From an uncultured Dongia sp. (GTDB lineage: Bacteria > Pseudomonadota > Alphaproteobacteria > Dongiales > Dongiaceae): a DNA stretch of 64,000 nucleotides. Below, one piece after another: positions 1 to 64,000 of this stretch. Both the position numbers and the translations under genes were made by a program. The stretch covers positions 62,001 to 126,000 of the forward strand of contig NZ_CAKZGO010000021.1 in the NCBI RefSeq assembly GCF_936916975.1, in the 5' to 3' direction. Within the stretch, counting starts at the first letter, position 1, and each line of letters opens with the position of its first letter. The notes beneath the pieces were generated by a model. That model did not search any database. It was not told the origin of the DNA and worked only from the letters and a program-made list of their open reading frames with translations.

Positions 1-416
1 GCATTGGTAGTTTTGCGTCTGCCGCCGCCTTGCTTGTCGCAGCAATGTTGCTCTGGCCGCAGGCGCCAATGCGAATGGAGATCGCGACCATCGGCGATGC
101 GACAGTGCCGGCGCTTGTCACGATCGCCGCCGACGCTGACCGCACCGAATTGATCGTCTCAAGCGGATTGCCACTGCCACCCGTCGACAGGGATTTCGAG
201 CTATGGGTCATTCCGAGCGACGGCTCGCCGCGTTCTCTGGGCGTGATCGCCGGCGCCGTCGAAACCCTGGTCAAGTTACCGGCAGCTGTTCGCGCCTTCA
301 TCGCCGCGGACAGCGTCTTGGCAGTCAGCGTGGAGCCGGTCGGCGGATCTCCGAGCGGCAAACCGACGGGTCCGGTGATCTATACCGGGAAGATTGTATC
401 TGCGACGAGAGGCTAA
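1..416 (+). CDS. Anti-sigma-K factor RskA family, C-terminal part (5' end outside window)
   Basis: The reading frame is already open at the window edge (first full codon at 3), so this is the C-terminal part of a longer gene. A hydrophobic transmembrane stretch occupies roughly the first 20 visible residues. A periplasmic domain follows, with the FELWVI motif and a glycine/serine-rich pattern typical of the RskA C-terminal domain of anti-sigma factors. Members of this family are membrane proteins of about 230-280 residues whose N-terminal cytoplasmic part sequesters an ECF sigma factor. That part, and the partner sigma gene normally just upstream, would lie outside the window. The family call is good; the sigma-factor partner is inferred. 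Confidence 0.72.
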   Translation, partial: IGSFASAAALLVAAMLLWPQAPMRMEIATIGDATVPALVTIAADADRTELIVSSGLPLPPVDRDFELWVIPSDGSPRSLGVIAGAVETLVKLPAAVRAFIAADSVLAVSVEPVGGSPSGKPTGPVIYTGKIVSATRG

Positions 417-466
417 GGCACAAACGGCCACTTGCCCACGCAACACCGCACCAACGCGACCGCAAA

Positions 467-622
467 TTAGTGATTGCCCCCGCCAAAATTACGGCCGTCC
501 CGAATCTTCGCAACAATCGGTGATGTTTTCTTGATTCCGCCATCCGCGCTTCGCTCGGCGCAGGCTGTTACCAAGACAAAGCTGGAAAGCAACGCTGCGG
601 CCAGTATGAAATGTATCTGCAT
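467..622 (-). CDS. Small predicted lipoprotein, 51 aa
   Basis: This short frame starts at ATG 622 behind a strong Shine-Dalgarno sequence (GGAGG, 5 nt spacing). It codes for a short positively charged end, a hydrophobic stretch (FILAAALLSSFVLV) and a lipobox-like VTAC ending in Cys21. The remaining 30 residues are polar and end in a glycine/asparagine-rich tail (NFGGGNH). This layout matches the many tiny outer-membrane-associated lipoproteins of Gram-negative bacteria. No family is recognised. It is convergent with the anti-sigma gene, and the region upstream (623-793) probably holds its promoter. Confidence 0.55.
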   Translation of the reverse strand: MQIHFILAAALLSSFVLVTACAERSADGGIKKTSPIVAKIRDGRNFGGGNH

Positions 623-793
623 CCGATCCCTCCGATCATTTTGGCAGCACTGCCATCATAGATTTGCCGAAACGCCGAATTTTCAAGGGATTCACACAAT
701 CGCCGGCCTATTGATGGCAATTTTGGCTTGGCACTCAATGGCCGAAAGATTCATTTTAACGCTTTGATGACCTTGTCGTACCGCTACTGTGTC

Positions 794-1831
794 CTATTCG
801 CTCACTTTGACCAGGAGCTTGCCGAAGTTTCGGCCCTTGAGGAGCCCGATGAAGGCCGCAGGCGCATTTTCAAGGCCCACCACGATGTCCTCTCTATATT
901 GGATCTTGCCGTCGCGAAGCCAAGAGGCGACGTCGCGGCGAAAGTCATCGGCCTGCGACACGAAATCGCTGACGATGAATCCGCGCAAGGTGAGGCGTTT
1001 CGCGAGGACGGCGCGCATCAGGGTCGGGAGGCGGTCAGGGCCGGATGGCAGACCCGTCTCGTCGTAATGCGCCTCGCTGTAGTGGGCGACCAGACCGCAG
1101 ACGGGGACCCGGGCGAAATTATTGAGCAGCGGGAACACCGCCTCCCAGACATGGCCACCGACATTTTCGAAATAGATGTCGATGCCACGGGGCGTTGCCC
1201 TGGCGAGCTGGGCAGCGAAATCCGGTGCACGGTGATCAAGGGCCGCGTCGAAACCGAGCACTTCGGTCAGGTAGCGAACCTTGTCGGCGCCACCCGCAAT
1301 GCCCACAACATGGCAGCCCTTGAGCTTGGCGATCTGTCCGACCAGCGAGCCAACCGGTCCCGTGGCCGCCGCAACGACCAGCGTCTCCCCCGCTTTCGGC
1401 TGGCCGATATTGAGGAGGCCAGTATAGGCGGTCATGCCCGGCATACCGAGCACACCCACAGCTGTCGAGATCGGCGCAAGGCCTGGGTCCACCTTCTGCA
1501 GGCCGACACCGTCCGAGATGGCATGGGTCTGCCAGCCGGTGCGGCCTTGGACGATCTCGCCCAGCTTGAAATCGGCATGCTGCGATTGGAGGACACGGCT
1601 CACCGCCCCGCCTACCATGACACCGCCTATCTCTATTGGTGGCGCATAGGATTTCGCCGCACTCATCCGCCCGCGCATGTAGGGATCCAGCGACAGATAG
1701 AGAGTCTGCAGCAGGACCTCGCCTGGCCCCGCGACGGCCAGCGGCGCCTCGACCAGCCGGAAGTTGTCAGCCATCGGTTCACCCTTAGGTCGCGAAGCCA
1801 GCACGATCTGTCGATTGGTCTTTTCGCTCAT
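794..1831 (-). CDS. NADP-dependent medium-chain oxidoreductase (CurA/YncB-like)
   Basis: The 345-residue protein is full length for the zinc-independent leukotriene B4 dehydrogenase / curcumin reductase branch of the MDR superfamily, which reduces activated C=C bonds of enones with NADPH. Visible signatures are the N-terminal LSLDPYMRGRM motif, the Rossmann region with AAATGPVGSLVGQIAKLKG around residues 155-170, and the downstream FENVGG motif typical of this group. Zinc-ligand cysteines are absent, as expected. It is transcribed alone, divergently from the cys operon. Its physiological substrate cannot be told from sequence. Confidence 0.9.
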   Translation of the reverse strand: MSEKTNRQIVLASRPKGEPMADNFRLVEAPLAVAGPGEVLLQTLYLSLDPYMRGRMSAAKSYAPPIEIGGVMVGGAVSRVLQSQHADFKLGEIVQGRTGWQTHAISDGVGLQKVDPGLAPISTAVGVLGMPGMTAYTGLLNIGQPKAGETLVVAAATGPVGSLVGQIAKLKGCHVVGIAGGADKVRYLTEVLGFDAALDHRAPDFAAQLARATPRGIDIYFENVGGHVWEAVFPLLNNFARVPVCGLVAHYSEAHYDETGLPSGPDRLPTLMRAVLAKRLTLRGFIVSDFVSQADDFRRDVASWLRDGKIQYREDIVVGLENAPAAFIGLLKGRNFGKLLVKVSE

Positions 1832-2177
1832 TTTACACTCACCAAGTGGTTATTTGAGGCTCGAACGACCTCGATGTATGAGTCAGTCTAAGTCAAATGC
1901 GAGGTATCAGCATTCTCCATGAAAGCTGACTTGTTGTACAGTCGTTCATCAAATTCGTATTTTGACATTGATTTTCCATGATAACTGACAATATCCAGCA
2001 AAATTAAGGACACACCGCCTATTTCACACTATAAACTTTATATGTTAGTTTAAGTATTACACTGAGTGTGATTAATTCAATTGACCTGCAGACGAAGCAT
2101 GCTAAATATTTTCACATCAGAGAAACTATTTAACGCTTCCAACTGTGTAATTAGCTTTTGGAAGCGTGGATCACATC
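1832..2177. promoter_or_regulatory. AT-rich divergent regulatory gap upstream of the cys operon
   Basis: No convincing gene is present. The gap is clearly richer in A+T than its surroundings. It holds two 15-bp direct repeats (1916-1930 and 1975-1989, consensus TCCATGAWARCTGAC, 13 of 15 identical, 59 bp apart), a palindrome ACACT-G-AGTGT at 2059-2069, and the sigma70-like promoter described separately. Regulators of sulfate assimilation commonly bind such sites, but which protein acts here is unknown. Confidence 0.45.
2081..2108 (+). promoter_or_regulatory. Candidate sigma70 promoter of cysHDNC
   Basis: A TTGACC box (2081-2086) and a TAAATA box (2103-2108) are separated by 16 bp, about 70 nt before the cysH start. 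The palindrome at 2059-2069 lies just upstream of the -35 box, where an activator would sit. Assigned by pattern only. Confidence 0.35.
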
Positions 2178-2918
2178 ATGCAGCTCGACCAAATTTCTTC
2201 GGACGCGATCGCGACGCCCCTCGAATCCGTAACGGATCCGGCGACGTTGGTGCGCGCGCTGAACGAGCGCTTCGCCGACGCGACGCCGCTTGAGATCCTT
2301 GATGCTGCGATCAACGAGCTGTTCCCCAAGCGCATCAGCCTGGTTTCCTCCTTCGGCGCTGAATCCGCTTTGCTGCTGCAGCTGCTGGCGAAGGTCGATC
2401 CGACCACGCCGGTTCTCTTCCTCGACACCGGCAAGCATTTCGATGAAACGCTGATGTACCGCGACATCCTCGCCGGCCGTTTCGAATTCACCGATCTCCG
2501 CTCGCTGGAGCCGGACACCGCGGCGATCGCCGTGCATGATCCCGACGGCACGTTATGGTCGACCAATCCTGATCTCTGCTGCCAGCTGCGCAAGGTCGAT
2601 CCGCTTGATCGTGCTCTCGCCCCCTTCGATGCCTGGATCACCGGCCGCAAGCGCTATCAGAACAGCGCGCGTGCCGCCTTGCCGGTGTTCGAGAGTCTGG
2701 CTGGCCGGGTGAAGGTCAATCCGCTGGCACGCATGACTGCTGCCGACATCGAGGTCGCCTTCAAGCAGTACAGGCTGCCGCAGCACCCGCTCGTCTATGA
2801 CGGCTATAAATCGATCGGCTGCAAGCCCTGTACCATCCGTGTCGCCGAGGGCGAAGACGCAAGATCCGGCCGCTGGGCCGGCCAAGACAAGACCGAATGC
2901 GGTATCCACCGCAATTGA
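2178..2918 (+). CDS. cysH: Assimilatory adenylylsulfate (APS) reductase, CysH
   Basis: A cytoplasmic PP-loop-fold reductase of 246 residues that reduces activated sulfate to sulfite with thioredoxin. The SSFGAESALLL region forms the nucleotide-binding loop, and the C-terminal ECGIH motif carries the catalytic cysteine. A Cys-Cys pair (DLCCQLRK) and a later CKPC pair supply ligands for a [4Fe-4S] cluster, the mark of the APS-using type (EC 1.8.4.10) rather than the cluster-free PAPS enzyme of E. coli. ATG 2178 is preferred over GTG 2166, because the GGAAG at 2160-2164 almost touches the GTG. It is the first gene of the sulfate operon, and cysD follows after 14 nt. Confidence 0.93.
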   Translation: MQLDQISSDAIATPLESVTDPATLVRALNERFADATPLEILDAAINELFPKRISLVSSFGAESALLLQLLAKVDPTTPVLFLDTGKHFDETLMYRDILAGRFEFTDLRSLEPDTAAIAVHDPDGTLWSTNPDLCCQLRKVDPLDRALAPFDAWITGRKRYQNSARAALPVFESLAGRVKVNPLARMTAADIEVAFKQYRLPQHPLVYDGYKSIGCKPCTIRVAEGEDARSGRWAGQDKTECGIHRN

Positions 2919-2932
2919 AAGACCAGAAGAAC

Positions 2933-3748
2933 ATGAGCCAGATTCAAAACACCCAGTCCGATCTCGACCAGTTGGAAGCGCAGAGCATCTTCATTCTGCG
3001 CGAAGCCTATAGCCGCCTGAAGCCGATCACCATGCTGTGGTCGCTCGGCAAGGATTCCAACGTCATGGTCTGGCTGGCGAAGAAGGCTTTCCTGGGCCAT
3101 GTGCCGTTCCCGGTGACACATGTCGATACCGGCAAGAAGTTCCCGGAAATGTACGATTTCCGCGACCGCTACGCCAAGGAATGGAACCTCAATCTGATCG
3201 TGCGCGACTGCCCGCCGGTCGAGGAGATCGATCCAACCTTGCCGCCGGCCGCGCGATCGGCTGCGCGCAAGACCATTGGCTTGAAGCGCGTCATCGAGGA
3301 GTTCGGCTTCAAGGGCGTCATCGCCGGTATCCGCCGCGACGAGCAGGCGACCCGCGCCAAGGAACGCGTGTTCAGCCCGCGTGCCGATGGCGGCGCCTGG
3401 GATTTCCGCGACCAGCCGGCCGAGTTCTGGGATCACTTCAACGCCGGCCTGCCGGACGGGGCGCATATGCGCATCCATCCGCTGCTGGCCTGGACCGAAC
3501 TCGACATCTGGCGCTATGTGCAGCGCGAAGAAATTCCGCTGGTGCCGCTTTACTTCGCCCGTAACGGCAAGCGCTATCGCTCGCTGGGCGACAGCGACAT
3601 CACCTCGCCGGTGCCAAGCCATGCCAACAGCCTTGATGAGATAATCGCCGAGTTGCGCTCGACCAAGACGTCGGAACGCGCCGGCCGCGCCATGGACCAT
3701 GAACGCGAGGATGCTTTCGAGCGTCTGCGCGCTTCAGGCTACATGTAA
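2933..3748 (+). CDS. cysD: Sulfate adenylyltransferase subunit 2, CysD
   Basis: The small catalytic subunit of ATP sulfurylase (271 residues) forms APS from sulfate and ATP in a complex with the GTPase CysN. The PP-loop reads SLGKDSNVM near residue 35, followed by [15 protein letters not shown], both typical of CysD. ATG 2933 is chosen because the 12 codons of possible extension upstream lack family similarity. It lies between cysH and cysNC with short spacers, so the three genes very probably share one transcript. Confidence 0.95.
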
Positions 3749-3765
3749 GCGCAGGAGCAACCATC

Positions 3766-5697
3766 ATGACCGTACTTCCTCTCATCACACCGAAGGCCAT
3801 CGTGTCCACAGCCAATGACGATACAGCGCCACAACAAGCGCGCTTTCCCTTTGCCATCGTCGGTCATGTAGATCATGGCAAGTCGACTCTGATCGGCCGC
3901 CTGCTCCACGACACCGGCAGCTTGGCCGAGGGCAAGCTTGCCGAATTGCAAGCCGCCAGCGACAAGCGCGGCGGCACGCTGGAATGGTCGTTCCTGCTGG
4001 ATTCATTTCAGGCCGAGCGTGACCAGGGTATCACCATCGACACCACGCAGATCTTCTTCCAGACCGCCAAGCGTCCCTACGTCATCATCGATGCGCCGGG
4101 GCATAAGGAGTTCCTGAAGAACGCGGTGTCCGGTGTTGCACAGGCGCAGGCCGCCCTTCTCGTCATCGATGCCGCCGAAGGTGTGCGCGAACAATCGCGC
4201 CGCCATGCGCTCATCCTGCAGCTCCTCGGCCTGCGACAGGTCGCGGTCATCGTCAACAAGATCGACCTGATCGACTTCGACCCCGTGCGTTTCCAAAGTG
4301 TCGCTGACGAAATCACGGCCTTCCTCGCCGAACTTGGCCTCACGCCCCAGGCGATCGTGCCGATCTCGGCACGCCATGGCGATAACATCGTCACGCGCTC
4401 GACCCAGACCCCCTGGTATCAGGGCAAGACGGTGATCGACCTTCTCGACGGGTTCGAAGCCGCGCGCCCGGCCACGGAATTGCCATTGCGTCTGCCGGTG
4501 CAGGACGTGTTCAAATTCGATCATCGCCGCCTCGTCGTCGGTCGGATCGAAAGCGGCCGCGTCAAGGTTGGCGACACATTGACCTTTGCCCCCACCGGCA
4601 AATCCGCCAAGGTCGCCAGCATCGAAACCTGGAACGCTGCACCCCAGATCGCCGCTGCGGCTGGCCAGTCTGTCGCCCTCACCCTTGACGACGAACTCTT
4701 CATCGAGCGCGGCATGGTGGCGACCCATCCGGAGCGCACGCCCCATCTCACCCATGACGCGGTGTTGCGCCTGTTCTGGCTCGACAGCGAAGCGTTGGAG
4801 CCGGGTGATCGCATCACGCTCAAAGTCGCGACCTCGGAATACCCCGTTTCGATCGAAGGCATTCGCGCGGTGATCGACGTCGATTCTCTTGACCGTCAGG
4901 TTGCCGATCGCGTCACCCAGAACGGCATCGCAGAAGTGCTCGTCCGCAGCCGCAACCTGATTGCGCTCGACCAGGTGGATGAATTCACCAAGACCGGCCG
5001 TGCCGTGCTGGTCCGCAATGGCGATATCGTAGGCGGCGCCGTGATCCTCGGCCGCGCCAGCGAAGCCAATCTGGCCGATGAACCTCGGCTACTGTTCAGC
5101 CCGGATCATCTGGTCACCAATGCAGCGCGTGCCGCGGCCAATGGCCATCAGGGTGCCGTCATCTGGCTTACCGGCCTCTCCGGCTCCGGCAAGTCGACCC
5201 TTGCCATGGCATTGGAACGCGAACTCTTCGCCAAGGGGCGCCAGGTCTATGTGCTGGATGGCGACGCCCTGCGCTCGGGCCTCAACAACGATCTCGGCTT
5301 CGGTCCCGAACAGCGCGTCGAAAACATCCGACGTACGGCGCAGGTCGCACGCCTGTTCGCCGATGCGGGGCTCATCGTCATCACCTCGCTCATTTCACCC
5401 TATGCGGCGGAACGGGATAATGCGCGCAACATCGTGGGGCGCAATTTCCATGAAATTTATGTGAAGGCCGACCTCGCCACCTGCGAAGCGCGTGACCCGA
5501 AGGGCCTCTACGCCCGCGCCCGCGCCGGCGAGATCCGCAATTTCACCGGCATCGACGCGCCGTATGAGGCGCCGACAGACGCAAGCCTTGTCCTCGACAC
5601 GGCGGCAACGTCGCCGGACGCCGCGTTGAAGAACCTCGTCACCTATGTCGAGAATGCGGTGAAGCCGCAGCAAGGTCAGCAATCGGCGAGCGCATAG
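3766..5697 (+). CDS. cysNC: Bifunctional sulfate adenylyltransferase subunit 1 / APS kinase, CysNC
   Basis: A fused protein of 643 residues. The N-terminal CysN GTPase shows G1 [10 protein letters not shown] near residue 31, the ERDQGITID switch region, G3 DAPGH and G4 NKID, followed by EF-Tu-like beta-barrel domains. The C-terminal CysC kinase begins near residue 450, with the P-loop GLSGSGKST near 470 and DGDALRSGL after it. CysN drives APS formation with CysD; CysC phosphorylates APS to PAPS. An AGGAG sequence precedes ATG 3766. Because the linked CysH appears to use APS, the kinase may serve PAPS-dependent sulfation or a side branch instead of the main reductive route. Confidence 0.96.
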
Positions 5698-5739
5698 CGC
5701 ACCGAACCATCTCCGATCGACTCTTAAATCCCCATGGCC

Positions 5740-5776
5740 AAATCCTCGTGGCCGGCGAGTCCGACCATGAGGATTT
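5740..5776 (+). terminator. Hairpin terminator after cysNC
   Basis: Arms at 5740-5751 and 5765-5776 pair over 12 bp with one G-U wobble around a 13-nt loop, 42 nt after the cysNC stop. There is no U-run, so it may act as an mRNA 3'-end stabiliser or need Rho. Confidence 0.5.
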
Positions 5777-5828
5777 ACGCATTCGAAACAAAACGTAACA
5801 AAACACCGGTACCTTCACGGGATGCCGT

Positions 5829-5867
5829 GGTCCATGATGATGTTCAGGCATCGTCATGGACCATGAT
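5829..5867. promoter_or_regulatory. Nested palindromes upstream of the radical SAM gene
   Basis: A 14-bp inverted repeat (5829-5842 and 5849-5862, one mismatch, 6-bp centre) overlaps a perfect 13-bp palindrome TCATGG-A-CCATGA at 5855-5867. The block lies about 120 bp before the start of the radical SAM gene and could be an operator or an RNA hairpin. No regulator is identified. Confidence 0.4.
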
Positions 5868-5986
5868 GCCGCAGGCCAATGCACTGTAAGCTTCCTGCAA
5901 GCTGACGCGCAGATGGTCATTCGTGCGATTTCATACCTACCCTTGGTCTCTTGGTGTTGTCCGGCCAGGCCCAAGAGGAGAAGCGC

Positions 5987-7612
5987 TTGCGAAAACTCCG
6001 AATTACCATCCTTGATCTCGTGACCAAGGGCCCTACCAAACGCCTGTTCAATCGGGTGATGAACGCCAATCTCGCTAGCATCATGCCGCAAGTCATCGGC
6101 GTCTGGTGCGAAGAGTTGGGTCACGACGTTCGGTTCGTCTGTTATACAGGTGTAGAAGATCTGGTCGGTGACGTGCTGCACGACACCGATGTGCTGTTCA
6201 TCGGCGCCTTCACGCGCTCGGCCCAGACCGCTTATGCCATCAGTAATCTCAGCCGCCGCAGCGGCGCCGTCACCGTGCTGGGTGGGCCGCATGCGCGGTG
6301 CTATCCGCAGGATGCGGCAAAATATTTCGATTACGTCCTGGGCTTCACCGACAAAACCACCATCAGCGATTTGTTGAGCGACGCCACGCCGCAGCGCCCG
6401 CTTGGCGTGCAGCTCAGTGCGCGACGGCAGCCGACGGAGCTGCCGAGCCTCCAGGAGCGCTGGAAGTTCATCGCGCCGACACTTGCCAAGGCTTCCTTCC
6501 TGCAGATCGTGCCGATGGTGGGCAGCATGGGTTGCCCCTATACCTGCAGCTTCTGTATCGACTCCGTGGTGCCCTACCAGCCGCTGCCCTTCGATCAGAT
6601 CCGCAATGACCTTCGCTTTCTGCAGACCAAGGTGAAGCGACCACGTGTCGGCTGGCATGATCCGAATTTCGGTGTCCGCTTCGACGACTATATGAACACG
6701 ATCGAGGAAGTAGTGCCGCCGGGACGCATGCGCTTCGTCGCCGAAAGCAGCCTTTCGATCCTGACCGAACCACATGTAAAGCGGCTGCAGCGCAATGGCT
6801 TCGATGCCCTGCTGCCTGGTATCGAATCCTGGTACGACCTCGGCAACAAATCGAAGACTGGCAGCAATGTTGGCGCCGAGAAAGTCCGGCAGGTCGCCGA
6901 CCATGTGAACATGATTCTGCGCCACGTGCCCTATGTGCAGACGAATTTCGTGCTCGGCCTCGATTGCGACGAAGGCAGCGAACCGTTCGAACTCACCAAG
7001 AAATTCGTGGATCTGGCGCCGGGCGCCTACCCCGCCTTCTCGCTGCTGACCTCATATGGCCAGGCGGCGCCGCTCAATCTCGAGCTACAGCGCGCTGGCC
7101 GTGTACTGCCCTTCCCATTCCATTTCCTCGACAGCAATCACGCCATGAACGTCCGGCCGCTAAACTACGGCTGGCGGGAATTCTACGATCATGCCGTCGA
7201 CCTCACGCGCTATGCCCTCTCCGGCTCTCGGGTTGCCAAACGCCTCTGGGCCAATCGTGGCATCGGCACAAAGGCGCTCAATGCGCTGCGTGCCACCACC
7301 TCGAACCGCGCCACCTACCAGGCGAAGATTCGCCGGCTCCTGGATGAGGATGTGCAGGTACGCCAATTCATCGAAGGCCAGAGTCCCGAGTTGCCCAAAT
7401 TCTACAGCAACCGCATCAGGAAGAGTCTGGGGTCGCTGTGGGATGCGCTGCCAGAGGGTGCCCTGATGCACGACCAGAACGCCTATCTGAACAGCCAGGG
7501 TGCCACGGCAGCTGTGGTCCCCCTGCCGCGCCGACCGCGCGCAAGCGGTTCGCCAGCAGCGAAGGCAGCGCCCAGCGTTGTTGCGATCGGCAAGGTACAA
7601 GCCGGCGAATAG
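5987..7612 (+). CDS. Cobalamin-binding-type radical SAM protein
   Basis: The 541-residue protein has the two-part layout of B12-type (class B) radical SAM enzymes. An N-terminal Rossmann-like domain runs to about residue 120 (VLFIGAFTRSAQ, VTVLGGPHARCYP). The radical SAM domain follows, with its cluster motif CPYTCSFC near residue 183. No clear DxHxxG cobalamin-ligand motif is seen, as in many class B enzymes. The C-terminal 150 residues are not recognised, and the tail is low-complexity and basic. TTG 5987 is chosen because AGAGGAG sits 6 nt before it; an upstream TTG (5951) has no such site. It stands alone after the cys operon, and its substrate is unknown. Confidence 0.82.
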   Translation: MRKLRITILDLVTKGPTKRLFNRVMNANLASIMPQVIGVWCEELGHDVRFVCYTGVEDLVGDVLHDTDVLFIGAFTRSAQTAYAISNLSRRSGAVTVLGGPHARCYPQDAAKYFDYVLGFTDKTTISDLLSDATPQRPLGVQLSARRQPTELPSLQERWKFIAPTLAKASFLQIVPMVGSMGCPYTCSFCIDSVVPYQPLPFDQIRNDLRFLQTKVKRPRVGWHDPNFGVRFDDYMNTIEEVVPPGRMRFVAESSLSILTEPHVKRLQRNGFDALLPGIESWYDLGNKSKTGSNVGAEKVRQVADHVNMILRHVPYVQTNFVLGLDCDEGSEPFELTKKFVDLAPGAYPAFSLLTSYGQAAPLNLELQRAGRVLPFPFHFLDSNHAMNVRPLNYGWREFYDHAVDLTRYALSGSRVAKRLWANRGIGTKALNALRATTSNRATYQAKIRRLLDEDVQVRQFIEGQSPELPKFYSNRIRKSLGSLWDALPEGALMHDQNAYLNSQGATAAVVPLPRRPRASGSPAAKAAPSVVAIGKVQAGE

Positions 7613-7627
7613 CAACGCCACCGAGAG

Positions 7628-7852
7628 CTATCCACGCCCACCTAGCAACAAGTCGATCTCCCGCTGGCTGTCGCCTAAGGCTACGTCCGACATTTTGGCA
7701 CCCGTGATCAGGTCGACACCTCGCCGCTTGAAGGCTGCCCGTGCCTCGTCGGATTCCGGCGTGATCTCATAACGCATGACGGTCGCCCCGTTGGCCGCAG
7801 ACGTCGTCGCTATGACGATCTTGCAGCCGCGATGATGATAGATGGCGGCCAA
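7628..7852 (-). CDS. Small hypothetical protein, 74 aa
   Basis: This frame shows G/C-rich third codon positions like real genes of this genome. A TTG start at 7852 follows GAGG with 5-nt spacing, and an in-frame ATG at 7777 would give only 49 residues. The N-terminal IYHHRGCKIVI stretch looks like a beta-hairpin, and the rest is a charged helix ending in GGRG. No family is recognised. It is divergent from the DUF2380-like gene. It could be a smaller peptide from the internal ATG, or spurious. Confidence 0.45.
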   Translation of the reverse strand: MAAIYHHRGCKIVIATTSAANGATVMRYEITPESDEARAAFKRRGVDLITGAKMSDVALGDSQREIDLLLGGRG

Positions 7853-7970
7853 GGGAACCTCACAATCCAGCGCCAGAAACTGGCCTAAAGTATAGCCTGC
7901 CGCCAATACCGGGCGCCAGGATTGCGCGATAAGATCATGGCCCCGATGTCGATGATTGAGGAGCGCCAAG

Positions 7971-8498
7971 ATGATCCCCTGGCAAACGGCTCTAGCCGGC
8001 GCGGTGCTATTGATTGGCGTAGCCGCTGGCACCATCGCCCGCGCGGAAGACGCGCCGCGCAGCCTGGTCCTCATGGAGCCGGAACTTGAAGGCGACCTCA
8101 GCGACGCACACCAGATCAAACTCTGGCCCGCGCGGCTAGCGTTGCTGGACGAGACCTTGCGCAAGGACCTTGCCGAACAGGGCCTCTACCGCATCGTCGA
8201 CAATTCATCTGAAGCCGCACTGTTCGAGCAACTGCGCAAACGCGACAAAGTCCACGACTGCACAGCCTGTGTCCTCGACACCGGCACGAAGCTCGGCGCC
8301 GATCGCGTTATGAACATCTGGGTCTACCGCGTGAGCGCCCTCATCCTGACCCTGCACGCTGTGATCCGCGACAGCACGACGGGTGAGATGATTTTCAGCC
8401 GCCACCTCGATCTCCGCGGCGACAACGACAAAGCCTGGCTGCGCGCCGAAGCGTTCCTCATCCGCGATCTTGCGGCTATGCCGGTGAGTGATCGATAG
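7971..8498 (+). CDS. Secreted DUF2380-like protein
   Basis: The 175-residue protein has a clear signal peptide (residues 1-25, cleavage likely after AIARA-like TIARA) and a periplasmic domain resembling the DUF2380/DUF3280 group, proteins of unknown role often found near oxidative periplasmic enzymes. Features include a conserved cysteine pair (DCTACVLD) in the middle and an alpha/beta pattern throughout. ATG 7971 follows GAGGAG by 7 nt, so the upstream ATG at 7956 is not used. No operon partner is visible. Confidence 0.65.
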   Translation: MIPWQTALAGAVLLIGVAAGTIARAEDAPRSLVLMEPELEGDLSDAHQIKLWPARLALLDETLRKDLAEQGLYRIVDNSSEAALFEQLRKRDKVHDCTACVLDTGTKLGADRVMNIWVYRVSALILTLHAVIRDSTTGEMIFSRHLDLRGDNDKAWLRAEAFLIRDLAAMPVSDR

Positions 8499-8542
8499 AG
8501 CGAGCTAGTGGCTATGATTCTGTGGGTGCGATACCGAAACGA

Positions 8543-8935
8543 TCACGAGCCAGTTTCTGTCAGGCATTCCTTGACCTCTTGTTCGGCCTGTGACGAGGAA
8601 TAAGGTGCCTTTTCCGTCTTGTGGACCAACACGACATCGTCCCAGTTTTTCTGCGAGTGATCAGCAACAAAACTGTCGACCGCGTCAAAATAGCGATCTG
8701 TCATATGCTTTTCATATTGGCGCCCCAGACACAGCCGCAGTTCATAGCTGGTATCCTCCATTCCCTCCATTTCAAGATAGATATGGTCGATAAACTTCCG
8801 ACGCATATCGACTCCGTCAAAATCTGCGCGCCCATACTGCTCGAAGATTAATTGGGAGGCCTCTGCGGAGGGTTTACCGCTGACGCAAGCCGATAGAAGA
8901 AACAATCCAGCAATAAGATTCCAAGACTTGTGCAT
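8543..8935 (-). CDS. Predicted lipoprotein, 130 aa, low GC
   Basis: ATG 8935 is preceded by GGGGAAGG about 10 nt away. The protein begins with MHKSWNLIAG and a lipobox LLSAC (Cys18), then carries a 110-residue acidic domain with three further cysteines. No family is recognised. Base composition is less G+C-rich than the flanking operons, and the gene sits beside the tRNA-Leu footprint, so it could be part of an older island. Confidence 0.62.
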   Translation of the reverse strand: MHKSWNLIAGLFLLSACVSGKPSAEASQLIFEQYGRADFDGVDMRRKFIDHIYLEMEGMEDTSYELRLCLGRQYEKHMTDRYFDAVDSFVADHSQKNWDDVVLVHKTEKAPYSSSQAEQEVKECLTETGS

Positions 8936-9023
8936 GCGCGCGATACCTTCCCCAAATGCAAGTTTGAGCAACTTACCAATGTCAACGAAACGGCGTTAAC
9001 GGAGTTGTGGTCGTGGCATGTCG

Positions 9024-9079
9024 TGGTGCCGCTGCCGGACTCGAACCGGCACGAGACTTTCATCTCTCAGGATTTTAAG
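9024..9079 (-). repeat. Partial copy of the tRNA-Leu 3' region (att-like remnant)
   Basis: This segment matches 9716-9772 of the intact tRNA-Leu in the same orientation, with one 1-nt deletion in the acceptor stem and one A/G difference. It covers the CCA end, acceptor 3' strand, T arm, variable arm and the 3' side of the anticodon arm, then identity stops abruptly. Such a fragment cannot form a tRNA; it is the usual trace of site-specific integration into the 3' half of a tRNA gene. Confidence 0.85.
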
Positions 9080-9213
9080 AAGAATGTGTTTAGAATTAAT
9101 CGAGCGATCACTGACTGTTGCAAGCCAATTTTCGACACTGTAGCAAGAATTGTAACAAGCACACTATCGAGTGCTTGCGCCCTGCTCCGATTGCGAACAC
9201 AAAGCCTCAATTG

Positions 9214-9594
9214 TCAGACGAGACTGCGAGCGACAGATTTATTTTCTGCCGCGCCATAGCGATTATCTTGCGATGCTCCGGGCATGAATCCACATTCGAG
9301 AAGAACCCAGATTGACCCAATCACAGGAACAAAATTCATCATGATCCAACCACCAGATTTACCGCGATCATGAAATCGCTTTGCGGAGGTCGCGATGTTG
9401 ACCCAAATACAAACAGCCACAAGCAGCCACGCCAATAGAATTGCTGCGCCATTCAATTCTTGTATCGGGATTTCATATGCATTTAACGAGATAAAAAAGA
9501 ACAACTGGTAAGCGACGATGGCGGCTTGCGCCAACCACCATTGCATTCGAGAAAAACGGCCTTCGTACGAAAAGAAAAACTGCCAAGTACGCAT
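9214..9594 (-). CDS. DUF805 inner-membrane protein
   Basis: The 126-residue protein has the family's N-terminal pattern (FSYEGRFSRMQWW), then hydrophobic segments near residues 23-42 and 50-70, the motif AKRFHDRGKSGGW and a final membrane segment. DUF805 proteins (E. coli YhaH/YhaI type) are small multi-pass membrane proteins of unknown function, common in phage and island cargo. ATG 9594 is chosen over 9612 because GGGGGAA precedes it at about 5 nt. It is the only gene between the two tRNA-Leu-derived repeats. Confidence 0.85.
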   Translation of the reverse strand: MRTWQFFFSYEGRFSRMQWWLAQAAIVAYQLFFFISLNAYEIPIQELNGAAILLAWLLVAVCIWVNIATSAKRFHDRGKSGGWIMMNFVPVIGSIWVLLECGFMPGASQDNRYGAAENKSVARSLV

Positions 9595-9715
9595 ATGATT
9601 CCCCCAACTCATCTGGTCCCCAACTCGTCGGCAGACGTATTTTATCGACTACAACCGCATTGAGAAGAAAAAAATCTTCGCTTCTACCAGTTGTATAGGA
9701 TGAAATAATCGGAAT

Positions 9716-9804
9716 TGGTGCCCGCTGCCGGACTCGAACCGGCACGAGACTTTCGTCTCTCAGGATTTTAAGTCCTGTGTGTCTACCAATTCCACCAAGC
9801 GGGC
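9716..9804 (-). tRNA. tRNA-Leu (anticodon UAA)
   Basis: Read on the minus strand, the gene has a 7-bp acceptor stem (GCCCGCT / AGCGGGC), an anticodon stem CAGGA/TCCTG around the loop CTTAAAA (anticodon TAA), a long class II variable arm (AGAC-GAAA-GTCT), a T arm GCCGG/CCGGC with the TTCGAGT loop, and an encoded CCA end at 9716-9718. All arms pair, so it should be functional. It is the target of the integration-like duplication next to it. Confidence 0.97.
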
Positions 9805-9880
9805 TGGCTGTCGGATCAAGGGTTGACCGAAGCGACATAGCGTTTTACGGGCGGTTCGGCAACTCCCCTAAGGCCGAGCG

Positions 9881-10657
9881 TCAGGCCACCGGTTCACCCT
9901 CGATCGGTTCGGCGCCGAGGGTTTTGATGATGGTGTGAAGCTCGACCGCCGCCGCATCTATTGCAACCTGGTCGGTGCCGCGGATGACGAAGCTGGCGCC
10001 GAACTTGCCCTGGCGGAAGAAGGGATAGGAGCCGATCTCCAGGGCCGCATAGCGATCCTGCAGAGCGCCCAGATCCTTGGCGATGACGCCTTCGCCGATA
10101 TAGCCGGAGACGGTGCGCGAAAGTACCCTGTCGCCGCCCACAAGCGCGCCTTTGAGACCATCGAACATGGCCTGGCAGATGCGCGGCACGCCAGCCAGCA
10201 CGAAGACATTGCCGATCTGGAAGCCTGGCGCCACCGAGACCGGGTTATCGATCAGCGTGGCCCCTTCCGGCGTATGCGCCATGCGCATGCGGGCTTCGGT
10301 GATGTTGTCGGGACCATAATGGCTCCGCAGCAGCTTCTCCGCCACCGGGTGCAATATCAGCGGCACACCGAACGCTTTCGAGATGGAGGCCGCGGTGATG
10401 TCGTCATGGGTCGGGCCGATCCCACCGGTCGTGAACACGTAGTCGAACTTCGCCCGTAGCTCGTTCACCGTCGTCACGATGGTCGCCTCGACATCCGGAA
10501 TGAAGCGCGCCTCAGCCAAGCGGACACCGATCGCCGTGAGGCCGCTGGCGATATAGCCGACATTGAGGTCCTTGGTCCGGCCGGAGAGAATCTCGTTGCC
10601 GATGACGACGACGGCCCCCGTGACTATCTTGGGCGTAACTATCTTGGCTTCGCTCAT
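9881..10657 (-). CDS. Molybdopterin-binding domain protein (CinA N-terminal-like)
   Basis: The 258-residue protein carries the MoCF-biosynthesis/CinA N-terminal fold: VVIGNEILSGRTKDLN near the start and FTTGGIGPTHDD near residue 77, the classic molybdopterin-binding signature. It ends without the C-terminal nicotinamide-nucleotide amidase domain of full CinA, so it is the short form widespread in Alphaproteobacteria. Its true reaction is unclear (ADP-ribose pyrophosphatase-like activity is known for full-length homologues). It lies 9 nt downstream of the lipoprotein gene that ends at 10667, and the two are probably co-transcribed. Confidence 0.88.
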   Translation of the reverse strand: MSEAKIVTPKIVTGAVVVIGNEILSGRTKDLNVGYIASGLTAIGVRLAEARFIPDVEATIVTTVNELRAKFDYVFTTGGIGPTHDDITAASISKAFGVPLILHPVAEKLLRSHYGPDNITEARMRMAHTPEGATLIDNPVSVAPGFQIGNVFVLAGVPRICQAMFDGLKGALVGGDRVLSRTVSGYIGEGVIAKDLGALQDRYAALEIGSYPFFRQGKFGASFVIRGTDQVAIDAAAVELHTIIKTLGAEPIEGEPVA

Positions 10658-10666
10658 TTGGTCCCT

Positions 10667-10981
10667 CTATTGCCGGGCGTAGCCGAAGGCCTGCATGCAG
10701 GACTCCACGATATCGTCATAGCGCTTGGCCGATTGATAGCCGGTCATGCCGGTTTCCGCCGCCGGGTCGCCGAACACGCCGGTGCCCTGCGTTGCTGCGA
10801 TATCCTGGTCGATGCCACGGTCGACCTTGGTCTGGGCGCGCGCTTCAGCCTCGCAGGAATCGAGGTCGCTCAAGGCCTGGTCAGGGTCGGTGCCGGGCTT
10901 GGCCCAATTGCCACCCTGGTTGAAATAAGAACAGCCACTGAGCAGGCCAAGCGCGAGGGCCAAGACGGGAATGGTACGCAT
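10667..10981 (-). CDS. Small lipoprotein, 104 aa
   Basis: ATG 10981 follows an AAGGAT site. The signal sequence MRTIPVLALALGLLSGC ends in a lipobox (LSGC), giving a predicted outer-membrane lipoprotein. The mature part is about 88 residues, polar, with two cysteines near its start and end (SCEAEA, ESCMQAF) that could form a disulfide. No named family is recognised, though similar short lipoproteins often sit beside sfsA in Rhodospirillales. It probably forms an operon with the CinA-like gene. Confidence 0.7.
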   Translation of the reverse strand: MRTIPVLALALGLLSGCSYFNQGGNWAKPGTDPDQALSDLDSCEAEARAQTKVDRGIDQDIAATQGTGVFGDPAAETGMTGYQSAKRYDDIVESCMQAFGYARQ

Positions 10982-11087
10982 GATCGTGATCCTTATCCGA
11001 AGGTTGCGGTAACTTGCCGGGAACCGCCCCTTGATGCAACAAAGGCCAATAACAGGTTCCACTGCCAGATTACAGAACGCCGCACCC

Positions 11088-11792
11088 ATGCTTTTTGATC
11101 CCCCACTGCAGCCCGCCCGCCTGGTTCGCCGCTATAAGCGATTCCTGGCCGATATGGTGCTGGCTGACGGAAGCGAGATCGTGGCGCATTGCCCCAATCC
11201 CGGCTCGATGATGGGTCTGGCCACGCCGGGCTCGCCTTGCTGGCTGTCGGCCAAGACCGGCAAGGGCCGCAAGCTGGATTTCGGCTGGGAACTGGTCGGC
11301 CTGGACGGGGGTGTCCTGGTTGGCATCAACACCGGGCAGGCCAACAAAATAGTCGCCGAAGGCCTGGCCGCCGGGACGATCTCGGACCTGCCGACAGATG
11401 GGCATTGGCGGCCGGAAGTGGCCTTCGGCAGCGGTACGCGCTTCGATTTTGCACACGCGGCCACCGGCGGCGCCCTCACCTATCTGGAGGTCAAGAGCGT
11501 TACCCTGTCGCGCCAGCACGGTGTTGCGGAGTTTCCTGATGCGAGGACCGATCGCGGCCTCAAGCATCTGCGCGAACTATCCGCCGCCGTGACCCAAGGT
11601 CATCGCGCCATCCTGCTATTCCTGGTGCAGCGGACGGATTGCAGCAATCTGAGCATCGCGGCCGATATCGATCCCGCCTATGCGGCTGGCCTCACGACCG
11701 CCATGGCTGCCGGAATCGAGGTAATCGGCCATGTTTGCGAGGTCACGCCGGCGGGAATTTCCCTAGCAAAACCAATTACTTTGACGCTTTGA
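11088..11792 (+). CDS. sfsA: Sugar fermentation stimulation protein homologue SfsA
   Basis: The 234-residue product matches the SfsA family over its length: RLVRRYKRFLADM at the N-terminus, the HCPNPGSM motif, and the C-terminal nuclease-like core with YLEVKSVTL and PDARTDRG. The fold is related to PD-(D/E)XK enzymes with an N-terminal OB part. E. coli SfsA was first described as a regulator of maltose genes and binds DNA. ATG 11088 is chosen because family similarity begins there. The gene precedes map, the common alphaproteobacterial order. Confidence 0.93.
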   Translation: MLFDPPLQPARLVRRYKRFLADMVLADGSEIVAHCPNPGSMMGLATPGSPCWLSAKTGKGRKLDFGWELVGLDGGVLVGINTGQANKIVAEGLAAGTISDLPTDGHWRPEVAFGSGTRFDFAHAATGGALTYLEVKSVTLSRQHGVAEFPDARTDRGLKHLRELSAAVTQGHRAILLFLVQRTDCSNLSIAADIDPAYAAGLTTAMAAGIEVIGHVCEVTPAGISLAKPITLTL

Positions 11793-11894
11793 AGCAGAGG
11801 TGGCATGCACCGCCGGGGGTTGCGTGACGTCGGGGGCGGGCGTATCTAGCTTATTAACCCTTATTTCAGCCAGCAGCGGATAGCGAACAGCGAT

Positions 11895-12719
11895 ATGCAA
11901 AAGAAGGACGTGGAGAGCGACTGGATCGACGATGGCGAGAAAATCAAGCTGCACAAGCCGGCTGATTTCGCGGCCATGCGCAAGGCCGGCAAGCTGGCGG
12001 CCGAAACGCTCGATTTCATCACGCCCCACATCGTGCCCGGCATCACCACCGACGCGCTGGACAAGCTGTGCCACGATTACATCGTCGCCCATGACGCCAT
12101 CCCCGCCCCGCTCAACTATCGCGGCTTCCCGAAATCGGTCTGCACCTCGGTCAACCATGTGGTGTGCCATGGCATCCCGGGTCCGAAGAAGCTGCAGGAC
12201 GGCGATACGCTCAACATCGACGTCACCGTCATCCTCGGCGGTTGGCATGGCGACACCAACCGCATGTACAATGTCGGCAAGGTCGGCGTGCAAGCGCAGC
12301 GCCTGACCGAAGTAACCTATGAAGCCATGATGCGCGGTATTGAGGCAGCGAAGCCCGGCGGCACCTTTGGCGATATCGGTCACGCCATCCAGAGTTTTGC
12401 CGAGAAGCAGCGTTTTTCCGTGGTGCGCGATTTCTGCGGCCATGGCATCGGCAAGGTGTTCCACGATTCGCCCTCGGTGCTGCATTTCGGCCGTAAGGAT
12501 ACCGGGCCGGAAATCAAGCCCGGGATGTTCTTCACCATCGAACCGATGATCAACGCCGGCACCTGGCAGGTGAAGATTCTCGATGACGGCTGGACCGCCG
12601 TCACCCGCGACAAGAAGCTCTCGGCCCAGTTCGAGCACACGATCGGCATCACCGAAAATGGCCCCGAGATCTTCACGACCTCGCCGACGGGTCGCGATCT
12701 GCCGCCTTATGCCGCCTAA
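11895..12719 (+). CDS. map: Methionine aminopeptidase type I
   Basis: Removes the initiator methionine from nascent proteins. The 274-residue protein has the complete pita-bread domain with five metal ligands: Asp in NIDVTV, Asp in HGDTNRM, His in GHGIGK, Glu in TIEPMI and Glu in QFEHT. The N-terminal extension of about 20 residues is typical of alphaproteobacterial enzymes. Its stop overlaps the radC start by 11 nt, so radC translation is probably coupled to it. Confidence 0.97.
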   Translation: MQKKDVESDWIDDGEKIKLHKPADFAAMRKAGKLAAETLDFITPHIVPGITTDALDKLCHDYIVAHDAIPAPLNYRGFPKSVCTSVNHVVCHGIPGPKKLQDGDTLNIDVTVILGGWHGDTNRMYNVGKVGVQAQRLTEVTYEAMMRGIEAAKPGGTFGDIGHAIQSFAEKQRFSVVRDFCGHGIGKVFHDSPSVLHFGRKDTGPEIKPGMFFTIEPMINAGTWQVKILDDGWTAVTRDKKLSAQFEHTIGITENGPEIFTTSPTGRDLPPYAA

Positions 12720-13437
12720 GGCCGACAGCACCGAGGTTGTTGAAACGCCGCATTATCACGGCCACCGGCAGCGCCTGCGCGAACGGTTTCTGAACGGTGG
12801 CGCAGCGGCACTGGCCGACTATGAATTGCTCGAACTGTTGCTCTATCTCGCCATCCCGCAACGGGACGTAAAGCCGCTGGCCAAGGACCTCATCGCGCGC
12901 TTCGGCAGCTTTGGCGCCGTGATGGCGGCCGAGCCCGCCCAACTGATGGAAGTAAGCGGCATCAAGGAAAACAGCGCCATCGCCATCAAGACGGTGCAGG
13001 CGGCTGCCATTCTCATGCAGCGCCAGGTCGTGTTGGACCAGCCGATCCTGGGATCCTGGAAATCAGTGCTCGATTATTGCCATTCTGTCATGGCCCACGA
13101 GAAGAACGAACAGTTCCGCCTGCTCTTCCTCGACGGCAAGAACGCGCTCATTGCCGATGAAATACAGAGCCGCGGCACCGTCAACCACGCTCCCGTCTAC
13201 ATCCGTGAAGTGGTGAAGCGTACGCTGACGCTCGGCGCCAGCTCGATCATCATGGCACATAACCATCCGACCGGCGACCCGACGCCGTCGCGAGACGACA
13301 TCGACATGACGCAGGCCGTGAAGCTCGCCTTGGAGCAGGTTGGCGTCTCGGTCCACGATCACATCATTATCGGGCGTAAGGGTCATGCCAGCCTGCGCTC
13401 CATGGGCTATCTCGACGCCACGAGCAAAAAACGCTGA
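12709..13437 (+). CDS. radC: RadC family protein (JAB/MPN domain)
   Basis: The 242-residue protein has an N-terminal helix-hairpin-helix-like region (residues 20-95, DYELLELLL) and a C-terminal JAB1/MPN domain with the metal motif HNHPTGDPTPSRDD. RadC was once linked to DNA repair, but its enzymatic role is unresolved; relatives are peptidase- or nuclease-like. ATG 12709 lies inside the end of map, an overlap seen in many Alphaproteobacteria. Family membership is clear; function is not. Confidence 0.95.
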   Translation: MPPKADSTEVVETPHYHGHRQRLRERFLNGGAAALADYELLELLLYLAIPQRDVKPLAKDLIARFGSFGAVMAAEPAQLMEVSGIKENSAIAIKTVQAAAILMQRQVVLDQPILGSWKSVLDYCHSVMAHEKNEQFRLLFLDGKNALIADEIQSRGTVNHAPVYIREVVKRTLTLGASSIIMAHNHPTGDPTPSRDDIDMTQAVKLALEQVGVSVHDHIIIGRKGHASLRSMGYLDATSKKR

Positions 13438-13456
13438 GCCAAAGGACGATTTCATC

Positions 13457-14263
13457 TTGAGCCAAACAGCCACCACCCCCATGCCGGTCCTGTTCATCTC
13501 CCATGGCAGCCCGACATTGGCTTTCGACGATGTACCAGCCCGCGATTTCCTGGTGCGGTTGGGCGCGAAACTCCCGCGCCCAAAAGGAATTCTATGCATC
13601 TCTGCACATTGGGAAGCCGCCGTTCCGAGTGTCACCGGCAGCGAAACGCCGAGCACGATCCATGATTTCTACGGCTTTCCCCAAGCGCTCTACGATCTGC
13701 GCTATGACGCGCCCGGCGACCCGGCGCTGGCGGCACGTGTAGTCGTCCTGCTGGAAGCCGGCGGCTACAAGCCCCAGACCAGCAGCGACCGGGGGCTCGA
13801 CCACGGTGTCTGGAGTCCGCTCATCCTCGCCTACCCGCAGTCCGGCATTCCTGTCGTACAATTGTCGCTCATGCACAACCGCACGCCGGCCGATCACGTG
13901 GCGCTTGGTCGCCTGCTGGCGCCGCTACGGGAAGAAGGCGTCTTGATCGTGGCATCCGGCGGGGCGGTTCACAATCTCCGCGCCCTCGATTGGAACAACC
14001 GGACCGGCATCACGGAATGGGCCGACGTCTTCGACCAATGGCTCGGCGACAAGATCGCGGCCGGCGATTTGGATGCCCTCAGCGACTACCGAGCCCAGGC
14101 CCCCAACGCCACAGCGGCGCACCCCAGCGAAGATCACATCATGCCGCTGTTCGTGGCCCTGGGTGCTGCCGCGGGCAAGGACGCAACAGCGCCAGGGAAG
14201 CAGCTGCATCGCAGTTTCACTTTCGGCAGCCTCAGCATGAGTTCCTATGGCTGGGAGGCGTAG
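13457..14263 (+). CDS. Class III extradiol ring-cleavage dioxygenase (DODA/YgiD-like)
   Basis: The 268-residue protein matches the 4,5-DOPA dioxygenase group of LigB-type Fe(II) enzymes. Metal-site regions are FISHGSPTL near the start, ISAHWEA, GLDHGVWSPL near residue 115 and GGAVHNLR. It also contains HDFYGFPQALYDLRY, characteristic of the YgiD/DODA family. No ATG with a ribosome site fits; TTG 13457 follows AAAGGA by 10 nt and is preferred over ATG 13481. The native substrate is probably a catechol, not necessarily DOPA. It follows radC by 19 nt. Confidence 0.88.
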   Translation: MSQTATTPMPVLFISHGSPTLAFDDVPARDFLVRLGAKLPRPKGILCISAHWEAAVPSVTGSETPSTIHDFYGFPQALYDLRYDAPGDPALAARVVVLLEAGGYKPQTSSDRGLDHGVWSPLILAYPQSGIPVVQLSLMHNRTPADHVALGRLLAPLREEGVLIVASGGAVHNLRALDWNNRTGITEWADVFDQWLGDKIAAGDLDALSDYRAQAPNATAAHPSEDHIMPLFVALGAAAGKDATAPGKQLHRSFTFGSLSMSSYGWEA

Positions 14264-14615
14264 CCTCCGCTGTACCGGAACAGGCGGGGCGTCCGCATTC
14301 CGGCAACAAGCCTGTCCAATTGGACGATATTTTTTGCCTTCCAGAAAAGTGGCGAGTCGGCAGCACGTTTAATTCAGCCGCCGGAACTAAACGTTAAGCT
14401 TCAGAAATAATTACCTAAAATTGATCGAAACATGCGGCGCCTTCGAGTGATGATTGCTGATTCTGGTCGGAATCGCTCACACCCTGATGGTACTCATATT
14501 CCCCGAATTTAACATTCTAGTAACGATCCTGGCCCTATCGTTTTCTCATCAAACGATACTTGGCCACCGCCCGTAACCCCCAGCGCTTAAGCCTAAGCCG
14601 AACGCGAGAAAAACA
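14264..14615. promoter_or_regulatory. Gap upstream of the DUF2336-kinase operon
   Basis: No gene is seen. The gap is A+T-rich toward its right half and contains a perfect inverted repeat (ATCGTTT at 14537-14543, AAACGAT at 14551-14557, 7-bp centre) about 60 bp before the DUF2336 start. This is a reasonable operator or promoter-proximal site, and nothing else in the gap could be assigned. Confidence 0.35.
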
Positions 14616-15743
14616 TTGATCGCCACCGACGTTCGAATGCTGGTCGATCTGGCCCGTGACAAGTCTAGTCAGGGTCGTTCCAGCCTTGTCACCGCGATCG
14701 GCGATCTCATGGAGGATTCGGGCCGCATCCTGACGTTGCAGGAAAAGGCTTTGATGAATGACATCCTGAAGAAATTGATTCAGGACGTCGCACGCCCCAT
14801 CCGCAAAGCGCTTGCCGAGAAACTGTCACAATCCCCCAATGCCCCACATGAAATCGTCAACCTGCTGGCCAATGACGAATTCGACATTGCCTCGCCGGTT
14901 CTGCTCAAGAGCGATCTTCTGAGCGACGAAGATCTGGTCGAGATCGTGCGGCACCGCACCCTCAGCCACCGCCTCGCCATTGCCATGCGGCGCAGCGTCA
15001 GCACGCTGGTCAGTGACGCATTGGTGGGCACGGCGTCGGTTGACGTCATCAAGGCGCTTCTGGAAAATCATGGCGCCCAGATCGGCGACATCACGATGTC
15101 CTACCTCGTGCAGCAGTCGGAAAGCGTCGACGAGTTCCAAGAACCACTGTTGCGGCGTAAAGATCTCCCTGCCGACCTTTCCAAGAAAATGTATGTCTGG
15201 GTTTCAGCAGCGTTGCGCCAGTACATCGTCGATCACTACGCCGTCGACAAGGCTGAGCTGGACCTGACCGTCGCCAAAGTGGCTGAGGACATTTCCGCCA
15301 GCGACCACGACAATGCCTCGCACGCTGAAGATGCTGCAATGGCATTGGCCGAACAACTTGCCAAGCGCTCCGAACTGACTGCCGATATGCTGGTGAAGAC
15401 CCTGCGTCGCGGCGAGATCGCCTTGTTCGAAGCAATGCTGGCCCAGATGATCGGCCTACGTCCGCAAGTGGCGCGCAAGCTGATCTATGAGGACGGTGGC
15501 GAAGGCCTCGTGATCGGCTGCCGTGCCTGCAATATCAATCGGACCGATTTCACGGCGCTGTTCCTGATGTTGCAGCGGGCGCGGCCGAGCGAGCTCGCCA
15601 ACAACCCCTATCAACTGTCGCGTTCGATGGAGATGTTCGACCGCTTGAAGCCGGATACGGCGCGCAAGGTGGTGGAACGCTGGAAGATCAACCCCTTCTT
15701 CCTGAAATCCATCCGTCGGCTAGAAAACCAGCCGCGCGGATGA
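14616..15743 (+). CDS. DUF2336 domain protein
   Basis: The 375-residue, almost entirely alpha-helical protein matches DUF2336, an alphaproteobacterial family with HEAT-like helical repeats. Motifs such as LSQSPNAPHEIVNLLANDE and PVLLKSDLLSDEDLVEI recur as short repeats. No enzymatic motif or membrane segment is present, so it is likely a cytoplasmic adaptor. The start is TTG 14616, with only a weak ribosome site. Its stop overlaps the start of the histidine kinase gene (ATGA), which points to a functional pair. Confidence 0.85.
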   Translation: MIATDVRMLVDLARDKSSQGRSSLVTAIGDLMEDSGRILTLQEKALMNDILKKLIQDVARPIRKALAEKLSQSPNAPHEIVNLLANDEFDIASPVLLKSDLLSDEDLVEIVRHRTLSHRLAIAMRRSVSTLVSDALVGTASVDVIKALLENHGAQIGDITMSYLVQQSESVDEFQEPLLRRKDLPADLSKKMYVWVSAALRQYIVDHYAVDKAELDLTVAKVAEDISASDHDNASHAEDAAMALAEQLAKRSELTADMLVKTLRRGEIALFEAMLAQMIGLRPQVARKLIYEDGGEGLVIGCRACNINRTDFTALFLMLQRARPSELANNPYQLSRSMEMFDRLKPDTARKVVERWKINPFFLKSIRRLENQPRG

Positions 15744-17263
15744 GCAGCATGCGAGACAAGCTGCGCCTGGTCAAACCAGAGCCGGTTGCGCCTCGCCAAC
15801 CTACCGCAGAACAGATCAAGCAAATCTTCGCGCAACGGCTGTTCGATTTCGCATCGCCACTCTATCTGGTTGATCGTGCCGGCCGTCTGACCTGGAGCAA
15901 TCTGCCCTATCGCCAGCTCGGCGAACGACTTGCCCTTGACGACGGCCTAGCGGCCTTGCTGCCCGTTGGGGCTATCCTGGCCGAAGCCGAGGATCGCGAC
16001 CGGGTAATCCGGCGCGACGTTGCCGTTACCCTTGATGGCCGCAACCACGTTCTGCACGCCCACCACGTACCGCTGACGGATCGGACCGGCAAGCTCAGCG
16101 GTCTTGCTGGACTGGTCGAGCCGATCGACGCTTTCAGCGGACTGTCGAGCGAACTCACCAAGGCACATGAGCGCTTCGACGATATCGTACGGCTGACGTC
16201 GGACTGGGTGTGGGAAACCGACCCGCAGCTCGCCATTACGCTGATTTCCGATCGCGTCACCAAGGTGCTGGGATTCCTGCCGCAGGAACTAATGGGCAAG
16301 AAGCTTTCAAGCCTCGCCGACAGCGAGGCAGCGGTGATCGCTATGACCCAGCGCTTTGCCGGCATGGCGCCGTTCCGTGACCATCGCCTCGAAGCCCTTA
16401 CCAAATCGGGCGAGGTTCGGCTGTTTCTGCTGAGTGGCGTGCCGACCTTCTCCAATGAAACGGGGGCTCATACGGGCTTCCGCGGAACGGCCAACGACAT
16501 CACCGATCTGGTCCGTCGTGAGCATTCGCTGATCCTGGCAAAAGAAAGCGCTGAACTCGCCAACCGAGCAAAATCCGACTTCCTCGCCAATATGAGCCAT
16601 GAGCTGCGCACGCCGCTCAATTCGATCATCGGCTTTGCCGATTTGCTGACACGGCAGATCGCAAGTGCGCCCGACGACGGTCGCGCGCAGGAATATGCGG
16701 CGGATATCCAGTCGAGCGCCAGCCACCTGCTCGCCATGATCAACGACATTCTCGACCTCTCCAAGATCGAGGCCGGTCGGCTCGATCTCAATGAGGAAGA
16801 GATATCCGTTCCCATGCTGTGCGAGCCGGCGCTGCGCATGATCCAGGACCGGGCCCGCGATGCCGAACTGACATTGGCCACCGATCTGCCCGCCGATCTG
16901 CCCTTGGTGCTGGTCGATCATCGGTTGACGCGCCAGATCCTCGTCAACCTGTTGTCCAATGCGGTCAAGTTCACACCGGCTGGCGGCCAAGTCACCTTGC
17001 GCGCCTATCGCGGACAGGAAGATGATCTCGTTATCGAGGTTGAGGACAATGGCATCGGCATTCCAGAAAAGGACGTCGACCGTGTGCTGGAACCCTTTGT
17101 GCAGGTGGAATCACATCACGCTCGGCGCTATGCCGGCACTGGCCTAGGCTTGGCTCTCTCGCGCCGTCTAGCAGAGTTACATGGCGGTCGCCTTAGCCTC
17201 GTCAGCCAGTTGGATTTCGGCACCAAGGTCGGCTTGCATATCCCCGCTACGCGGATCCGCTGA
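15740..17263 (+). CDS. PAS-domain sensor histidine kinase, soluble
   Basis: The 507-residue protein has no membrane segment. Two PAS-like domains occupy about residues 30-130 and 145-265. HisKA follows with the H-box SHELRTPLNSIIGF (phosphoacceptor His near residue 287). The ATPase domain has the N-box LLSNAVKFTP, G1 VEDNGIGIPEKD and G2 GTGLGLALS. It lacks a receiver domain and no response regulator gene is nearby, so the partner is elsewhere. It starts within the stop of the DUF2336 gene, and its 3' end overlaps the convergent deacetylase gene by 17 bp. Confidence 0.94.
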   Translation: MSSMRDKLRLVKPEPVAPRQPTAEQIKQIFAQRLFDFASPLYLVDRAGRLTWSNLPYRQLGERLALDDGLAALLPVGAILAEAEDRDRVIRRDVAVTLDGRNHVLHAHHVPLTDRTGKLSGLAGLVEPIDAFSGLSSELTKAHERFDDIVRLTSDWVWETDPQLAITLISDRVTKVLGFLPQELMGKKLSSLADSEAAVIAMTQRFAGMAPFRDHRLEALTKSGEVRLFLLSGVPTFSNETGAHTGFRGTANDITDLVRREHSLILAKESAELANRAKSDFLANMSHELRTPLNSIIGFADLLTRQIASAPDDGRAQEYAADIQSSASHLLAMINDILDLSKIEAGRLDLNEEEISVPMLCEPALRMIQDRARDAELTLATDLPADLPLVLVDHRLTRQILVNLLSNAVKFTPAGGQVTLRAYRGQEDDLVIEVEDNGIGIPEKDVDRVLEPFVQVESHHARRYAGTGLGLALSRRLAELHGGRLSLVSQLDFGTKVGLHIPATRIR

Positions 17264-18272
17264 ACCCTTCCAGGAACGCAACCAAATTCTGTCCGAGCTC
17301 CGGACAGAGATAGCCGCCTTCCTGCACCAGCACGGTCGGCAATTTCAATGTCGCCAGTTTCTCGGCAATCCGGCGGAAACCGGTTTCGGTCACGTTGAGG
17401 CCGGCAAAGGGATCGCCGGAGAAGGCATCCAAGCCGAGCGCCACCACCAAGGCTTCGGCACCAAAGCTGCGTACCTTCGCCAAGCCCTGATCCAAGGCGG
17501 CAAGAAACGCGTCATCGCCACTGCCCAGCGGTAACGGCAGATTTAGATTTGCGCCCTGCCCCGCGCCCGCACCGGTCTCGGCGGCATAGCCCCAGAAGAA
17601 CGGATAGAAATGGGCGGGATCGGCGTGAACCGACACCGTCAAGACGTCGCCACGTTCGTAGAAGATGCCCTGCGTGCCATTGCCGTGATGGAGGTCGACG
17701 TCAACCACCGCCACCTTGGCATGCTTGCCACGCAACATCTGCGCCGCGATGGCACTGTTGTTGAGATAGCAGAACCCGCCCGCCATATCAGTGAATGCAT
17801 GGTGCCCCGGTGGACGGCAGAGCGCATAGGCGGCACCGCCATCGTCCAAGACCGACTGCGCGGCGGCGATGGCACAGTCCGCGCTGGCCAGGATCGAGGC
17901 CAGGCTGTCGCCATCGATCGGACAGGCTGTGTCGGCCATATGAAAGCCGGCCTGCCCGACGATAGACTGCGGATAGCCACCTATGCGGCCATTTGGATGA
18001 ACGTTGGGAATTATCGTCTCTGACGCGCCCGGCAGTTCGCGCCAGCGCGTATGTGCCGTCTCCAGAAAAGTAAGATAGCGAGCATCGTGCACGGCGGCGA
18101 TGGCACTTCGATCGCCGGCCGGAGGTACGCTGACCTGGTGGCCGCCAGACAGCAGGGCCGCCTTGAGCGCCGTGGCCCGTGCCGGCTGCTCCGGGCAAGG
18201 TTTCCACTGGCCCCGCGACAGGAACTCGCGCGGCGCATGGCGCAATTGAATGTCGGAAAAGAAAACCTGCAT
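17247..18272 (-). CDS. Histone deacetylase / acetylpolyamine amidohydrolase family
   Basis: The 341-residue zinc hydrolase has the arginase-deacetylase fold: RPPGHHAF with the tandem catalytic histidines, GGFCYLNN, and the zinc-site DVDLHHGNGTQ. Bacterial members remove acetyl groups from polyamines, acetylated small molecules or proteins. ATG 18272 (MQVFFSD) is chosen over 18308, because family similarity begins there. It reads against the histidine kinase, with a 17-bp overlap of the 3' ends, and is preceded by the aminotransferase gene on the same strand. Confidence 0.93.
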   Translation of the reverse strand: MQVFFSDIQLRHAPREFLSRGQWKPCPEQPARATALKAALLSGGHQVSVPPAGDRSAIAAVHDARYLTFLETAHTRWRELPGASETIIPNVHPNGRIGGYPQSIVGQAGFHMADTACPIDGDSLASILASADCAIAAAQSVLDDGGAAYALCRPPGHHAFTDMAGGFCYLNNSAIAAQMLRGKHAKVAVVDVDLHHGNGTQGIFYERGDVLTVSVHADPAHFYPFFWGYAAETGAGAGQGANLNLPLPLGSGDDAFLAALDQGLAKVRSFGAEALVVALGLDAFSGDPFAGLNVTETGFRRIAEKLATLKLPTVLVQEGGYLCPELGQNLVAFLEGFSGSA

Positions 18273-18338
18273 CACCCGGCCTTTGCTGCATGGGAAGGCC
18301 TGCAGCATCGGCCGGGTATCAGCAGAAATGCAAGCCCG

Positions 18339-19523
18339 TTATGCAGCGGCCATGCGTGCCGGCTGGCCGGACTGTTCGGCAAGATAACTGATGGCTTCCT
18401 GGACACCGCCGGCCCGATGCGGAATCTTGGCGGCGGCCAAGCCCATCTCGACCCCGAACAAGGCGCCGCCCAGCATCAGATCGTTGGTATCGCCCAGATG
18501 CCCGATGCGGAACGCCTTATCGGTGAGGCGGCCGAGACCGCCACCCAACGGCATGTTGAAACGCTCCAGCACCAGCTTGCGGAAGGCGTCAGCGGAATGT
18601 CCCTCGGGCATGAAGGCCGCGGTGATCGACTGGCTGTAATCCTTGGGCTCTGCACACACCACGTCCAAACCCCAGCCACGAATGGCACGGCGCGTGGCCT
18701 CAGCATGGCGCGCGTGACGCGCGAAGATATTCTCCAGTCCTTCGGCATCGATCAGGTTCAAAGCTTCCTTAAGACCAAAGAACAGATTGCAGGCCGGCGT
18801 ATAAGGGAAATTGCCACCGAGAAACGCCTCCCAGTCCCAGTAGCTGCGCGGCAGTTTTGCGTTCTTGGACGCAGCAACGGCTTTCTCACTGACTCCGCAG
18901 AAGGCAAGTCCCGTTGGCAGCATCATGCCTTTTTGTGAGCCACCGATGGCGACATCGACACCCCATTCATCCATCCGAAAATCAGCGCAACCGAGGGACG
19001 AGATGGTATCCACCATCAGCAACGCCGGATGACCGACGCGATCCATGGCCTGACGGATTTCCGCCACCCGGCTCATGCAGCCATTGGCGGTTTCATTGTG
19101 GACCAACATCACTGCCTTGATCTTCTTGTCGCGGTCTTCGGCAAGTGCCGCCTCGATCACGGCGGGGTCCGGCGCGCGCCGCCAATCCGTCGCCAATGTC
19201 TGCACCTCAAGGCCGAGCTTGCGGGCCATGCTGGTCCACAGCAAGGCAAACTGGCCGCTGTCGAAGCCGAGAACCTTGTCGCCGGACGAGAGTGTGTTGA
19301 CCAGGGCAGATTCCCAGGCGCCGGTACCCGAGGCCGGGAAGATCAGCACCGGCCGTGTCGTTTTGAAAATCGGCTTGATGCGCGCGAGGACTTCGCTAGC
19401 CAGCCGGGCGAATTCGGGTCCGCGGTGATCGAGCACAGGTGCCGCAATAGCTCGCAGCACGCGCTCCGGAATATTTGTCGGACCAGGAATCTGCAGAAAC
19501 TGCCGCCCAGACTGATAGGTCAT
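18339..19523 (-). CDS. Serine-glyoxylate / alanine-glyoxylate-type aminotransferase
   Basis: A class V PLP aminotransferase of 394 residues. It shows the N-terminal IPGPTNIPERVL signature of the SGAT/AGAT group, the SGTGAWESAL phosphate-binding region, VDTISSLG with the PLP-contacting Asp, and SQKGMMLPTGL carrying the Schiff-base lysine near residue 198. Such enzymes convert glyoxylate to glycine using serine or alanine and join one-carbon or photorespiratory flux. That fits the betaine/glycine catabolism elsewhere in the window. Donor specificity is not resolved by sequence. Confidence 0.92.
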   Translation of the reverse strand: MTYQSGRQFLQIPGPTNIPERVLRAIAAPVLDHRGPEFARLASEVLARIKPIFKTTRPVLIFPASGTGAWESALVNTLSSGDKVLGFDSGQFALLWTSMARKLGLEVQTLATDWRRAPDPAVIEAALAEDRDKKIKAVMLVHNETANGCMSRVAEIRQAMDRVGHPALLMVDTISSLGCADFRMDEWGVDVAIGGSQKGMMLPTGLAFCGVSEKAVAASKNAKLPRSYWDWEAFLGGNFPYTPACNLFFGLKEALNLIDAEGLENIFARHARHAEATRRAIRGWGLDVVCAEPKDYSQSITAAFMPEGHSADAFRKLVLERFNMPLGGGLGRLTDKAFRIGHLGDTNDLMLGGALFGVEMGLAAAKIPHRAGGVQEAISYLAEQSGQPARMAAA

Positions 19524-19657
19524 CGAACTCCCCTGCTGTTGAAGATGTCGTCATCGACGCGTTCAACGTGAAGCGAGCGTAACCTATCGGCTGGCCCGAA
19601 AGCGACCTCGATCAATGATCGAACGCCGACATTCAGCCCAAAGTACAATGATATCTG

Positions 19658-21763
19658 TTACTTGTCCGCTTGGACAATTAGCGCGTCGACAGCGACAGCG
19701 CCTTTCGGCAGAACCATCAGCGGATTCACATCGAGTTCGACGAGGTCATCGCGGTGCGCCTCGGCATATTCCGCCACTGCGATGACAGCGCTGACAACAG
19801 CATCGATATCTCCCGCCGGTTTGCCGCGATAGCCCCGCAGCAGCATGGCGATCTTCAAGCCGTGAATTGCCCTCTCGACCGTCTTGCGATCGGTCGGCAA
19901 TAGCAGCAGCGCGGAATCATCGACCATCTCGACCAGAATGCCGCCTGCGCCCACGACCAGTGCCAAACCGAATTGCGGATCTCGTTTCACGCCGATGATC
20001 AGCTCCGCCACGACATCGCGCACCATCGCTTCGACCAGGACCTTCTCGATCTTGAGGCTCGGCTTATAGGCGGCAACAGATGTCTGCATCTTCGCAACCG
20101 CCGCCTCGACTTCGGCCGCGGATTTGAGATTGACCGCCACCGCGCCGGCCTCAGTCTTATGAGCAATGGTCGGCACAGCGACTTTCACGACCACCGGGAA
20201 GCCAAGCTCGGCAGCGGCCCTTGCGGCATCTGCCGGCGCGACGATGCGACTGGCAGGCGATAAGAGGCCATACTTGGCCAAAGCCTGCTTCGCGGCATGC
20301 TCGGACATGATCTTGGTCGTTCCATCGAGCACGGGCGTCGTCGGCATGATCAAGCCGTCGACCGACCCCGCCTTGAGATGATCCCGCTGATAGGCAAAGC
20401 GTGCTGCGGCAGCAAAGGCGCGCATCGCCTCCGGTAGCCCCTGCATTGGCGCCGCGTGATGTGTCGCCATCCGGTCGCGCACCCGCGCGGGCAAAAGTTC
20501 CGGCAAGGTCGCCGTCACGATCGGCATTTTTCCGTAGGTCGCGCAGGCCGACATGATCGCGTTCACCGAAGCATCACACGCCTTCTCGCTCGCCTCGCCG
20601 TCGACCGCGTAATCGAGGATCAGCATGCCCGCATCGTAATCGCCGCGCATGACGGTGCCGAAGCATTTGGTCAGCAGATCCTCGTGGCTCCACAGCGAGG
20701 TGTTGTAGTCGAGCGGGTTGGTCACGGAGGCGAAATTGGGGAGCTGCTGCTTGAGGTCGGCGACTTGTTCGGGGCTGTGTGGGTTCAGCGGCACGTCAAG
20801 TTCCTCCGCCAGATCCGCAGTCATCAGCCCGTCGCCGCCGGAGCATGTAAATACAGCGAGACTTTTGCCTTTGGGCAGTCCCGCGATGGAAATCAGCTTC
20901 ATCGTCTCCAGAAGATCCGGGATTGAGTTCACGCGGATCACGCCAAGGCGCTCAAACAGCGCGTCATACATCCGATCACTGCCGGCCAGCGACGAGGTAT
21001 GGCTCATGGCGAGCTGGCTGCCCAGTTCCGACTTTCCGGCCTTCAGGGCAATAAGCGGCTTGCCGTTCTGCAACGCTTTGGCGGCGGCGCGGCTGAAGGC
21101 CGGCACATCGCTGATCGCCTCGATATAGAGGCCGATCGCCGTGACCTTCGGATCCTCGGCCAGCGCGTCGACGAAATCGGCAACATTCAGCACCACCTGG
21201 TTGCCCGACGTGATGACATAGGCAAACGGCACTGAGCGATCGTTGCAAGTAAGATTTAACGCGATGTTGCCGCTCTGCGCCACGAGCGCGCAGCCGGTTT
21301 CGACTTTGTGCCCGTTATGCCCGGTCGGCCACAGCACGATGCCATTGAGGTAGTTCAGGATGCCATAGCAATTTGGCCCGACCACCGCGAGGTCGCCCGC
21401 CGCCTCGATGAACTTCTTCTGCAGCTCGACGCCCTCGCCGCCCACTTCGGCAAAGCCTGCGGCATAGCAGATGGCCCCACCCGCCCCGCGCGCGTTGAGT
21501 TCCTTCAGCATCTCGATGGTGGCTTCGCGCGGGACAGCGATAAAGGTCGCATCCGGCGCTTCCGGCAGGCTCGCGATCGAGGGGTAGCATTTGCGTCCGC
21601 CCAGTTCCTCGTATTTCGGATTCACCACCCAGACTTCGCCGACAAAGCCGGCGGCGTCGCAGCGCCGGATCGCATCCGCCATGGCCTGTCCGCCGATGAT
21701 GCAGACATGGCGCGGCTTCAAGAGCCGCCGAATATTGTTCTGGCGCGTGGTGAGGGTGGTCAT
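19658..21763 (-). CDS. Acyl-CoA synthetase (ADP-forming type), fused alpha-beta
   Basis: The 701-residue protein combines an N-terminal CoA-binding Rossmann domain (VCIIGGQAMADAIRR, residues 15-110), a succinyl-CoA-ligase-like flavodoxin region to about 460, and a C-terminal ATP-grasp domain (PVVVKVAVPTIAHKTEAG, GILVEM). It belongs to the acetate:CoA ligase (ADP-forming) / acyl-CoA synthetase group that makes an acyl-CoA from a carboxylic acid and ATP. ATG 21763 is used because similarity begins at MTTLTTRQ. The gene is divergent from the D-aminoacylase 113 bp away, so both could process one imported acylated compound. Confidence 0.9.
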   Translation of the reverse strand: MTTLTTRQNNIRRLLKPRHVCIIGGQAMADAIRRCDAAGFVGEVWVVNPKYEELGGRKCYPSIASLPEAPDATFIAVPREATIEMLKELNARGAGGAICYAAGFAEVGGEGVELQKKFIEAAGDLAVVGPNCYGILNYLNGIVLWPTGHNGHKVETGCALVAQSGNIALNLTCNDRSVPFAYVITSGNQVVLNVADFVDALAEDPKVTAIGLYIEAISDVPAFSRAAAKALQNGKPLIALKAGKSELGSQLAMSHTSSLAGSDRMYDALFERLGVIRVNSIPDLLETMKLISIAGLPKGKSLAVFTCSGGDGLMTADLAEELDVPLNPHSPEQVADLKQQLPNFASVTNPLDYNTSLWSHEDLLTKCFGTVMRGDYDAGMLILDYAVDGEASEKACDASVNAIMSACATYGKMPIVTATLPELLPARVRDRMATHHAAPMQGLPEAMRAFAAAARFAYQRDHLKAGSVDGLIMPTTPVLDGTTKIMSEHAAKQALAKYGLLSPASRIVAPADAARAAAELGFPVVVKVAVPTIAHKTEAGAVAVNLKSAAEVEAAVAKMQTSVAAYKPSLKIEKVLVEAMVRDVVAELIIGVKRDPQFGLALVVGAGGILVEMVDDSALLLLPTDRKTVERAIHGLKIAMLLRGYRGKPAGDIDAVVSAVIAVAEYAEAHRDDLVELDVNPLMVLPKGAVAVDALIVQADK

Positions 21764-21876
21764 GGCTGGGATTCCAATATCGAAGTGATCCGTTAGAAGT
21801 GCTAATACCAAGCCCGATGGGCTTGAGACAAGTCGCCATCCATTTGATGAAAAACGACATCACCCGGGAGTGCCGC

Positions 21877-23364
21877 ATGACCCACGATATCCTCATCCGC
21901 CACGGCATGGTGATCGACGGCACGGGCGCCAAGCGTTTCCAGGCCGATATCGCCTTGGATGGTGACCGGATCGCAGCGATCGGCGACCTCCGGGACCGAG
22001 CCGCCCGGATCGAAATCGACGCCACGGGGTGCATCGTGGCGCCAGGCTTCATCGACGCCCATGCCCATGACGATATCGCCCTCCTGGCCGAGCCCGATAT
22101 GCCGTCCAAGGTCAGCCAAGGCTGCACCACGGTGGTCATCGGCAACTGCGGCTTCAGCGCCGCCCCACTTACCCCACGTGCCAGCTATCCGGATGACTTC
22201 CTCCTCGGCGACGAAAGCTACTACCGCTTTCCGCGCGTCGCCGATTATTTTGCTGCCCTCAGAGAGACGCCGGCTGCCGTCAATGCCGCCGCCCTGGTCG
22301 GTCATTCCGTGCTCCGGGTCGAATGCATGGGGGAGCTCGACCGCCCGGCCAATGCCGGCGAGATCGCGGCCATGGGCGCCCGGCTCAGGGAAGCTCTGGC
22401 CGACGGTGCCCTGGGCTTCTCCACGGGGCTCGAATATCCGAGCAACAAGGCCGCCGACACCGATGAGGTTGTGGCCCTCGCCCGGGTGGCCGGCGAGATG
22501 GGGGCTGTCTACACCACCCACTCCCGCAATTACGACGCCCAGTTCCGCGAAGCCCTGCTGGAGGCGCTGGAGATCGGCCAGCGCGCCGAGGTACCCGTGG
22601 TGCTGTCCCACCATCAGGGCGACGGACCGGAGAATGTCGGCCACACCGCCTGGTCGCTGCCCATGATCGACGAAGCCCGAGGCAGCCAACTGGTCGGGCT
22701 CGACGTCTATCCCTACAACGCCGCCGCCACCATCATCGACCCGGCCTTCGTTCTGTCGGCCTCAAAGGTCCTGATCAGCTCCTCTCAGCCACATCCGGAA
22801 ATGGCAGGCCGCGAACTCGATGACATCGCCCGGGAATGGGGCATCGACCGCGACGCCGCCGCGCTCAAGCTCGCCCCAGGCGGGGCCATCTATTTCTGCC
22901 AGGATGAGGCAGACGTGCAGCGGATTCTGGCGTTTCCTCCGACTATGATCGGCAGCGACGGTCTGCCCGGCGGCGAGATCAACCACCCGCGCCTGTGGGG
23001 CAGCTTCCCGCGCGTGCTCGGCCATTACAGCCGCGATCTCGAACTCTTCGACCTCGAAACCGCAATCCACAAAATGACCGGTCTGACCGCCAGCCGCTTT
23101 GGCCTCATCGATCGCGGCAAACTGGCTGTGGGGGCTTACGCGGATGTCACAGTGTTCGATCCCGAAACTGTCATCGATCGCGCCACATTTGCAAAACCCT
23201 CGGAGCCGAGCCTCGGCATTCGATTTGTGGCCGTAAATGGGGCCTTAGTGTGGCGTGACGGCATCGCCACCGGGGCGCGCCCGGGACGTCCGCTACCTCG
23301 TCAGACGCGCCTCGCGCCACAATCGTTAAGCTCGCTGAAACCATTGCAGCTCGCGGCTTTTTGA
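21877..23364 (+). CDS. N-acyl-D-amino-acid deacylase (D-aminoacylase) family
   Basis: The 495-residue amidohydrolase-superfamily enzyme has the metal site IDAHAHDD near residue 61, GNCGFSAAPL, LSHHQGDGPENVG, and a C-terminal beta-sandwich with GKLAVGAYADVTVFDP. It would hydrolyse N-acylated D-amino acids (or related N-acyl compounds) to acid plus amino acid. ATG 21877 follows CGGGAG at 6 nt. Its divergent neighbour is an acyl-CoA ligase that could activate the released acid, which is an inference from position only. Confidence 0.9.
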   Translation: MTHDILIRHGMVIDGTGAKRFQADIALDGDRIAAIGDLRDRAARIEIDATGCIVAPGFIDAHAHDDIALLAEPDMPSKVSQGCTTVVIGNCGFSAAPLTPRASYPDDFLLGDESYYRFPRVADYFAALRETPAAVNAAALVGHSVLRVECMGELDRPANAGEIAAMGARLREALADGALGFSTGLEYPSNKAADTDEVVALARVAGEMGAVYTTHSRNYDAQFREALLEALEIGQRAEVPVVLSHHQGDGPENVGHTAWSLPMIDEARGSQLVGLDVYPYNAAATIIDPAFVLSASKVLISSSQPHPEMAGRELDDIAREWGIDRDAAALKLAPGGAIYFCQDEADVQRILAFPPTMIGSDGLPGGEINHPRLWGSFPRVLGHYSRDLELFDLETAIHKMTGLTASRFGLIDRGKLAVGAYADVTVFDPETVIDRATFAKPSEPSLGIRFVAVNGALVWRDGIATGARPGRPLPRQTRLAPQSLSSLKPLQLAAF

Positions 23365-23485
23365 TGAAAACGCACACAGATAATGCCGCCTTCGTATTGG
23401 CGACTCATTAACTCTCGTTCTATATCATCTGTGGTCTGCAGCCTGATGGTTGGCGCAGCTTGCCACATGATGAAACCGGCACCCG

Positions 23486-24616
23486 ATGAGCTTATTGAAG
23501 GACAGCAAAAAGGTAGCGCGATCGGTCTTTGAGCCGAGCCGCCGCCGCGTGCTGTTCGGCTTGGGTGGGGCAGCCTTCGCTGCCGGTGCTCTTGGTTTCG
23601 GCCTGCCGCTCCTTGGCTCCCCGGTCCGTTCCATTGCCCAGGAACTCAGCTACTTCCGCATCGGCTCCGGCGCCCCCGGCACGCCGCTCTATGAAATGGC
23701 CGGCCTTATCGGCGGTGCCATCAGCAACCCCCCAGGCTCGCGCACCTGCGACGAAGGCGGCTCCTGCGGCATTCCCGGCATGATCGGCCTTGCTCAAACC
23801 AGTTCCGGCTCCGTCGAAAACCTCGCCCAGTTACGTGGCAAGATGATTGAATCCGCCGTGGCCCAGGCCGACATCGCCTATCTCGCCTGGACCGGTAAGG
23901 ATCTCTTCAAAGCCACCGGCAAGGATACCGCCCTGCGCGCCATTGCCGGCCTTGGTCGGCTTAACGTGAAAATCATCGTCGGCCCGCAATCCGCCGCCAA
24001 ATCTGTGGCCGAGCTCAAAGGCCTCAAGGTCAATCTCGGCGCCGAGAACAGCGACAACGCCGTCACCGCGCGCCAGCTGCTGGGTTTCCACGGCCTCAGC
24101 ACCAAGAAAATCAAGCCGAGCTATTCCGATTTCCCGGCGGCCGCCGAGGCACTGCGCTCCGGGAAGATCGATGCCATGATCGTGGTCGACGGGCTCGAGA
24201 GCCGCGATGTCACCACCCTCGCTGCTTCCATGCCGTTGCGCATGCTCCCCATCGCCGGTGAGCCGGTCAACAAGATGATGAAGAGCTTCGGTTTCATCGC
24301 CACCGGCATCATCAAGGCCAACCAGTTCAAGAACGTGCCGGAGACGCCGACGGTCGAACTCGTCGCCGTTTGGCTGGTGCCGGCCACGCTGGATGAAGAG
24401 ACGGCCTATGAACTGACCCGCGCTGTCTGGCTTGAGGCGACGCGCAAGAATCTTGATCAAGCCTCGGCCGCTGGCAAGGCGCTCGATCTGCAACTCGCGA
24501 TCGCGGGCGTCAGCGTTCCCTTTCATGACGGCGCACTCCGCTACTACGACGAACATGGCGTCACTCGTTTCCTGCCCGCTGCGCTGCGTCCCGACTCGAC
24601 GGTCAAGACGAACTGA
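23486..24616 (+). CDS. TAXI-family TRAP transporter binding protein
   Basis: The 376-residue protein begins with a twin-arginine-like signal (SRRRVLFGLGG near residue 19) and matches TAXI substrate-binding proteins: FRIGSGAPGTPLYEMAGLIGGAIS, SSGSVENLAQLRGKMIESAVAQAD and LNVKIIVGPQSAAKSV. These periplasmic proteins deliver carboxylates or amino acids to fused TRAP permeases. No TRAP membrane gene is present nearby, so it is an orphan in this window. It could serve a distant permease, or a sensory role. Confidence 0.87.
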   Translation: MSLLKDSKKVARSVFEPSRRRVLFGLGGAAFAAGALGFGLPLLGSPVRSIAQELSYFRIGSGAPGTPLYEMAGLIGGAISNPPGSRTCDEGGSCGIPGMIGLAQTSSGSVENLAQLRGKMIESAVAQADIAYLAWTGKDLFKATGKDTALRAIAGLGRLNVKIIVGPQSAAKSVAELKGLKVNLGAENSDNAVTARQLLGFHGLSTKKIKPSYSDFPAAAEALRSGKIDAMIVVDGLESRDVTTLAASMPLRMLPIAGEPVNKMMKSFGFIATGIIKANQFKNVPETPTVELVAVWLVPATLDEETAYELTRAVWLEATRKNLDQASAAGKALDLQLAIAGVSVPFHDGALRYYDEHGVTRFLPAALRPDSTVKTN

Positions 24617-24832
24617 TCTGTGTCGTCGCGATCGTCGTATGCGACGCGCGAGCCTGTGACATCTTCCACCAGACTCCCAAACGTTAAGTGATTTTCTCTC
24701 GATCCGGCACAGAGTCGGATGAATTGCCGATTCTGGCCCACTCTGGCTGTGTGACAACTTTTTGATTTAAGAAAATCTTCACGCGCACAGCACCACCCTG
24801 ATGGCGGGGAAAGCCAATCAGCGGGGCATGTG

Positions 24833-25873
24833 ATGTTTCCATCAATCAACGACCTATGCATGGTGCGGATCACCACCGCATTGCTCGGTAGCGCGCTGGC
24901 CATCGCTTTCTCGTACCCCACCAGCGCGGAAGAGAAAAACGATACCATGCCGCTGCAGGTCGCCTTTCACATCGATCTCGTCGGCGACCAGTTGAAGGAT
25001 GCCGTCGCGGGCAAGGAGTCAGCCAATCTGGTTCCGCAGGCCATGGAGTTCAACATCGTCGGCCTGCCGGTCAAGTTCGGCACGAAGGATGACAGCGCCG
25101 CCCCAAGCATGGGCCTCGAAGCCCGCCTGCAGGGCGATTATGAATTGGCACTCAGTCAAAAATGGTCCTTCACCGCATCGGCAGCGCTCGCCAAGACAGG
25201 CTACTTCGACAATTCCTGGGGCACTGAACGTGCGGCCGCCAGCACAACTCTGCGCTATCAAGACGACGGATGGTTGCTGGCGCTGGAACCGAGTTGGAGC
25301 CTTCGGATGACGGAAACCACCGCGACACAACGCGACTACGCCGCGACCGCCCGCTTTGCCAAGAACCTGTTCCAAGGCATCGACCTGTCCGGTGGCGTCA
25401 GCTATGGCCGCCATGATGCCTGGGCCCCTGCTGACGATTATGCCAGCGCCTCTGCCTATGCGATGCTCTCTTACCGCGTTGCCGATCGGTTCAAATTCGA
25501 CCTTTCCTACGCCGCCTCCTACAAGCTGCCCGACGATATGCGAGCCGGCAGCCTCAGCCTTGATGACCTCCGCTACGCCGCAAACAATGCGGGCCCGACG
25601 ATCACCATGTCGTTCCCGCTCTGGGATGAACTCGACATCGCCGCCACCTATCGCTATTGCGTCAGCACGGATGAACTGCCCCGCGCCGGCAGTGAACGCC
25701 GCGTTGACGATGTGCAGAGCTTCGACATGAGCGCCGCCTGGCATGCCGACGATCCCGATTTCGGCGGCATCGATTTCACCGCAGCCTACGGATACGACCG
25801 CCTCTCAACGAACGCACGCAATGCCGACGAGCAATCCCACACCGCCACGATCGCCATGGCGATACCGTTCTAA
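24833..25873 (+). CDS. Outer-membrane beta-barrel protein
   Basis: The 346-residue protein has a signal sequence (hydrophobic core LLGSALAIAFSY, then PTSAEE) and a body of alternating amphipathic strands rich in aromatic girdle residues. It ends in IAMAIPF; the C-terminal phenylalanine is the BAM recognition signal. About 14-16 strands can be imagined, resembling the barrel part of surface-lipoprotein-assembly-modifier proteins but without their TPR domain. ATG 24833 is chosen over the in-frame GTG just before it. The transported or bound molecule is unknown. Confidence 0.72.
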   Translation: MFPSINDLCMVRITTALLGSALAIAFSYPTSAEEKNDTMPLQVAFHIDLVGDQLKDAVAGKESANLVPQAMEFNIVGLPVKFGTKDDSAAPSMGLEARLQGDYELALSQKWSFTASAALAKTGYFDNSWGTERAAASTTLRYQDDGWLLALEPSWSLRMTETTATQRDYAATARFAKNLFQGIDLSGGVSYGRHDAWAPADDYASASAYAMLSYRVADRFKFDLSYAASYKLPDDMRAGSLSLDDLRYAANNAGPTITMSFPLWDELDIAATYRYCVSTDELPRAGSERRVDDVQSFDMSAAWHADDPDFGGIDFTAAYGYDRLSTNARNADEQSHTATIAMAIPF

Positions 25874-25882
25874 GAAACGACA

Positions 25883-26569
25883 TTAGGGCAGCTTCTGCGC
25901 CGCCTGCCACTTTGTGCGCAAATCCTCGCCCTGCCCGCGGAACCACGCCTTCTTGAACGTACAGCCCGTGATCCGATCCAGCCGGAAATGTCGGAAGTCT
26001 CTTTTCCGCTCGCACCATGCCGCCAGCACCACGACCTCGACATAATAGACGATGGCAAGCGGCTGCACCGTGCGGCTGCCGCTGGCGCCCTGCTCATTGC
26101 GATAGCTGATCAGCAATTTCTGCTCGTCGCGGATGGCACGCCGCACGGCTTTAAGGTCGATGGCTGCCGACGCCTTGACGCCCCAGGACGAGACATGGAG
26201 ATTGCCGGCATCGATCCGGCGCCCGTCATCCACCGGCAGCACGCTCGCGATCTTGCCGCGCACGCTTTCCGCTGCGTCCAGCAGGCCCTTATCGCCGGTG
26301 CGCCGCAGTAGCGCCATGCCAACCACGATCGCCTCGACCTCGTCGGCATTGAACATCAGCGGCGGCAGGTCGAAACCGGCACGCATGACATAGCCGATGC
26401 CGGCCTCCCCCTCTATCGGCACGCGCATGGATTGGAGCGCCGCGATATCGCGATAAATGGTGCGCGCCGTCACCTCCAATTTTTCCGCGAGATCCGCCGA
26501 CGTCACCGGCCGCCGCGCCCGGCGCAGCGCCTGGATGATGGCAAACAGCCGATTGGATCGCTCGCTCAT
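25883..26569 (-). CDS. YafY-type transcriptional regulator (HTH-WYL)
   Basis: The 228-residue regulator has an N-terminal HTH_11 domain (residues 1-60: SNRLFAIIQALRR, VTARTIYRDIAAL) and a C-terminal WYL domain (about 125-215) thought to bind a nucleic acid or small ligand. ATG 26569 follows GAGGAAT. Reading further upstream gives VDARVKPGHDG, which is the chance translation of the palindromic repeat and not part of the gene. Its target is unknown; the EamA exporter on the other side of the repeats is the obvious candidate. Confidence 0.9.
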   Translation of the reverse strand: MSERSNRLFAIIQALRRARRPVTSADLAEKLEVTARTIYRDIAALQSMRVPIEGEAGIGYVMRAGFDLPPLMFNADEVEAIVVGMALLRRTGDKGLLDAAESVRGKIASVLPVDDGRRIDAGNLHVSSWGVKASAAIDLKAVRRAIRDEQKLLISYRNEQGASGSRTVQPLAIVYYVEVVVLAAWCERKRDFRHFRLDRITGCTFKKAWFRGQGEDLRTKWQAAQKLP

Positions 26570-26596
26570 GAGATTCCTCGCACCAACCGTACCGTC

Positions 26597-26679
26597 ATGC
26601 CCGGGCTTGACCCGGGCATCCACGTCTTGCTTCTCGTCACACAATGAAACTCGTGGATCCCCGGGCCAAGCCCGGGGAT
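26597..26679. repeat. Inverted pair of palindromic repeats (BIME-like)
   Basis: Two perfect hairpins, 26597-26619 (9-bp stem, loop CTTGA) and 26657-26679 (9-bp stem, loop CCAAG), lie in opposite orientation. Their flanks are also related: the second, reverse-complemented, matches the first over about 34 bp with few differences. This is the common alphaproteobacterial intergenic repeat whose translation gives ARVKPGHD. Between divergent genes it may act as a transcription or supercoiling element. Confidence 0.85.
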
Positions 26680-26777
26680 GACTCGGGTTTCAGTGGGTAA
26701 CCCTACCCAATCACTCCTGACACCCTGTTGTCAGTAGCCTTTGGCTAACCTGCCGGCAACTCAATGTGGGGAACGCC

Positions 26778-27674
26778 ATGCAGCAGAGCGAAACGATGCC
26801 GGCCGGCCTGTTGCCGCGGTCGCAGTACCGATTGGGCTTGTGTCTGATCACCGCCTCGGCGATCGCCTGGAGCACGGCCGGATTCTTCACGCGGCTCATT
26901 CCGCTCGATAATTGGACTCTGCTGTTCTGGCGCGGGCTGTTCGGGGCGCTGGGCGTGCTGCTGTTCATGCTCTGCCGGGACCGCCGGCAGGCCGTCGCGC
27001 AGTTCCGAACCATGGGCTGGCCCGGCTGGGCCTTCGCCCTGGTGTCAGCGATCGGCATGATGTGCTTCATCACCTCGCTGACACTCACCTCAGTAGCTCA
27101 CGTTGCCATCATCTACGGCACTGTGCCCTTCATCGCCGCCGCCCTGGCGTGGCTCATGCTCCGCGAGAGCCCCAGCCGCAGCGCCATCGGCGCCAGCGTG
27201 CTCGCGCTCTTCGGCGTCATGTTCATGGTGGGGTTCGGCGGTGATGGCGGCAACTGGTTGGGTGATGCTCTCGCCTTCGGCATGACCCTCGCCATGGCCG
27301 GCATCATGGTCATCTCGCGCCGCTACCCCGGCATCCCCATCCTCGCCGCCGCCTGCCTCTCGGCCCTGCTCAGCGCCCTCGCCTGCCTGCCATGGGCGCA
27401 GATCGGCGACCTGCCACCGACAGACCTCGCCAACCTCGCCCTCTTCGGTCTGGTGAACTCTGCGCTGGGTCTGGCCCTCTTCACCATGGGCGCCCGCATG
27501 CTCCCTGCCATCGAAACAGCTTTGATCGGCGCCCTCGATGCGCCGCTAGCGCCGATCTGGGTTTGGCTGGCATTTGGCGAGATGCCCAGCCGGATCACGT
27601 TGATCGGCGGCGGATTGGTGTTCGCAGCAGTTGCGCTGCACATCACATATTCTTCCCGTCATCTCCGTGCTTGA
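26778..27674 (+). CDS. EamA/DMT-family exporter
   Basis: The 298-residue inner-membrane protein has ten hydrophobic segments in two EamA halves, beginning with LITASAIAWSTAGFFTRLI. DMT proteins export amino acids, metabolites or drugs. ATG 26778 follows GGGGAA, whereas GTG 26766 has no ribosome site. It is divergent from the WYL regulator across the palindromic repeats and ends 17 nt before the convergent tusA-like gene. Substrate unknown. Confidence 0.9.
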   Translation: MQQSETMPAGLLPRSQYRLGLCLITASAIAWSTAGFFTRLIPLDNWTLLFWRGLFGALGVLLFMLCRDRRQAVAQFRTMGWPGWAFALVSAIGMMCFITSLTLTSVAHVAIIYGTVPFIAAALAWLMLRESPSRSAIGASVLALFGVMFMVGFGGDGGNWLGDALAFGMTLAMAGIMVISRRYPGIPILAAACLSALLSALACLPWAQIGDLPPTDLANLALFGLVNSALGLALFTMGARMLPAIETALIGALDAPLAPIWVWLAFGEMPSRITLIGGGLVFAAVALHITYSSRHLRA

Positions 27675-27691
27675 CTAGGGTAGCTGTCTAC

Positions 27692-27919
27692 CTACCCCAC
27701 CACCTCAACCCTGATCCTATACACCCCCGGCTCCGGCTCACTGCCTTCCAGCAGCTTGTTCCCCGTCACCTCGCAGAAATGTTCGAAGTCTTTCGGCGCG
27801 CCAGGGTCGGTGGCGTCGACTTCGAGGATATCGCCGGGCGACAGTTCCTTGATCAGCTTGCGCGCCTTCAAGACCGGGATCGGGCATTTCAGCCCGCGTG
27901 CGTCGTATTGGCGGATCAT
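27692..27919 (-). CDS. TusA/SirA-family sulfur carrier protein
   Basis: The 75-residue protein has the family signature DARGLKCPIPVLKARK with the conserved Cys12 that carries persulfide sulfur, then the two-layer alpha/beta fold. Family members move sulfur in tRNA thiolation, molybdenum cofactor or sulfur oxidation. It overlaps the upstream EamA gene by 4 nt (ATGA) and has GGAG before its start, so it is the last gene of the operon that begins at 30552. Confidence 0.93.
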   Translation of the reverse strand: MIRQYDARGLKCPIPVLKARKLIKELSPGDILEVDATDPGAPKDFEHFCEVTGNKLLEGSEPEPGVYRIRVEVVG

Positions 27920-28857
27920 GTCGTTGCTCCTTCCGCGTCGGCTTGGGCTTCGCGCCGCGCCTGCCATGTTTCCAGCAGGCTGGCGCTGACGATAAGGATG
28001 CCGCCGACGATCTTGTGCCAGCCGAGATCTTCGCCGGCAAGCCAGACGGCGGAGCCGACACCGACCACGACTTCCGAGGTCATGAGGATACTGGCGCGTC
28101 CCGGTGACAGGCGCCCGGCGCCCCAGAGGCTCAGCACCATCGCTGGCACCACCCAGATGACGGCGGCGGCGATGATCCACGGCGCCGCACCGATGAGAAT
28201 CCCGAGTTCCGGCCAGCCGGCAGGTCCCGCGACGTCGCCCAACAGCACATAGACCAGGAGGCCCACCGGCAGGGCGCAGCCGAACTGCGCGATGCTCTTA
28301 TCGAGCACCGTGATATGCGACCACATGCGCGCCGTAAGCAATGCCACTGCCCAGCAGAGGCCGGCCCCCAACCCCATCCATTCGGCAAGATTGGACGGCC
28401 AAGGCCAGCGGCCGCCAACGCCCTGCAGCACCATGAGGCCGACGAGCGCCAGGCCGATGCCGACCCAGCGCACAGGTGTGAGCGGCGTCTTCATGAAGAC
28501 GCGCTCCAGAATAGTCGACCAGATCGGGCTCAAATAGAACAGCAGGATAATGATGCCGACCTCGCCCATCACCACGGCGACGGCGAACAGGATATTGCAG
28601 CAGGCAAGAGCCCCGCCACAGAGCAGCATGCGCCAACCGCCGGCCTGCAATTGCCGGCGCCGGATGAACAGGAACGGCAGCAGCGGGATGAGCGGCACGC
28701 CATAGCAGAGAGCACCCGCGAGTGCTGCCGGAATCCCCGCCGCCTCCACCGCACGCAGCGGATACCACATCGAGCCCCAGAAGATGGAGGAGCCGATCAT
28801 GGCAAGACTCGGCCACAGGATGCCCGAACCAGACGTTGGGTTTGAACTTGCCAGCAT
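27916..28857 (-). CDS. EamA/DMT-family transporter
   Basis: The 313-residue protein has ten hydrophobic segments; the first half begins SLAMIGSSIFWGSMWYPLRAVE and the second starts around residue 165. It is a predicted small-molecule exporter of unknown substrate, not closely similar to the EamA protein at 26.8 kb. It follows the PhnD-like gene by 5 nt and overlaps the TusA-like gene by 4 nt, so these genes are translationally coupled. Confidence 0.9.
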   Translation of the reverse strand: MLASSNPTSGSGILWPSLAMIGSSIFWGSMWYPLRAVEAAGIPAALAGALCYGVPLIPLLPFLFIRRRQLQAGGWRMLLCGGALACCNILFAVAVVMGEVGIIILLFYLSPIWSTILERVFMKTPLTPVRWVGIGLALVGLMVLQGVGGRWPWPSNLAEWMGLGAGLCWAVALLTARMWSHITVLDKSIAQFGCALPVGLLVYVLLGDVAGPAGWPELGILIGAAPWIIAAAVIWVVPAMVLSLWGAGRLSPGRASILMTSEVVVGVGSAVWLAGEDLGWHKIVGGILIVSASLLETWQARREAQADAEGATT

Positions 28858-28862
28858 AACGA

Positions 28863-29666
28863 TCAGGCGACCCGCGACCAGCCGGACAGCTTCGCCGATG
28901 TTTCCTGCTCCAGAAGCACGTCATAGGCGTCTTCATCGAGCACCGTCACCGAATCCAGCAGCAAAAGCTCCCGGCATTCTTCGAGGTCGGGGTCAGAGAA
29001 GGCGGCACTTAGGCCCTCTCGCAGGCTGGCGATATCCTCGATCGGCATGTTGCGGCTGGTGATATAGGGCAGGCATGGCGCCGATGCCGTCTGGTCAAGA
29101 ATGCGCAGGCCTTTGACCTCCTCCGGCGCCACGGCGGTGAGCAATGTCCAGCTGACGCAATCCACCGCGCAAAAATCGGCGAGACCCGCCTTGACCAGCG
29201 CCATCGATTTGCGGTGCGCGCCACTCTCGATCGCCTCACGCAGCAGGCCGTTTGGAATGCCCAGATTGGCAAGATAGAATTTCAGGATATTGCAGCCGGA
29301 TTGTGAATCGTTGCCGTTGAAGGCCGCGACCTTGCCGGAGAGATCGATGCCTCGCTGGATCTTGTCCGCCTCGCGCACGATGATGAAGCTGCTGTAAGTA
29401 GCATCCTTGCAGCCCGGCGCCGAGTAGCCTGGCGTCGCCAGATAGCGCACCTGGTCCTTCAGCTCGTGGGTCAGCGGAAAGCCGCAGGTTTGCGTGAACA
29501 GCAGATCGGGCGCACGCCAATGGGCGTAGAGATCGTCCGGTCGCGTCAATGCCTGCGGGATGTTGGTGATGCCGGCGGCGGCCAGATGGCTGCGCAGCCC
29601 TTGCCAGAATGCATCGGTGGCGTCGCGCAGTTCGGGAAGGTCGTACATCGGAAGGGCCGCGATCAT
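28863..29666 (-). CDS. PhnD-like periplasmic-binding-fold protein, no signal peptide
   Basis: The 267-residue protein resembles phosphate/phosphonate-type substrate-binding proteins (PhnD-like): LLFTQTCGFPLTHEL, ATPGYSAPGCKDATYSSFIIV, and the hinge FNGNDSQSGCNILK. No signal peptide is visible from ATG 29666, so it may be cytoplasmic, and no ABC permease or ATPase gene lies nearby. It sits between the GFA gene and an EamA exporter in one operon. It could be a periplasmic protein with a missed start, but the upstream frame is not signal-like. Confidence 0.75.
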   Translation of the reverse strand: MIAALPMYDLPELRDATDAFWQGLRSHLAAAGITNIPQALTRPDDLYAHWRAPDLLFTQTCGFPLTHELKDQVRYLATPGYSAPGCKDATYSSFIIVREADKIQRGIDLSGKVAAFNGNDSQSGCNILKFYLANLGIPNGLLREAIESGAHRKSMALVKAGLADFCAVDCVSWTLLTAVAPEEVKGLRILDQTASAPCLPYITSRNMPIEDIASLREGLSAAFSDPDLEECRELLLLDSVTVLDEDAYDVLLEQETSAKLSGWSRVA

Positions 29667-29697
29667 GCTGCTGGACTCTTTTGCGTAATGGGGATGA

Positions 29698-30552
29698 TCA
29701 GAACGGCAAGGCGTTGCCGCCACTGCCCGCGAATTGCGGCAGTGCGTCAGGAATCTCGTAGCAGTCGCCCTTGTCGGCAACGAAGATGTGATGGCGCGTG
29801 TGCAGGCCGGTCGGCGCGTCGAGAAGGCCGGCCGGGATCGAGACCGCATCGCTGCCGGTCCTTTCCCAGAACAGCGACGAGCCACACTGGTTGCAGAAGC
29901 CGCGCCGCGCTTCCGGCGACGAGACATACCAGCTCAGGAACTCACCCCCCGTCAGACCGATGTCAGTCCACCGCGCCTTGCTATAGGCCGGCGCATGGCC
30001 ATGCCAGCGACGGCACTGTCCGCAATGACAGACGCTGATGTCGCGCATCGGCCCGGTGACGGTGAGGTGGATCGCCCCACACAAGCATTGCCCGTTCCGT
30101 GTCGTCTGCTTGGCGTCGGCGGCGGGCTCAGGTGATGCGGGCTGGATCGGCCCGGCATTGGCCGATGATTCGGCGTATTGCGGCAACCCGTCCTCGATAT
30201 CGTAATAGTCACCCTTGAACGCCACCCAGATATGCTTGTCGACTGTAAGTCCGGTTGGCGCCTCAAGGCTGCCCATGACCATATCGAGGTTGCTGCCGCC
30301 GACCCGTCGCCAGAAGAGTTTCGATCCACAAATGCGGCAGAAGCCGCGCTCGGTTTCGTCACCTGAGCGGACCCACTGCACATTCTCCCCGCCCGTCAGC
30401 AGGACTTTTTCCGCAGGAGCCGAGGTATAGACACCGAGCGACCCGTGCCAGCGCCGGCACATGGCACAATGGCAGGCAGCCGGCGCCATTAATTCGCCCG
30501 AGGCTTCGAACGTCACTGCACCGCACAAACATTCGCCGCGAATCTGCCCCAT
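29698..30552 (-). CDS. Tandem GFA-domain protein (two CENP-V/GFA domains)
   Basis: The 284-residue protein is a fusion of two complete GFA (CENP-V/glutathione-dependent formaldehyde-activating-like) zinc domains of about 125 residues each, joined by an Ala/Pro linker near residue 145. Each repeats the cysteine sets CLCGAV/CLCGAI, CHCAMCRRWHG/CHCGQCRRWHG and FCRICGSKLFW/FCNQCGSSLFW. Most family members have one domain. The true substrate is uncertain, since a role in formaldehyde handling has been disputed for several members. It is first in the four-gene minus-strand operon; GGAGGAG precedes ATG 30552. Confidence 0.92.
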   Translation of the reverse strand: MGQIRGECLCGAVTFEASGELMAPAACHCAMCRRWHGSLGVYTSAPAEKVLLTGGENVQWVRSGDETERGFCRICGSKLFWRRVGGSNLDMVMGSLEAPTGLTVDKHIWVAFKGDYYDIEDGLPQYAESSANAGPIQPASPEPAADAKQTTRNGQCLCGAIHLTVTGPMRDISVCHCGQCRRWHGHAPAYSKARWTDIGLTGGEFLSWYVSSPEARRGFCNQCGSSLFWERTGSDAVSIPAGLLDAPTGLHTRHHIFVADKGDCYEIPDALPQFAGSGGNALPF

Positions 30553-30717
30553 CGACCTTGCTCCTCCCATCCAGGGGTGAGCATAGCCCAGGGGTCACGG
30601 CGCTACCAAGGGCCCCGCCGCGAGCTACGCGCATGGCCCGATAAGTATTTCTTCATTGCCGGTCTGGTACAATTTCGTTACCAATAACCCTAGAGAAACA
30701 ACGCCCTTTCGAGGCAC

Positions 30718-31671
30718 ATGTCCGCCCAACACACGACCGCCGAACCCTTGCGGGTAAATAAGGGTGAGATTGGCCGCCACGCCTATCAGGCAGACATCCC
30801 GACTTTGCTCCTGGCATTCGGGGTCTATACGGCATTCCTGACGCTGACATGGTTCTATCGCGACCTGCCCTGGTGGGCGGTCCTGCCGCTGGGCGCCTCG
30901 ATCGTCTGCCTTCATGGCTCGCTCCAACACGAAGCCGTCCACGGCTATCCATTCAAGTCACGGCGCCTCAACCGCTGGATCACCGGCTGGTCGCTGTGGC
31001 TGTGGATTCCTTACGACGTCTATGTGGCGACACATACCCGCCATCATATCGACCAGGATCTGACCGATCCGTTCCTCGACCCGGAATCGAATTACCTGAC
31101 CGAGGCGCAGTGGGCGCGGATGTCGCCGCTGCATCGGTGGGTGCGCCAGCGTATGCGCACCCTGGCTGGGCGGATGCTGCTGGGGCCGGGTTATTTCACC
31201 GTCTCTTCCATTCGCGAATGCTGGAAAGATCTCAATACCGGCGACCGCTATCACATCGTGCCCTGGGTCTGGCACTTCTTCACAACCGGTCTGTTGCTGG
31301 TCTGGATCGTGGGAGTGTGCGATATCCCGTTTTGGGCCTATGTGTTGATGTTCGCCTATCCGGGCACGTCGATGGCCCTCATCCGGTCCTATGCCGAACA
31401 TCGCGCCGCGCCGGATGAGAAGACACGCAGCATCATCTGCGATGCCGGGCCGTTCTGGAGTTTCATGTTCCTCTACAACAACCTGCACGCGCTCCATCAT
31501 GCCGAGCCGGCCCTGGCCTGGTACCGGCGCCGCGCGCGTTACAAGGCAACCAAGGAACAGCTACTGGTCGAGAACGGGCAGTATTACGTCCCGGGCTATT
31601 TTGCGATCGCCCGCGCCTATCTGTTCCGCGCCAAGGAACCGATCTTCCACCCGTTCAAGACCCACTGCTAG
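30718..31671 (+). CDS. Membrane fatty acid desaturase family
   Basis: The 317-residue membrane protein has three histidine boxes typical of non-haem diiron desaturases and hydroxylases: HGSLQHEAVHG, HTRHHID near residue 103 and NLHALHHAE near residue 258. Hydrophobic segments flank them, with two pairs of membrane crossings. It would introduce a double bond or hydroxyl into an acyl chain or lipid head group. It stands alone and ends 2 bp before the convergent molybdenum hydroxylase operon. Confidence 0.9.
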   Translation: MSAQHTTAEPLRVNKGEIGRHAYQADIPTLLLAFGVYTAFLTLTWFYRDLPWWAVLPLGASIVCLHGSLQHEAVHGYPFKSRRLNRWITGWSLWLWIPYDVYVATHTRHHIDQDLTDPFLDPESNYLTEAQWARMSPLHRWVRQRMRTLAGRMLLGPGYFTVSSIRECWKDLNTGDRYHIVPWVWHFFTTGLLLVWIVGVCDIPFWAYVLMFAYPGTSMALIRSYAEHRAAPDEKTRSIICDAGPFWSFMFLYNNLHALHHAEPALAWYRRRARYKATKEQLLVENGQYYVPGYFAIARAYLFRAKEPIFHPFKTHC

Positions 31672-31673
31672 GC

Positions 31674-33854
31674 TTACGCCAGCGCCCCGAGATCAAAGGG
31701 CAGCGAGCGCATCCGTTTGCCGGTCGCCGAAAAGACGGCGTTGCCGATAGACGGCGCCAGCGGCGGCAGGCCCGGTTCGCCGATGCCGGTCGGTGCCTCG
31801 GCCGACTTCACGATATGGACCTCGACCGCAGGCATCTCCTTGATCCGGGTCGGTTCGTAATCGTCGAAATTGCTCTGCTCGACCACACCCTCGGCCAGCG
31901 TCACCCGGTTGCGGAGAACCGCGGAGAGAGCGAAGCCGATGGCGCCTTCGACCTGGGCCCTGATCACATCCGGGTTGATGGCGATCCCGCAATCGACGGC
32001 GGCGATCACCTTGTCGACCTTCAGCGTGCCATCAACCATCGAGACCTCGGAGACCATGCCGACATAGCTGCCGAAGGAGTGATGGAAGGCGATGCCCTGC
32101 CCGCTCCCTTTCGGCATTTCCTTGCCCCAACCGGCTTTTTCCGCCGCCAATTTGAGCACGCCGGCCTCGCGCGATCCGTCCTTGAGATGGGCGAGCCGGA
32201 AGGCCAGCGGATCGGCGCCGGCTTTGTGGGCCAGCTCGTCCATGGTCGTCTCCATGACATGGGCGGTATGGCTGTGGCCAACCGAGCGCCACCAGAGTAC
32301 GGGCACCGCGGTCTTCACGTTATGCACCTCGACCGAGAAGTTTTCGATGGCATAGGGCGTGTCCGCTACACCTTCGACCGTGGTCGCATCGACGCCCTCC
32401 TTCACCATCATCGGCTCGAAGGGTGTGCCGGTGATGATGGACTTGCTGACGATGGTGTGCTGCCAGCCGCTGACCCGGCCATCCTTCACGTCCGCTTTCA
32501 CCCGGTGCAGGGCCATCGGGCGATAAAAGCCGCCCTTGATATCGTCCTCGCGGGTCCACAGGAGATGGACCGGGGCCTTGGTCTTCATGGCCTTGGCGAT
32601 CTGTGCGGCCTCGACCACCCAATCCGCCGACGCGTTGGCACGGCGGCCGAAACTGCCGCCGCTGAGCAGCGTGTGGATCTTGATCTTGTCGGGCGTGGTG
32701 CCCAGGACCTGGCTCACCGCGTAATCGTCGATGCTCTGGAACTGGCTTCCGGCCCAGATTTCGGCCCCGTCTGCCGTCAGTTCGATGACGCAGTTCATCG
32801 GCTCCATCGGCGCATGGGCGAGATAGGGAAACAGGAACTCTGCCTCGGCGCTGTCGCTGCCGGCAAGGCCTGCGGCGGCATCGCCTTTCTTCGCGGCGGG
32901 CAGTCCGGGCGTCTTGGCCAGATCGCGATACTCGGCAACGATGGCGTCGGTCGAGCGCGTCTCGGCCTTATCCGCCTTCCAGGAAATCTTCAGCGCCTCA
33001 CGACCCCGCATCGCCGCCCAGCTATCCTTGGCGAGGACGGCGACACCACTCGGCACTTCCACCACCTCAACCACGCCGGGCACTTTGCGCGCGGCGCCGT
33101 CGTCGAAGGAACCGACCGACCCGCCAAATTGCGGCGGTCGTGCAACCACGGCCGTCAGCATGCCGGGACGACGAATGTCGATGGCAAAGACCGCGGTCCC
33201 CGTCGTTTTGCCCTTGGAGTCGAGGCGCGGCAGCTGCTGGCCGATATATTTCCAATCCTTGGGATCCTTCAGCGCCACGGCGGTCGGAACCGCTTCCTGC
33301 ATCGCCACCTCGACCAGTTCACCGAACCTGGCCGACTTGCCGGAGGCATGGGCCAGCACGCCGTTCAAGACGGTGATCTCGCTTGCCGGCACATTCCATT
33401 GCTTGGCGGCAGCCGCCACGAACATGGACCGCGCGGCGGCGCCGACCTGGCGCATCTGGGTCCAGGAATTGGCCATCGAGGTACTGCCGCCGGTGCCGAT
33501 ATAGGGCCCGAAGAACAGGTTGTTGTAGACCTTCGGATTGTTGGGCGCGAAGTCGAAGCCGACCTTGGACCAATCGGCATCCAGCTCCTCGGCAACCAAG
33601 GTCGCAAGCCCGGTGCTGACGCCCTGCCCCATTTCAAGGTGCTTGCAGAGGACCACGACGGAATCGTCGCTGCCGATGCGCAGGAACATGTTCGGATCGA
33701 ACACGGCGGCGGGTGCCGCCGCCTCGCCTTCCGCTGCGGCAAAGCGCCCGAGGGGCACGAAGCTGCCCAGCACGAAGACGCTGGTGGAGAGCGCTGCGCC
33801 TTTGAGGAAGCTGCGGCGCGACGGTGCGATGGTTTGGCTCTTCTGGATCAACAT
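31674..33854 (-). CDS. Molybdenum hydroxylase large subunit (IorB-like)
   Basis: The 726-residue molybdopterin-binding subunit belongs to the xanthine oxidase / isoquinoline 1-oxidoreductase beta group. It has a Tat signal ([11 protein letters not shown] near residue 13), [28 protein letters not shown] for cofactor binding and a C-terminal GEPGLPP motif with the catalytic Glu region. Export via Tat and the companion cytochrome c indicate a periplasmic enzyme oxidising an aldehyde or N-heterocycle. It follows the 2Fe-2S subunit by 12 nt. Confidence 0.93.
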
Positions 33855-33866
33855 GGGGTCGCCTCC

Positions 33867-34337
33867 TTATGCCAAGTCTTTGGCGGCTTCGTGGATGGCG
33901 TGCCGGATGCGAACATAAGTTCCGCAGCGACAGATATTGCCTTCCATGCTGGCATTGATGTCGTCATCCGTCGGCGTCGGATTATCCGTGAGCAAATTGA
34001 TCGCCGACATGATCTGGCCGGATTGGCAGTAGCCGCATTGCACGACATCAAGCTTCTGCCACGCAGCCTGCACCGCTAGCGCGACCTTGCTGTCCGGGCC
34101 ATCTTTCGGCAAGCCTTCGATCGTGACGATCTCGCGGTCCTGCACGTCACCCACCATGGTGGAGCACGACCGATGCGCTTCGCCATCGATATGGACGGTA
34201 CAGGCGCCACATTGGGCGACACCGCAGCCGAACTTGGTGCCGGTCAGTTCAAGCCGGTCGCGGAGGACCCAAAGCAAGGGCATCTCCGGCTCGACATCCA
34301 GCTCGTGAGTCTTGCCGTTAATGTTCAGCGTAATCAT
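33867..34337 (-). CDS. Molybdenum hydroxylase 2Fe-2S subunit (IorA-like)
   Basis: The 156-residue electron-transfer subunit has two [2Fe-2S] sites: the plant-ferredoxin type [11 protein letters not shown] with a later Cys (SCSTM), and the C-terminal helical-bundle type CGYCQSGQ with ICRCGTY. It has no signal peptide and would be co-exported with the Tat-tagged large subunit. The gene order cytochrome, 2Fe-2S, Mo subunit matches the isoquinoline oxidoreductase-type operons. Confidence 0.95.
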
Positions 34338-34397
34338 GAGACTCTCCCACTAGGCGTGATCAGGTGTCTGTTGGTCATGGCGATCATTGCGGGGCGA

Positions 34398-34997
34398 TCA
34401 TTGCGGGCACTCGCTGCCGCCGGCCAGCCAGGTCTTCACATGTTCGACCAGTTCGGCCCGTGGCATCGGCACTGCTTCACGGCCCGGGCCAGGATTCCAG
34501 CCCCAACCGACCAACTCGTCATCGGCGAAGTGCGTGATCATCCTCTCGGCATCCATGTTCCCATTGCGCTTGGGATCACGCACCTGCCGGCAGATATCGC
34601 CCGACGAAAGGCCCTGCCAGTTCTGCTCCAACGGCGCCAGCGACCAGTGCGGCGCGCCCGGAACGCCGGATGTCGGGTTGTTGCCGGTCTGGCTATGGCA
34701 GGTGGTGCACCGCATGCCGGTGACGCCCATATTGTCCTCGCCCCGCACGACCAGCGGCACGTGCAAACGGGAGCTGTCGCCTTGACGCGGGCTTTCCACC
34801 TGATGGCAGTTCAGACAGCGCGGATGTTCAACGACCGTAGCGATTTTTTCCCAGGCAGCTACACTTTCGGCAGCGGTTGCCGTCGTCTCGGCATTGCTGG
34901 AATTGATGCCCACGGACCAGAAAAGAAGTGCCATACCCAGTGGGATGGCAAGGAACAGAACGGCAAGGTTGCGAAGACCAAACTGCGCAGACCGCAT
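34398..34997 (-). CDS. Dihaem c-type cytochrome, electron acceptor of the Mo hydroxylase
   Basis: The 199-residue protein has a signal anchor (LAVLFLAIPLGMALLFW) and two haem-binding CxxCH motifs, CLNCH near residue 61 and CTTCH near residue 96. The context is that of cytochromes that pass electrons from periplasmic Mo hydroxylases to the respiratory chain. ATG 34997 follows AGGAG. It is the first gene of the operon. Confidence 0.92.
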   Translation of the reverse strand: MRSAQFGLRNLAVLFLAIPLGMALLFWSVGINSSNAETTATAAESVAAWEKIATVVEHPRCLNCHQVESPRQGDSSRLHVPLVVRGEDNMGVTGMRCTTCHSQTGNNPTSGVPGAPHWSLAPLEQNWQGLSSGDICRQVRDPKRNGNMDAERMITHFADDELVGWGWNPGPGREAVPMPRAELVEHVKTWLAGGSECPQ

Positions 34998-35177
34998 CAG
35001 CGTCTCCTGTTGGCGGGCCAACCCGAGATATGTCGGGCCGGCTGGCTGAGTCCCAAAATTTACGCGTGAGAACGAAGGATCAGTTCATCACGTTTGCCCA
35101 CCGGGAGGAATGCACATTGCTGCCGCAAAGTTGCATGAAACTCCGGATGGTTTCGTTTTTTTGTTACGGTTGTCTTT

Positions 35178-36263
35178 TTAGTGACGGTCGCCATCGCCCT
35201 CGGGCGACATCGGCCAGAGAGGTGCCGCACTACCGTTGATCGTGAGGCCGCCATATGCCGCCTGCACCACATATTCTAGGAACCGGACGGGAAAGTTGAG
35301 TGTCGGCTCGGTGATCTGGTCGAGTTTCGCGACCATCTCGGCGGTGAGATTAATATCAAGCGCGCCGATATTGTCCTCAAGCTGGGCCGATGTCCGGGCA
35401 CCGATAATAGTCGACGACACGCCCGGACGCCCCTGTACCCAAGCCAGCGCCAGGCGCGATACCGTCGTCCCCAGCTCTTGCGCCATCCCGGTCATGGCAT
35501 CAATCAGTAGGTAGGTATTGTCGGTCAGGCTGGCAGTAACGCGTGCCCCACGGCCGGCCTCATGCTTACCATCGTCTGCGCGCCTGTACTTGCCGCTCAA
35601 CACCCCGCCCTTGAGAGGCGACCACGGGGTAATGCCGAGCCCAAGCTCCTGGGCCATCGGCACCAGTTCACCCTCCACCGTGCGCTCCAGCAGCGAGTAC
35701 TCGATCTGCAGCGCGATCAGCGGCGCCCAGCCGCGAAACGAGGCCAGGGTTTGCGCCTGGGCACATTTCCAGGCCGGCGTATCGGAAAAGCCAGCATAGC
35801 GGATCTTGCCGCTTTGGACGAGATCATCGAGTGCCCGCATCGTTTCCTCGATCGGCGTCATGGCGTCCCACGCATGCATCCAATAAAGGTCGATGTAACT
35901 TGTCTGCAGACGGCGCAGCGATTGCTCGCAGGCCGCAATGATGCTCTTGCGGTTCGCGCCGCCACCATTGGGATCGGTCCGATATAGATTGGCGTAGAAT
36001 TTGGTGGCAATGACCGCACGATCGCGTTTCTCGGGATAGCGGCCGAGGTGATCGCCGATGATTTTTTCGGAATGACCTTTGGTATAGGCGTTGGCCGTGT
36101 CAATGAAGTTGCCGCCGCGAGCGAGATAGGCGTCGAGAATTTTTCCAGATTCTTCAACTGAAGATCCCCAGCCCCACTCCTCGCCGAACGTCATGGTGCC
36201 GAGGCAAAACGGCGATACGCGCAGGCCGGATCGGCCCAGGGTAATGTAATGATCAAGCGCCAT
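35178..36263 (-). CDS. Aldo/keto reductase
   Basis: The 361-residue protein matches the NADPH-dependent AKR family (TIM barrel): GRSGLRVSPFCLGTMTFGEEWG, FIDTANAYTKGHSE with catalytic Asp and Tyr, VIATKFY with the catalytic Lys, and DLYWMHAWD with the catalytic His. ATG 36263 (MALDHY) is preferred because the upstream extension is unlike the family. It is longer than the usual 320-340 residues owing to a C-terminal tail. Monocistronic; substrate unknown. Confidence 0.93.
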   Translation of the reverse strand: MALDHYITLGRSGLRVSPFCLGTMTFGEEWGWGSSVEESGKILDAYLARGGNFIDTANAYTKGHSEKIIGDHLGRYPEKRDRAVIATKFYANLYRTDPNGGGANRKSIIAACEQSLRRLQTSYIDLYWMHAWDAMTPIEETMRALDDLVQSGKIRYAGFSDTPAWKCAQAQTLASFRGWAPLIALQIEYSLLERTVEGELVPMAQELGLGITPWSPLKGGVLSGKYRRADDGKHEAGRGARVTASLTDNTYLLIDAMTGMAQELGTTVSRLALAWVQGRPGVSSTIIGARTSAQLEDNIGALDINLTAEMVAKLDQITEPTLNFPVRFLEYVVQAAYGGLTINGSAAPLWPMSPEGDGDRH

Positions 36264-36470
36264 GGTTTTCCATTCCGGCTGGGCGCCCGGCGGACTCCGC
36301 GGGCGCGGTTGGAAACGGCGCGGATAGCAACACATGCTCGCCCCGATACGAATACCCGTTCCTGCCGGTTGTTTGCCTGAAACTCCTGAACTGGGATTTG
36401 GCGCGCAAAATGAAAAGGCCGCCGCCGAGGATCAGCGGTGGCCTTGATCGGCCGAAAGGCGGGAACCGCG

Positions 36471-38009
36471 TCAGGTTTGTTTCACGCCGCCTTCCGCTTT
36501 GCGGCGGGCGACGAAATCTTTCAACTGGTCATCGATGGCTGGATCGATCGGCGGTGCTTCGAAATCCGCCAGCGCCTGCTTCCACAGGCCGTTGGCCCGC
36601 GTTGCGGTGTCCTGCGCACCGGCCAAGCGCCAGGTTTCGTAGTTGCGCCAATCGGACAGCAGCGGCGAATAGAACGCCGTCTCATAGCGCGCCAACGTAT
36701 GTGCCGCGCCGAAGAAATGCCCGCCTGGACCGACTTCCTTCATCGCCTCGAAGCCCAGCGCGTCTTCCGACGTGTCGAGCGGCTGCAGAAACTCGGTGAT
36801 CGACTGAATCATTTCCGCATCGACGATCATTTTCTCGAACGACGCCACCAGCCCGCCTTCCATCCAACCAGCCGCGTGCAGGATGAGGTTGGCATGGCCC
36901 ATGACGGCGCCCCACAGCGACATCTCAGACTCATATGCCGCCTGCGCATCGACCGCATTGGCGGCGCAGGCGTTGCTGGAGCGATAGGGGAAACCGTATT
37001 TCCGCGCGAGTTGGCCACCCGCCATGGCCGCACGGGTATATTCCGGCGTCCCGAAGGCAGGCGCGCCGGTCTTCATATCGACATTCGAGGTGAAGCCGCC
37101 ATAGACGCAAGGCACGCCCGGATTGACCATTTGAATGAAGACAATGCCCGCCAGCGCTTCGGCATTCTGTTGCGCCAAGGCCGCGGCGATCGTCGCCGGT
37201 GCCATTGCGCCAGAGAGCGTGAATGGTGTCAGGACGACAGGTTGCCCCGCCTTTGCCATCGCCTGCAAGCCTTGCAGCATCGGCGTGTCGAGGCGCAATG
37301 GCGAGTTGCTGTTGACGATCGAGAACACGCTGGGTTCTTTCGCCAGCTGTTCCTTGGAGATGCCACGGGCAATGGCGATCATCTCAACAGCGTCTTCGAT
37401 ACGCTCATTGCCGAGCGAATAAGGATGCCAGACCTTGTCGCACAGGGTGATCGCCGCGTAATGCGAATCCAGATGGCGGGTCGCCGGTGGCAGATCCGCC
37501 GGCTCCACCGGATAGCCGCCGAGGAACTGCACGACGTTGAGTGATTGCGCCAAACGCACGAGATTGCAGTAGTCCTCGAAATTACCGGGACGACGCCCCT
37601 TATCGAGATCGGAGACATTGGGCGCCGAGGCAACTGATCCGAAGTTGATGTGGTTTTCGCCAAACGTCAGGTCGTGCGCCGGGTTGCGGGCATGCAGCTT
37701 GAAGGTCTTTGGGACCGTTTTGATCTTTTCCATGACCAGCGCAGGGTCGAAACGAACGCGCTGGGTACCCGGAATGACCTCGGCACCGTTTTCCTTCAAA
37801 ATGCGCAGGGCGTTTTCCTCCAGAAACTCGATGCCGAGTTCGGACAGAATGCGCAGAGATGCATTGTGGACAGCTTCGAGCTGGTCGGCGCTCAAGACCC
37901 GGATCGGGTCATAATTGTTCTGGTGGTTGCGCCACGGAAGCTGCTTCAGCCCCCGCGCCTGCCTGGTGTTGCGGCGACCGCGCGCTTCCCGCGCTGCTTC
38001 CCGTGACAT
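36471..38009 (-). CDS. MttB-family trimethylamine/betaine methyltransferase (copy 1)
   Basis: The 512-residue protein belongs to the MttB superfamily without a pyrrolysine codon, the group that includes glycine-betaine and proline-betaine demethylases acting with a corrinoid protein. Typical segments are ELGIEFLEENALRILKENGAE, NPAHDLTFGENHINFGS, TPFTLSGAMAPATIAAALAQQNAEAL and EVGPGGHFFG near the end. No corrinoid protein or second methyltransferase is adjacent. It shares only moderate identity with the copy at 55.5-57.1 kb, so the two probably act on different methylamines. GAGAGG precedes ATG 38009. Confidence 0.92.
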   Translation of the reverse strand: MSREAAREARGRRNTRQARGLKQLPWRNHQNNYDPIRVLSADQLEAVHNASLRILSELGIEFLEENALRILKENGAEVIPGTQRVRFDPALVMEKIKTVPKTFKLHARNPAHDLTFGENHINFGSVASAPNVSDLDKGRRPGNFEDYCNLVRLAQSLNVVQFLGGYPVEPADLPPATRHLDSHYAAITLCDKVWHPYSLGNERIEDAVEMIAIARGISKEQLAKEPSVFSIVNSNSPLRLDTPMLQGLQAMAKAGQPVVLTPFTLSGAMAPATIAAALAQQNAEALAGIVFIQMVNPGVPCVYGGFTSNVDMKTGAPAFGTPEYTRAAMAGGQLARKYGFPYRSSNACAANAVDAQAAYESEMSLWGAVMGHANLILHAAGWMEGGLVASFEKMIVDAEMIQSITEFLQPLDTSEDALGFEAMKEVGPGGHFFGAAHTLARYETAFYSPLLSDWRNYETWRLAGAQDTATRANGLWKQALADFEAPPIDPAIDDQLKDFVARRKAEGGVKQT

Positions 38010-38117
38010 AATACGCCTCTCAAGAGTTAACTCATGTCGCCAACCTAGCAAAGCTGGTCGTTATCCGATGCATTGAAAGTCTCATCTGCCCATTCCAGCG
38101 GGTCATCTGCCCCAATG

Positions 38118-38157
38118 CATAACGGCGCCGCATCCTGTGGGACACGGCGCCGTTATG
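38118..38157 (-). terminator. Perfect 13-bp hairpin after the three-repeat secreted protein gene
   Basis: Arms 38118-38130 and 38145-38157 (CATAACGGCGCCG and its complement) pair perfectly around a 14-nt loop, 22 bp past the stop of the minus-strand gene ending at 38180. No U-run follows on the minus strand, so it may be Rho-dependent or an RNA-stability element. Confidence 0.55.
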
Positions 38158-38179
38158 GGTGGAAATGGCCCCGCAGGGC

Positions 38180-39127
38180 TCAGTTGGCGGCAGCAACCTC
38201 AGGGGCGCCGACGCCCTCCTTCAGGTTGATCTTCTTGTTGGCCGTCTCACCTGCGGTAATCGAGAGCGGCTCGCTGCCCCACAGCTTGTTACCCAAGCGG
38301 GCGACGGCAAGATAACGGCCTTCGCGCAGCATAATGGTCGGGTCGGGCTTTTCACTGCTCGCAACCAGCTCATACACGCCCGGCGCGTTCGGGCGCTGGC
38401 GCAGGATTTGCCACGAAAGTGCGTCGGCCGAGGTCTTCTGCTTCTTCGGCTTCAGCGCTGAAAGCTTCGCATAGCCGGCATAAAGATTGAGGGTGTATTT
38501 CAGCGATTGCCCGGCCTCGATTGGGATAACGAGATCGGCCTTCGTGCCCTTGAAATGGGCGCGCACCACATAGCTGCCGCCGGCCAGGGTAAAATTGCCC
38601 GTCGCCGCCTTCTGTTCGGTCACCTTTTTGCCAGCATCTGTGCCACCCTTTTCATAGGTGAACACCTCCCACAGGATCGGCTCTTTGACCGGATTCTTGC
38701 CCTTGCTCAACTTCATGTTGATGGCGAGCTTCGCCGGCGGGCCGGCATCGGGCTTCTTCGACACTGTCTTGCCGGCCCTGGCCGGGTCGGCCAGCACCAA
38801 CGAACGGGTCGTCGCCGATTTTCCGACCAGGATCGCCTGGCTTGCCTGAATCTTGCCGAGCTTCGCCGTCACGAGATATTGGCCCGGATCGAGCTTTGCA
38901 ACCAGCCGCGGGCCGTTGCCTGCGAGCGTCGCTTTGGCTTCCGGCTTCCCGGTTTCCTTGTCGACCTTGACGACCGACCAAGACACCGTATCGGTGATTT
39001 CGGGACCGCCGGCACTTTCAACGGCGAGCAAGGTTACTTCCGCCGCTTGCGCGCCGGTAACGGTGAGGCCGCAAACGACGGCGAGGCTGGCGCAGAAAGC
39101 AGCCAGTGAAATAATGAGTGAGCGCAA
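38180..39127 (-). CDS. Secreted protein with three tandem repeats
   Basis: The 315-residue product has a clean signal peptide (MRSLIISLAAFCASL, cleavage likely after TGAQA) if translation begins at TTG 39127, which has GGAGGG at 6 nt. The only upstream ATG (39205) lacks a ribosome site and would add 26 residues before the signal. The mature part holds three related units of about 90 residues, each with an SW-x-V/I strand, a GxYxVxA motif (GQYLVTAKLG, GSYVVRAHF, GRYLAVARLG) and a closing GxS/Txxxxxx-L-I/NL strand. They are probably beta-sandwich domains. Function unknown. Confidence 0.75.
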   Translation of the reverse strand: MRSLIISLAAFCASLAVVCGLTVTGAQAAEVTLLAVESAGGPEITDTVSWSVVKVDKETGKPEAKATLAGNGPRLVAKLDPGQYLVTAKLGKIQASQAILVGKSATTRSLVLADPARAGKTVSKKPDAGPPAKLAINMKLSKGKNPVKEPILWEVFTYEKGGTDAGKKVTEQKAATGNFTLAGGSYVVRAHFKGTKADLVIPIEAGQSLKYTLNLYAGYAKLSALKPKKQKTSADALSWQILRQRPNAPGVYELVASSEKPDPTIMLREGRYLAVARLGNKLWGSEPLSITAGETANKKINLKEGVGAPEVAAAN

Positions 39128-39294
39128 TGCCCGCCCTCCAGCAGTTGGAGCGATTTTAGGAGCAGTAGTAGATACCCCATCGACTCCCGCCCGGACAAGC
39201 TTCATTGGCGGATGCGCATTATGCCGCGCTGCAATATCACAAGTTATTGCAAACGGTGACTTTTCTCCGAATTCGGATCAGGCTGGCTGGGCCG

Positions 39295-39408
39295 TCAGCT
39301 ACCGAAGGTGCTGCCGGCCAATACGCTTGCGAGCAGAGCGCCGCAAACCATGACGAACCCTGCGAGAACCAGGGTACCAAATGCTTTAATTCCAGCGATA
39401 TGTTTCAT
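39295..39408 (-). CDS. Small membrane peptide, 37 aa (candidate)
   Basis: The frame from ATG 39408 codes for MKHIAGIKAF followed by a 20-residue hydrophobic, alanine/glycine/valine-rich stretch and a short polar tail, like many small single-span membrane proteins. No strong Shine-Dalgarno sequence is visible (only AGAAA). It sits between two genes of the same strand in otherwise empty DNA. Could be spurious. Confidence 0.35.
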   Translation of the reverse strand: MKHIAGIKAFGTLVLAGFVMVCGALLASVLAGSTFGS

Positions 39409-39479
39409 TTTTCTAGACTGTATTGCGATCTTGTTGGGAGCCGGTCTGTCGTCGCGGCCGCGGTTTAGGTTCAGGTAGA

Positions 39480-40172
39480 TCAGCGGCGCCGCGCCAAAAA
39501 GGCTTCCATATGGAAGGCCATCTGCGGTGGCGGGTAGGAATAAGCTCTGCCAACCGGGCAAGCCCGCCGGGCGAGACAGCCATTGTCGCGACACTCTGCC
39601 CCATGCGGCCCGTCCACATGGCGGGCACAGCCCAGGTCATCGAAACCGGATTCCTGGAAGGCACCGACCGGGCAGGTCGAAAGGCAGGGCCGATCGGCAC
39701 AGCTGGCGCACGGACTTTCAGCGAATGCTGCGGGCGCAAGATCGAACGGCTCAGCAAAGATCAGCGCCGCCCGATAGGCGTGCCACAGCCCATAGGTCGG
39801 ATGGATGAATATCCGGAGGGGCGAGACATGCACCGGCTCGGCCCGCGCAGCCCAGCGCTGGAAGGGAAAATAGGGCGGGCCCGAAAACGGATAGAGCGCA
39901 ACGGCGCCAATCTCGGTCGCCAACGCATCGATCACTGTTTTGGTCCAACGATCCATGCGATCGGGATGCGTATCAGCAAAGCCGCAGGAGGCAGCAAAGG
40001 CCGGCCACATGGCGCCACCGATATTACCGACCAGGAGCAGCGTATGTGCGGGGCGACCATCTGCCAGATGCGGCACCCCGTCATTGCCCGTGACAGCAAA
40101 GCCGCCGCGCAGGGCCATGCCGTGCAGGGCGAGTGTCTGTGAGAGCTGCGATTGTATAACCGGGGTGAGCAT
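39480..40172 (-). CDS. 4Fe-4S ferredoxin-domain protein
   Basis: The 230-residue cytoplasmic protein has an N-terminal domain without recognisable motif (residues 1-150). A C-terminal cysteine cluster follows: CASCADRPCLSTCPVGAF, then CARH, AECRDNGC and RACPVG, giving two [4Fe-4S]-type sets related to the ferredoxin module of epoxyqueuosine reductase-like proteins. The N-terminal half has the MLTPVIQ to TLLLVGNIGG pattern of a small family found in Alphaproteobacteria. Electron partner unknown. It is divergent from the HD-domain gene, whose start is about 80 bp away. Confidence 0.78.
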   Translation of the reverse strand: MLTPVIQSQLSQTLALHGMALRGGFAVTGNDGVPHLADGRPAHTLLLVGNIGGAMWPAFAASCGFADTHPDRMDRWTKTVIDALATEIGAVALYPFSGPPYFPFQRWAARAEPVHVSPLRIFIHPTYGLWHAYRAALIFAEPFDLAPAAFAESPCASCADRPCLSTCPVGAFQESGFDDLGCARHVDGPHGAECRDNGCLARRACPVGRAYSYPPPQMAFHMEAFLARRR

Positions 40173-40252
40173 AACGGATAACCTGGACCGAACTATGTGT
40201 TGCCCGTAAACTGCACCCAAATTTGGCAAAATGATGTCGAGGATGCGCCACC

Positions 40253-40843
40253 ATGGAATCAGAAACCGTCAGCTTCATCCGCATGGAAGACGGCACCTAT
40301 GAGGAATACCAGTTCCTCGACGACATCTATCAGAAGCTCAATCATGGTCTTGCCGACAACGTTCTTGCCAATCTCAAGAAGCTTGAGGGCGACAAGATGG
40401 GCTATAAAATCGACCGCTATCAGCACTCCCTGCAGTCAGCGACGCGGGCCATGCGCGACAACGCCGGCGAGGAAATCGTGGTCTGCGCCCTCCTCCATGA
40501 TATCGGCGATCTGCTTGCGCCTGAGAACCATTCCGAACTCGCCGCCTCGATCCTGCGCCCCTACGTCAGTGACGATAATTACTGGCTGGTGAAGCATCAC
40601 GGCATCTTCCAGGGCTACTATTTCTTCCACCATATCGGCCTCGACCGGGACGAGCGCGAGCGCTATCGCGGTCACCCGATGTTCGAAAAGACCGCCCTCT
40701 TCTGCCAGAATTACGACCAGAACAGTTTCGACCCAGCTTACGACACCGCGCCAATCGAGGCGTTCGAGCCGATGGTCCGCCGCCTGTTCGACAAGCCGCC
40801 CTTTGGCCGCGTCAGGCCCCCGAATTCAAGTGTGGCAGTGTGA
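40253..40843 (+). CDS. HD-domain protein, possibly PhnZ/TmpB-type diiron oxygenase branch
   Basis: The 196-residue protein has an HD domain: YQHSLQSATRA, the core LLHDIGDLLAP, NHSELAASIL, a later KHHGIFQGYYFFHH, and FCQNYDQNSFDPAYD near the end. The extra histidines and the Asp in the last motif recall the mixed-valence diiron HD oxygenases (MIOX, PhnZ, and TmpB, which makes glycine betaine from a phosphonate) more than plain phosphohydrolases. The LHVxAKRYL motif of PhnZ is missing, so the oxygenase assignment is a guess supported by the betaine-catabolic context. It overlaps the next gene by 4 nt. Confidence 0.7.
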   Translation: MESETVSFIRMEDGTYEEYQFLDDIYQKLNHGLADNVLANLKKLEGDKMGYKIDRYQHSLQSATRAMRDNAGEEIVVCALLHDIGDLLAPENHSELAASILRPYVSDDNYWLVKHHGIFQGYYFFHHIGLDRDERERYRGHPMFEKTALFCQNYDQNSFDPAYDTAPIEAFEPMVRRLFDKPPFGRVRPPNSSVAV

Positions 40844-41109
40844 TCCGCCTCCTCTTCGTTCTTGCTGTTCTCATCATCGGCTTCATCTGGGCGCCGCAGG
40901 TTCTGGAATCAGCGACCGGGTCCTGTGATGCCTATGAGCAAAAAACCGTGGCGCAAGAAACGGGCGGCAGCGATCTCGGCTCTTCCATCCTGAAGACGTT
41001 GTCTGGCGGCTCCCTTGCCGAGCAGGCCATGGCAGACAAGCATCCGAATTTGCCGACCCTGGTCGCCTGCTCGCTGGAATATTGGAAGGCGACGCTTGGT
41101 GTGAAGTGA
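40840..41109 (+). CDS. Small signal-anchored protein, 89 aa
   Basis: Starts at GTG 40840 inside the stop of the HD-domain gene (4-nt overlap), indicating coupled translation. Residues 1-20 form a membrane anchor or signal (LLFVLAVLIIGFIWAP). The rest is a 65-residue extracytoplasmic domain with two cysteines (SCDAY, ACSLEYW) likely to form a disulfide. No known family. Confidence 0.6.
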   Translation: MIRLLFVLAVLIIGFIWAPQVLESATGSCDAYEQKTVAQETGGSDLGSSILKTLSGGSLAEQAMADKHPNLPTLVACSLEYWKATLGVK

Positions 41110-41192
41110 CGAGTCGTCTACGAAGCAACGTTTCTTAATGCTGTGCGGTTCGTCACACTTCCATATTTTATACATATATTACATATAGATAG

Positions 41193-41234
41193 ATGAAATC
41201 CGAGCTGTGGCCCGGATCACAGACCTGGATTCAT
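41193..41234. other. Nested inverted repeat in an AT-rich gap
   Basis: Outer arms ATGAAATCC (41193-41201) and GGATTCAT (41227-41234) and inner arms CTGTG (41205-41209) and CACAG (41218-41222) form one hairpin with a small bulge. It lies about 85 bp after the small-protein gene and directly after an A+T-rich run (41161-41192). It could terminate that operon or be an operator for the next gene. Confidence 0.35.
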
Positions 41235-41310
41235 CGTTCGGCTACCTTTTGACCATCGAAAGGGCGCAATCAGGGCGCGCCATGAGACGGGTCATCAAGA
41301 GGGTTCCGAC

Positions 41311-41607
41311 ATGTTCCGCATAATGAGCATCGCCACGTTGATCATGATCGCGATCTGCTTCTTCGTCGGCGCCAGCCTCGCCATGGCCGACGAGCGGATG
41401 ATCGATGTTCATACCGGCCCGGCCGAGGAACAGATCAACGATGCCACGCGCCCGGTCGAGAGCCTTCACGAACAGAACCTGGCCGAGCGCGACCAGGACC
41501 GCTACGACTTCACTGATTACCTGGGCGGCACCGCAACTGTGCCGACGGTCGATGCCGAAAGCATCGAAGAACCGGAACTCGATCGCGGCCCGGCCCAGGA
41601 AGTTTAA
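41311..41607 (+). CDS. Small secreted protein, 98 aa
   Basis: Signal peptide (SIATLIMIAICFFVGASLAMA, cleaved before DERMID) and a 72-residue acidic mature chain rich in Asp/Glu without cysteines. GAGGG precedes the ATG. Its stop codon shares bases with the stop of the convergent regulator gene (TTAA). No family recognised. Confidence 0.65.
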   Translation: MFRIMSIATLIMIAICFFVGASLAMADERMIDVHTGPAEEQINDATRPVESLHEQNLAERDQDRYDFTDYLGGTATVPTVDAESIEEPELDRGPAQEV

Positions 41608-42608
41608 GCGGCAACGCTGCTGGGTTGGAGGCGCGGGCTGGCATTGGGCGTCGCCCGTTCGCGGCGCGGCGTCTTGCCGAAGAAGTCGCGGTAGCATTTC
41701 GAGAAATGCGACGCTGAGACGAAGCCGCAGGCGAGCGCCACGTCGATCACCGACATGTTGGTCTGCAGCAACAGCAAACGCGCCCGATGCAGGCGCAATT
41801 CGACATAATAGCGGGCGGGCGAGCGATGCAGGTATTTCGCAAACAGGCGTTCCATCTGACGGCTGGAAAGCCCCGCCGCGTCCGCGAGTTCCGCCCGGTC
41901 CAGCGGCTCTTCCAGATTGGCTTCCATCTGCTGGATGACCTGGATGAGCTTGGGATGCCGGACACCGAGCCGCGCGGTCAGGGCCATGCGCTGATGGTCG
42001 TGGCGATCGCGGATGCGCTCATGGATGAACTGCTCCGAGACCGCCGCGGCGAGCTCGTGACCATGCTGCTGCGAAATGAGATTGAGCATCATGTCGAGGG
42101 CCGCCGTCCCGCCTGAACAGGTGAAGCGGTTGCGGTCGATCTCGAACAATTCCGAGGTCGTCTCGATCTCCGGGAAGTTCTCGGCAAAGCTCGCCAGATT
42201 CTCCCAATGGATTGTGCAGCGATAGCCGTTGAGCATATTGGCTTTCGCGAGGATATGGGCACCGGTACACAAGGCGCCAATATCCGCCCCCTGCCGCTCG
42301 GCGCGGCGCAGATGCGCAAACACGTTCTTGTCTTCGTAGAGATGGCCATCGACACCGCTGCACAGCATGATGGTGTCGTAATTAGTGATCTGATCAGCCG
42401 CACCTTCCGGCGTCAGCGGGATATTGTTCGACGCCTGGACCGGCTTGCCGTCCGGCGAGAACAGATGCCAGCGATAGAGCTCCTTGCCGGCCACGCGGTT
42501 GGCAAGGCGCATCGGCTCAACCGCCGAGGTGAAAGCAATCATCGAGAAATTCGGCACCAGCAGGAAGGCGATGTCCTGGGGCAGTTTCACCGGCAAATCA
42601 CCAAACAC
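41604..42608 (-). CDS. GlxA-type AraC transcriptional regulator (GbdR-like)
   Basis: The 334-residue regulator has an N-terminal DJ-1/PfpI-like domain (residues 10-190: IAFLLVPNFSMIAFTSAVEPMR, GALCTGAHILAKAN) and a C-terminal AraC HTH pair (LADAAGLSSRQMERLFAKYL, VIDVALACGFVSASHFSKCY). This is the architecture of GbdR, the activator of glycine-betaine, dimethylglycine and sarcosine catabolic genes in pseudomonads. Its position directly divergent from soxBDAG makes control of that operon likely. Ligand specificity is inferred. Confidence 0.88.
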   Translation of the reverse strand: MFGDLPVKLPQDIAFLLVPNFSMIAFTSAVEPMRLANRVAGKELYRWHLFSPDGKPVQASNNIPLTPEGAADQITNYDTIMLCSGVDGHLYEDKNVFAHLRRAERQGADIGALCTGAHILAKANMLNGYRCTIHWENLASFAENFPEIETTSELFEIDRNRFTCSGGTAALDMMLNLISQQHGHELAAAVSEQFIHERIRDRHDHQRMALTARLGVRHPKLIQVIQQMEANLEEPLDRAELADAAGLSSRQMERLFAKYLHRSPARYYVELRLHRARLLLLQTNMSVIDVALACGFVSASHFSKCYRDFFGKTPRRERATPNASPRLQPSSVAA

Positions 42609-42995
42609 GGCAGCATTCCCTCTACATATGAGTGAGCTTCACCTAAAGTCGCTCAGGGGAAATATCCCATTTCCGACATGTCGTCCACAGACAAAATGGC
42701 GCGTGCGCGACATTGTTTAATCCCATCGGTCAGGAATGGCGCCACTTCCGCCATTGCGCCAATTTCCTGTAATCCTGCGCGAATAATAGATGCATCCCCA
42801 ATATTGTTGTGGTTTTGTGGGCGAAAATCTCAAAACCGCATGAAATGTGGCAGCTTGACCCAGGGCGTTAACGCGACAATAGATGGCGCGCGATTGGCGG
42901 ATTCGGGTTTGTTGTCTTGGCATTATCCGGCACCGTAAGTATCCGCGACCCCGCCCTACCGCCGCTTTCGGGGAAACCCCCACATTGGGAATGCT
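42609..42995. promoter_or_regulatory. Divergent control region between the GlxA regulator and soxB
   Basis: No gene is visible in these 387 bp. Structures seen: a CGACATGTCG palindrome (42674-42683); an imperfect palindrome over 42695-42714; a 7-bp inverted repeat AATGGCG/CGCCATT (42735-42755); and the sequence ATGGCGC three times in one direction (42696, 42736, 42883). The first two are 40 bp apart, close to four helical turns, as AraC-type regulators often need. TGTCGC also occurs twice on the minus strand. Promoters could not be fixed. Confidence 0.5.
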
Positions 42996-44252
42996 ATGAA
43001 GCAGAACTATTCGATCTTCAGCCTGGTTCGGAACGCGCTCAGCTACCACCAAGGCTGGCAGGAGGCCTGGCGCAGCCCGGCCGTGCCGAAGCCTGAATAT
43101 GACGTGATCATCATCGGCGGCGGCGGCCATGGCCTGGCGACAGCCTATTACCTCGCCAAGGAACACGGCATCACCAATGTCGCGGTGCTCGAAAAGGGCT
43201 GGATCGGCGGCGGCAATACCGGCCGCAACACGACCATCGTGCGATCGAACTATCTGTGGGATGAATCGGCGCATCTCTATGAACACTCGCTGAAGCTGTT
43301 CGAGGGCCTGACGCAGGACCTCAACTACAACGTCATGTTCAGCCAGCGCGGCCTGATGAATCTCGCGCATACGCAGCATGACATGCAGGCCTTGCGCCGC
43401 CGCGTCTACGCCATTCAATTGAACGGCATCGACAGCGAAATCCTGACGCCGGCGCAGATCAAGGAAATGGTGCCGATCCTCGATTGCTCGTCCAGCGCGC
43501 GCTATCCGATCATGGGCGCCTCGCTGCAGCGCCGTGGTGGCGTTGCCCGCCATGACGCCGTCGCCTGGGGCTTTGCCCGCAAGGCCGATGAGCGCGGCGT
43601 CGACATTCTGCAGAACACCGAAGTCACCGGCTTCAAGATCGTCAACGGCGTCGTCAAAGGCGTCGAGACCAATCGCGGCTTCATCGGCGGCAAGAAGGTC
43701 GGTATCGTCGTCGCCGGCCATTCCGGCGTGATGGCGGGCTTGGCCGGTTTCCGCCTGCCGGTCGAGAGCCACCCGCTGCAGGCCCTCGTTTCCGAACCGA
43801 TCAAGCCGATCCTCAACACGGTCGTCATGTCGCCGCAGGTCCACGTTTATGTCAGCCAGTCCGACAAGGGCGAACTGGTGCTGGGCGCCGGTATCGACGC
43901 CTACACCTCCTATGCCCAGGTCGGTTCGCCGTTCATCATCGAGAACCAGTTGAACGCACTGACGGATCTGTTCCCCTGCTTCGGGCGTCTGCGCATGCTG
44001 CGCCAATGGGGCGGCATCGTCGACACCTGCCCGGACGCCTCGCCCATCATCGGCAAAACGCCGGTCGAAAACCTGTTCCTCAATTGCGGCTGGGGCACCG
44101 GCGGCTTCAAGGCGACGCCGGGTTCCGGCAACGTCTTTGCCCACACCATCGCCACCGGCGAACCGCACAAGCTGGCGCAGCCTTTCGCGCTGGATCGGTT
44201 CACCACCGGCTACCTCATCGACGAGCACGGCGCCGCCGGCGTCGCGCACTAA
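42996..44252 (+). CDS. soxB: Sarcosine oxidase subunit beta
   Basis: The 418-residue flavoprotein subunit of heterotetrameric sarcosine oxidase. The FAD-binding motif [17 protein letters not shown] lies near residue 35, then [18 protein letters not shown], matching SoxB. It oxidises sarcosine to glycine, and the one-carbon unit is transferred to tetrahydrofolate in the alpha subunit. First gene of the BDAG operon, divergent from the GlxA-type regulator. Confidence 0.97.
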
Positions 44253-44273
44253 TCGGCTTAGAGAGACAATCCC

Positions 44274-44564
44274 ATGCTTCTCATCTCCTGCCCCCATTGC
44301 GGTCCCCGCGACGAGCATGAGTTCGCTTACGGCCACGAGGCGCATATCGCGCGCCCGACGCTGGACCAGCAGAACACCATGTCGGACGCGGAATGGGCCG
44401 ATTACCTGTTCATGCGCAAGAACCCCAAGGGCGTACATTTCGAGCGCTGGGTCCATGCGCGCGGCTGCCGCCAATGGTTCAACGTCGCGCGCCATACGGT
44501 GACGCACGAGATCATCAAAGTCTATCCGATGGGCGAACCTGCCCCGAAGCTGGAGCAGAAGTAA
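44274..44564 (+). CDS. soxD: Sarcosine oxidase subunit delta
   Basis: The 96-residue small subunit has the zinc-binding cysteines and histidines LISCPHCGPRDEHEF at the start and HARGCRQWFNVARHT later, both diagnostic of SoxD. It is structural in the heterotetramer. The soxA ATG follows its stop after 1 nt. Confidence 0.97.
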   Translation: MLLISCPHCGPRDEHEFAYGHEAHIARPTLDQQNTMSDAEWADYLFMRKNPKGVHFERWVHARGCRQWFNVARHTVTHEIIKVYPMGEPAPKLEQK

Positions 44565-44565
44565 C

Positions 44566-47500
44566 ATGAGCGCGCAGAAGAACCGCGTCGCCACCGGCGG
44601 CCGCATCGACCGCTCGAAGCCGATCCGCTTCACCTTCGACGGCAAGACCTATTACGGCTATGAGGGCGACAGCCTGGCCTCGGCGCTCCTCGCCAATGGC
44701 GTGACGCTGGTCGGCCGTTCGTTCAAATACCACCGCCCGCGTGGCATCATCTCCGCTGGTCCCGAAGAACCGAACGCGCTCATCGAAGTCGGCACCGGTG
44801 CCCGTCGCGAACCCAACACGCGCGCGCCTCAGATCGAGCTTTATGACGGCCTGGTGACGGCTTCGCAGAACCGCTGGCCGAGCCTCGATTTCGATCTTGG
44901 CGCCGTGAACTCGGTGATGAGCCGCTTCCTGCCGTCCGGCTTCTATTACAAAACCTTCAAATGGCCGAAAGACGGTTGGCTGTTCTATGAAAAATTCATC
45001 CGCCGCATGGCGGGCCTCGGCACCGGCTCGCAGGAGACGGATCCCGACCGCTACGACAAGCTCTATGCCCATTGCGATGTGATGGTGGTGGGCGCCGGTC
45101 CCGCTGGCCTCGCCGCGGCGCTGGCCGCCGGCCGTGCCGGTGCCCGCGTCGTACTGGTTGATGAGCAATCGGAACTCGGTGGCTCGCTGCTCTCCGAACG
45201 CGAGCGCACCATCGACGGCAAGCCGGCCGCCGAATGGGTCGCCACCGCCAGTGCGGAACTTGCCAGCATGCCGGAAGTCCGCGTGCTCACCCGCACCACG
45301 GCGTTTGCCTATCTTGACGCCAACATGCTGAGCTGCGTCGAGCGCCTGACCGATCACATCGGTCCCTCCGCCACCGGTCCGCGCCAGCGCCTGTGGCGTA
45401 TCCGTGCCAAGGAAGTGATCCTGGCCGCCGGTTCGATCGAACGCCCACTAGTCTACAGCGACAACGATCGGCCAGGCTGCATGCTGGCTTCCGCCGCGCG
45501 CACCTATGTCAACCGCTACGGGGCAACACCGGGCCAGCGCGTGGTCATCATGACCAACAACGACACCGCCTATCAGACAGCACTTGATCTCACCGCGGCC
45601 GGCGTCTCGGTCGCGGCGATCGTTGATCTGCGCGCCAACCCGACCGGCGCGTTGGCGCAGGCTGCGCGCGCCAAGGGTATCGAGATCATCGAAAACTCGG
45701 CCATCATCCACGTCAAAGGCACCAAGCAGGTGCGCGAAGTCGACGTGCAGTCGCTGACCAGCGATGGCAAAGGCGTCACCGGCAGCGTCCGGCATCTCTA
45801 TTGCGATACCGTACTGAGCTCCGGCGGCTGGCAGCCGACGGTGCATCTTCACTCGCAGACCCGCGCCAAGGTGGTGTGGGACGACGGCATCCAGGCCTTC
45901 GTACCCGGCCCGATCATGCCCGGCCAGAACAACCGCTCGGTCGGTTCGGCACGCGGTGCGTTCGGCCTCAACGAGGCCCTGAACGAAGGCCACAATGCCG
46001 GTGCCGAGGCAGCTGCCAAGTTCGGCTTCAGCAATGTGACGGGCAATGCGCCGAGTGCCGAAGCGGAACCCGAGAGCCAACCTCTGCGTTCGCTGTGGAT
46101 CGTGCCCTCCAATGTGCCGGTCGGCCAGGGCGGCAAGCATTTCGTCGACTATCAGAACGACGTCACCGCCGCAGACGTGCAGTTGGCGCATCGTGAAGGT
46201 TACGTCTCGGTCGAGCATCTCAAGCGCTATACCACGATGGGCATGGCGACCGACCAGGGCAAGACCAGCAACGTCAACGCGCTCGCGATCATGGCCGGCC
46301 TGAAGAACGTCTCGATCCCGGAAGTCGGCACGACCACCTTCCGTCCGCCCTACACGCCCGTGACCTTCGGCGTGTTCGCGGGCTCGGATAAGGGCGACTT
46401 CCTCGACCCCATCCGCAAGACACCGATCCATCAATGGCATGCCGAGCATGGCGCGCCGTTCGAATGCGTCGGCCAATGGCACCGTGCCTGGTACTACCCC
46501 AAGGCCGGCGAAGACATGCATGCCGCCGTCAATCGCGAGGTAAAGGCAACCCGCGATTCAGTGGGCATTGTCGACGCTTCGACGCTCGGCAAGATCGATA
46601 TCCAAGGCCCGGACGCCGCCTGGTTCCTCAACATGGTCTACACCAACGCTTGGACCAAGCTGGAGCCCGGCAAATGCCGCTACGGCTTCATGTGCGGCGA
46701 AGACGGCATGGTGTTCGATGACGGCGTCACCAGCCGCATCTCGGAAAACCATTTCCACATGACCACCACCACCGGCGGCGCACCACGCGTCATGAGCTGG
46801 CTGGAGGAATGGCACCAGTGCGAATGGCCCGACAAAAAGGTCTATTTCACCAGCGTGACCGAGCAATGGGCCGTTTTCGCCCTCAACGGCCCGAACTCCC
46901 GCAAGGTGTTGGAGAAGGTCGTCGCCGATATCGATCTCTCGGAAGAAGCCTTCCCCTTCATGACCTGGCGAGATTGCACGGTTGCCGGCGTCAAGGCGCG
47001 CATCTACCGTATCAGCTTCACCGGCGAGCTGTCCTACGAAGTCAACATTCCGCCGAGCTATGCGCTCCATGTCTGGCGCGCGTTGATGACGGCGGGCGAG
47101 GAATTCAGCATCACCCCCTACGGCACCGAAGCGCTCCACGTGCTCCGAGCCGAGAAGGGTTTCGTGATCGTGGGTCAGGAAACCGACGGCACCATGACGC
47201 CGCAGGATCTCGGCTTCGAATGGATCATCGGCAAGGCGAAACCTGATTTCATCGGCCGCCGCTCGCATCTCCGTTCCGACACCAAGCGGCCGGACCGCAA
47301 GCATCTCGTCGGTCTCCTTACCGAGAACCCGAACGATGTGCTGGCCGAAGGCGCGCAGGTCGTGGAACACGTCAAAGACAAGCCACCGATGACCATGATC
47401 GGCCATGTGACCTCGAGCTATTACAGCCCGAATGCGGGCCGCTCGATTGCCATGGCGGTGATCAAGAACGGTCGCAACCGCATGGGCCAAACGGTCTACC

Positions 47501-47580
47501 TGCCGTATGAGGGCAAGGTGATCGCGGCCAAGATCAGCAAACCGACCTTCCTTGAGGATGGAGCCCCCGCAAATGGCTGA
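44566..47580 (+). CDS. soxA: Sarcosine oxidase subunit alpha
   Basis: The 1004-residue large subunit has, in order, an N-terminal ferredoxin-fold-like segment with GRSFKYHRPRG (residues 20-70), a Rossmann NAD-binding domain (VVGAGPAGLAAALA near residue 172), the central flavin domain and a C-terminal GcvT/tetrahydrofolate domain from about residue 620 (ECVGQWHRAWYY, FMCGEDGMVFDDGV, GYEVNI-like SYEVNI). It moves the methyl-derived carbon to tetrahydrofolate while the beta subunit oxidises sarcosine. It overlaps soxG by 8 nt. Confidence 0.97.
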   Translation: MSAQKNRVATGGRIDRSKPIRFTFDGKTYYGYEGDSLASALLANGVTLVGRSFKYHRPRGIISAGPEEPNALIEVGTGARREPNTRAPQIELYDGLVTASQNRWPSLDFDLGAVNSVMSRFLPSGFYYKTFKWPKDGWLFYEKFIRRMAGLGTGSQETDPDRYDKLYAHCDVMVVGAGPAGLAAALAAGRAGARVVLVDEQSELGGSLLSERERTIDGKPAAEWVATASAELASMPEVRVLTRTTAFAYLDANMLSCVERLTDHIGPSATGPRQRLWRIRAKEVILAAGSIERPLVYSDNDRPGCMLASAARTYVNRYGATPGQRVVIMTNNDTAYQTALDLTAAGVSVAAIVDLRANPTGALAQAARAKGIEIIENSAIIHVKGTKQVREVDVQSLTSDGKGVTGSVRHLYCDTVLSSGGWQPTVHLHSQTRAKVVWDDGIQAFVPGPIMPGQNNRSVGSARGAFGLNEALNEGHNAGAEAAAKFGFSNVTGNAPSAEAEPESQPLRSLWIVPSNVPVGQGGKHFVDYQNDVTAADVQLAHREGYVSVEHLKRYTTMGMATDQGKTSNVNALAIMAGLKNVSIPEVGTTTFRPPYTPVTFGVFAGSDKGDFLDPIRKTPIHQWHAEHGAPFECVGQWHRAWYYPKAGEDMHAAVNREVKATRDSVGIVDASTLGKIDIQGPDAAWFLNMVYTNAWTKLEPGKCRYGFMCGEDGMVFDDGVTSRISENHFHMTTTTGGAPRVMSWLEEWHQCEWPDKKVYFTSVTEQWAVFALNGPNSRKVLEKVVADIDLSEEAFPFMTWRDCTVAGVKARIYRISFTGELSYEVNIPPSYALHVWRALMTAGEEFSITPYGTEALHVLRAEKGFVIVGQETDGTMTPQDLGFEWIIGKAKPDFIGRRSHLRSDTKRPDRKHLVGLLTENPNDVLAEGAQVVEHVKDKPPMTMIGHVTSSYYSPNAGRSIAMAVIKNGRNRMGQTVYLPYEGKVIAAKISKPTFLEDGAPANG

Positions 47581-48187
47581 AGCCTATACCCGCCGCAGCG
47601 CGCTGCAGCATTTCGGCCTGACCGCGGCCGCTGCCAAGAGTGACGTGGCCGGCGCCGAGATCGTGATCGGTGAATCCGCCCATCGTGCGATCGTCAATAT
47701 CCGTGGCAACAGCAGCGACGCAGCTTTCATCGCCGCGGTGAAATCGGTCACAGGCGTCGATCTGCCGGTGAAGCCGAACACCACGGCACAATCTGGCGCG
47801 TTCCGCGTACTGTGGCTGGGACCCGCGGAATGGTGGGTCGTCACCACCGGCGGCACCGAGGAAAAGCTGGTCGCCGATCTGCGCCAGGCCTTCGCTGGCC
47901 AACATGCCGCGGTGGTCGACGTGTCTGAGAGCCGCACGGTCATCACGATCTCAGGCGCCAGCGCCCGTGACGTGCTGGCGCGCGGTTGCAGCCTCGATCT
48001 CCATCCCCGCGCCTTTGGCCCCGGCCAATGCGCTCAGACGGGCCTGACCAAAGCCAACATCCTGCTGGACCAGACGGACGCAACGCCATCCTTCGACATC
48101 TATGTGTTGAAGAGCTTCGGCGACTATCTGTGGCAATGGTTCTGGCTGATCGGCCGCGACTACAAATTCGCAATCAAGGCGCAGTAG
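47573..48187 (+). CDS. soxG: Sarcosine oxidase subunit gamma
   Basis: The 204-residue subunit has the family's N-terminal region and a GcvT-like fold (FRVLWLGPAEWWVV, VDVSESRTVITISG, ARGCSLDLHPRAFGPGQCAQT). ATG 47573 lies within the soxA end. It closes the soxBDAG operon, followed by a strong terminator. Confidence 0.96.
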   Translation: MAEAYTRRSALQHFGLTAAAAKSDVAGAEIVIGESAHRAIVNIRGNSSDAAFIAAVKSVTGVDLPVKPNTTAQSGAFRVLWLGPAEWWVVTTGGTEEKLVADLRQAFAGQHAAVVDVSESRTVITISGASARDVLARGCSLDLHPRAFGPGQCAQTGLTKANILLDQTDATPSFDIYVLKSFGDYLWQWFWLIGRDYKFAIKAQ

Positions 48188-48208
48188 CGGCAACAGGCCG
48201 TCGAGTTT

Positions 48209-48240
48209 AAGAGGGGCTGGCCGCAGGGCCGGCCCCTCTT
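48209..48240 (+). terminator. Intrinsic terminator of soxBDAG
   Basis: Arms at 48209-48222 and 48227-48240 pair over 14 bp (one U-G wobble) with a 4-nt loop, 21 bp after the soxG stop, followed by CCTTTGG. Very stable hairpin. Confidence 0.85.
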
Positions 48241-48363
48241 CCTTTGGTCTTGTCGGATTTACACAAAGCATCCCAAAGGTTAACATCACGTCGCAATCAA
48301 CAAGGCGAGCGTTCGACATCGGCAGCATCGGGATTTCGATTTCAGCGTCGGAGGGGAACGACC

Positions 48364-49263
48364 ATGTCCAATTCCGTCAGCATTTCGATTGCCACGAACA
48401 GCATCATCACCGTCTCGAAACTGTTCGGCTTCTTGACGACTGGGTCACCTACCTTGTTCGCAGAGACAATTCATTCAGCAACGGATGTCGCCAACCAAAT
48501 CCTGCTGAAGATTGGTGAGGTCAAGGCGCGGCGCAAATCCACCGCCCTGCATCCGTTCGGCTTCGGCAAGGAACGTTATTTCTGGGCACTGGTCTCGTCG
48601 ATTTCAATTCTGTTCCTGGGATGCGGTGTGTCGATCCGCCACGGCATTGAGGCGATGCAGCACCAGGACTCCGGAACGCCCTTCTCGAATCTCGCCATCG
48701 GCCTGCTGATCTTCGCCGGGCTTCTCGAGATGTATACGTTTCGCGTCGCCTGGCGCGAGCTGGGCGGTAAGGAAGGATTGAAAACGGCGCGTACCAACAC
48801 GACGGTCCTTGCCGTTCTACTGGAGGATTCCGTGGCACTACTCGGCATTCTCATCACGCTCTTCGTTGCCTTCTGGTCGCGATTGGTGGGACCGGCGCCA
48901 ATGATGGATGCGATCATCTCCATCCTTATCGGACTGCTGCTGGGCGTCATGGCGATCGTTCTGGCAAAACTCAACAAAGAGGTTTTGATCGACGTTACCG
49001 ATCTCGCCATCGATGCCGAGATCGAACGCGCCATTCGCGAACGGGCCGGCATCGATCTCAAGGTCGTGTCGAGCCTGATGGATTCCGAGCATTGCCTGCT
49101 CTTTGTCCATGTCGCGCCGGCGACACTCCCGCCTAACGTCGACTTCATTCGGTTGACGGCCATCGCAGAGGAGATCAAGGCACATATTTTCAGTGCGATG
49201 GGCAAGAGGGTCGATCATGTCTATTGGCAATTTCCGTCCGATAGCCAGCCGATCGGTGCGTGA
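48364..49263 (+). CDS. Cation diffusion facilitator (CDF) transporter
   Basis: The 299-residue inner-membrane metal antiporter has six hydrophobic segments (residues 1-205). Helix II carries HSATDVANQ, matching the HxxxD metal site; helix V carries VLLEDSVALLGI, the other D pair. A C-terminal cytoplasmic domain is present (VDHVYWQFP). ATG 48364 follows GGAGGGG. Probably exports Zn, Fe or Mn. Adjacent is a VIT1-like protein, possibly for a related metal. Confidence 0.9.
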   Translation: MSNSVSISIATNSIITVSKLFGFLTTGSPTLFAETIHSATDVANQILLKIGEVKARRKSTALHPFGFGKERYFWALVSSISILFLGCGVSIRHGIEAMQHQDSGTPFSNLAIGLLIFAGLLEMYTFRVAWRELGGKEGLKTARTNTTVLAVLLEDSVALLGILITLFVAFWSRLVGPAPMMDAIISILIGLLLGVMAIVLAKLNKEVLIDVTDLAIDAEIERAIRERAGIDLKVVSSLMDSEHCLLFVHVAPATLPPNVDFIRLTAIAEEIKAHIFSAMGKRVDHVYWQFPSDSQPIGA

Positions 49264-49272
49264 GAGGGCGCC

Positions 49273-49788
49273 ATGGCAGCTTTTCAGCGATTGCATCGTC
49301 ACATAGATCCCGGCAGCAGCCTCGGCGAACTCATCTTCGGGGCAATGATGGTGCTGACCTTCACACTCGGTGCGCGGCTCCTGTGGGCCGACGAGCCGAC
49401 GGACGGCCGGGAGTTGATGATCGCCGCCATCGGCTGCAACATTGCCTGGGGCATCATCGACGCGTGTCTTTACTTGCTGGAGACCGCTTTTGAGCGGCGA
49501 CAATCTTCCGGCAAGGAGACGATCGGCCTCGGCCTACCGGACGTGCGCGCAGCCTTTCTGATATTCACGTTGGTTGTCCTCACCGCCGTACCCGCAGCCC
49601 TTCCGTTCCTATTCATCACGGACAGCTATGTCGCACTCCGGGTGTCGAATGCGCTGATGGCGCTGTTCCTGTTCGCTGTCGGGTACCGGTGGGGCAAGCA
49701 TGTCGGTGTAAGACCCCTCCTGGCGGGCCTGCTGGTCATGTCGATCGGGGTAATACTGGTACTGGTCGCCATTCCGCTTGGTGGGTGA
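49273..49788 (+). CDS. VIT1/CCC1-like membrane protein
   Basis: The 171-residue protein begins with the SLGELIFGAMMVLTFTLGA pattern of VIT1/CCC1 iron/manganese transporters and has five hydrophobic segments. It lacks the cytoplasmic metal-binding helix pair of plant VIT1, so it is a short, simplified relative. GAGAGGG precedes the ATG. It lies 9 bp after the CDF gene and is probably co-transcribed with it. Confidence 0.75.
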   Translation: MAAFQRLHRHIDPGSSLGELIFGAMMVLTFTLGARLLWADEPTDGRELMIAAIGCNIAWGIIDACLYLLETAFERRQSSGKETIGLGLPDVRAAFLIFTLVVLTAVPAALPFLFITDSYVALRVSNALMALFLFAVGYRWGKHVGVRPLLAGLLVMSIGVILVLVAIPLGG

Positions 49789-49869
49789 AACTGGCCACTC
49801 TGCTGCGCACGCGAAGGTCGCGACGCATGAGGGGGACGCGTTTATAGGGGGCCTCGCGATCGTTTTCCC

Positions 49870-50799
49870 ATGCTATCCAGATGGATAATTAGCAGCGAAA
49901 TTATCCCCCACATGCTCCCCATAACCGCGCCGACCACCAAAGCCCTCTACCGCGCCATGCTGTTCATGGCGGTGGGTGTGTTCTTCTTCTCGGTGCTCGA
50001 TGCGCTGACCAAAAAGCTGACGGAGGATTACGGAACTTGGCAGATCAGCGCCACCTCCCGCGTCATCACGATCACCATCATGATGTTCATGATCCTGCAT
50101 CGGCATCGCGGTTTGCATGTGCTGCGCACCAGCTTCGTCCGCACCCATCTGATGCGCTCGGTTCTGGTTGTCGCGACGACCTGGACCTTCTTTGAATGCC
50201 TGCGCTACCTGGAACTGGCCGACGCCATCGCCATCGCTTTCGCGGCACCCTTGTTCATCACGGCCATGTCCGGCCCGATCCTGGGCGAGAAAGTAGGCTG
50301 GCGCCGCTGGACCGCCGTGCTGATCGGCTTTGTCGGCGTCGTCGTGGCGCTGGAACCTGGCCGGCACGGCATCACCTGGGGCGCCATTCTCGCCCTCATC
50401 GCCGCCATTACCTACGCCATGGGGCAGATCTGGCTCCGGCCGCTGGCCGGCCGCGAACAGGGCCACAACATCATCTTCTATTCGACCCTGTTCAGCGGCC
50501 TTGCCGTCCTTGGCCCGGCCATCCTTGAATGGCAATGGCCGACGCCGATGGGCTGGGTGCTGTTTCTGGCGCAAGGCATCTGCAGCACCATCGCCCAACT
50601 CGCCATGGTCCGTGCCTTTCGCGTCGGCGAAGCGTCGCTCCTGGCACCGCTCGAATACACCGCCCTCATCTGGGCGGGATTGTTCGGCTATCTCTTCTGG
50701 GGTGACATCCCGACGCTGCAGGTGATCATTGGCGCGGTCATCATCATCTGCGCCAGCCTCTACATCGCCCATCGGGAAGCACAGAAACGCAAGGCATGA
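49870..50799 (+). CDS. EamA/DMT-family transporter
   Basis: The 309-residue protein has ten hydrophobic segments in two EamA repeats (GVFFFSVLDALTKKL at the start; RVGEASLLAPLEYTALIWAG in the second half). ATGs at 49870, 49912 and 49957 are possible; none has a strong ribosome site. Exporter of unknown substrate. Confidence 0.88.
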   Translation: MLSRWIISSEIIPHMLPITAPTTKALYRAMLFMAVGVFFFSVLDALTKKLTEDYGTWQISATSRVITITIMMFMILHRHRGLHVLRTSFVRTHLMRSVLVVATTWTFFECLRYLELADAIAIAFAAPLFITAMSGPILGEKVGWRRWTAVLIGFVGVVVALEPGRHGITWGAILALIAAITYAMGQIWLRPLAGREQGHNIIFYSTLFSGLAVLGPAILEWQWPTPMGWVLFLAQGICSTIAQLAMVRAFRVGEASLLAPLEYTALIWAGLFGYLFWGDIPTLQVIIGAVIIICASLYIAHREAQKRKA

Positions 50800-50820
50800 A
50801 AGCGCTGATGTGCGCGGTCA

Positions 50821-51591
50821 TCAGGTGTGATTGACCGATACGCCGCCATCGGCCAGCAAAGCGATGCCGGTCGTGAAGCTGGCGGCATCAGATGCCAGGA
50901 ACAAGGCCGATTGCGCGATTTCTTCCGGCCGCGCCATGCGCTTCATGGCATGCAGTCCCTCGATGAAGGATTGGACTTCCGGCCCGGCACCCGGCGCATG
51001 CGTAACGCTGGCCGGCGTATCGGTGCCGCCTGGCAGCAACGCATTCACGCGTATCCCCTTCGCGCCATATTCGACAGCCAATGACTTGACCATGCCGATC
51101 TGTCCGGCCTTGCTCGCCGCATAGGCAGCCATCCCAGGCATGCCGGCTGTGTAGCCTACGAACGACGCCGTCAGAATGAATGAGCCGCCGCCGCGCGCGA
51201 CCATGGCCGGCAGCTGATACTTGGCACCGAGAAACGAGCTTGTGAGGTTAGTGTCGAGGATCGCGCGCCAGTCTTCCAGCGATAAGTCCGAAAGCGGCCC
51301 TATGTCGCCGACAATGCCGGCATTGTTGAAGGCGATATCCAGTCCGCCAAACTTCGTGACGGCAAGATCAACCATTGCCTTGGCATAGGCTTCGTCTTTG
51401 ACGTCGCCGGCAAGAGCTGTTGCCTGGCCACCGTTAGTGGTGATTTCGGCAACAAGAGTATCCAGTTCGGCTTGCCGCCGGGCGGCAACGACAACGCTGG
51501 CACCTTCTCGTGCAAATAATAACGCGGTTGCCCGGCCGATGCCGGAGCTGGCACCCGTCACAATGGCGACTTTATCTCTCAGAATGGCCAT
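50821..51591 (-). CDS. Short-chain dehydrogenase/reductase
   Basis: The 256-residue classical SDR has TGASSGIGRA for NAD(P) binding (residues 12-21), NNAGIVG, the catalytic Ser in SFILTASFVG and YAASKAG with Tyr and Lys, and the C-terminal LADGGVSV. The basic residues after the second strand (AARRQ) suggest NADP(H). It lies alone between the EamA gene and carbonic anhydrase; substrate unknown. Confidence 0.93.
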   Translation of the reverse strand: MAILRDKVAIVTGASSGIGRATALLFAREGASVVVAARRQAELDTLVAEITTNGGQATALAGDVKDEAYAKAMVDLAVTKFGGLDIAFNNAGIVGDIGPLSDLSLEDWRAILDTNLTSSFLGAKYQLPAMVARGGGSFILTASFVGYTAGMPGMAAYAASKAGQIGMVKSLAVEYGAKGIRVNALLPGGTDTPASVTHAPGAGPEVQSFIEGLHAMKRMARPEEIAQSALFLASDAASFTTGIALLADGGVSVNHT

Positions 51592-51666
51592 CTTGTTCCC
51601 TACTGTTCGATTGCAATGACCGAACCGTAGGGCGTTAGCCGATCGACAACACTCCGATACTTGCTC

Positions 51667-52326
51667 TTAGAAACTCGGCGTTTCGTCGAAGGTGAGCAGC
51701 TGGTAGATCGGGTCCACGTCATGGACACCATCCGCCCAGAAATCGAGATCACGCAGGCGGCCGTCGCGCACCGAATAGGCCCAGCCATGGACACTGAGCT
51801 GCTGGCCGGACTTCCAGGCGTTCTGCACGATCGTCGTGTGGCAGATGTTGCGCACTTGCTGGCGGACATTGAGCTCGCACAGCATGTTGAGGCGCTTCTC
51901 AATATTCTGCTCAGCTTCCAGCAGTTCGGAATTGGCAGCGTAGATGTCTTTGATCTGCCGCAGCCAGTTGTCGATGAGGCCAAGCTCCGAATTGCCCATG
52001 GCGGCACGAACGCCGCCGCAGCCGTAATGGCCGCAGACGATGATGTGCTCGACCTTCAGCACATTGACCGCGAATTCCAGGACCGACAGGCAGTTGGTGT
52101 CGATGTGATAGACCAGATTGGCGATGTTGCGGTGAACGAAGATCTCGCCCGGCGGCAGGTCCAGGATCTGGTTGGCCGGGACCCTGGCGTCGGAACAGCC
52201 GATCCAGAAATATTTGGGGGCCTGCTGTTCCGCCAGGCGATTGAAATACTCCGGATCCGCGGCAAGTTGACGCTCGGCCCAGAGGCGGTTGCGCTGGAAT
52301 ACCTGGGCATGGGTCTTTTCGGACAT
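51667..52326 (-). CDS. Beta-class carbonic anhydrase
   Basis: The 219-residue zinc enzyme has the zinc ligands Cys in GCSDARVP near residue 44, His and Cys in CGHYGCGGV near residue 99-102, and the Asp/Arg dyad next to the first Cys. It hydrates CO2 to bicarbonate in the cytoplasm. Monocistronic; may support carboxylation or handle CO2 from one-carbon oxidation. Confidence 0.96.
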   Translation of the reverse strand: MSEKTHAQVFQRNRLWAERQLAADPEYFNRLAEQQAPKYFWIGCSDARVPANQILDLPPGEIFVHRNIANLVYHIDTNCLSVLEFAVNVLKVEHIIVCGHYGCGGVRAAMGNSELGLIDNWLRQIKDIYAANSELLEAEQNIEKRLNMLCELNVRQQVRNICHTTIVQNAWKSGQQLSVHGWAYSVRDGRLRDLDFWADGVHDVDPIYQLLTFDETPSF

Positions 52327-52420
52327 GATCGGCCTTTGCGTCGGTAGCTGGGACTAGGCAGGAACGCTTCCCTCGCATACCATGCCGCACTGCATCAGAA
52401 CAATAGGACCGACCCCGCAT

Positions 52421-52990
52421 ATGGCTGGCAGAGCTTCCCCAAAGGGCATCAAATTCCTGGTCGATTTCGGCCCTCTGGTCGTCTTTTTTGTGGCCTACAA
52501 GATGGACGGGCTGATGACCGCCACGCTGGCGCTGATCATCGCGACCCTTCTTGCCCTGGTCATCGGGTATTGGGTGACGCGCAAGCTGGCGGTCATGCCG
52601 CTCGTCACCGCCATCGTCGTCACGATTTTCGGCGGCCTCTCCATCTGGCTCCACGATGGCATCTTCATCAAGATGAAGCCGACCATCGTGCAGGGTATTT
52701 TTGCCCTCATCCTGTTCGGCGGCCTGATCCTCAAACGCCCGACGCTGCAAGTCGTCATGGGCGAGGCCCTGAAGCTCAGCGATGCCGGCTGGCGCCAGCT
52801 GACCTGGCGCTTTGCGCTGTTCTTCACGGCGATGGCCGTCCTCAACGAGGTCGTCTGGCGCAATGTCGCAGAGGACACCTGGATCAACTTCAAAGTATTC
52901 GGCATCCTCGGCCTCACCATGCTGTTCAGCTTGGCGCAGATGCCGCTGATGAAACGCCATATGGTAGAATCGCCGAGCGAACCCAGCTGA
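52421..52990 (+). CDS. yciB: Septation protein A homologue (YciB)
   Basis: The 189-residue inner-membrane protein has five hydrophobic segments and the family pattern KFLVDFGPLVVFFVAYK and VNWRxxxxDTWxNFK (here VVWRNVAEDTWINFKVFG). YciB/IspA-type proteins affect cell division and envelope biogenesis. ATG 52421 is chosen since similarity begins near it; ATG 52382 is also possible. Confidence 0.9.
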   Translation: MAGRASPKGIKFLVDFGPLVVFFVAYKMDGLMTATLALIIATLLALVIGYWVTRKLAVMPLVTAIVVTIFGGLSIWLHDGIFIKMKPTIVQGIFALILFGGLILKRPTLQVVMGEALKLSDAGWRQLTWRFALFFTAMAVLNEVVWRNVAEDTWINFKVFGILGLTMLFSLAQMPLMKRHMVESPSEPS

Positions 52991-52998
52991 TCTCCGAC

Positions 52999-53766
52999 AT
53001 GCCCCCTGCCCTCCTGGCCCTCCTGCCGGAGATGAGTGCCGGCGCTGCGGCGCTGGTCTTTGCGACGGTTTTCCTGGCAGGCTTCCTGCGCGGTTTCACG
53101 GGCTTCGGCTTCGCGCTTGCTGCGGTGCCGGTCATCACGCTCTTTGTCGAGCCGGCAGCCGTCATTCCAGCTATTCCCATCGTCGCCATGGTAGCCGGTG
53201 CCGAGCAATTGCGCCGCGCTTGGCGGGAGGCGAACTGGCACGCGATCCGGCGCCTGCTGATCGGCGCCGTGCTGGGCGCACCGTTCGGCGTGCTGGCGCT
53301 GTCTTACCTGCCGGCCAACATCATGCGCGCGCTCATCGGGATCGTGCTGCTGCTGGCGGTGCTGGCCCTGTGGCGCGGCTATCGTTTCAGCCGACGCCCA
53401 CCTACCTCGGCACAGCTCGGGATCGGCTTTGTTTCCGGCCTGCTCAACGGGGCCACGGCAATGGGCGGGCCGCCAGTGATCCTATTCTTCCTCGCCGCCC
53501 CTGAAGGTATCGCTATCGGTCGCGCCTCGCTGCTCGTCTATTTCTTCTTCATTTCTGCCTGGAGCATCGTGACACAAGCTGTCGTCGGCCTCCTCGATCT
53601 CAAGGTCGTGGTGCTGGCCTTGCTGATGATCCCGGTGATGGCGGTCGGCAACGTCATCGGCGACCGCATGTTCAGCCGCGCCAAAGCCAGCACCTATCAG
53701 CGTATCGCGCTGGGTTTCCTGTTGCTGATCGCCGTCCTCGCCATCGGCCGAGCGGCCCTTGGCTAG
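52999..53766 (+). CDS. TauE/SafE-family sulfite/organosulfonate exporter
   Basis: The 255-residue membrane protein has eight hydrophobic segments and the internal repeat GFLRGFTGFGFALAAVP and GFVSGLLNGATAMGGPPV, typical of TauE/SafE. These proteins move sulfite, sulfoacetate or other anions. It starts 8 bp after yciB, so the two may be co-transcribed. The operon link to sulfur metabolism is uncertain. Confidence 0.88.
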   Translation: MPPALLALLPEMSAGAAALVFATVFLAGFLRGFTGFGFALAAVPVITLFVEPAAVIPAIPIVAMVAGAEQLRRAWREANWHAIRRLLIGAVLGAPFGVLALSYLPANIMRALIGIVLLLAVLALWRGYRFSRRPPTSAQLGIGFVSGLLNGATAMGGPPVILFFLAAPEGIAIGRASLLVYFFFISAWSIVTQAVVGLLDLKVVVLALLMIPVMAVGNVIGDRMFSRAKASTYQRIALGFLLLIAVLAIGRAALG

Positions 53767-53817
53767 GGCTATTGTGGGTGGACCTATTGTGGGTGGACCG
53801 GGGCTTTGCTAGCCTTG

Positions 53818-54357
53818 ATGGAACAAGGGATGCAACGAGTGACGAAACGCGGGCGCACGATCATCGGGCCGGATGGCAGCATGCTGGGTGCCGGCGACAA
53901 GGTGCCGTGTGAGCTTGCCATGCAGCGCGCCTGCAATGAATCCCGGCAGGTTTACGAGGCCTGGTACAAATTGCGCCGCCCGGACGGCTTGCCGAGTCTT
54001 GCCGATTGGGACGCAGCCGACGCGGTGCCGGATCTGCGCGACAGCATCCTGGTGACCGAGGTGCTCTCGGCATCCAATGACTATCGCTATCTTCGCATGG
54101 GCAAGCGTGCGGCCGAGGTGCGTGGCTATGACTCGACCGGACGGACCGTCCGCGACTGCTATGAGGGCGAAGGCCTTGATTTCGTCCTGGAGAATTACGA
54201 TCTCGCCATCGGCAATCCGTGCGGGATCATTGATTTCTCGATCGAGGTCGTGAGCGATCACCGCTTCATCGAGCTGGAAACCTTGCTGCTGCCGCTGGCC
54301 GATGATGGCAAGACGCCCAGCCATGTGCTGGTCTACGGCCATTATCTGGTGAGATAG
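53818..54357 (+). CDS. PAS_5-family protein
   Basis: The 179-residue protein resembles alphaproteobacterial PAS_5 proteins, single sensory PAS folds without an output domain (WYKLRRPDGLPSLADWD near residue 45, ILVTEVLSASNDYRYLRMGKRAAEVRG, CYEGEGLDFVLENYD). ATG 53818 is preferred; an internal GTG at 53839 also has a possible ribosome site. The next gene is a paralogue. Confidence 0.78.
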   Translation: MEQGMQRVTKRGRTIIGPDGSMLGAGDKVPCELAMQRACNESRQVYEAWYKLRRPDGLPSLADWDAADAVPDLRDSILVTEVLSASNDYRYLRMGKRAAEVRGYDSTGRTVRDCYEGEGLDFVLENYDLAIGNPCGIIDFSIEVVSDHRFIELETLLLPLADDGKTPSHVLVYGHYLVR

Positions 54358-54364
54358 CGCAGTC

Positions 54365-54892
54365 ATGTCAGACCCGATCAACTTCAATCCGGACAGTTGG
54401 GATGGCGAGGTGCTCTATCTGTCGCGGCCGACTGGGCGCTCCACGATGATTGCGACCGTCCAGGCCTATTGGATGCGCCAATGCCTGGGCAAGTCGTTCC
54501 CTTCCCGCGCCGATATCGACCCGCTCTATTTGCCGAACGTGCTGCCCTATCTGTCTCTGGCGACTATTCAACCAGAACCCTTCCGCGTGCAGTACCGCCT
54601 GGTCGGTACCGAAATCGCCCGCTTCTATGGTGCCGAGATGCGCGGCAAATGGGTCGATGAAATGACCATCTGGCCGGCCCAGGACATTATCGACACGCAT
54701 GAAACCTATCGCCGCATCTTCGAGCAGCGCGCACCGAATTACGGCCTCTCCTTGATCGGCTGGGGCGAGCGCGAGGATCACATCTTTGAATTCGCCCGCT
54801 TCCCGATTTCGGAAGATGGCACCACCATCACCCATTGCCTCGGCATCGACGACTTCACCATGATCGAGCCGCGCAGAGGTCGCGCGATCTGA
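54365..54892 (+). CDS. PAS_5-family protein
   Basis: The 175-residue paralogue of the preceding gene has WMRQCLGKSFPSRADIDP and VQYRLVGTEIARFYGAEMRGKWVDE, the PAS_5 hallmarks. It is separated from its neighbour by 7 nt, so the two are probably co-transcribed and may form a heterodimer. Function unknown. Confidence 0.82.
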   Translation: MSDPINFNPDSWDGEVLYLSRPTGRSTMIATVQAYWMRQCLGKSFPSRADIDPLYLPNVLPYLSLATIQPEPFRVQYRLVGTEIARFYGAEMRGKWVDEMTIWPAQDIIDTHETYRRIFEQRAPNYGLSLIGWGEREDHIFEFARFPISEDGTTITHCLGIDDFTMIEPRRGRAI

Positions 54893-55417
54893 TCACGGCA
54901 CGATGCTGATCGGCGTACCATCCGGCACCAGACGCCACATTTCCTCGATCTCCGCATTATCGAGCGCGATGCAGCCGGCGGTCCAATCTACCTTTGGTGC
55001 AGTCGAGGCCGGCCAATAGTTCGGAAGGCCGTGAATAAAGATCTCGCCACCCGGTGCCGCGCCCAAGGCAGCGCTGGCAGCACGGTCAGCAGGCCGCGGA
55101 TAGTCGATATGCAGCGAGAGATGATAGGCACTTTGCGGATTGCGCCGGTCGATCACGTAGTCGCCCTCCGGCGTCCGCATGTCCCCCTCTCGCCGCTTTG
55201 GTCCGATGGGATTGCCGCCCAGGGCGATCTCGTAAGCACGAATGACGATGCCATCGCGCCGCAGTTCCAGACGCCGCTCCGATTTGTCGACAAAAATGGA
55301 ATCCGCCAATTGTTCAGCGGCAGCGGGCGAAATCGACACCTCGCCGCGCCGTAAGGCGACGACGGCAATGCCGGCGGCCGCCAAAAGAAAAATAGCCAGT
55401 ATGGGTCGGAACATCAT
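54893..55417 (-). CDS. L,D-transpeptidase (YkuD family)
   Basis: The 174-residue protein has an N-terminal membrane anchor (PILAIFLLAAAGIAVVAL) and the YkuD catalytic domain with IHGLPN and DWTAGCIALDN, in which the Cys is the nucleophile. It would form peptidoglycan cross-links or attach proteins to the wall in the periplasm. Its end abuts the convergent PAS_5 gene. Confidence 0.93.
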   Translation of the reverse strand: MMFRPILAIFLLAAAGIAVVALRRGEVSISPAAAEQLADSIFVDKSERRLELRRDGIVIRAYEIALGGNPIGPKRREGDMRTPEGDYVIDRRNPQSAYHLSLHIDYPRPADRAASAALGAAPGGEIFIHGLPNYWPASTAPKVDWTAGCIALDNAEIEEMWRLVPDGTPISIVP

Positions 55418-55474
55418 GCTGCCGTCGTAACGGCGGAATGGGGCGGCCCAAGGGCGGAATTATGGCGAAAACAA

Positions 55475-55500
55475 AAAGGGCGCCCCGAAGGACGCCCTTT
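55475..55500 (-). terminator. Intrinsic terminator of the second MttB gene
   Basis: Arms 55475-55482 and 55493-55500 (AAAGGGCG/CGCCCTTT) with a 10-nt loop. On the minus strand the hairpin is followed by TTTTTGTTTT, a proper U-tract, 20 bp beyond the MttB stop at 55521. Confidence 0.88.
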
Positions 55501-55520
55501 CCTAATTCGTAGTCCGATGA

Positions 55521-57098
55521 TCAGACGTTGCTATCCGGCGTCTCCGCCTTCTTCTTCGCGATGAATTCCTTCAACGCTTCGTCGATCGCAGGATCCAGCG
55601 CCGGGCCTTCATATTCCGACAGCATGCGCTTGTAGATCTTGTTGGCGCGGGTGGCGGCATCCTGGGCGCCTTCCGCCTCCCACTGTTCGTAGGAATTGTT
55701 GTCGGCAATGTTGGAGCGATAGAAGGCCGTTTCGAAATTGGCCTGGGTATGGGCGCAACCCAGGAAATGGCTGCCGGGACCGACTTCGCGGATGGCATCC
55801 AGTGCCTGGCCGTTTTCCGACAGATCGATGCCTTTGGCGAGCGTCTGCATCATGCCGAGCTGGTCGGCATCCATGACGAACTTCTCATAGCCGGCCGAGA
55901 GACCGCCTTCGAGCCAGCCCGCACCATGCAGCACGAAATTGGTACCCGCCTGGAGCGTCGGCAACAGGGTCTGGGCGCTTTCATAGGCCGCCTGGGCGTC
56001 CGCCACCTTGGAGCCGCAGAGCGACCCACCGGTGCGGAACGGAATGCCGAGGCGGCGTGCCAGCTGGCCGGCGGCCAGCGATACCAGCGTCGGTTCCGGC
56101 GTGCCGAAGGTCGGCGCACCCGACTGCATCGAAATCGAGGAGGCGAACACGCCGAAGATCACCGGGGCACCGGGATTGTAGAGCTGCGAGGTGCCGGCAC
56201 CGGCCAGCACTTCCGCCAGCACCTGGGCGAGCGTGCCCGCGGCCGTCACCGGGCTCATCGCGCCGGCCAGGATGAACGGCGTGGTGATGCAGGCCTGGTT
56301 GGCGCGGGCGTAAACCTTCATCGCCCCCAGCATGGTGCCGTCCCAGACCATCGGCGAGTTGGCGTTGATCAGGCTGGTGATGACTGTGTTCTTCGCGACG
56401 AACTCCTCGCCGAACAGGATGCGCGCCATGGCAACCGTATCCTCGGCGCGTTCCGGCGCCGTGACCGAGCCCATGAACGGTTTGTCCGACAGCTTCATAT
56501 GGCTGTAGACCATGTCGAGATGCCGCTTGTTGACCGGCAGATCGACCGGCTCGCACACAGTGCCGCCCGAATGGTGGATCGAGGGCGACATATAGGCGAG
56601 CTTCACGAAATTCTGGAAGTCGGCGATGGTCGCATAACGGCGGCCGCCATCGAGGTCGCGCACGAAGGGCGGGCCATAGACGGGTGCAAACACCGTGGCG
56701 TTGCCGCCGATCTGCACGTTGCGGTCCGGGTTGCGGGCGTATTGGATATACTGCTTCGGCGCCGACTTCTGCACGATCGACCGCGCCAGGCCACGCGGGA
56801 AGCGGATGCGAGTCCCCTTCACATCGGCGCCGGCCTTGGCCCACAGCTCCAGCGCTTCCGGCTCGTCGCGGAACTCGATGCCGACTTCCTGCAGGATGGT
56901 GTCGGCATTGCGCTCGATGATGCTCAGGCCCTCGTCGTCGAGCACCGTCACCAGCGGGATGTTGCGCACGATATAGGGGTTCTGGACGATGACCGGCTTC
57001 TGGCGGAGGGCGCGCCTGGCGTCGGCACCACCGCGCGTGCGGCGGCCGGTGACCGGCTGGCCTTCCACGGCGTCAGAAAGCGGTTCCACATTGGACAT
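55521..57098 (-). CDS. MttB-family methyltransferase (copy 2, betaine-type)
   Basis: The 525-residue non-pyrrolysine MttB protein has ADTILQEVGIEFRDEPEALE, FILAGAMSPVTAAGTLAQVLAE and EVGPGSHFLGCAHTQANFETA. It resembles the betaine demethylase branch and differs from copy 1 at 36.5-38.0 kb. It is divergent from the FAD-GcvT dehydrogenase, which would act on the demethylated product. A corrinoid protein and a second methyltransferase are not in the window. Confidence 0.93.
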   Translation of the reverse strand: MSNVEPLSDAVEGQPVTGRRTRGGADARRALRQKPVIVQNPYIVRNIPLVTVLDDEGLSIIERNADTILQEVGIEFRDEPEALELWAKAGADVKGTRIRFPRGLARSIVQKSAPKQYIQYARNPDRNVQIGGNATVFAPVYGPPFVRDLDGGRRYATIADFQNFVKLAYMSPSIHHSGGTVCEPVDLPVNKRHLDMVYSHMKLSDKPFMGSVTAPERAEDTVAMARILFGEEFVAKNTVITSLINANSPMVWDGTMLGAMKVYARANQACITTPFILAGAMSPVTAAGTLAQVLAEVLAGAGTSQLYNPGAPVIFGVFASSISMQSGAPTFGTPEPTLVSLAAGQLARRLGIPFRTGGSLCGSKVADAQAAYESAQTLLPTLQAGTNFVLHGAGWLEGGLSAGYEKFVMDADQLGMMQTLAKGIDLSENGQALDAIREVGPGSHFLGCAHTQANFETAFYRSNIADNNSYEQWEAEGAQDAATRANKIYKRMLSEYEGPALDPAIDEALKEFIAKKKAETPDSNV

Positions 57099-57510
57099 GA
57101 TGAGGGGCCTTTCCCGTGAATCAAACTAATAGACCGATGACTAATTCGTCGCCCATATCGGCACCGGCAGGCCAGTTTCTCTAGCGAAAGGGCGACAAGC
57201 CCTCACCAGATCGCGCCAAATGCGCCATCCCCGAAAACATTGATTTTGCGGCGCAATAGCCGGACCTGTCCTGTTTGCGCCGTCGCCGTCATCGTGGCGC
57301 ATTTTGGCAACTAGGCCCAGCCCAATGATGGCGACCCCGAGGCCCGAATCGCCCGGTGCCGTGCCCAAAACAGCTGGGAAAACAGCCGGGTAGCGCCGAC
57401 TTTATCCGCTTCGTGTCGCGCCGCATTTTGCTAATGTCGCAAACAGGCAGCAATCGTGTCGCCGCAGCGCCCTATATTCTGCCAGCAATTTTACTTCGGA
57501 GTAGTGGGCT
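57099..57510. promoter_or_regulatory. Divergent control region between the second MttB gene and the FAD-GcvT gene
   Basis: No gene is visible in these 412 bp. TGTCGC occurs four times (57192-57197 on the minus strand; about 57413, 57435 and 57458 on the plus), two with CATTTTG close by. CGCATTTTG also appears near 57299. Such half-sites are also present upstream of soxB and the first MttB gene, so one regulator may serve all. A GGAG precedes the plus-strand start. Confidence 0.45.
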
Positions 57511-60072
57511 ATGGCAGAGTTTCCGGCAAAGGCGAAGGTCGTCATCATCGGTCTGGGTGGGATCGTGGGCGCATCGGTCGCCCATCACCTGGTCGAGCGT
57601 GGCTGGGACGACATCGTCGGCATCGACAAGTCCGGCGTGCCCACCGACATCGGCTCGACGGCCCATGCCTCCGACTTCTGCTACATGACCAGCCACGACT
57701 TCCTGTCCTGCTGGTCCTCGCTCTACTCGATCGATTTCTATTCGAAGCTCGGACATTACGAGCGCATCGGCGGCCTCGAGATCGCGCGCGTCGGTGATGA
57801 CGGCCGCATGGACGAGATCAAGCGCAAGGTCTCCTCGGCCAAGGCCTTCGGCACTCGCGCGCGCCTGATCGACCCGGCCGAGATCAAGAAGAAATTCCCG
57901 TTGATCGAGGAAGACAAGGTCCAGGGCGGCCTGTGGGACCCCGATGCCGGCCTCGTCATCCCGCGCTCGCAGACCGTCGCCGGCAAGCTGGTCGAACAGG
58001 CCGAGGCCGCCGGCAAGCTCAAAGTCTTCGCCCACACCTCGGCCACGTCGCTGGTCATCGAGAACGGCCGCCTCAAGGGTGTCGTCACCGACCGCGGCAC
58101 CATCATGGCCGATTACGTCGTGGTCTGCGCCGGCCTCTGGGGCCGCCTGATCGCTGAAATGGCAGGTGAGGATCTGCCGGTCATGCCGGTCGACCACCCG
58201 CTCTGCTTCTTCGGGCCCTATACCGAATTCGCCAAGACCGGCAAGGAAATCGGCTGGCCGCTGCTCCGCGACCAGGGCAACTCCGCCTATATGCGCGACA
58301 CCGGCGATCCCACCACGGCCGAAGGCGGCATGATCGAATGGGGCTATTACGAGGAAAAGAACCCGCGCCTCCTGCATCCGCGCGACCTCCTCGAAAAGCA
58401 CGAAGCGCGCCTCTCCCCCTCGCAGCGCGACCTCGACATGGACCAGATCATCGAGCCCCTGGAACGCGCCATCGAACTCACCCCGATCCTCGCCGAGCTC
58501 GGTTATGAGGAAAAGCGCTCGTTCAACGGCCTCCTCCAGGTCACGACCGATGGCGGCCCCTCCATCGGCGAAAGCCAGAAGGTCCGCGGCCTCTGGTACG
58601 CGGTCGGCATCTGGGTCAAGGACGGCCCCGGCATGGGCAAGCTCATCGCCGATTGGATGACCGACGGCCGCACGCCGATCGACCACAACCGGATCGATTT
58701 CTCCCGCTTCTATCCGCATATGATGGAAGAGAAGTTCATCGAGGGCCGTTGCGGCGAAGCTGCGCGCAAGATCTACAACCCCGCCGTCCATCCTCGCGAA
58801 CCCTATGACACCGGCCGCAACGTCCGCCGCTCGCCCTTCTACGAGCGCGAAAAGGAACTCGGCGCCTATTTCATGGAGCTTGGTGGCTGGGAACGTGCCC
58901 ATGGCTATGCCGCCAACGAGCATTTGCTGCAGAAATACGGCAACCGCGTCCCGATGCGCGAGAACGAATGGGACAACCGCCATTTCTGGCGCGTTTCCAA
59001 TGCCGAGCATCTCGCGATGAGCGAGGATTGCGGCATCGTCAACCTGTCGCATTTTGCCATCATCGACATCGAAGGCCCCGATCACGTGGCACTGCTGGAA
59101 TGGCTGTGCGCGGCCAAGGTCGGCGGCGACAACATGATCGGCAAGGGTATCTACACGCACTTCCTCGATGATGAAGGCATGGTGCGCGCCGACTTCACCG
59201 TCATCCGCATGGCCGACCGCTGCCGGTTCATCGACGGCGCCGATGCCGGCCCCCGCGACTTCCACTACATGCGCCGCGTGGCCGAAGACAAAGGCTTCGA
59301 CGTCACCATCACCGACGTGACCTCGCACTATGTCACCATCGGCATCTGGGGCCCGAATGCCCGCACGACGCTGCAGAAGGTCGTTGAGGATCCCGCCGGT
59401 CTCAGCCATGAGGCCTTCCCCTTTGCCGCGATCAAGCCGCTCAAGATCGGCGGCAAGAACGTCGCCGCCTTCCGCATCTCCTATGTCGGCGAGCAAGGCT
59501 GGGAACTTCACATGAAGTATGAAGACGGCCTCGCCGTCTGGGACGCCCTGCGCTCGACCGGCGTCATGGCCTTCGGCGTCGAGACCTACGCCAACAGCCG
59601 TCGCATGGAAAAATGCCTGCGCCTGCAGAACGCCGACCTGCTGACAGAGTACAACCTGATCGAATCCGATCTCGCCCGCCCGAAGGTCAAGGATGTCGAT
59701 TTCCGCGGCAAGGCGAAGCACCTCGAATACAAGGCCCGTGAGCACCAGCCCGCCATGCTGTGCACCCTCGTCATGACCGACAACATCGACAAAAAGGGCG
59801 TCGCCCGCTACCCCGTCGGCAACATGCCGGTAATGGACCCGACGACGGGTGAGACCCTGGTCGACGAACTCGGCCGCAGGTCTTTCACCACCTCGGTCGC
59901 CTACGGCCCCACCATCGGCAAGAACATCGCGCTGGCATACCTGCCCTGGGCCTACTGCCAGACCGGCCGCAAGCTGCAGGTCGAATACTTCAGCGAAACC
60001 TACCCGGTCGAAGTCGTCGCCATCGGCTACAAGCCGCTTTATGACCCGGAGAATTTGAAACCGCGGACGTGA
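57511..60072 (+). CDS. FAD-dependent oxidoreductase with GcvT domain (dimethylglycine/sarcosine dehydrogenase family)
   Basis: The 853-residue protein has an N-terminal DAO-type FAD domain (VVIIGLGGIVGASVAHHL, STAHASDFCY; residues 8-400) and a C-terminal GcvT tetrahydrofolate-binding region (about 430-850: GYAANEHLLQKYG, GKGIYTHFLDDEGMV). This is the layout of dimethylglycine dehydrogenase and sarcosine dehydrogenase, which oxidatively demethylate N-methylglycines. The motif IIGLGGIVG differs from the usual GxGxxG by having Leu at the first Gly position. Divergent from the second MttB gene. Confidence 0.92.
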   Translation: MAEFPAKAKVVIIGLGGIVGASVAHHLVERGWDDIVGIDKSGVPTDIGSTAHASDFCYMTSHDFLSCWSSLYSIDFYSKLGHYERIGGLEIARVGDDGRMDEIKRKVSSAKAFGTRARLIDPAEIKKKFPLIEEDKVQGGLWDPDAGLVIPRSQTVAGKLVEQAEAAGKLKVFAHTSATSLVIENGRLKGVVTDRGTIMADYVVVCAGLWGRLIAEMAGEDLPVMPVDHPLCFFGPYTEFAKTGKEIGWPLLRDQGNSAYMRDTGDPTTAEGGMIEWGYYEEKNPRLLHPRDLLEKHEARLSPSQRDLDMDQIIEPLERAIELTPILAELGYEEKRSFNGLLQVTTDGGPSIGESQKVRGLWYAVGIWVKDGPGMGKLIADWMTDGRTPIDHNRIDFSRFYPHMMEEKFIEGRCGEAARKIYNPAVHPREPYDTGRNVRRSPFYEREKELGAYFMELGGWERAHGYAANEHLLQKYGNRVPMRENEWDNRHFWRVSNAEHLAMSEDCGIVNLSHFAIIDIEGPDHVALLEWLCAAKVGGDNMIGKGIYTHFLDDEGMVRADFTVIRMADRCRFIDGADAGPRDFHYMRRVAEDKGFDVTITDVTSHYVTIGIWGPNARTTLQKVVEDPAGLSHEAFPFAAIKPLKIGGKNVAAFRISYVGEQGWELHMKYEDGLAVWDALRSTGVMAFGVETYANSRRMEKCLRLQNADLLTEYNLIESDLARPKVKDVDFRGKAKHLEYKAREHQPAMLCTLVMTDNIDKKGVARYPVGNMPVMDPTTGETLVDELGRRSFTTSVAYGPTIGKNIALAYLPWAYCQTGRKLQVEYFSETYPVEVVAIGYKPLYDPENLKPRT

Positions 60073-60105
60073 TGTCCGGAAGCTGAAACATCGGACCTAA
60101 ATGAG

Positions 60106-60136
60106 AAACGCCCCGGCCGAAAGACCGGGGCGTTTT
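60106..60136 (+). terminator. Intrinsic terminator after the FAD-GcvT gene
   Basis: Arms 60106-60116 and 60126-60136 (AAACGCCCCGG/CCGGGGCGTTT) pair over 11 bp with a 9-nt loop, followed by TGAG, 33 bp past the stop. Effective in both directions because of the A/T arms. Confidence 0.8.
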
Positions 60137-60163
60137 GAGTAGGATAGCGGGCAGAAGATCCAT

Positions 60164-61936
60164 TCAGAATCGCTTTGCAATCTCCGCGATCTCCTTCGGA
60201 TTCTTCGCGCTGACAGTCGCGTCGGCGCTACGCCAGAACACCTCATTGCCTATGTATGAAAGATCCTTCTGAGGTGGGACCGTTATAACTATCATTCCCA
60301 TACCAAAAAATGAGTTGTAGTCGATGTTAGCAAGGACTGCGCCTTTCAATGCATCGGATAACTTCGAATTCGCTATCCCATCCCGCAAGATCTCAAAATA
60401 CTTCTCAACAGCAATTCCTAGACGCTTCGCTTCTCTATCCACTCCGACGATAAAGCGGCGCCCAAATTTCTTCGCTTTAATTTTATCGATTTCCTCGATC
60501 CTAGATGCATCCTTCGCCTTATCCACAACTCCTATTAAGATACAGCCCGAAGAATGCGGACCAATATTTGCCATCCCGCAGATTGTTTTAACGATTTTGT
60601 CGATTATCCCCGGATCTACGCCACCCTTTGGTTCGAGCTTAAGGAGCCCTTGCTTAAGCTCGTAATTTGCTAGCTCAATTTCCGAGCGACGAATAGAGGC
60701 TTCAATATCTATGGTTGTGTAATTGTTATAGATTTTCTTCTTCTGTTTCTTTGTCTTTACGCAACACGTTTGAAGCAGCCCTTTAATCGTATCGACGTTT
60801 TTCTGCCGTTCCTCAGATGAGGTAGCCTTCCTGCCGGCCGCAATTCTGTTGGAAAGATTACGAATTGCTTTCTTCGCTCCTTGATAGTTACTAATTTTCT
60901 GCCCAGCGCCTATTAGCAATTCGTGAACGGCAACAAGAAGCACAGCGAAAACAGATGGAAAAGCATTTGTCGTTTTCTTCTCGAAAACGATTTCTCTCAG
61001 TTTCTCGGGTCTGTCCTCCGAACAAATTTTGATGATCTCTTGAATGCAAAACTTAAATTCATCAGAGAACTGTTCCGCGCCGTAGTCTTCGAGGGCTTTC
61101 AAGATTCTAACGCATTCAGGATTCTTCTCAGAATAGATATCGTCGAGTGCGTCCTTTGAACGCTCGATCAATTGCCCGCCAACAATGCAAGCAGAAATAT
61201 CAGCAATGCACTGCTCATCCATACTATCTCTAAGATCCGTCGATCGCAGAATTCCTTGCTCAACCCAAAAAACTTCTTCCGCTTGAATTTCATACCCATG
61301 CTTGGTCATTGGCAAATCAATGCTGATCGATGGCATGGATCGCAGAAGCAAGACAGGTGATGAAACGTCTCCGCGTAGGCTGCAAGCCAGATCTCTTACC
61401 ATTACAGAAAACTCGTTCTGCACGCCGGCCTGCCGACGCTCTTGGTCGCTGAGCCTGTGCCCGTATGTATTGATCCGACCAAAGACATCGTTCACGTCCT
61501 CTTCGCTAGCATTTCTCATTACCGAGAAAGCCAAAGAGTAGTCGAGTATTGTCGATACATCCTTGGGAGTCAGATATTTTTCTCCCTTGGTCGGTTCAAA
61601 TTTCCCCTCGTCGGCGTAGGATTTTGCCGTCGGAAAATGCTCCAGATTGAAATAGCGCTGCTGTAAGGTTGCAAACGACGTCTCAATGAACGACACGATG
61701 GCATGCAATCTTTGAAGACCATCGATTATTTCGTAACTCCCGGGAGAGTCATTCTTCTCCGCAATGAGAATTGCCGGAATTGGGTACTTCTTGAGAATTG
61801 ATTCAATCAGCCGTTGCTTCTCTTCCAACGTCCACACGAGCTTGCGCTGGTACCGTCTATTGACAAAAAGCCGATCCTCGCGAAACCACGAGTAAATTGT
61901 TTGAACTGACATTGGCAAGGAGTTGAGTTCGGCCAT
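60164..61936 (-). CDS. DUF262 - AlbA_2 (Schlafen-like) fusion protein, candidate defence gene
   Basis: The 590-residue protein has an N-terminal DUF262/ParB-GmrSD-like domain: RRYQRKLVW at 27-35, LIESILKKYPIP at 43-54, the DGLQR signature at 72-76 (canonical DGQQR), and FGRINTYGHRLSDQERRQAG at 152-171. A helical middle (172-410) lacks a recognisable HNH/DUF1524 nuclease. The C-terminal part (about 411-590) is an AlbA_2/Schlafen-like domain: YELKQG, ICGMANIGPHSSGCILIGVVD, IVITVPPQKDL, EVFWRSADATVSA. DUF262 proteins are known in type IV restriction and other anti-phage systems. The gene is AT-rich and stands alone, so recent transfer is likely. Function inferred. Confidence 0.75.
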   Translation of the reverse strand: MAELNSLPMSVQTIYSWFREDRLFVNRRYQRKLVWTLEEKQRLIESILKKYPIPAILIAEKNDSPGSYEIIDGLQRLHAIVSFIETSFATLQQRYFNLEHFPTAKSYADEGKFEPTKGEKYLTPKDVSTILDYSLAFSVMRNASEEDVNDVFGRINTYGHRLSDQERRQAGVQNEFSVMVRDLACSLRGDVSSPVLLLRSMPSISIDLPMTKHGYEIQAEEVFWVEQGILRSTDLRDSMDEQCIADISACIVGGQLIERSKDALDDIYSEKNPECVRILKALEDYGAEQFSDEFKFCIQEIIKICSEDRPEKLREIVFEKKTTNAFPSVFAVLLVAVHELLIGAGQKISNYQGAKKAIRNLSNRIAAGRKATSSEERQKNVDTIKGLLQTCCVKTKKQKKKIYNNYTTIDIEASIRRSEIELANYELKQGLLKLEPKGGVDPGIIDKIVKTICGMANIGPHSSGCILIGVVDKAKDASRIEEIDKIKAKKFGRRFIVGVDREAKRLGIAVEKYFEILRDGIANSKLSDALKGAVLANIDYNSFFGMGMIVITVPPQKDLSYIGNEVFWRSADATVSAKNPKEIAEIAKRF

Positions 61937-62107
61937 CTCATCCTCTTATTTTGGAAGTCCTTCGCTCACCCCAGATGGGAGCAATCTACTACAACAAGTA
62001 ATAGAAGACTAACCGGATCATTGTCCAACTCAACTATCCGATAGTCAGGGGCATTGTATATGGGCTATTTTTGATTTTGCACCCCAATAGATTGTCGATG
62101 TTCCCTC

Positions 62108-63043
62108 ATGCTATCCTCCCGTGTCCCTGCTCCCACCTCCATCAGCCAACCCGCCCAGAAATTCCTGCGGAACGCGCCCGCCATCACCGCACGGCCGATG
62201 GACCTGCCGGCACTGGACAAGCGGCGGCGGGATACGCATGCGTTCTATGCGCCGGCGGGATACAAGCTGCTGGGCGAACTCGGTGGCACCGCCGACGAGG
62301 TGACGCTGGGCGCGGTGCGGGTGCAGCGCATCACGCCGAAGAACGCGACAGCGACGAACGTCATTCTCTATCTCTTCGGCGGCGGATATGTGCAGGGATC
62401 GCCGGATGAGGATCTGGAGATCACGGCGCAACTGGCGGACCTCACCGCGCAGCGCATTTATGCGCCCCATTACGCCCTCGCTCCGGAGAAGCCGTTTCCC
62501 GCAGCGCTCGACGATGCGCTTGCCGCCTACCGTGCCCTGGCGGCTGAACAGGGTGCCGCGAACATCACGGTCATGGGCGAATCCGCCGGCGCAGGCCTGG
62601 CCCTGCTCACGATGCTGGCGGCCTCCAGGGCGGGGCTGCCGATGCCGCGCAAGCTGGTACTGCTCTCTCCCTGGTCGGATCTTGCCAAGACCGGCGATAC
62701 GCTGACGACGCTGGAAGGCTGCGATCCCTCATTGCATTACGAGATGACCCTGGAGCCGGCGGCGAAGGCCTTTGCCGCGGGGCGCGACCTCACCTCGCCG
62801 GATGTCTCGCCGCTCTATGCGGACTATCCCAAGAGCTTTCCCAAGACGCTGATCACCACCGGGACCCGCGACCTGTTCCTCAGCGACTGCGCGCGGCTCT
62901 CGACCAAAATGCGCGCGGCCGGCATCGATTGCGAGTTGCGCGTCTGGGAAGGGATGTGGCACGTCTTCGAGTATTACACCGAGTTGCCGGAGGCGCAGGC
63001 GTCCCTGGCCGAGATCGCACGCTTCATCACGGGGCCGGGCTGA
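62108..63043 (+). CDS. Alpha/beta hydrolase, HSL-type esterase
   Basis: The 311-residue protein has the HSL-family layout: an oxyanion-hole motif YLFGGGYVQGSP (the usual His of HGGG is Phe), the nucleophile elbow GESAGAG near residue 160, ADYP and TTGTRDLFLSD with the acid, and WHVFEYY with the catalytic His. It would hydrolyse short acyl esters in the cytoplasm. Its 3' end overlaps the convergent cytochrome b561 gene by 17 bp. Confidence 0.9.
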   Translation: MLSSRVPAPTSISQPAQKFLRNAPAITARPMDLPALDKRRRDTHAFYAPAGYKLLGELGGTADEVTLGAVRVQRITPKNATATNVILYLFGGGYVQGSPDEDLEITAQLADLTAQRIYAPHYALAPEKPFPAALDDALAAYRALAAEQGAANITVMGESAGAGLALLTMLAASRAGLPMPRKLVLLSPWSDLAKTGDTLTTLEGCDPSLHYEMTLEPAAKAFAAGRDLTSPDVSPLYADYPKSFPKTLITTGTRDLFLSDCARLSTKMRAAGIDCELRVWEGMWHVFEYYTELPEAQASLAEIARFITGPG

Positions 63044-63521
63044 GCATACGTTTCAATGTCCGATCCTTCAGCCAGAAATGATGGAACAGTGCCCCCAAGG
63101 CGTGGATCACGATGAAGGCGATGAAGAGCGGCTTGCCGATTTCGTGCACCTCGCCGATCTCCTCGTCGACATAGACCGCGAGCAGGCCGGTCACCGGCAC
63201 CGCGACCAGCAGCAGATAGAAGATGCCGTGGACGATCTTGGCAGCACGCACAGCCAGCCCCTGGCCGATGGGTGCCGGCGTTCCCTGGAAAAGCCGCACC
63301 AGGAGCCGGAGTCCGACCAGAACGAGGATGGCGATGCCGACCCAGTAATGCGCGTCCGCCAGAAGCTGCTCGGTCGGGTCCGGCACCGCGCCATGTTCCA
63401 GCGCCTCGGTCACCTCGCCCATGCTTTCGCCGAAGATCAGCTGGAACAGCACCAGGAGCGCGATCGTCCAATGCAGGAGGATCTGCACTGCGGAATATCC
63501 CTGGCGGTTGGCTGGGGCCAT
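63027..63521 (-). CDS. Cytochrome b561-family protein
   Basis: The 164-residue inner-membrane protein has four hydrophobic segments with the expected haem-ligand histidines (ILLHWTIALLV, DAHYWVGIAI, KIVHGIFYLL, FIVIHALGALFHHF). These bacterial b561 proteins pass electrons to or from quinone or periplasmic partners. AAGGAG precedes ATG 63521. The partner is not nearby. Confidence 0.92.
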   Translation of the reverse strand: MAPANRQGYSAVQILLHWTIALLVLFQLIFGESMGEVTEALEHGAVPDPTEQLLADAHYWVGIAILVLVGLRLLVRLFQGTPAPIGQGLAVRAAKIVHGIFYLLLVAVPVTGLLAVYVDEEIGEVHEIGKPLFIAFIVIHALGALFHHFWLKDRTLKRMLSPAP

Positions 63522-63677
63522 CTTGTGTCTCCTTGCCTCAATGGGCAGCAACGGTTGCCGCGGCGACGATAATCTGGAATATCGACGTGGCATCTTGTCG
63601 ATAACCTTACAATGATTATGGTTGGCCGTGTTGCGTCAATTTAACGCTGGCCGCCGCCCCCTCGGAGTTCTCCCTGC

Positions 63678-64000
63678 ATGACCAGCCCGGCCTACCCCAT
63701 CGAAACCGCGCGCCTGCGCATCCGCCCCTTTGCCGAGCGCGACCTGCAGCAGATGGTGGCGCTCTATAGCGAGCCGGAGGTGTTGCGCTATCTCTATGTC
63801 GGCCAGCGCTCCGGCAATGAGATCGCCAAATCGCTGCAGGAACGCTGCAAGAAGACCGCCTTGTCGGCCGAAGGCGACAAGCTGGTGCTGGCGGTCGAGC
63901 TCAAGGAGACCGGCATCTGTGTCGGCGAGGTGATCCTGGTCTGGCTCAGCGAGGTACATAAATCGGCCGAGATCGGCTTTCTGGTGCATCCCGGCTTCCA
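63678..64000 (+). CDS. GNAT acetyltransferase (3' end outside window)
   Basis: The visible 107 residues begin MTSPAYPIETARLRIRPF, the N-terminal signature of RimJ/RimL-like GNAT enzymes, with LVLAVELKETGICVGEVIL and a later AEIGFLVHPGF before the window ends. It would transfer acetyl from acetyl-CoA to an amine; the target is unknown. The CoA-binding segment lies outside. Confidence 0.85.
   Translation, partial: MTSPAYPIETARLRIRPFAERDLQQMVALYSEPEVLRYLYVGQRSGNEIAKSLQERCKKTALSAEGDKLVLAVELKETGICVGEVILVWLSEVHKSAEIGFLVHPGF

Follow-up and report, generated by a model that had tools for sequence, protein, structure and literature searches.

Why does one AT-rich gene sit alone between two metabolic genes of an uncultured Dongia, and what might it do there? 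In the window (the whole stretch of 64,000 nucleotides that was analysed), an open reading frame of 590 codons, with an ATG start and no internal stops, is the sole gene between a GCV_T/DAO dehydrogenase gene and an alpha/beta hydrolase gene. A GAGG-like ribosome site, read by eye, lies immediately 5′ of it. Its GC content is 46.0% (GC3 51%) compared to 63.2% (GC3 85%) and 66.3% (GC3 82%) for the two neighbours, which bears out the AT-rich single-gene island described in a first-pass annotation of the sequence. The features of the locus are as follows.

57511-60072: GCV_T/DAO dehydrogenase gene, one flank of the DUF262-Schlafen gene
60105-60137: strong GC-rich hairpin (fold z-score -3.96), common to the siblings and forming the left edge of the variable cargo
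60139-62118: AT-rich inserted segment, edges approximate; siblings have other cargo or 31-632 bp instead
60164-61936, minus strand: gene for the 590-aa DUF262-helical-Schlafen (AlbA_2) protein (open reading frame; full-length phrog_26759 match; many full-length homologues at 51-64% identity)
61427-61936, minus strand: residues 1-170, DUF262/GmrSD_N domain (ParB/Srx fold) with the DGLQR motif (PF03235; SspE 6jiv; conservation)
60725-61426, minus strand: residues 171-404, helical middle domain, whose conserved block runs from R188 to E241 (AlphaFold2 models; invariant columns)
60164-60724, minus strand: residues 405-590, Schlafen/AlbA_2 nuclease-like domain with ExxxxExK (E421, E426, K428) and D472 (Pfam; SAMD9 7ksp; motif conservation)
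62108-63043: alpha/beta hydrolase gene, the other flank

The hairpin is probably the terminator of the dehydrogenase gene; the consensus terminator scan made no call at it. Promoter and terminator consensus scans across the locus gave nothing above chance, with no promoter-like site in the upstream spacer, and the direct and inverted repeats are short. Elsewhere in the window there is a second AT-rich stretch at 8500-9700 (GC 46-50% compared to 61% for the whole window), which holds small ORFs at 8543-8971, 8930-9259 and 9214-9612, adjoins a tRNA-Leu at 9716-9804 and is possibly another small island. A short AT-rich patch at 1600-2500 (GC 44-52% in 500-base windows starting at 1601-2001) spans the end of the ORF at 728-1891 and the spacer after it.

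We asked how the site looks in the relatives. Among the seven genomes of the genus, only that of the window (G000) carries the gene. The closest sibling (G003) has flanks of 93% and 83% identity separated by 211 bp, compared to about 2 kb in the window, while in G002 they are only 31 bp apart; both are empty sites. At E≤1e-50, the gene was present in the window's own genome and in 0 of the 384 other genomes of the class that were sampled. An ordinary housekeeping gene of the lineage would not be expected to show such empty sites and deviating composition. Since the other six genomes of the genus all lack the gene, that explanation is already contradicted and is almost certainly wrong. The first-pass annotation had proposed comparing orthologous loci for presence and absence, and the outcome is not that of a gene of normal composition kept at the same place in all relatives.

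The siblings also show what else the site can hold. In G001 we found a 701-aa AAA ATPase (L099 583-2688, minus strand) matching the AriA, Old and GajA models, and in G006 (L100 318-2035, minus strand) matches to DarT (E=7e-63) and DarG (E=3e-133). The cargo is AT-rich in both. G005 has a 125-aa ORF at the same site, whereas next to the G004 dehydrogenase the search gave no hydrolase match. The alignments to G001, G005 and G006 all end at 60136-60138, which puts the start of the cargo right behind the hairpin. Because the same site holds the DUF262-Schlafen gene, an OLD/GajA-like gene or DarTG, the dehydrogenase-hydrolase intergenic site is a small chromosomal defence hotspot that starts after a terminator-like hairpin. 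These same-site swaps are the strongest local evidence for the gene as defence cargo.

What kind of protein is encoded? The whole of it (residues 1-590) corresponds to phrog_26759 (PHROGs v4, function unknown; E=7e-239). In bacterial genomes a pattern scan picked up 47 loci, and we aligned the window protein with those of 33 of them (34 members in all); the other 14 loci are truncated, broken or imprecisely bounded. An AlphaFold2 model of the full protein, built from this alignment, reached a pLDDT of 86 and a pTM of 0.81. It places a ParB/Srx-like domain at about residues 1-160 and a Schlafen/SAMD9-like domain at about 405-590, with a mostly helical middle. Fold comparisons were weighed together with the Pfam and motif evidence rather than alone, because unrelated models often reach Z scores of 7-8 and the values of 8-10 seen here are modestly higher. 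Sequence searches of PDB chains, with the lone protein and with the alignment profile, found no convincing relative; five weak matches (histone H2B and others, E from 0.03 to 1) were rejected as chance.

The N-terminal domain is the clearer of the two. Pfam GmrSD_N (DUF262, PF03235) matches residues 18-169 with 82.4 bits compared to a cut-off of 33.2 (E=6e-23), as the first-pass annotation had expected, and matches 34 of the 34 aligned members (E≤0.01). Model residues 1-159 superpose on SspE, the phosphorothioate-sensing NTPase-nuclease (6jiv; Z 8.4, 144 aligned residues, rmsd 3.6). Residues 4-392 match BrxU 1-418 only loosely (Z 8.5, 288 aligned residues, rmsd 10.7), and BrxU is also the best Foldseek match of the model (E=6e-4), with a TM-score of only 0.19. 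The type IV restriction proteins BrxU and GmrSD thus have the DUF262 domain in common with our family.

The DGLQR motif was reported to replace DGQQR. This is correct, but it is not peculiar to the window gene. Compared to the DGQQR pocket motif of BrxU and GmrSD, D72, G73, Q75 and R76 are kept and invariant, and position 74 is hydrophobic throughout the alignment (L in 31/34, M in 3/34), so that DG[L/M]QR is a family-wide variant. In 19 remote relatives the motif reads DG[L/M/V]QR, again with unvarying D, G, Q and R.

At the C-terminus the protein departs from these enzymes. BrxU and GmrSD have an HNH domain (DUF1524) of their own there, while Pfam finds no DUF1524 in the window protein at E≤1, which also sets it apart from SspE. 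In its place is the Schlafen/AlbA_2 domain. The Pfam profile SLFN_AlbA_2 gives 22.5 bits (E=1.8e-4), below the curated cut-off of 25.3, and 32 of the 34 aligned members match at E≤0.01. Among six further relatives, L108, L112 and L076 score above the cut-off, L110 and L057 score below it and L111 has no match (E≤0.01). Because the AlphaFold2 model shows a Schlafen/SAMD9-like domain, the low score is probably a matter of sensitivity. Residues 405-590 (approximately) match SAMD9 (7ksp, Z 10.1, 156 aligned residues, rmsd 3.7; 9o0d, Z 9.6), DIP2311 (3lmm, Z 10.2), SLFN5 (8.7), SLFN14 (8.5) and SLFN11 (8.2). The AlbA_2 assignment rests on the fold and on the family together with a Pfam score a little under the cut-off, and neither of the two predicted domains went without a profile match.

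Within this domain, the ExxxxExK motif formed by E421, E426 and K428 is found in 34 of the 34 members, and position 472 is D in 32 and N in two. In the 17 of the 19 remote relatives that are not broken, E421 and K428 are kept in every one (17/17 each), and position 426 is E in ten and D in seven. Another ExxxxExK string, at residue 288, falls outside the Schlafen fold and was put down to chance. In SLFN14, as described in a section of PMC12215978, the motif provides two metal-binding glutamates and one lysine, each required for tRNA cleavage. Mutating E198 and D243 of SAMD9L together is stated, in an excerpt of PMC11221667, to abolish antiviral activity; we infer that E426 and D472 are their counterparts. 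Because the SAMD9/Schlafen nuclease fold is accompanied by a kept ExxxxExK, the C-terminal domain should, as judged from alignment and model, be an active nuclease. The absence of a DUF1524/HNH nuclease, noted at first, need not mean that the protein lacks an effector, since AlbA_2 carries the Schlafen catalytic motif. SAMD9, SAMD9L and the Schlafen nuclease domains have the fold and ExxxxExK in common with it. Sensors and domain orders differ in the animal proteins, whereas here one AlbA_2 unit is placed on a DUF262 sensor.

This conservation bears on the idea that AlbA_2 only binds nucleic acid, the protein being a non-catalytic regulator or conflict protein that keeps competing plasmids and prophages in check or shuts them out. 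A C-terminal piece in E. coli is annotated as 'RNA-binding domain-containing', and the DUF262-DUF1524 protein PFLU4242 is reported, in a portion of PMC8544851, to cause plasmid fitness cost. In addition, a plasmid relative described below adjoins pemIK. Nevertheless, the catalytic E, E/D and K are kept in distant members and binding alone would not demand them, so we regard a binding-only role as improbable.

Between the two domains, the helical linker of 240 residues that had been claimed corresponds to a mostly helical middle of about 230 residues in the AlphaFold2 model. Residues 166-406 folded separately gave a pLDDT of 83. Compared with the PDB, this separate model had no match above Z 2.6, and Foldseek gave none with E<0.7. 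The modelled middle domain thus has no recognised fold among the matches, which does not make the fold new. It contains a conserved block (RGD..., MPSISIDLP, W224 and LRDSMDE), and the strongly conserved residues are R188, D190, M201, P202, S205, W224, R236, S238, D240 and E241. The block at residues 188-241 may be a sensing or gating element. The lowest confidence of the model is at residues 208-213, inside the same block. At the other end of the protein, Arg-Phe forms the exact C-terminus (residues 589-590, 60167-60172) in 30 of the 34 members, a conserved tail; of the four remaining rows, three stop where the match stops.

Next, we looked for partner genes. In the window the flanks are the dehydrogenase and the hydrolase, and neither is a modification or phosphorothioation gene. 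A DndE search of the window's own genome gave no match, but with a control that gave signal in 0/14 genomes this negative is uninformative. Across 41 of the 47 bacterial loci we collected 148 neighbouring proteins (at least 90 aa and no more than two per side, predicted with a crude ORF caller). No conserved partner was found among them: Pfam families occur at most three times each (E≤1e-5) and PADLOC families at most four (E≤1e-10). This agrees with the absence of a partner gene noted at first. The conservation of the whole 590 residues without a partner supports a one-protein system.

The commonest neighbours are IS605 OrfB/Cas12f-like proteins. The first-pass annotation had suggested checking for co-occurrence with other defence genes. 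Among these neighbours QatC and QatD are convincing, with one match each; most of the Pfam families listed (25 of 115) belong to ordinary metabolism. For mad3, Old/AriA and a DRT polymerase the single matches are less convincing, and the DRT match may come from an ordinary DNA polymerase I, for which there is one Pfam match too.

The best PADLOC matches of the protein itself cover the N-terminal part only: Menshen NsnA at residues 6-184 (3e-33) and PD-T4-2_A at residues 14-183 (2e-18). NsnA is a component of Menshen (NsnABC). Both matches are parts of multi-gene systems, whereas here one gene with a fused effector stands without companion genes.

The family is found in several phyla. The tree's 33 loci represent Pseudomonadota, Actinomycetota, Cyanobacteriota, Verrucomicrobiota, Kiritimatiellota and Bacillota, and one is from an unplaced bacterium. 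The tree groups the phrog_26759 family by phylum with five changes, the minimum possible. It thus follows phyla fairly well, which indicates that spread was mostly within phyla. For this reason we dropped cross-phylum transfer as an argument for mobility and rest mobility on the empty site, the prophages and the plasmids. Four of six close pairs are under purifying selection (dN/dS 0.03-0.09; 0.086, 0.039, 0.028 and 0.085); of the other two, one gives 0.455 and one is saturated. Broken copies occur at L025, L027, L041, L043 and the viral locus L074.

Scanning viral contigs, we found 33 loci. The commonest neighbour families are portal and terminase, based on 134 neighbour proteins from 27 loci. 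Because this set covers 134 of 168 listed proteins and 27 of the 33 loci, we recounted the arrangement in every one of the 33, using the L057 proteins for portal, terminase, scaffold and replication (gpA); the L057 genes match phage GPA (PF05840), portal and terminase in Pfam. In 10 of the 33 loci (L057, L059, L060, L062, L063, L064, L067, L074, L076 and L078) the gene has gpA on its upstream side and gpQ, which encodes the portal, on its downstream side. Two loci cut by contig ends show one side, the portal side in L066 and the gpA side in L082. L075 is a P2-like element too, but there the gene lies outside gpA-gpQ, with the portal about 7-8 kb downstream. The arrangement is absent from the remaining viral loci at that threshold.

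The gpA-gpQ interval is described in a passage of PMC9122126 as a P2 anti-phage hotspot. The nine proteins compared from this site fall into four lineages: one cluster has at least about 97% identity, and the others have about 60%, 57% and 32% identity to it. With at least four lineages in the same place, the place has been occupied repeatedly. Matches in phage records were a different matter. None of the 79 matching records covers 80% of the protein in one place, and we rejected them as family members, the 40 listed of the 79 being confined to residues 1-202 and looking like other DUF262 proteins.

Plasmids carry the gene as well. Among 1,539 matching plasmid records, 144 cover at least 80% of the protein in one place, examples being plasmids of Polaromonas, Citrobacter (IncC), Azotobacter, Lactiplantibacillus and E. 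coli (IncF). On the Lactiplantibacillus plasmid (L111 1516-7767), genes for a cytosine methyltransferase, a PLD-type restriction enzyme and a Z1 protein immediately precede the relative. The IncF relative (L113, L114 and others) is distant, with 29% identity, and adjoins pemIK in the three E. coli records viewed.

Many copies of the IncF gene are fragmented. The gene was matched in 803 of 5,426 complete E. coli genomes, but only 105 of these have at least 80% of it in a single place and the others have shorter pieces. Even among the 105, one copy or more consists of joined pieces around insertion elements. Of the ten E. coli records listed, the first 72% is present in four, the last 28% in three and 2% in one. 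The break between the 72% and 28% pieces is near the start of the nuclease domain, and one broken example adjoins an IS1 remnant and resistance genes. The fragmented copies fit a costly effector; a single old insertion on a successful plasmid would look identical.

Cost and company of this kind could also point to a toxin or addiction module that keeps its element stable and defends against phages only secondarily. In G006 the same chromosomal site is taken by DarTG, the plasmid relative adjoins pemIK, and the broken copies suggest a cost, as might be expected of such a module. Nonetheless, no antitoxin-like partner is conserved in the 41 bacterial loci, and we consider this explanation very improbable.

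Taken together, the sibling hotspot with its OLD-like and DarTG cargo, the empty closest sibling, the P2-like hotspot and the lack of a partner in 41 loci uphold the earlier suggestion of a stand-alone defence protein. We think it probable, with some reserve, that the gene is a mobile single-gene and probably abortive anti-phage system, in which a DUF262 sensor licenses a Schlafen-type RNase. The domains, motifs, selection, presence on mobile elements and hotspot position may be taken as established on sequence and model grounds. A defence role is well supported; the trigger, the use of NTP, the RNA substrate and the abortive outcome are what we infer from related systems.

How might such a system work? 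In an uninfected cell the DUF262-Schlafen protein would be inactive. By analogy with GmrSD, BrxU and SspE, the DUF262 domain would bind NTP and recognise a feature of phage DNA such as a modified base or backbone. In those proteins, according to part of PMC10952713, the DUF262 NTPase recognises modified DNA or couples recognition to the HNH nuclease. Nucleotide turnover or a rearrangement would then be relayed by the helical middle and free the Schlafen domain. The freed domain would cut tRNA or other RNA, translation would stop and the infection would be aborted; the sequence fits an RNA or a DNA substrate. Overall, this would be a type-IV-restriction-like sensor with the HNH DNase swapped for a Schlafen RNase. 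Several Schlafen-linked prokaryotic systems are presented in a section of PMC12839542 as anti-phage modules that cleave tRNAs. We hold only tentatively the specific version, in which modified-DNA sensing by a type-IV-restriction sensor leads to Schlafen tRNA cleavage within one protein, through a helical transmission domain without a recognised solved fold.

The chief rival is direct restriction, where the same sensor would direct a Schlafen-type domain that cuts or nicks the invading DNA, making a type IV enzyme with a swapped nuclease. The characterised DUF262-DUF1524 proteins GmrSD, BrxU and SspE act on DNA (portions of PMC10952713), BrxU is the best Foldseek match despite its low TM-score, and a passage of PMC12215978 likens the active centre of SLFN proteins to restriction endonucleases. 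On the other hand, the closest folds of the effector domain include RNases (the SAMD9 tRNase domain and SLFN5, 14 and 11), and ExxxxExK is, in the same source, the motif needed for tRNA cleavage. Direct restriction is accordingly unlikely in our estimate, and we return to the DUF262-licensed RNase as the preferred reading.

Both domains and the general logic are known. HEPN-ParB(DUF262) fusions were tabulated in 2013 (an excerpt of PMC3710099) and likewise join an RNase-type domain to ParB/DUF262, with HEPN instead of Schlafen and with HNH in the DUF262 case cited there. Because of these fusions the principle of DUF262 plus RNase is less new. In the literature covered, to which a 2025 preprint on bacterial Schlafens does not belong, we found no description of a DUF262-Schlafen/AlbA_2 fusion, its hotspot habitat or sensor-to-RNase coupling.

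The gene is a partner-free, portable candidate defence gene found on chromosomes, P2-like prophages and plasmids in several phyla, and it occupies anti-phage hotspots in two unrelated settings, the genus site and the P2-like gpA-gpQ interval. It is a single gene and its catalytic residues are clear, so two classes of point mutants can put the idea to the test. The predicted coupling is unusual in that a DUF262 sensor would act on a Schlafen RNase and not on an HNH DNase. If this is true, the DUF262 switch would be modular, and sensing of modified DNA would be joined directly to translation shutdown. The family would then be a compact bacterial counterpart of animal SAMD9/Schlafen immunity, and a relative that informs the origin of these nucleases.
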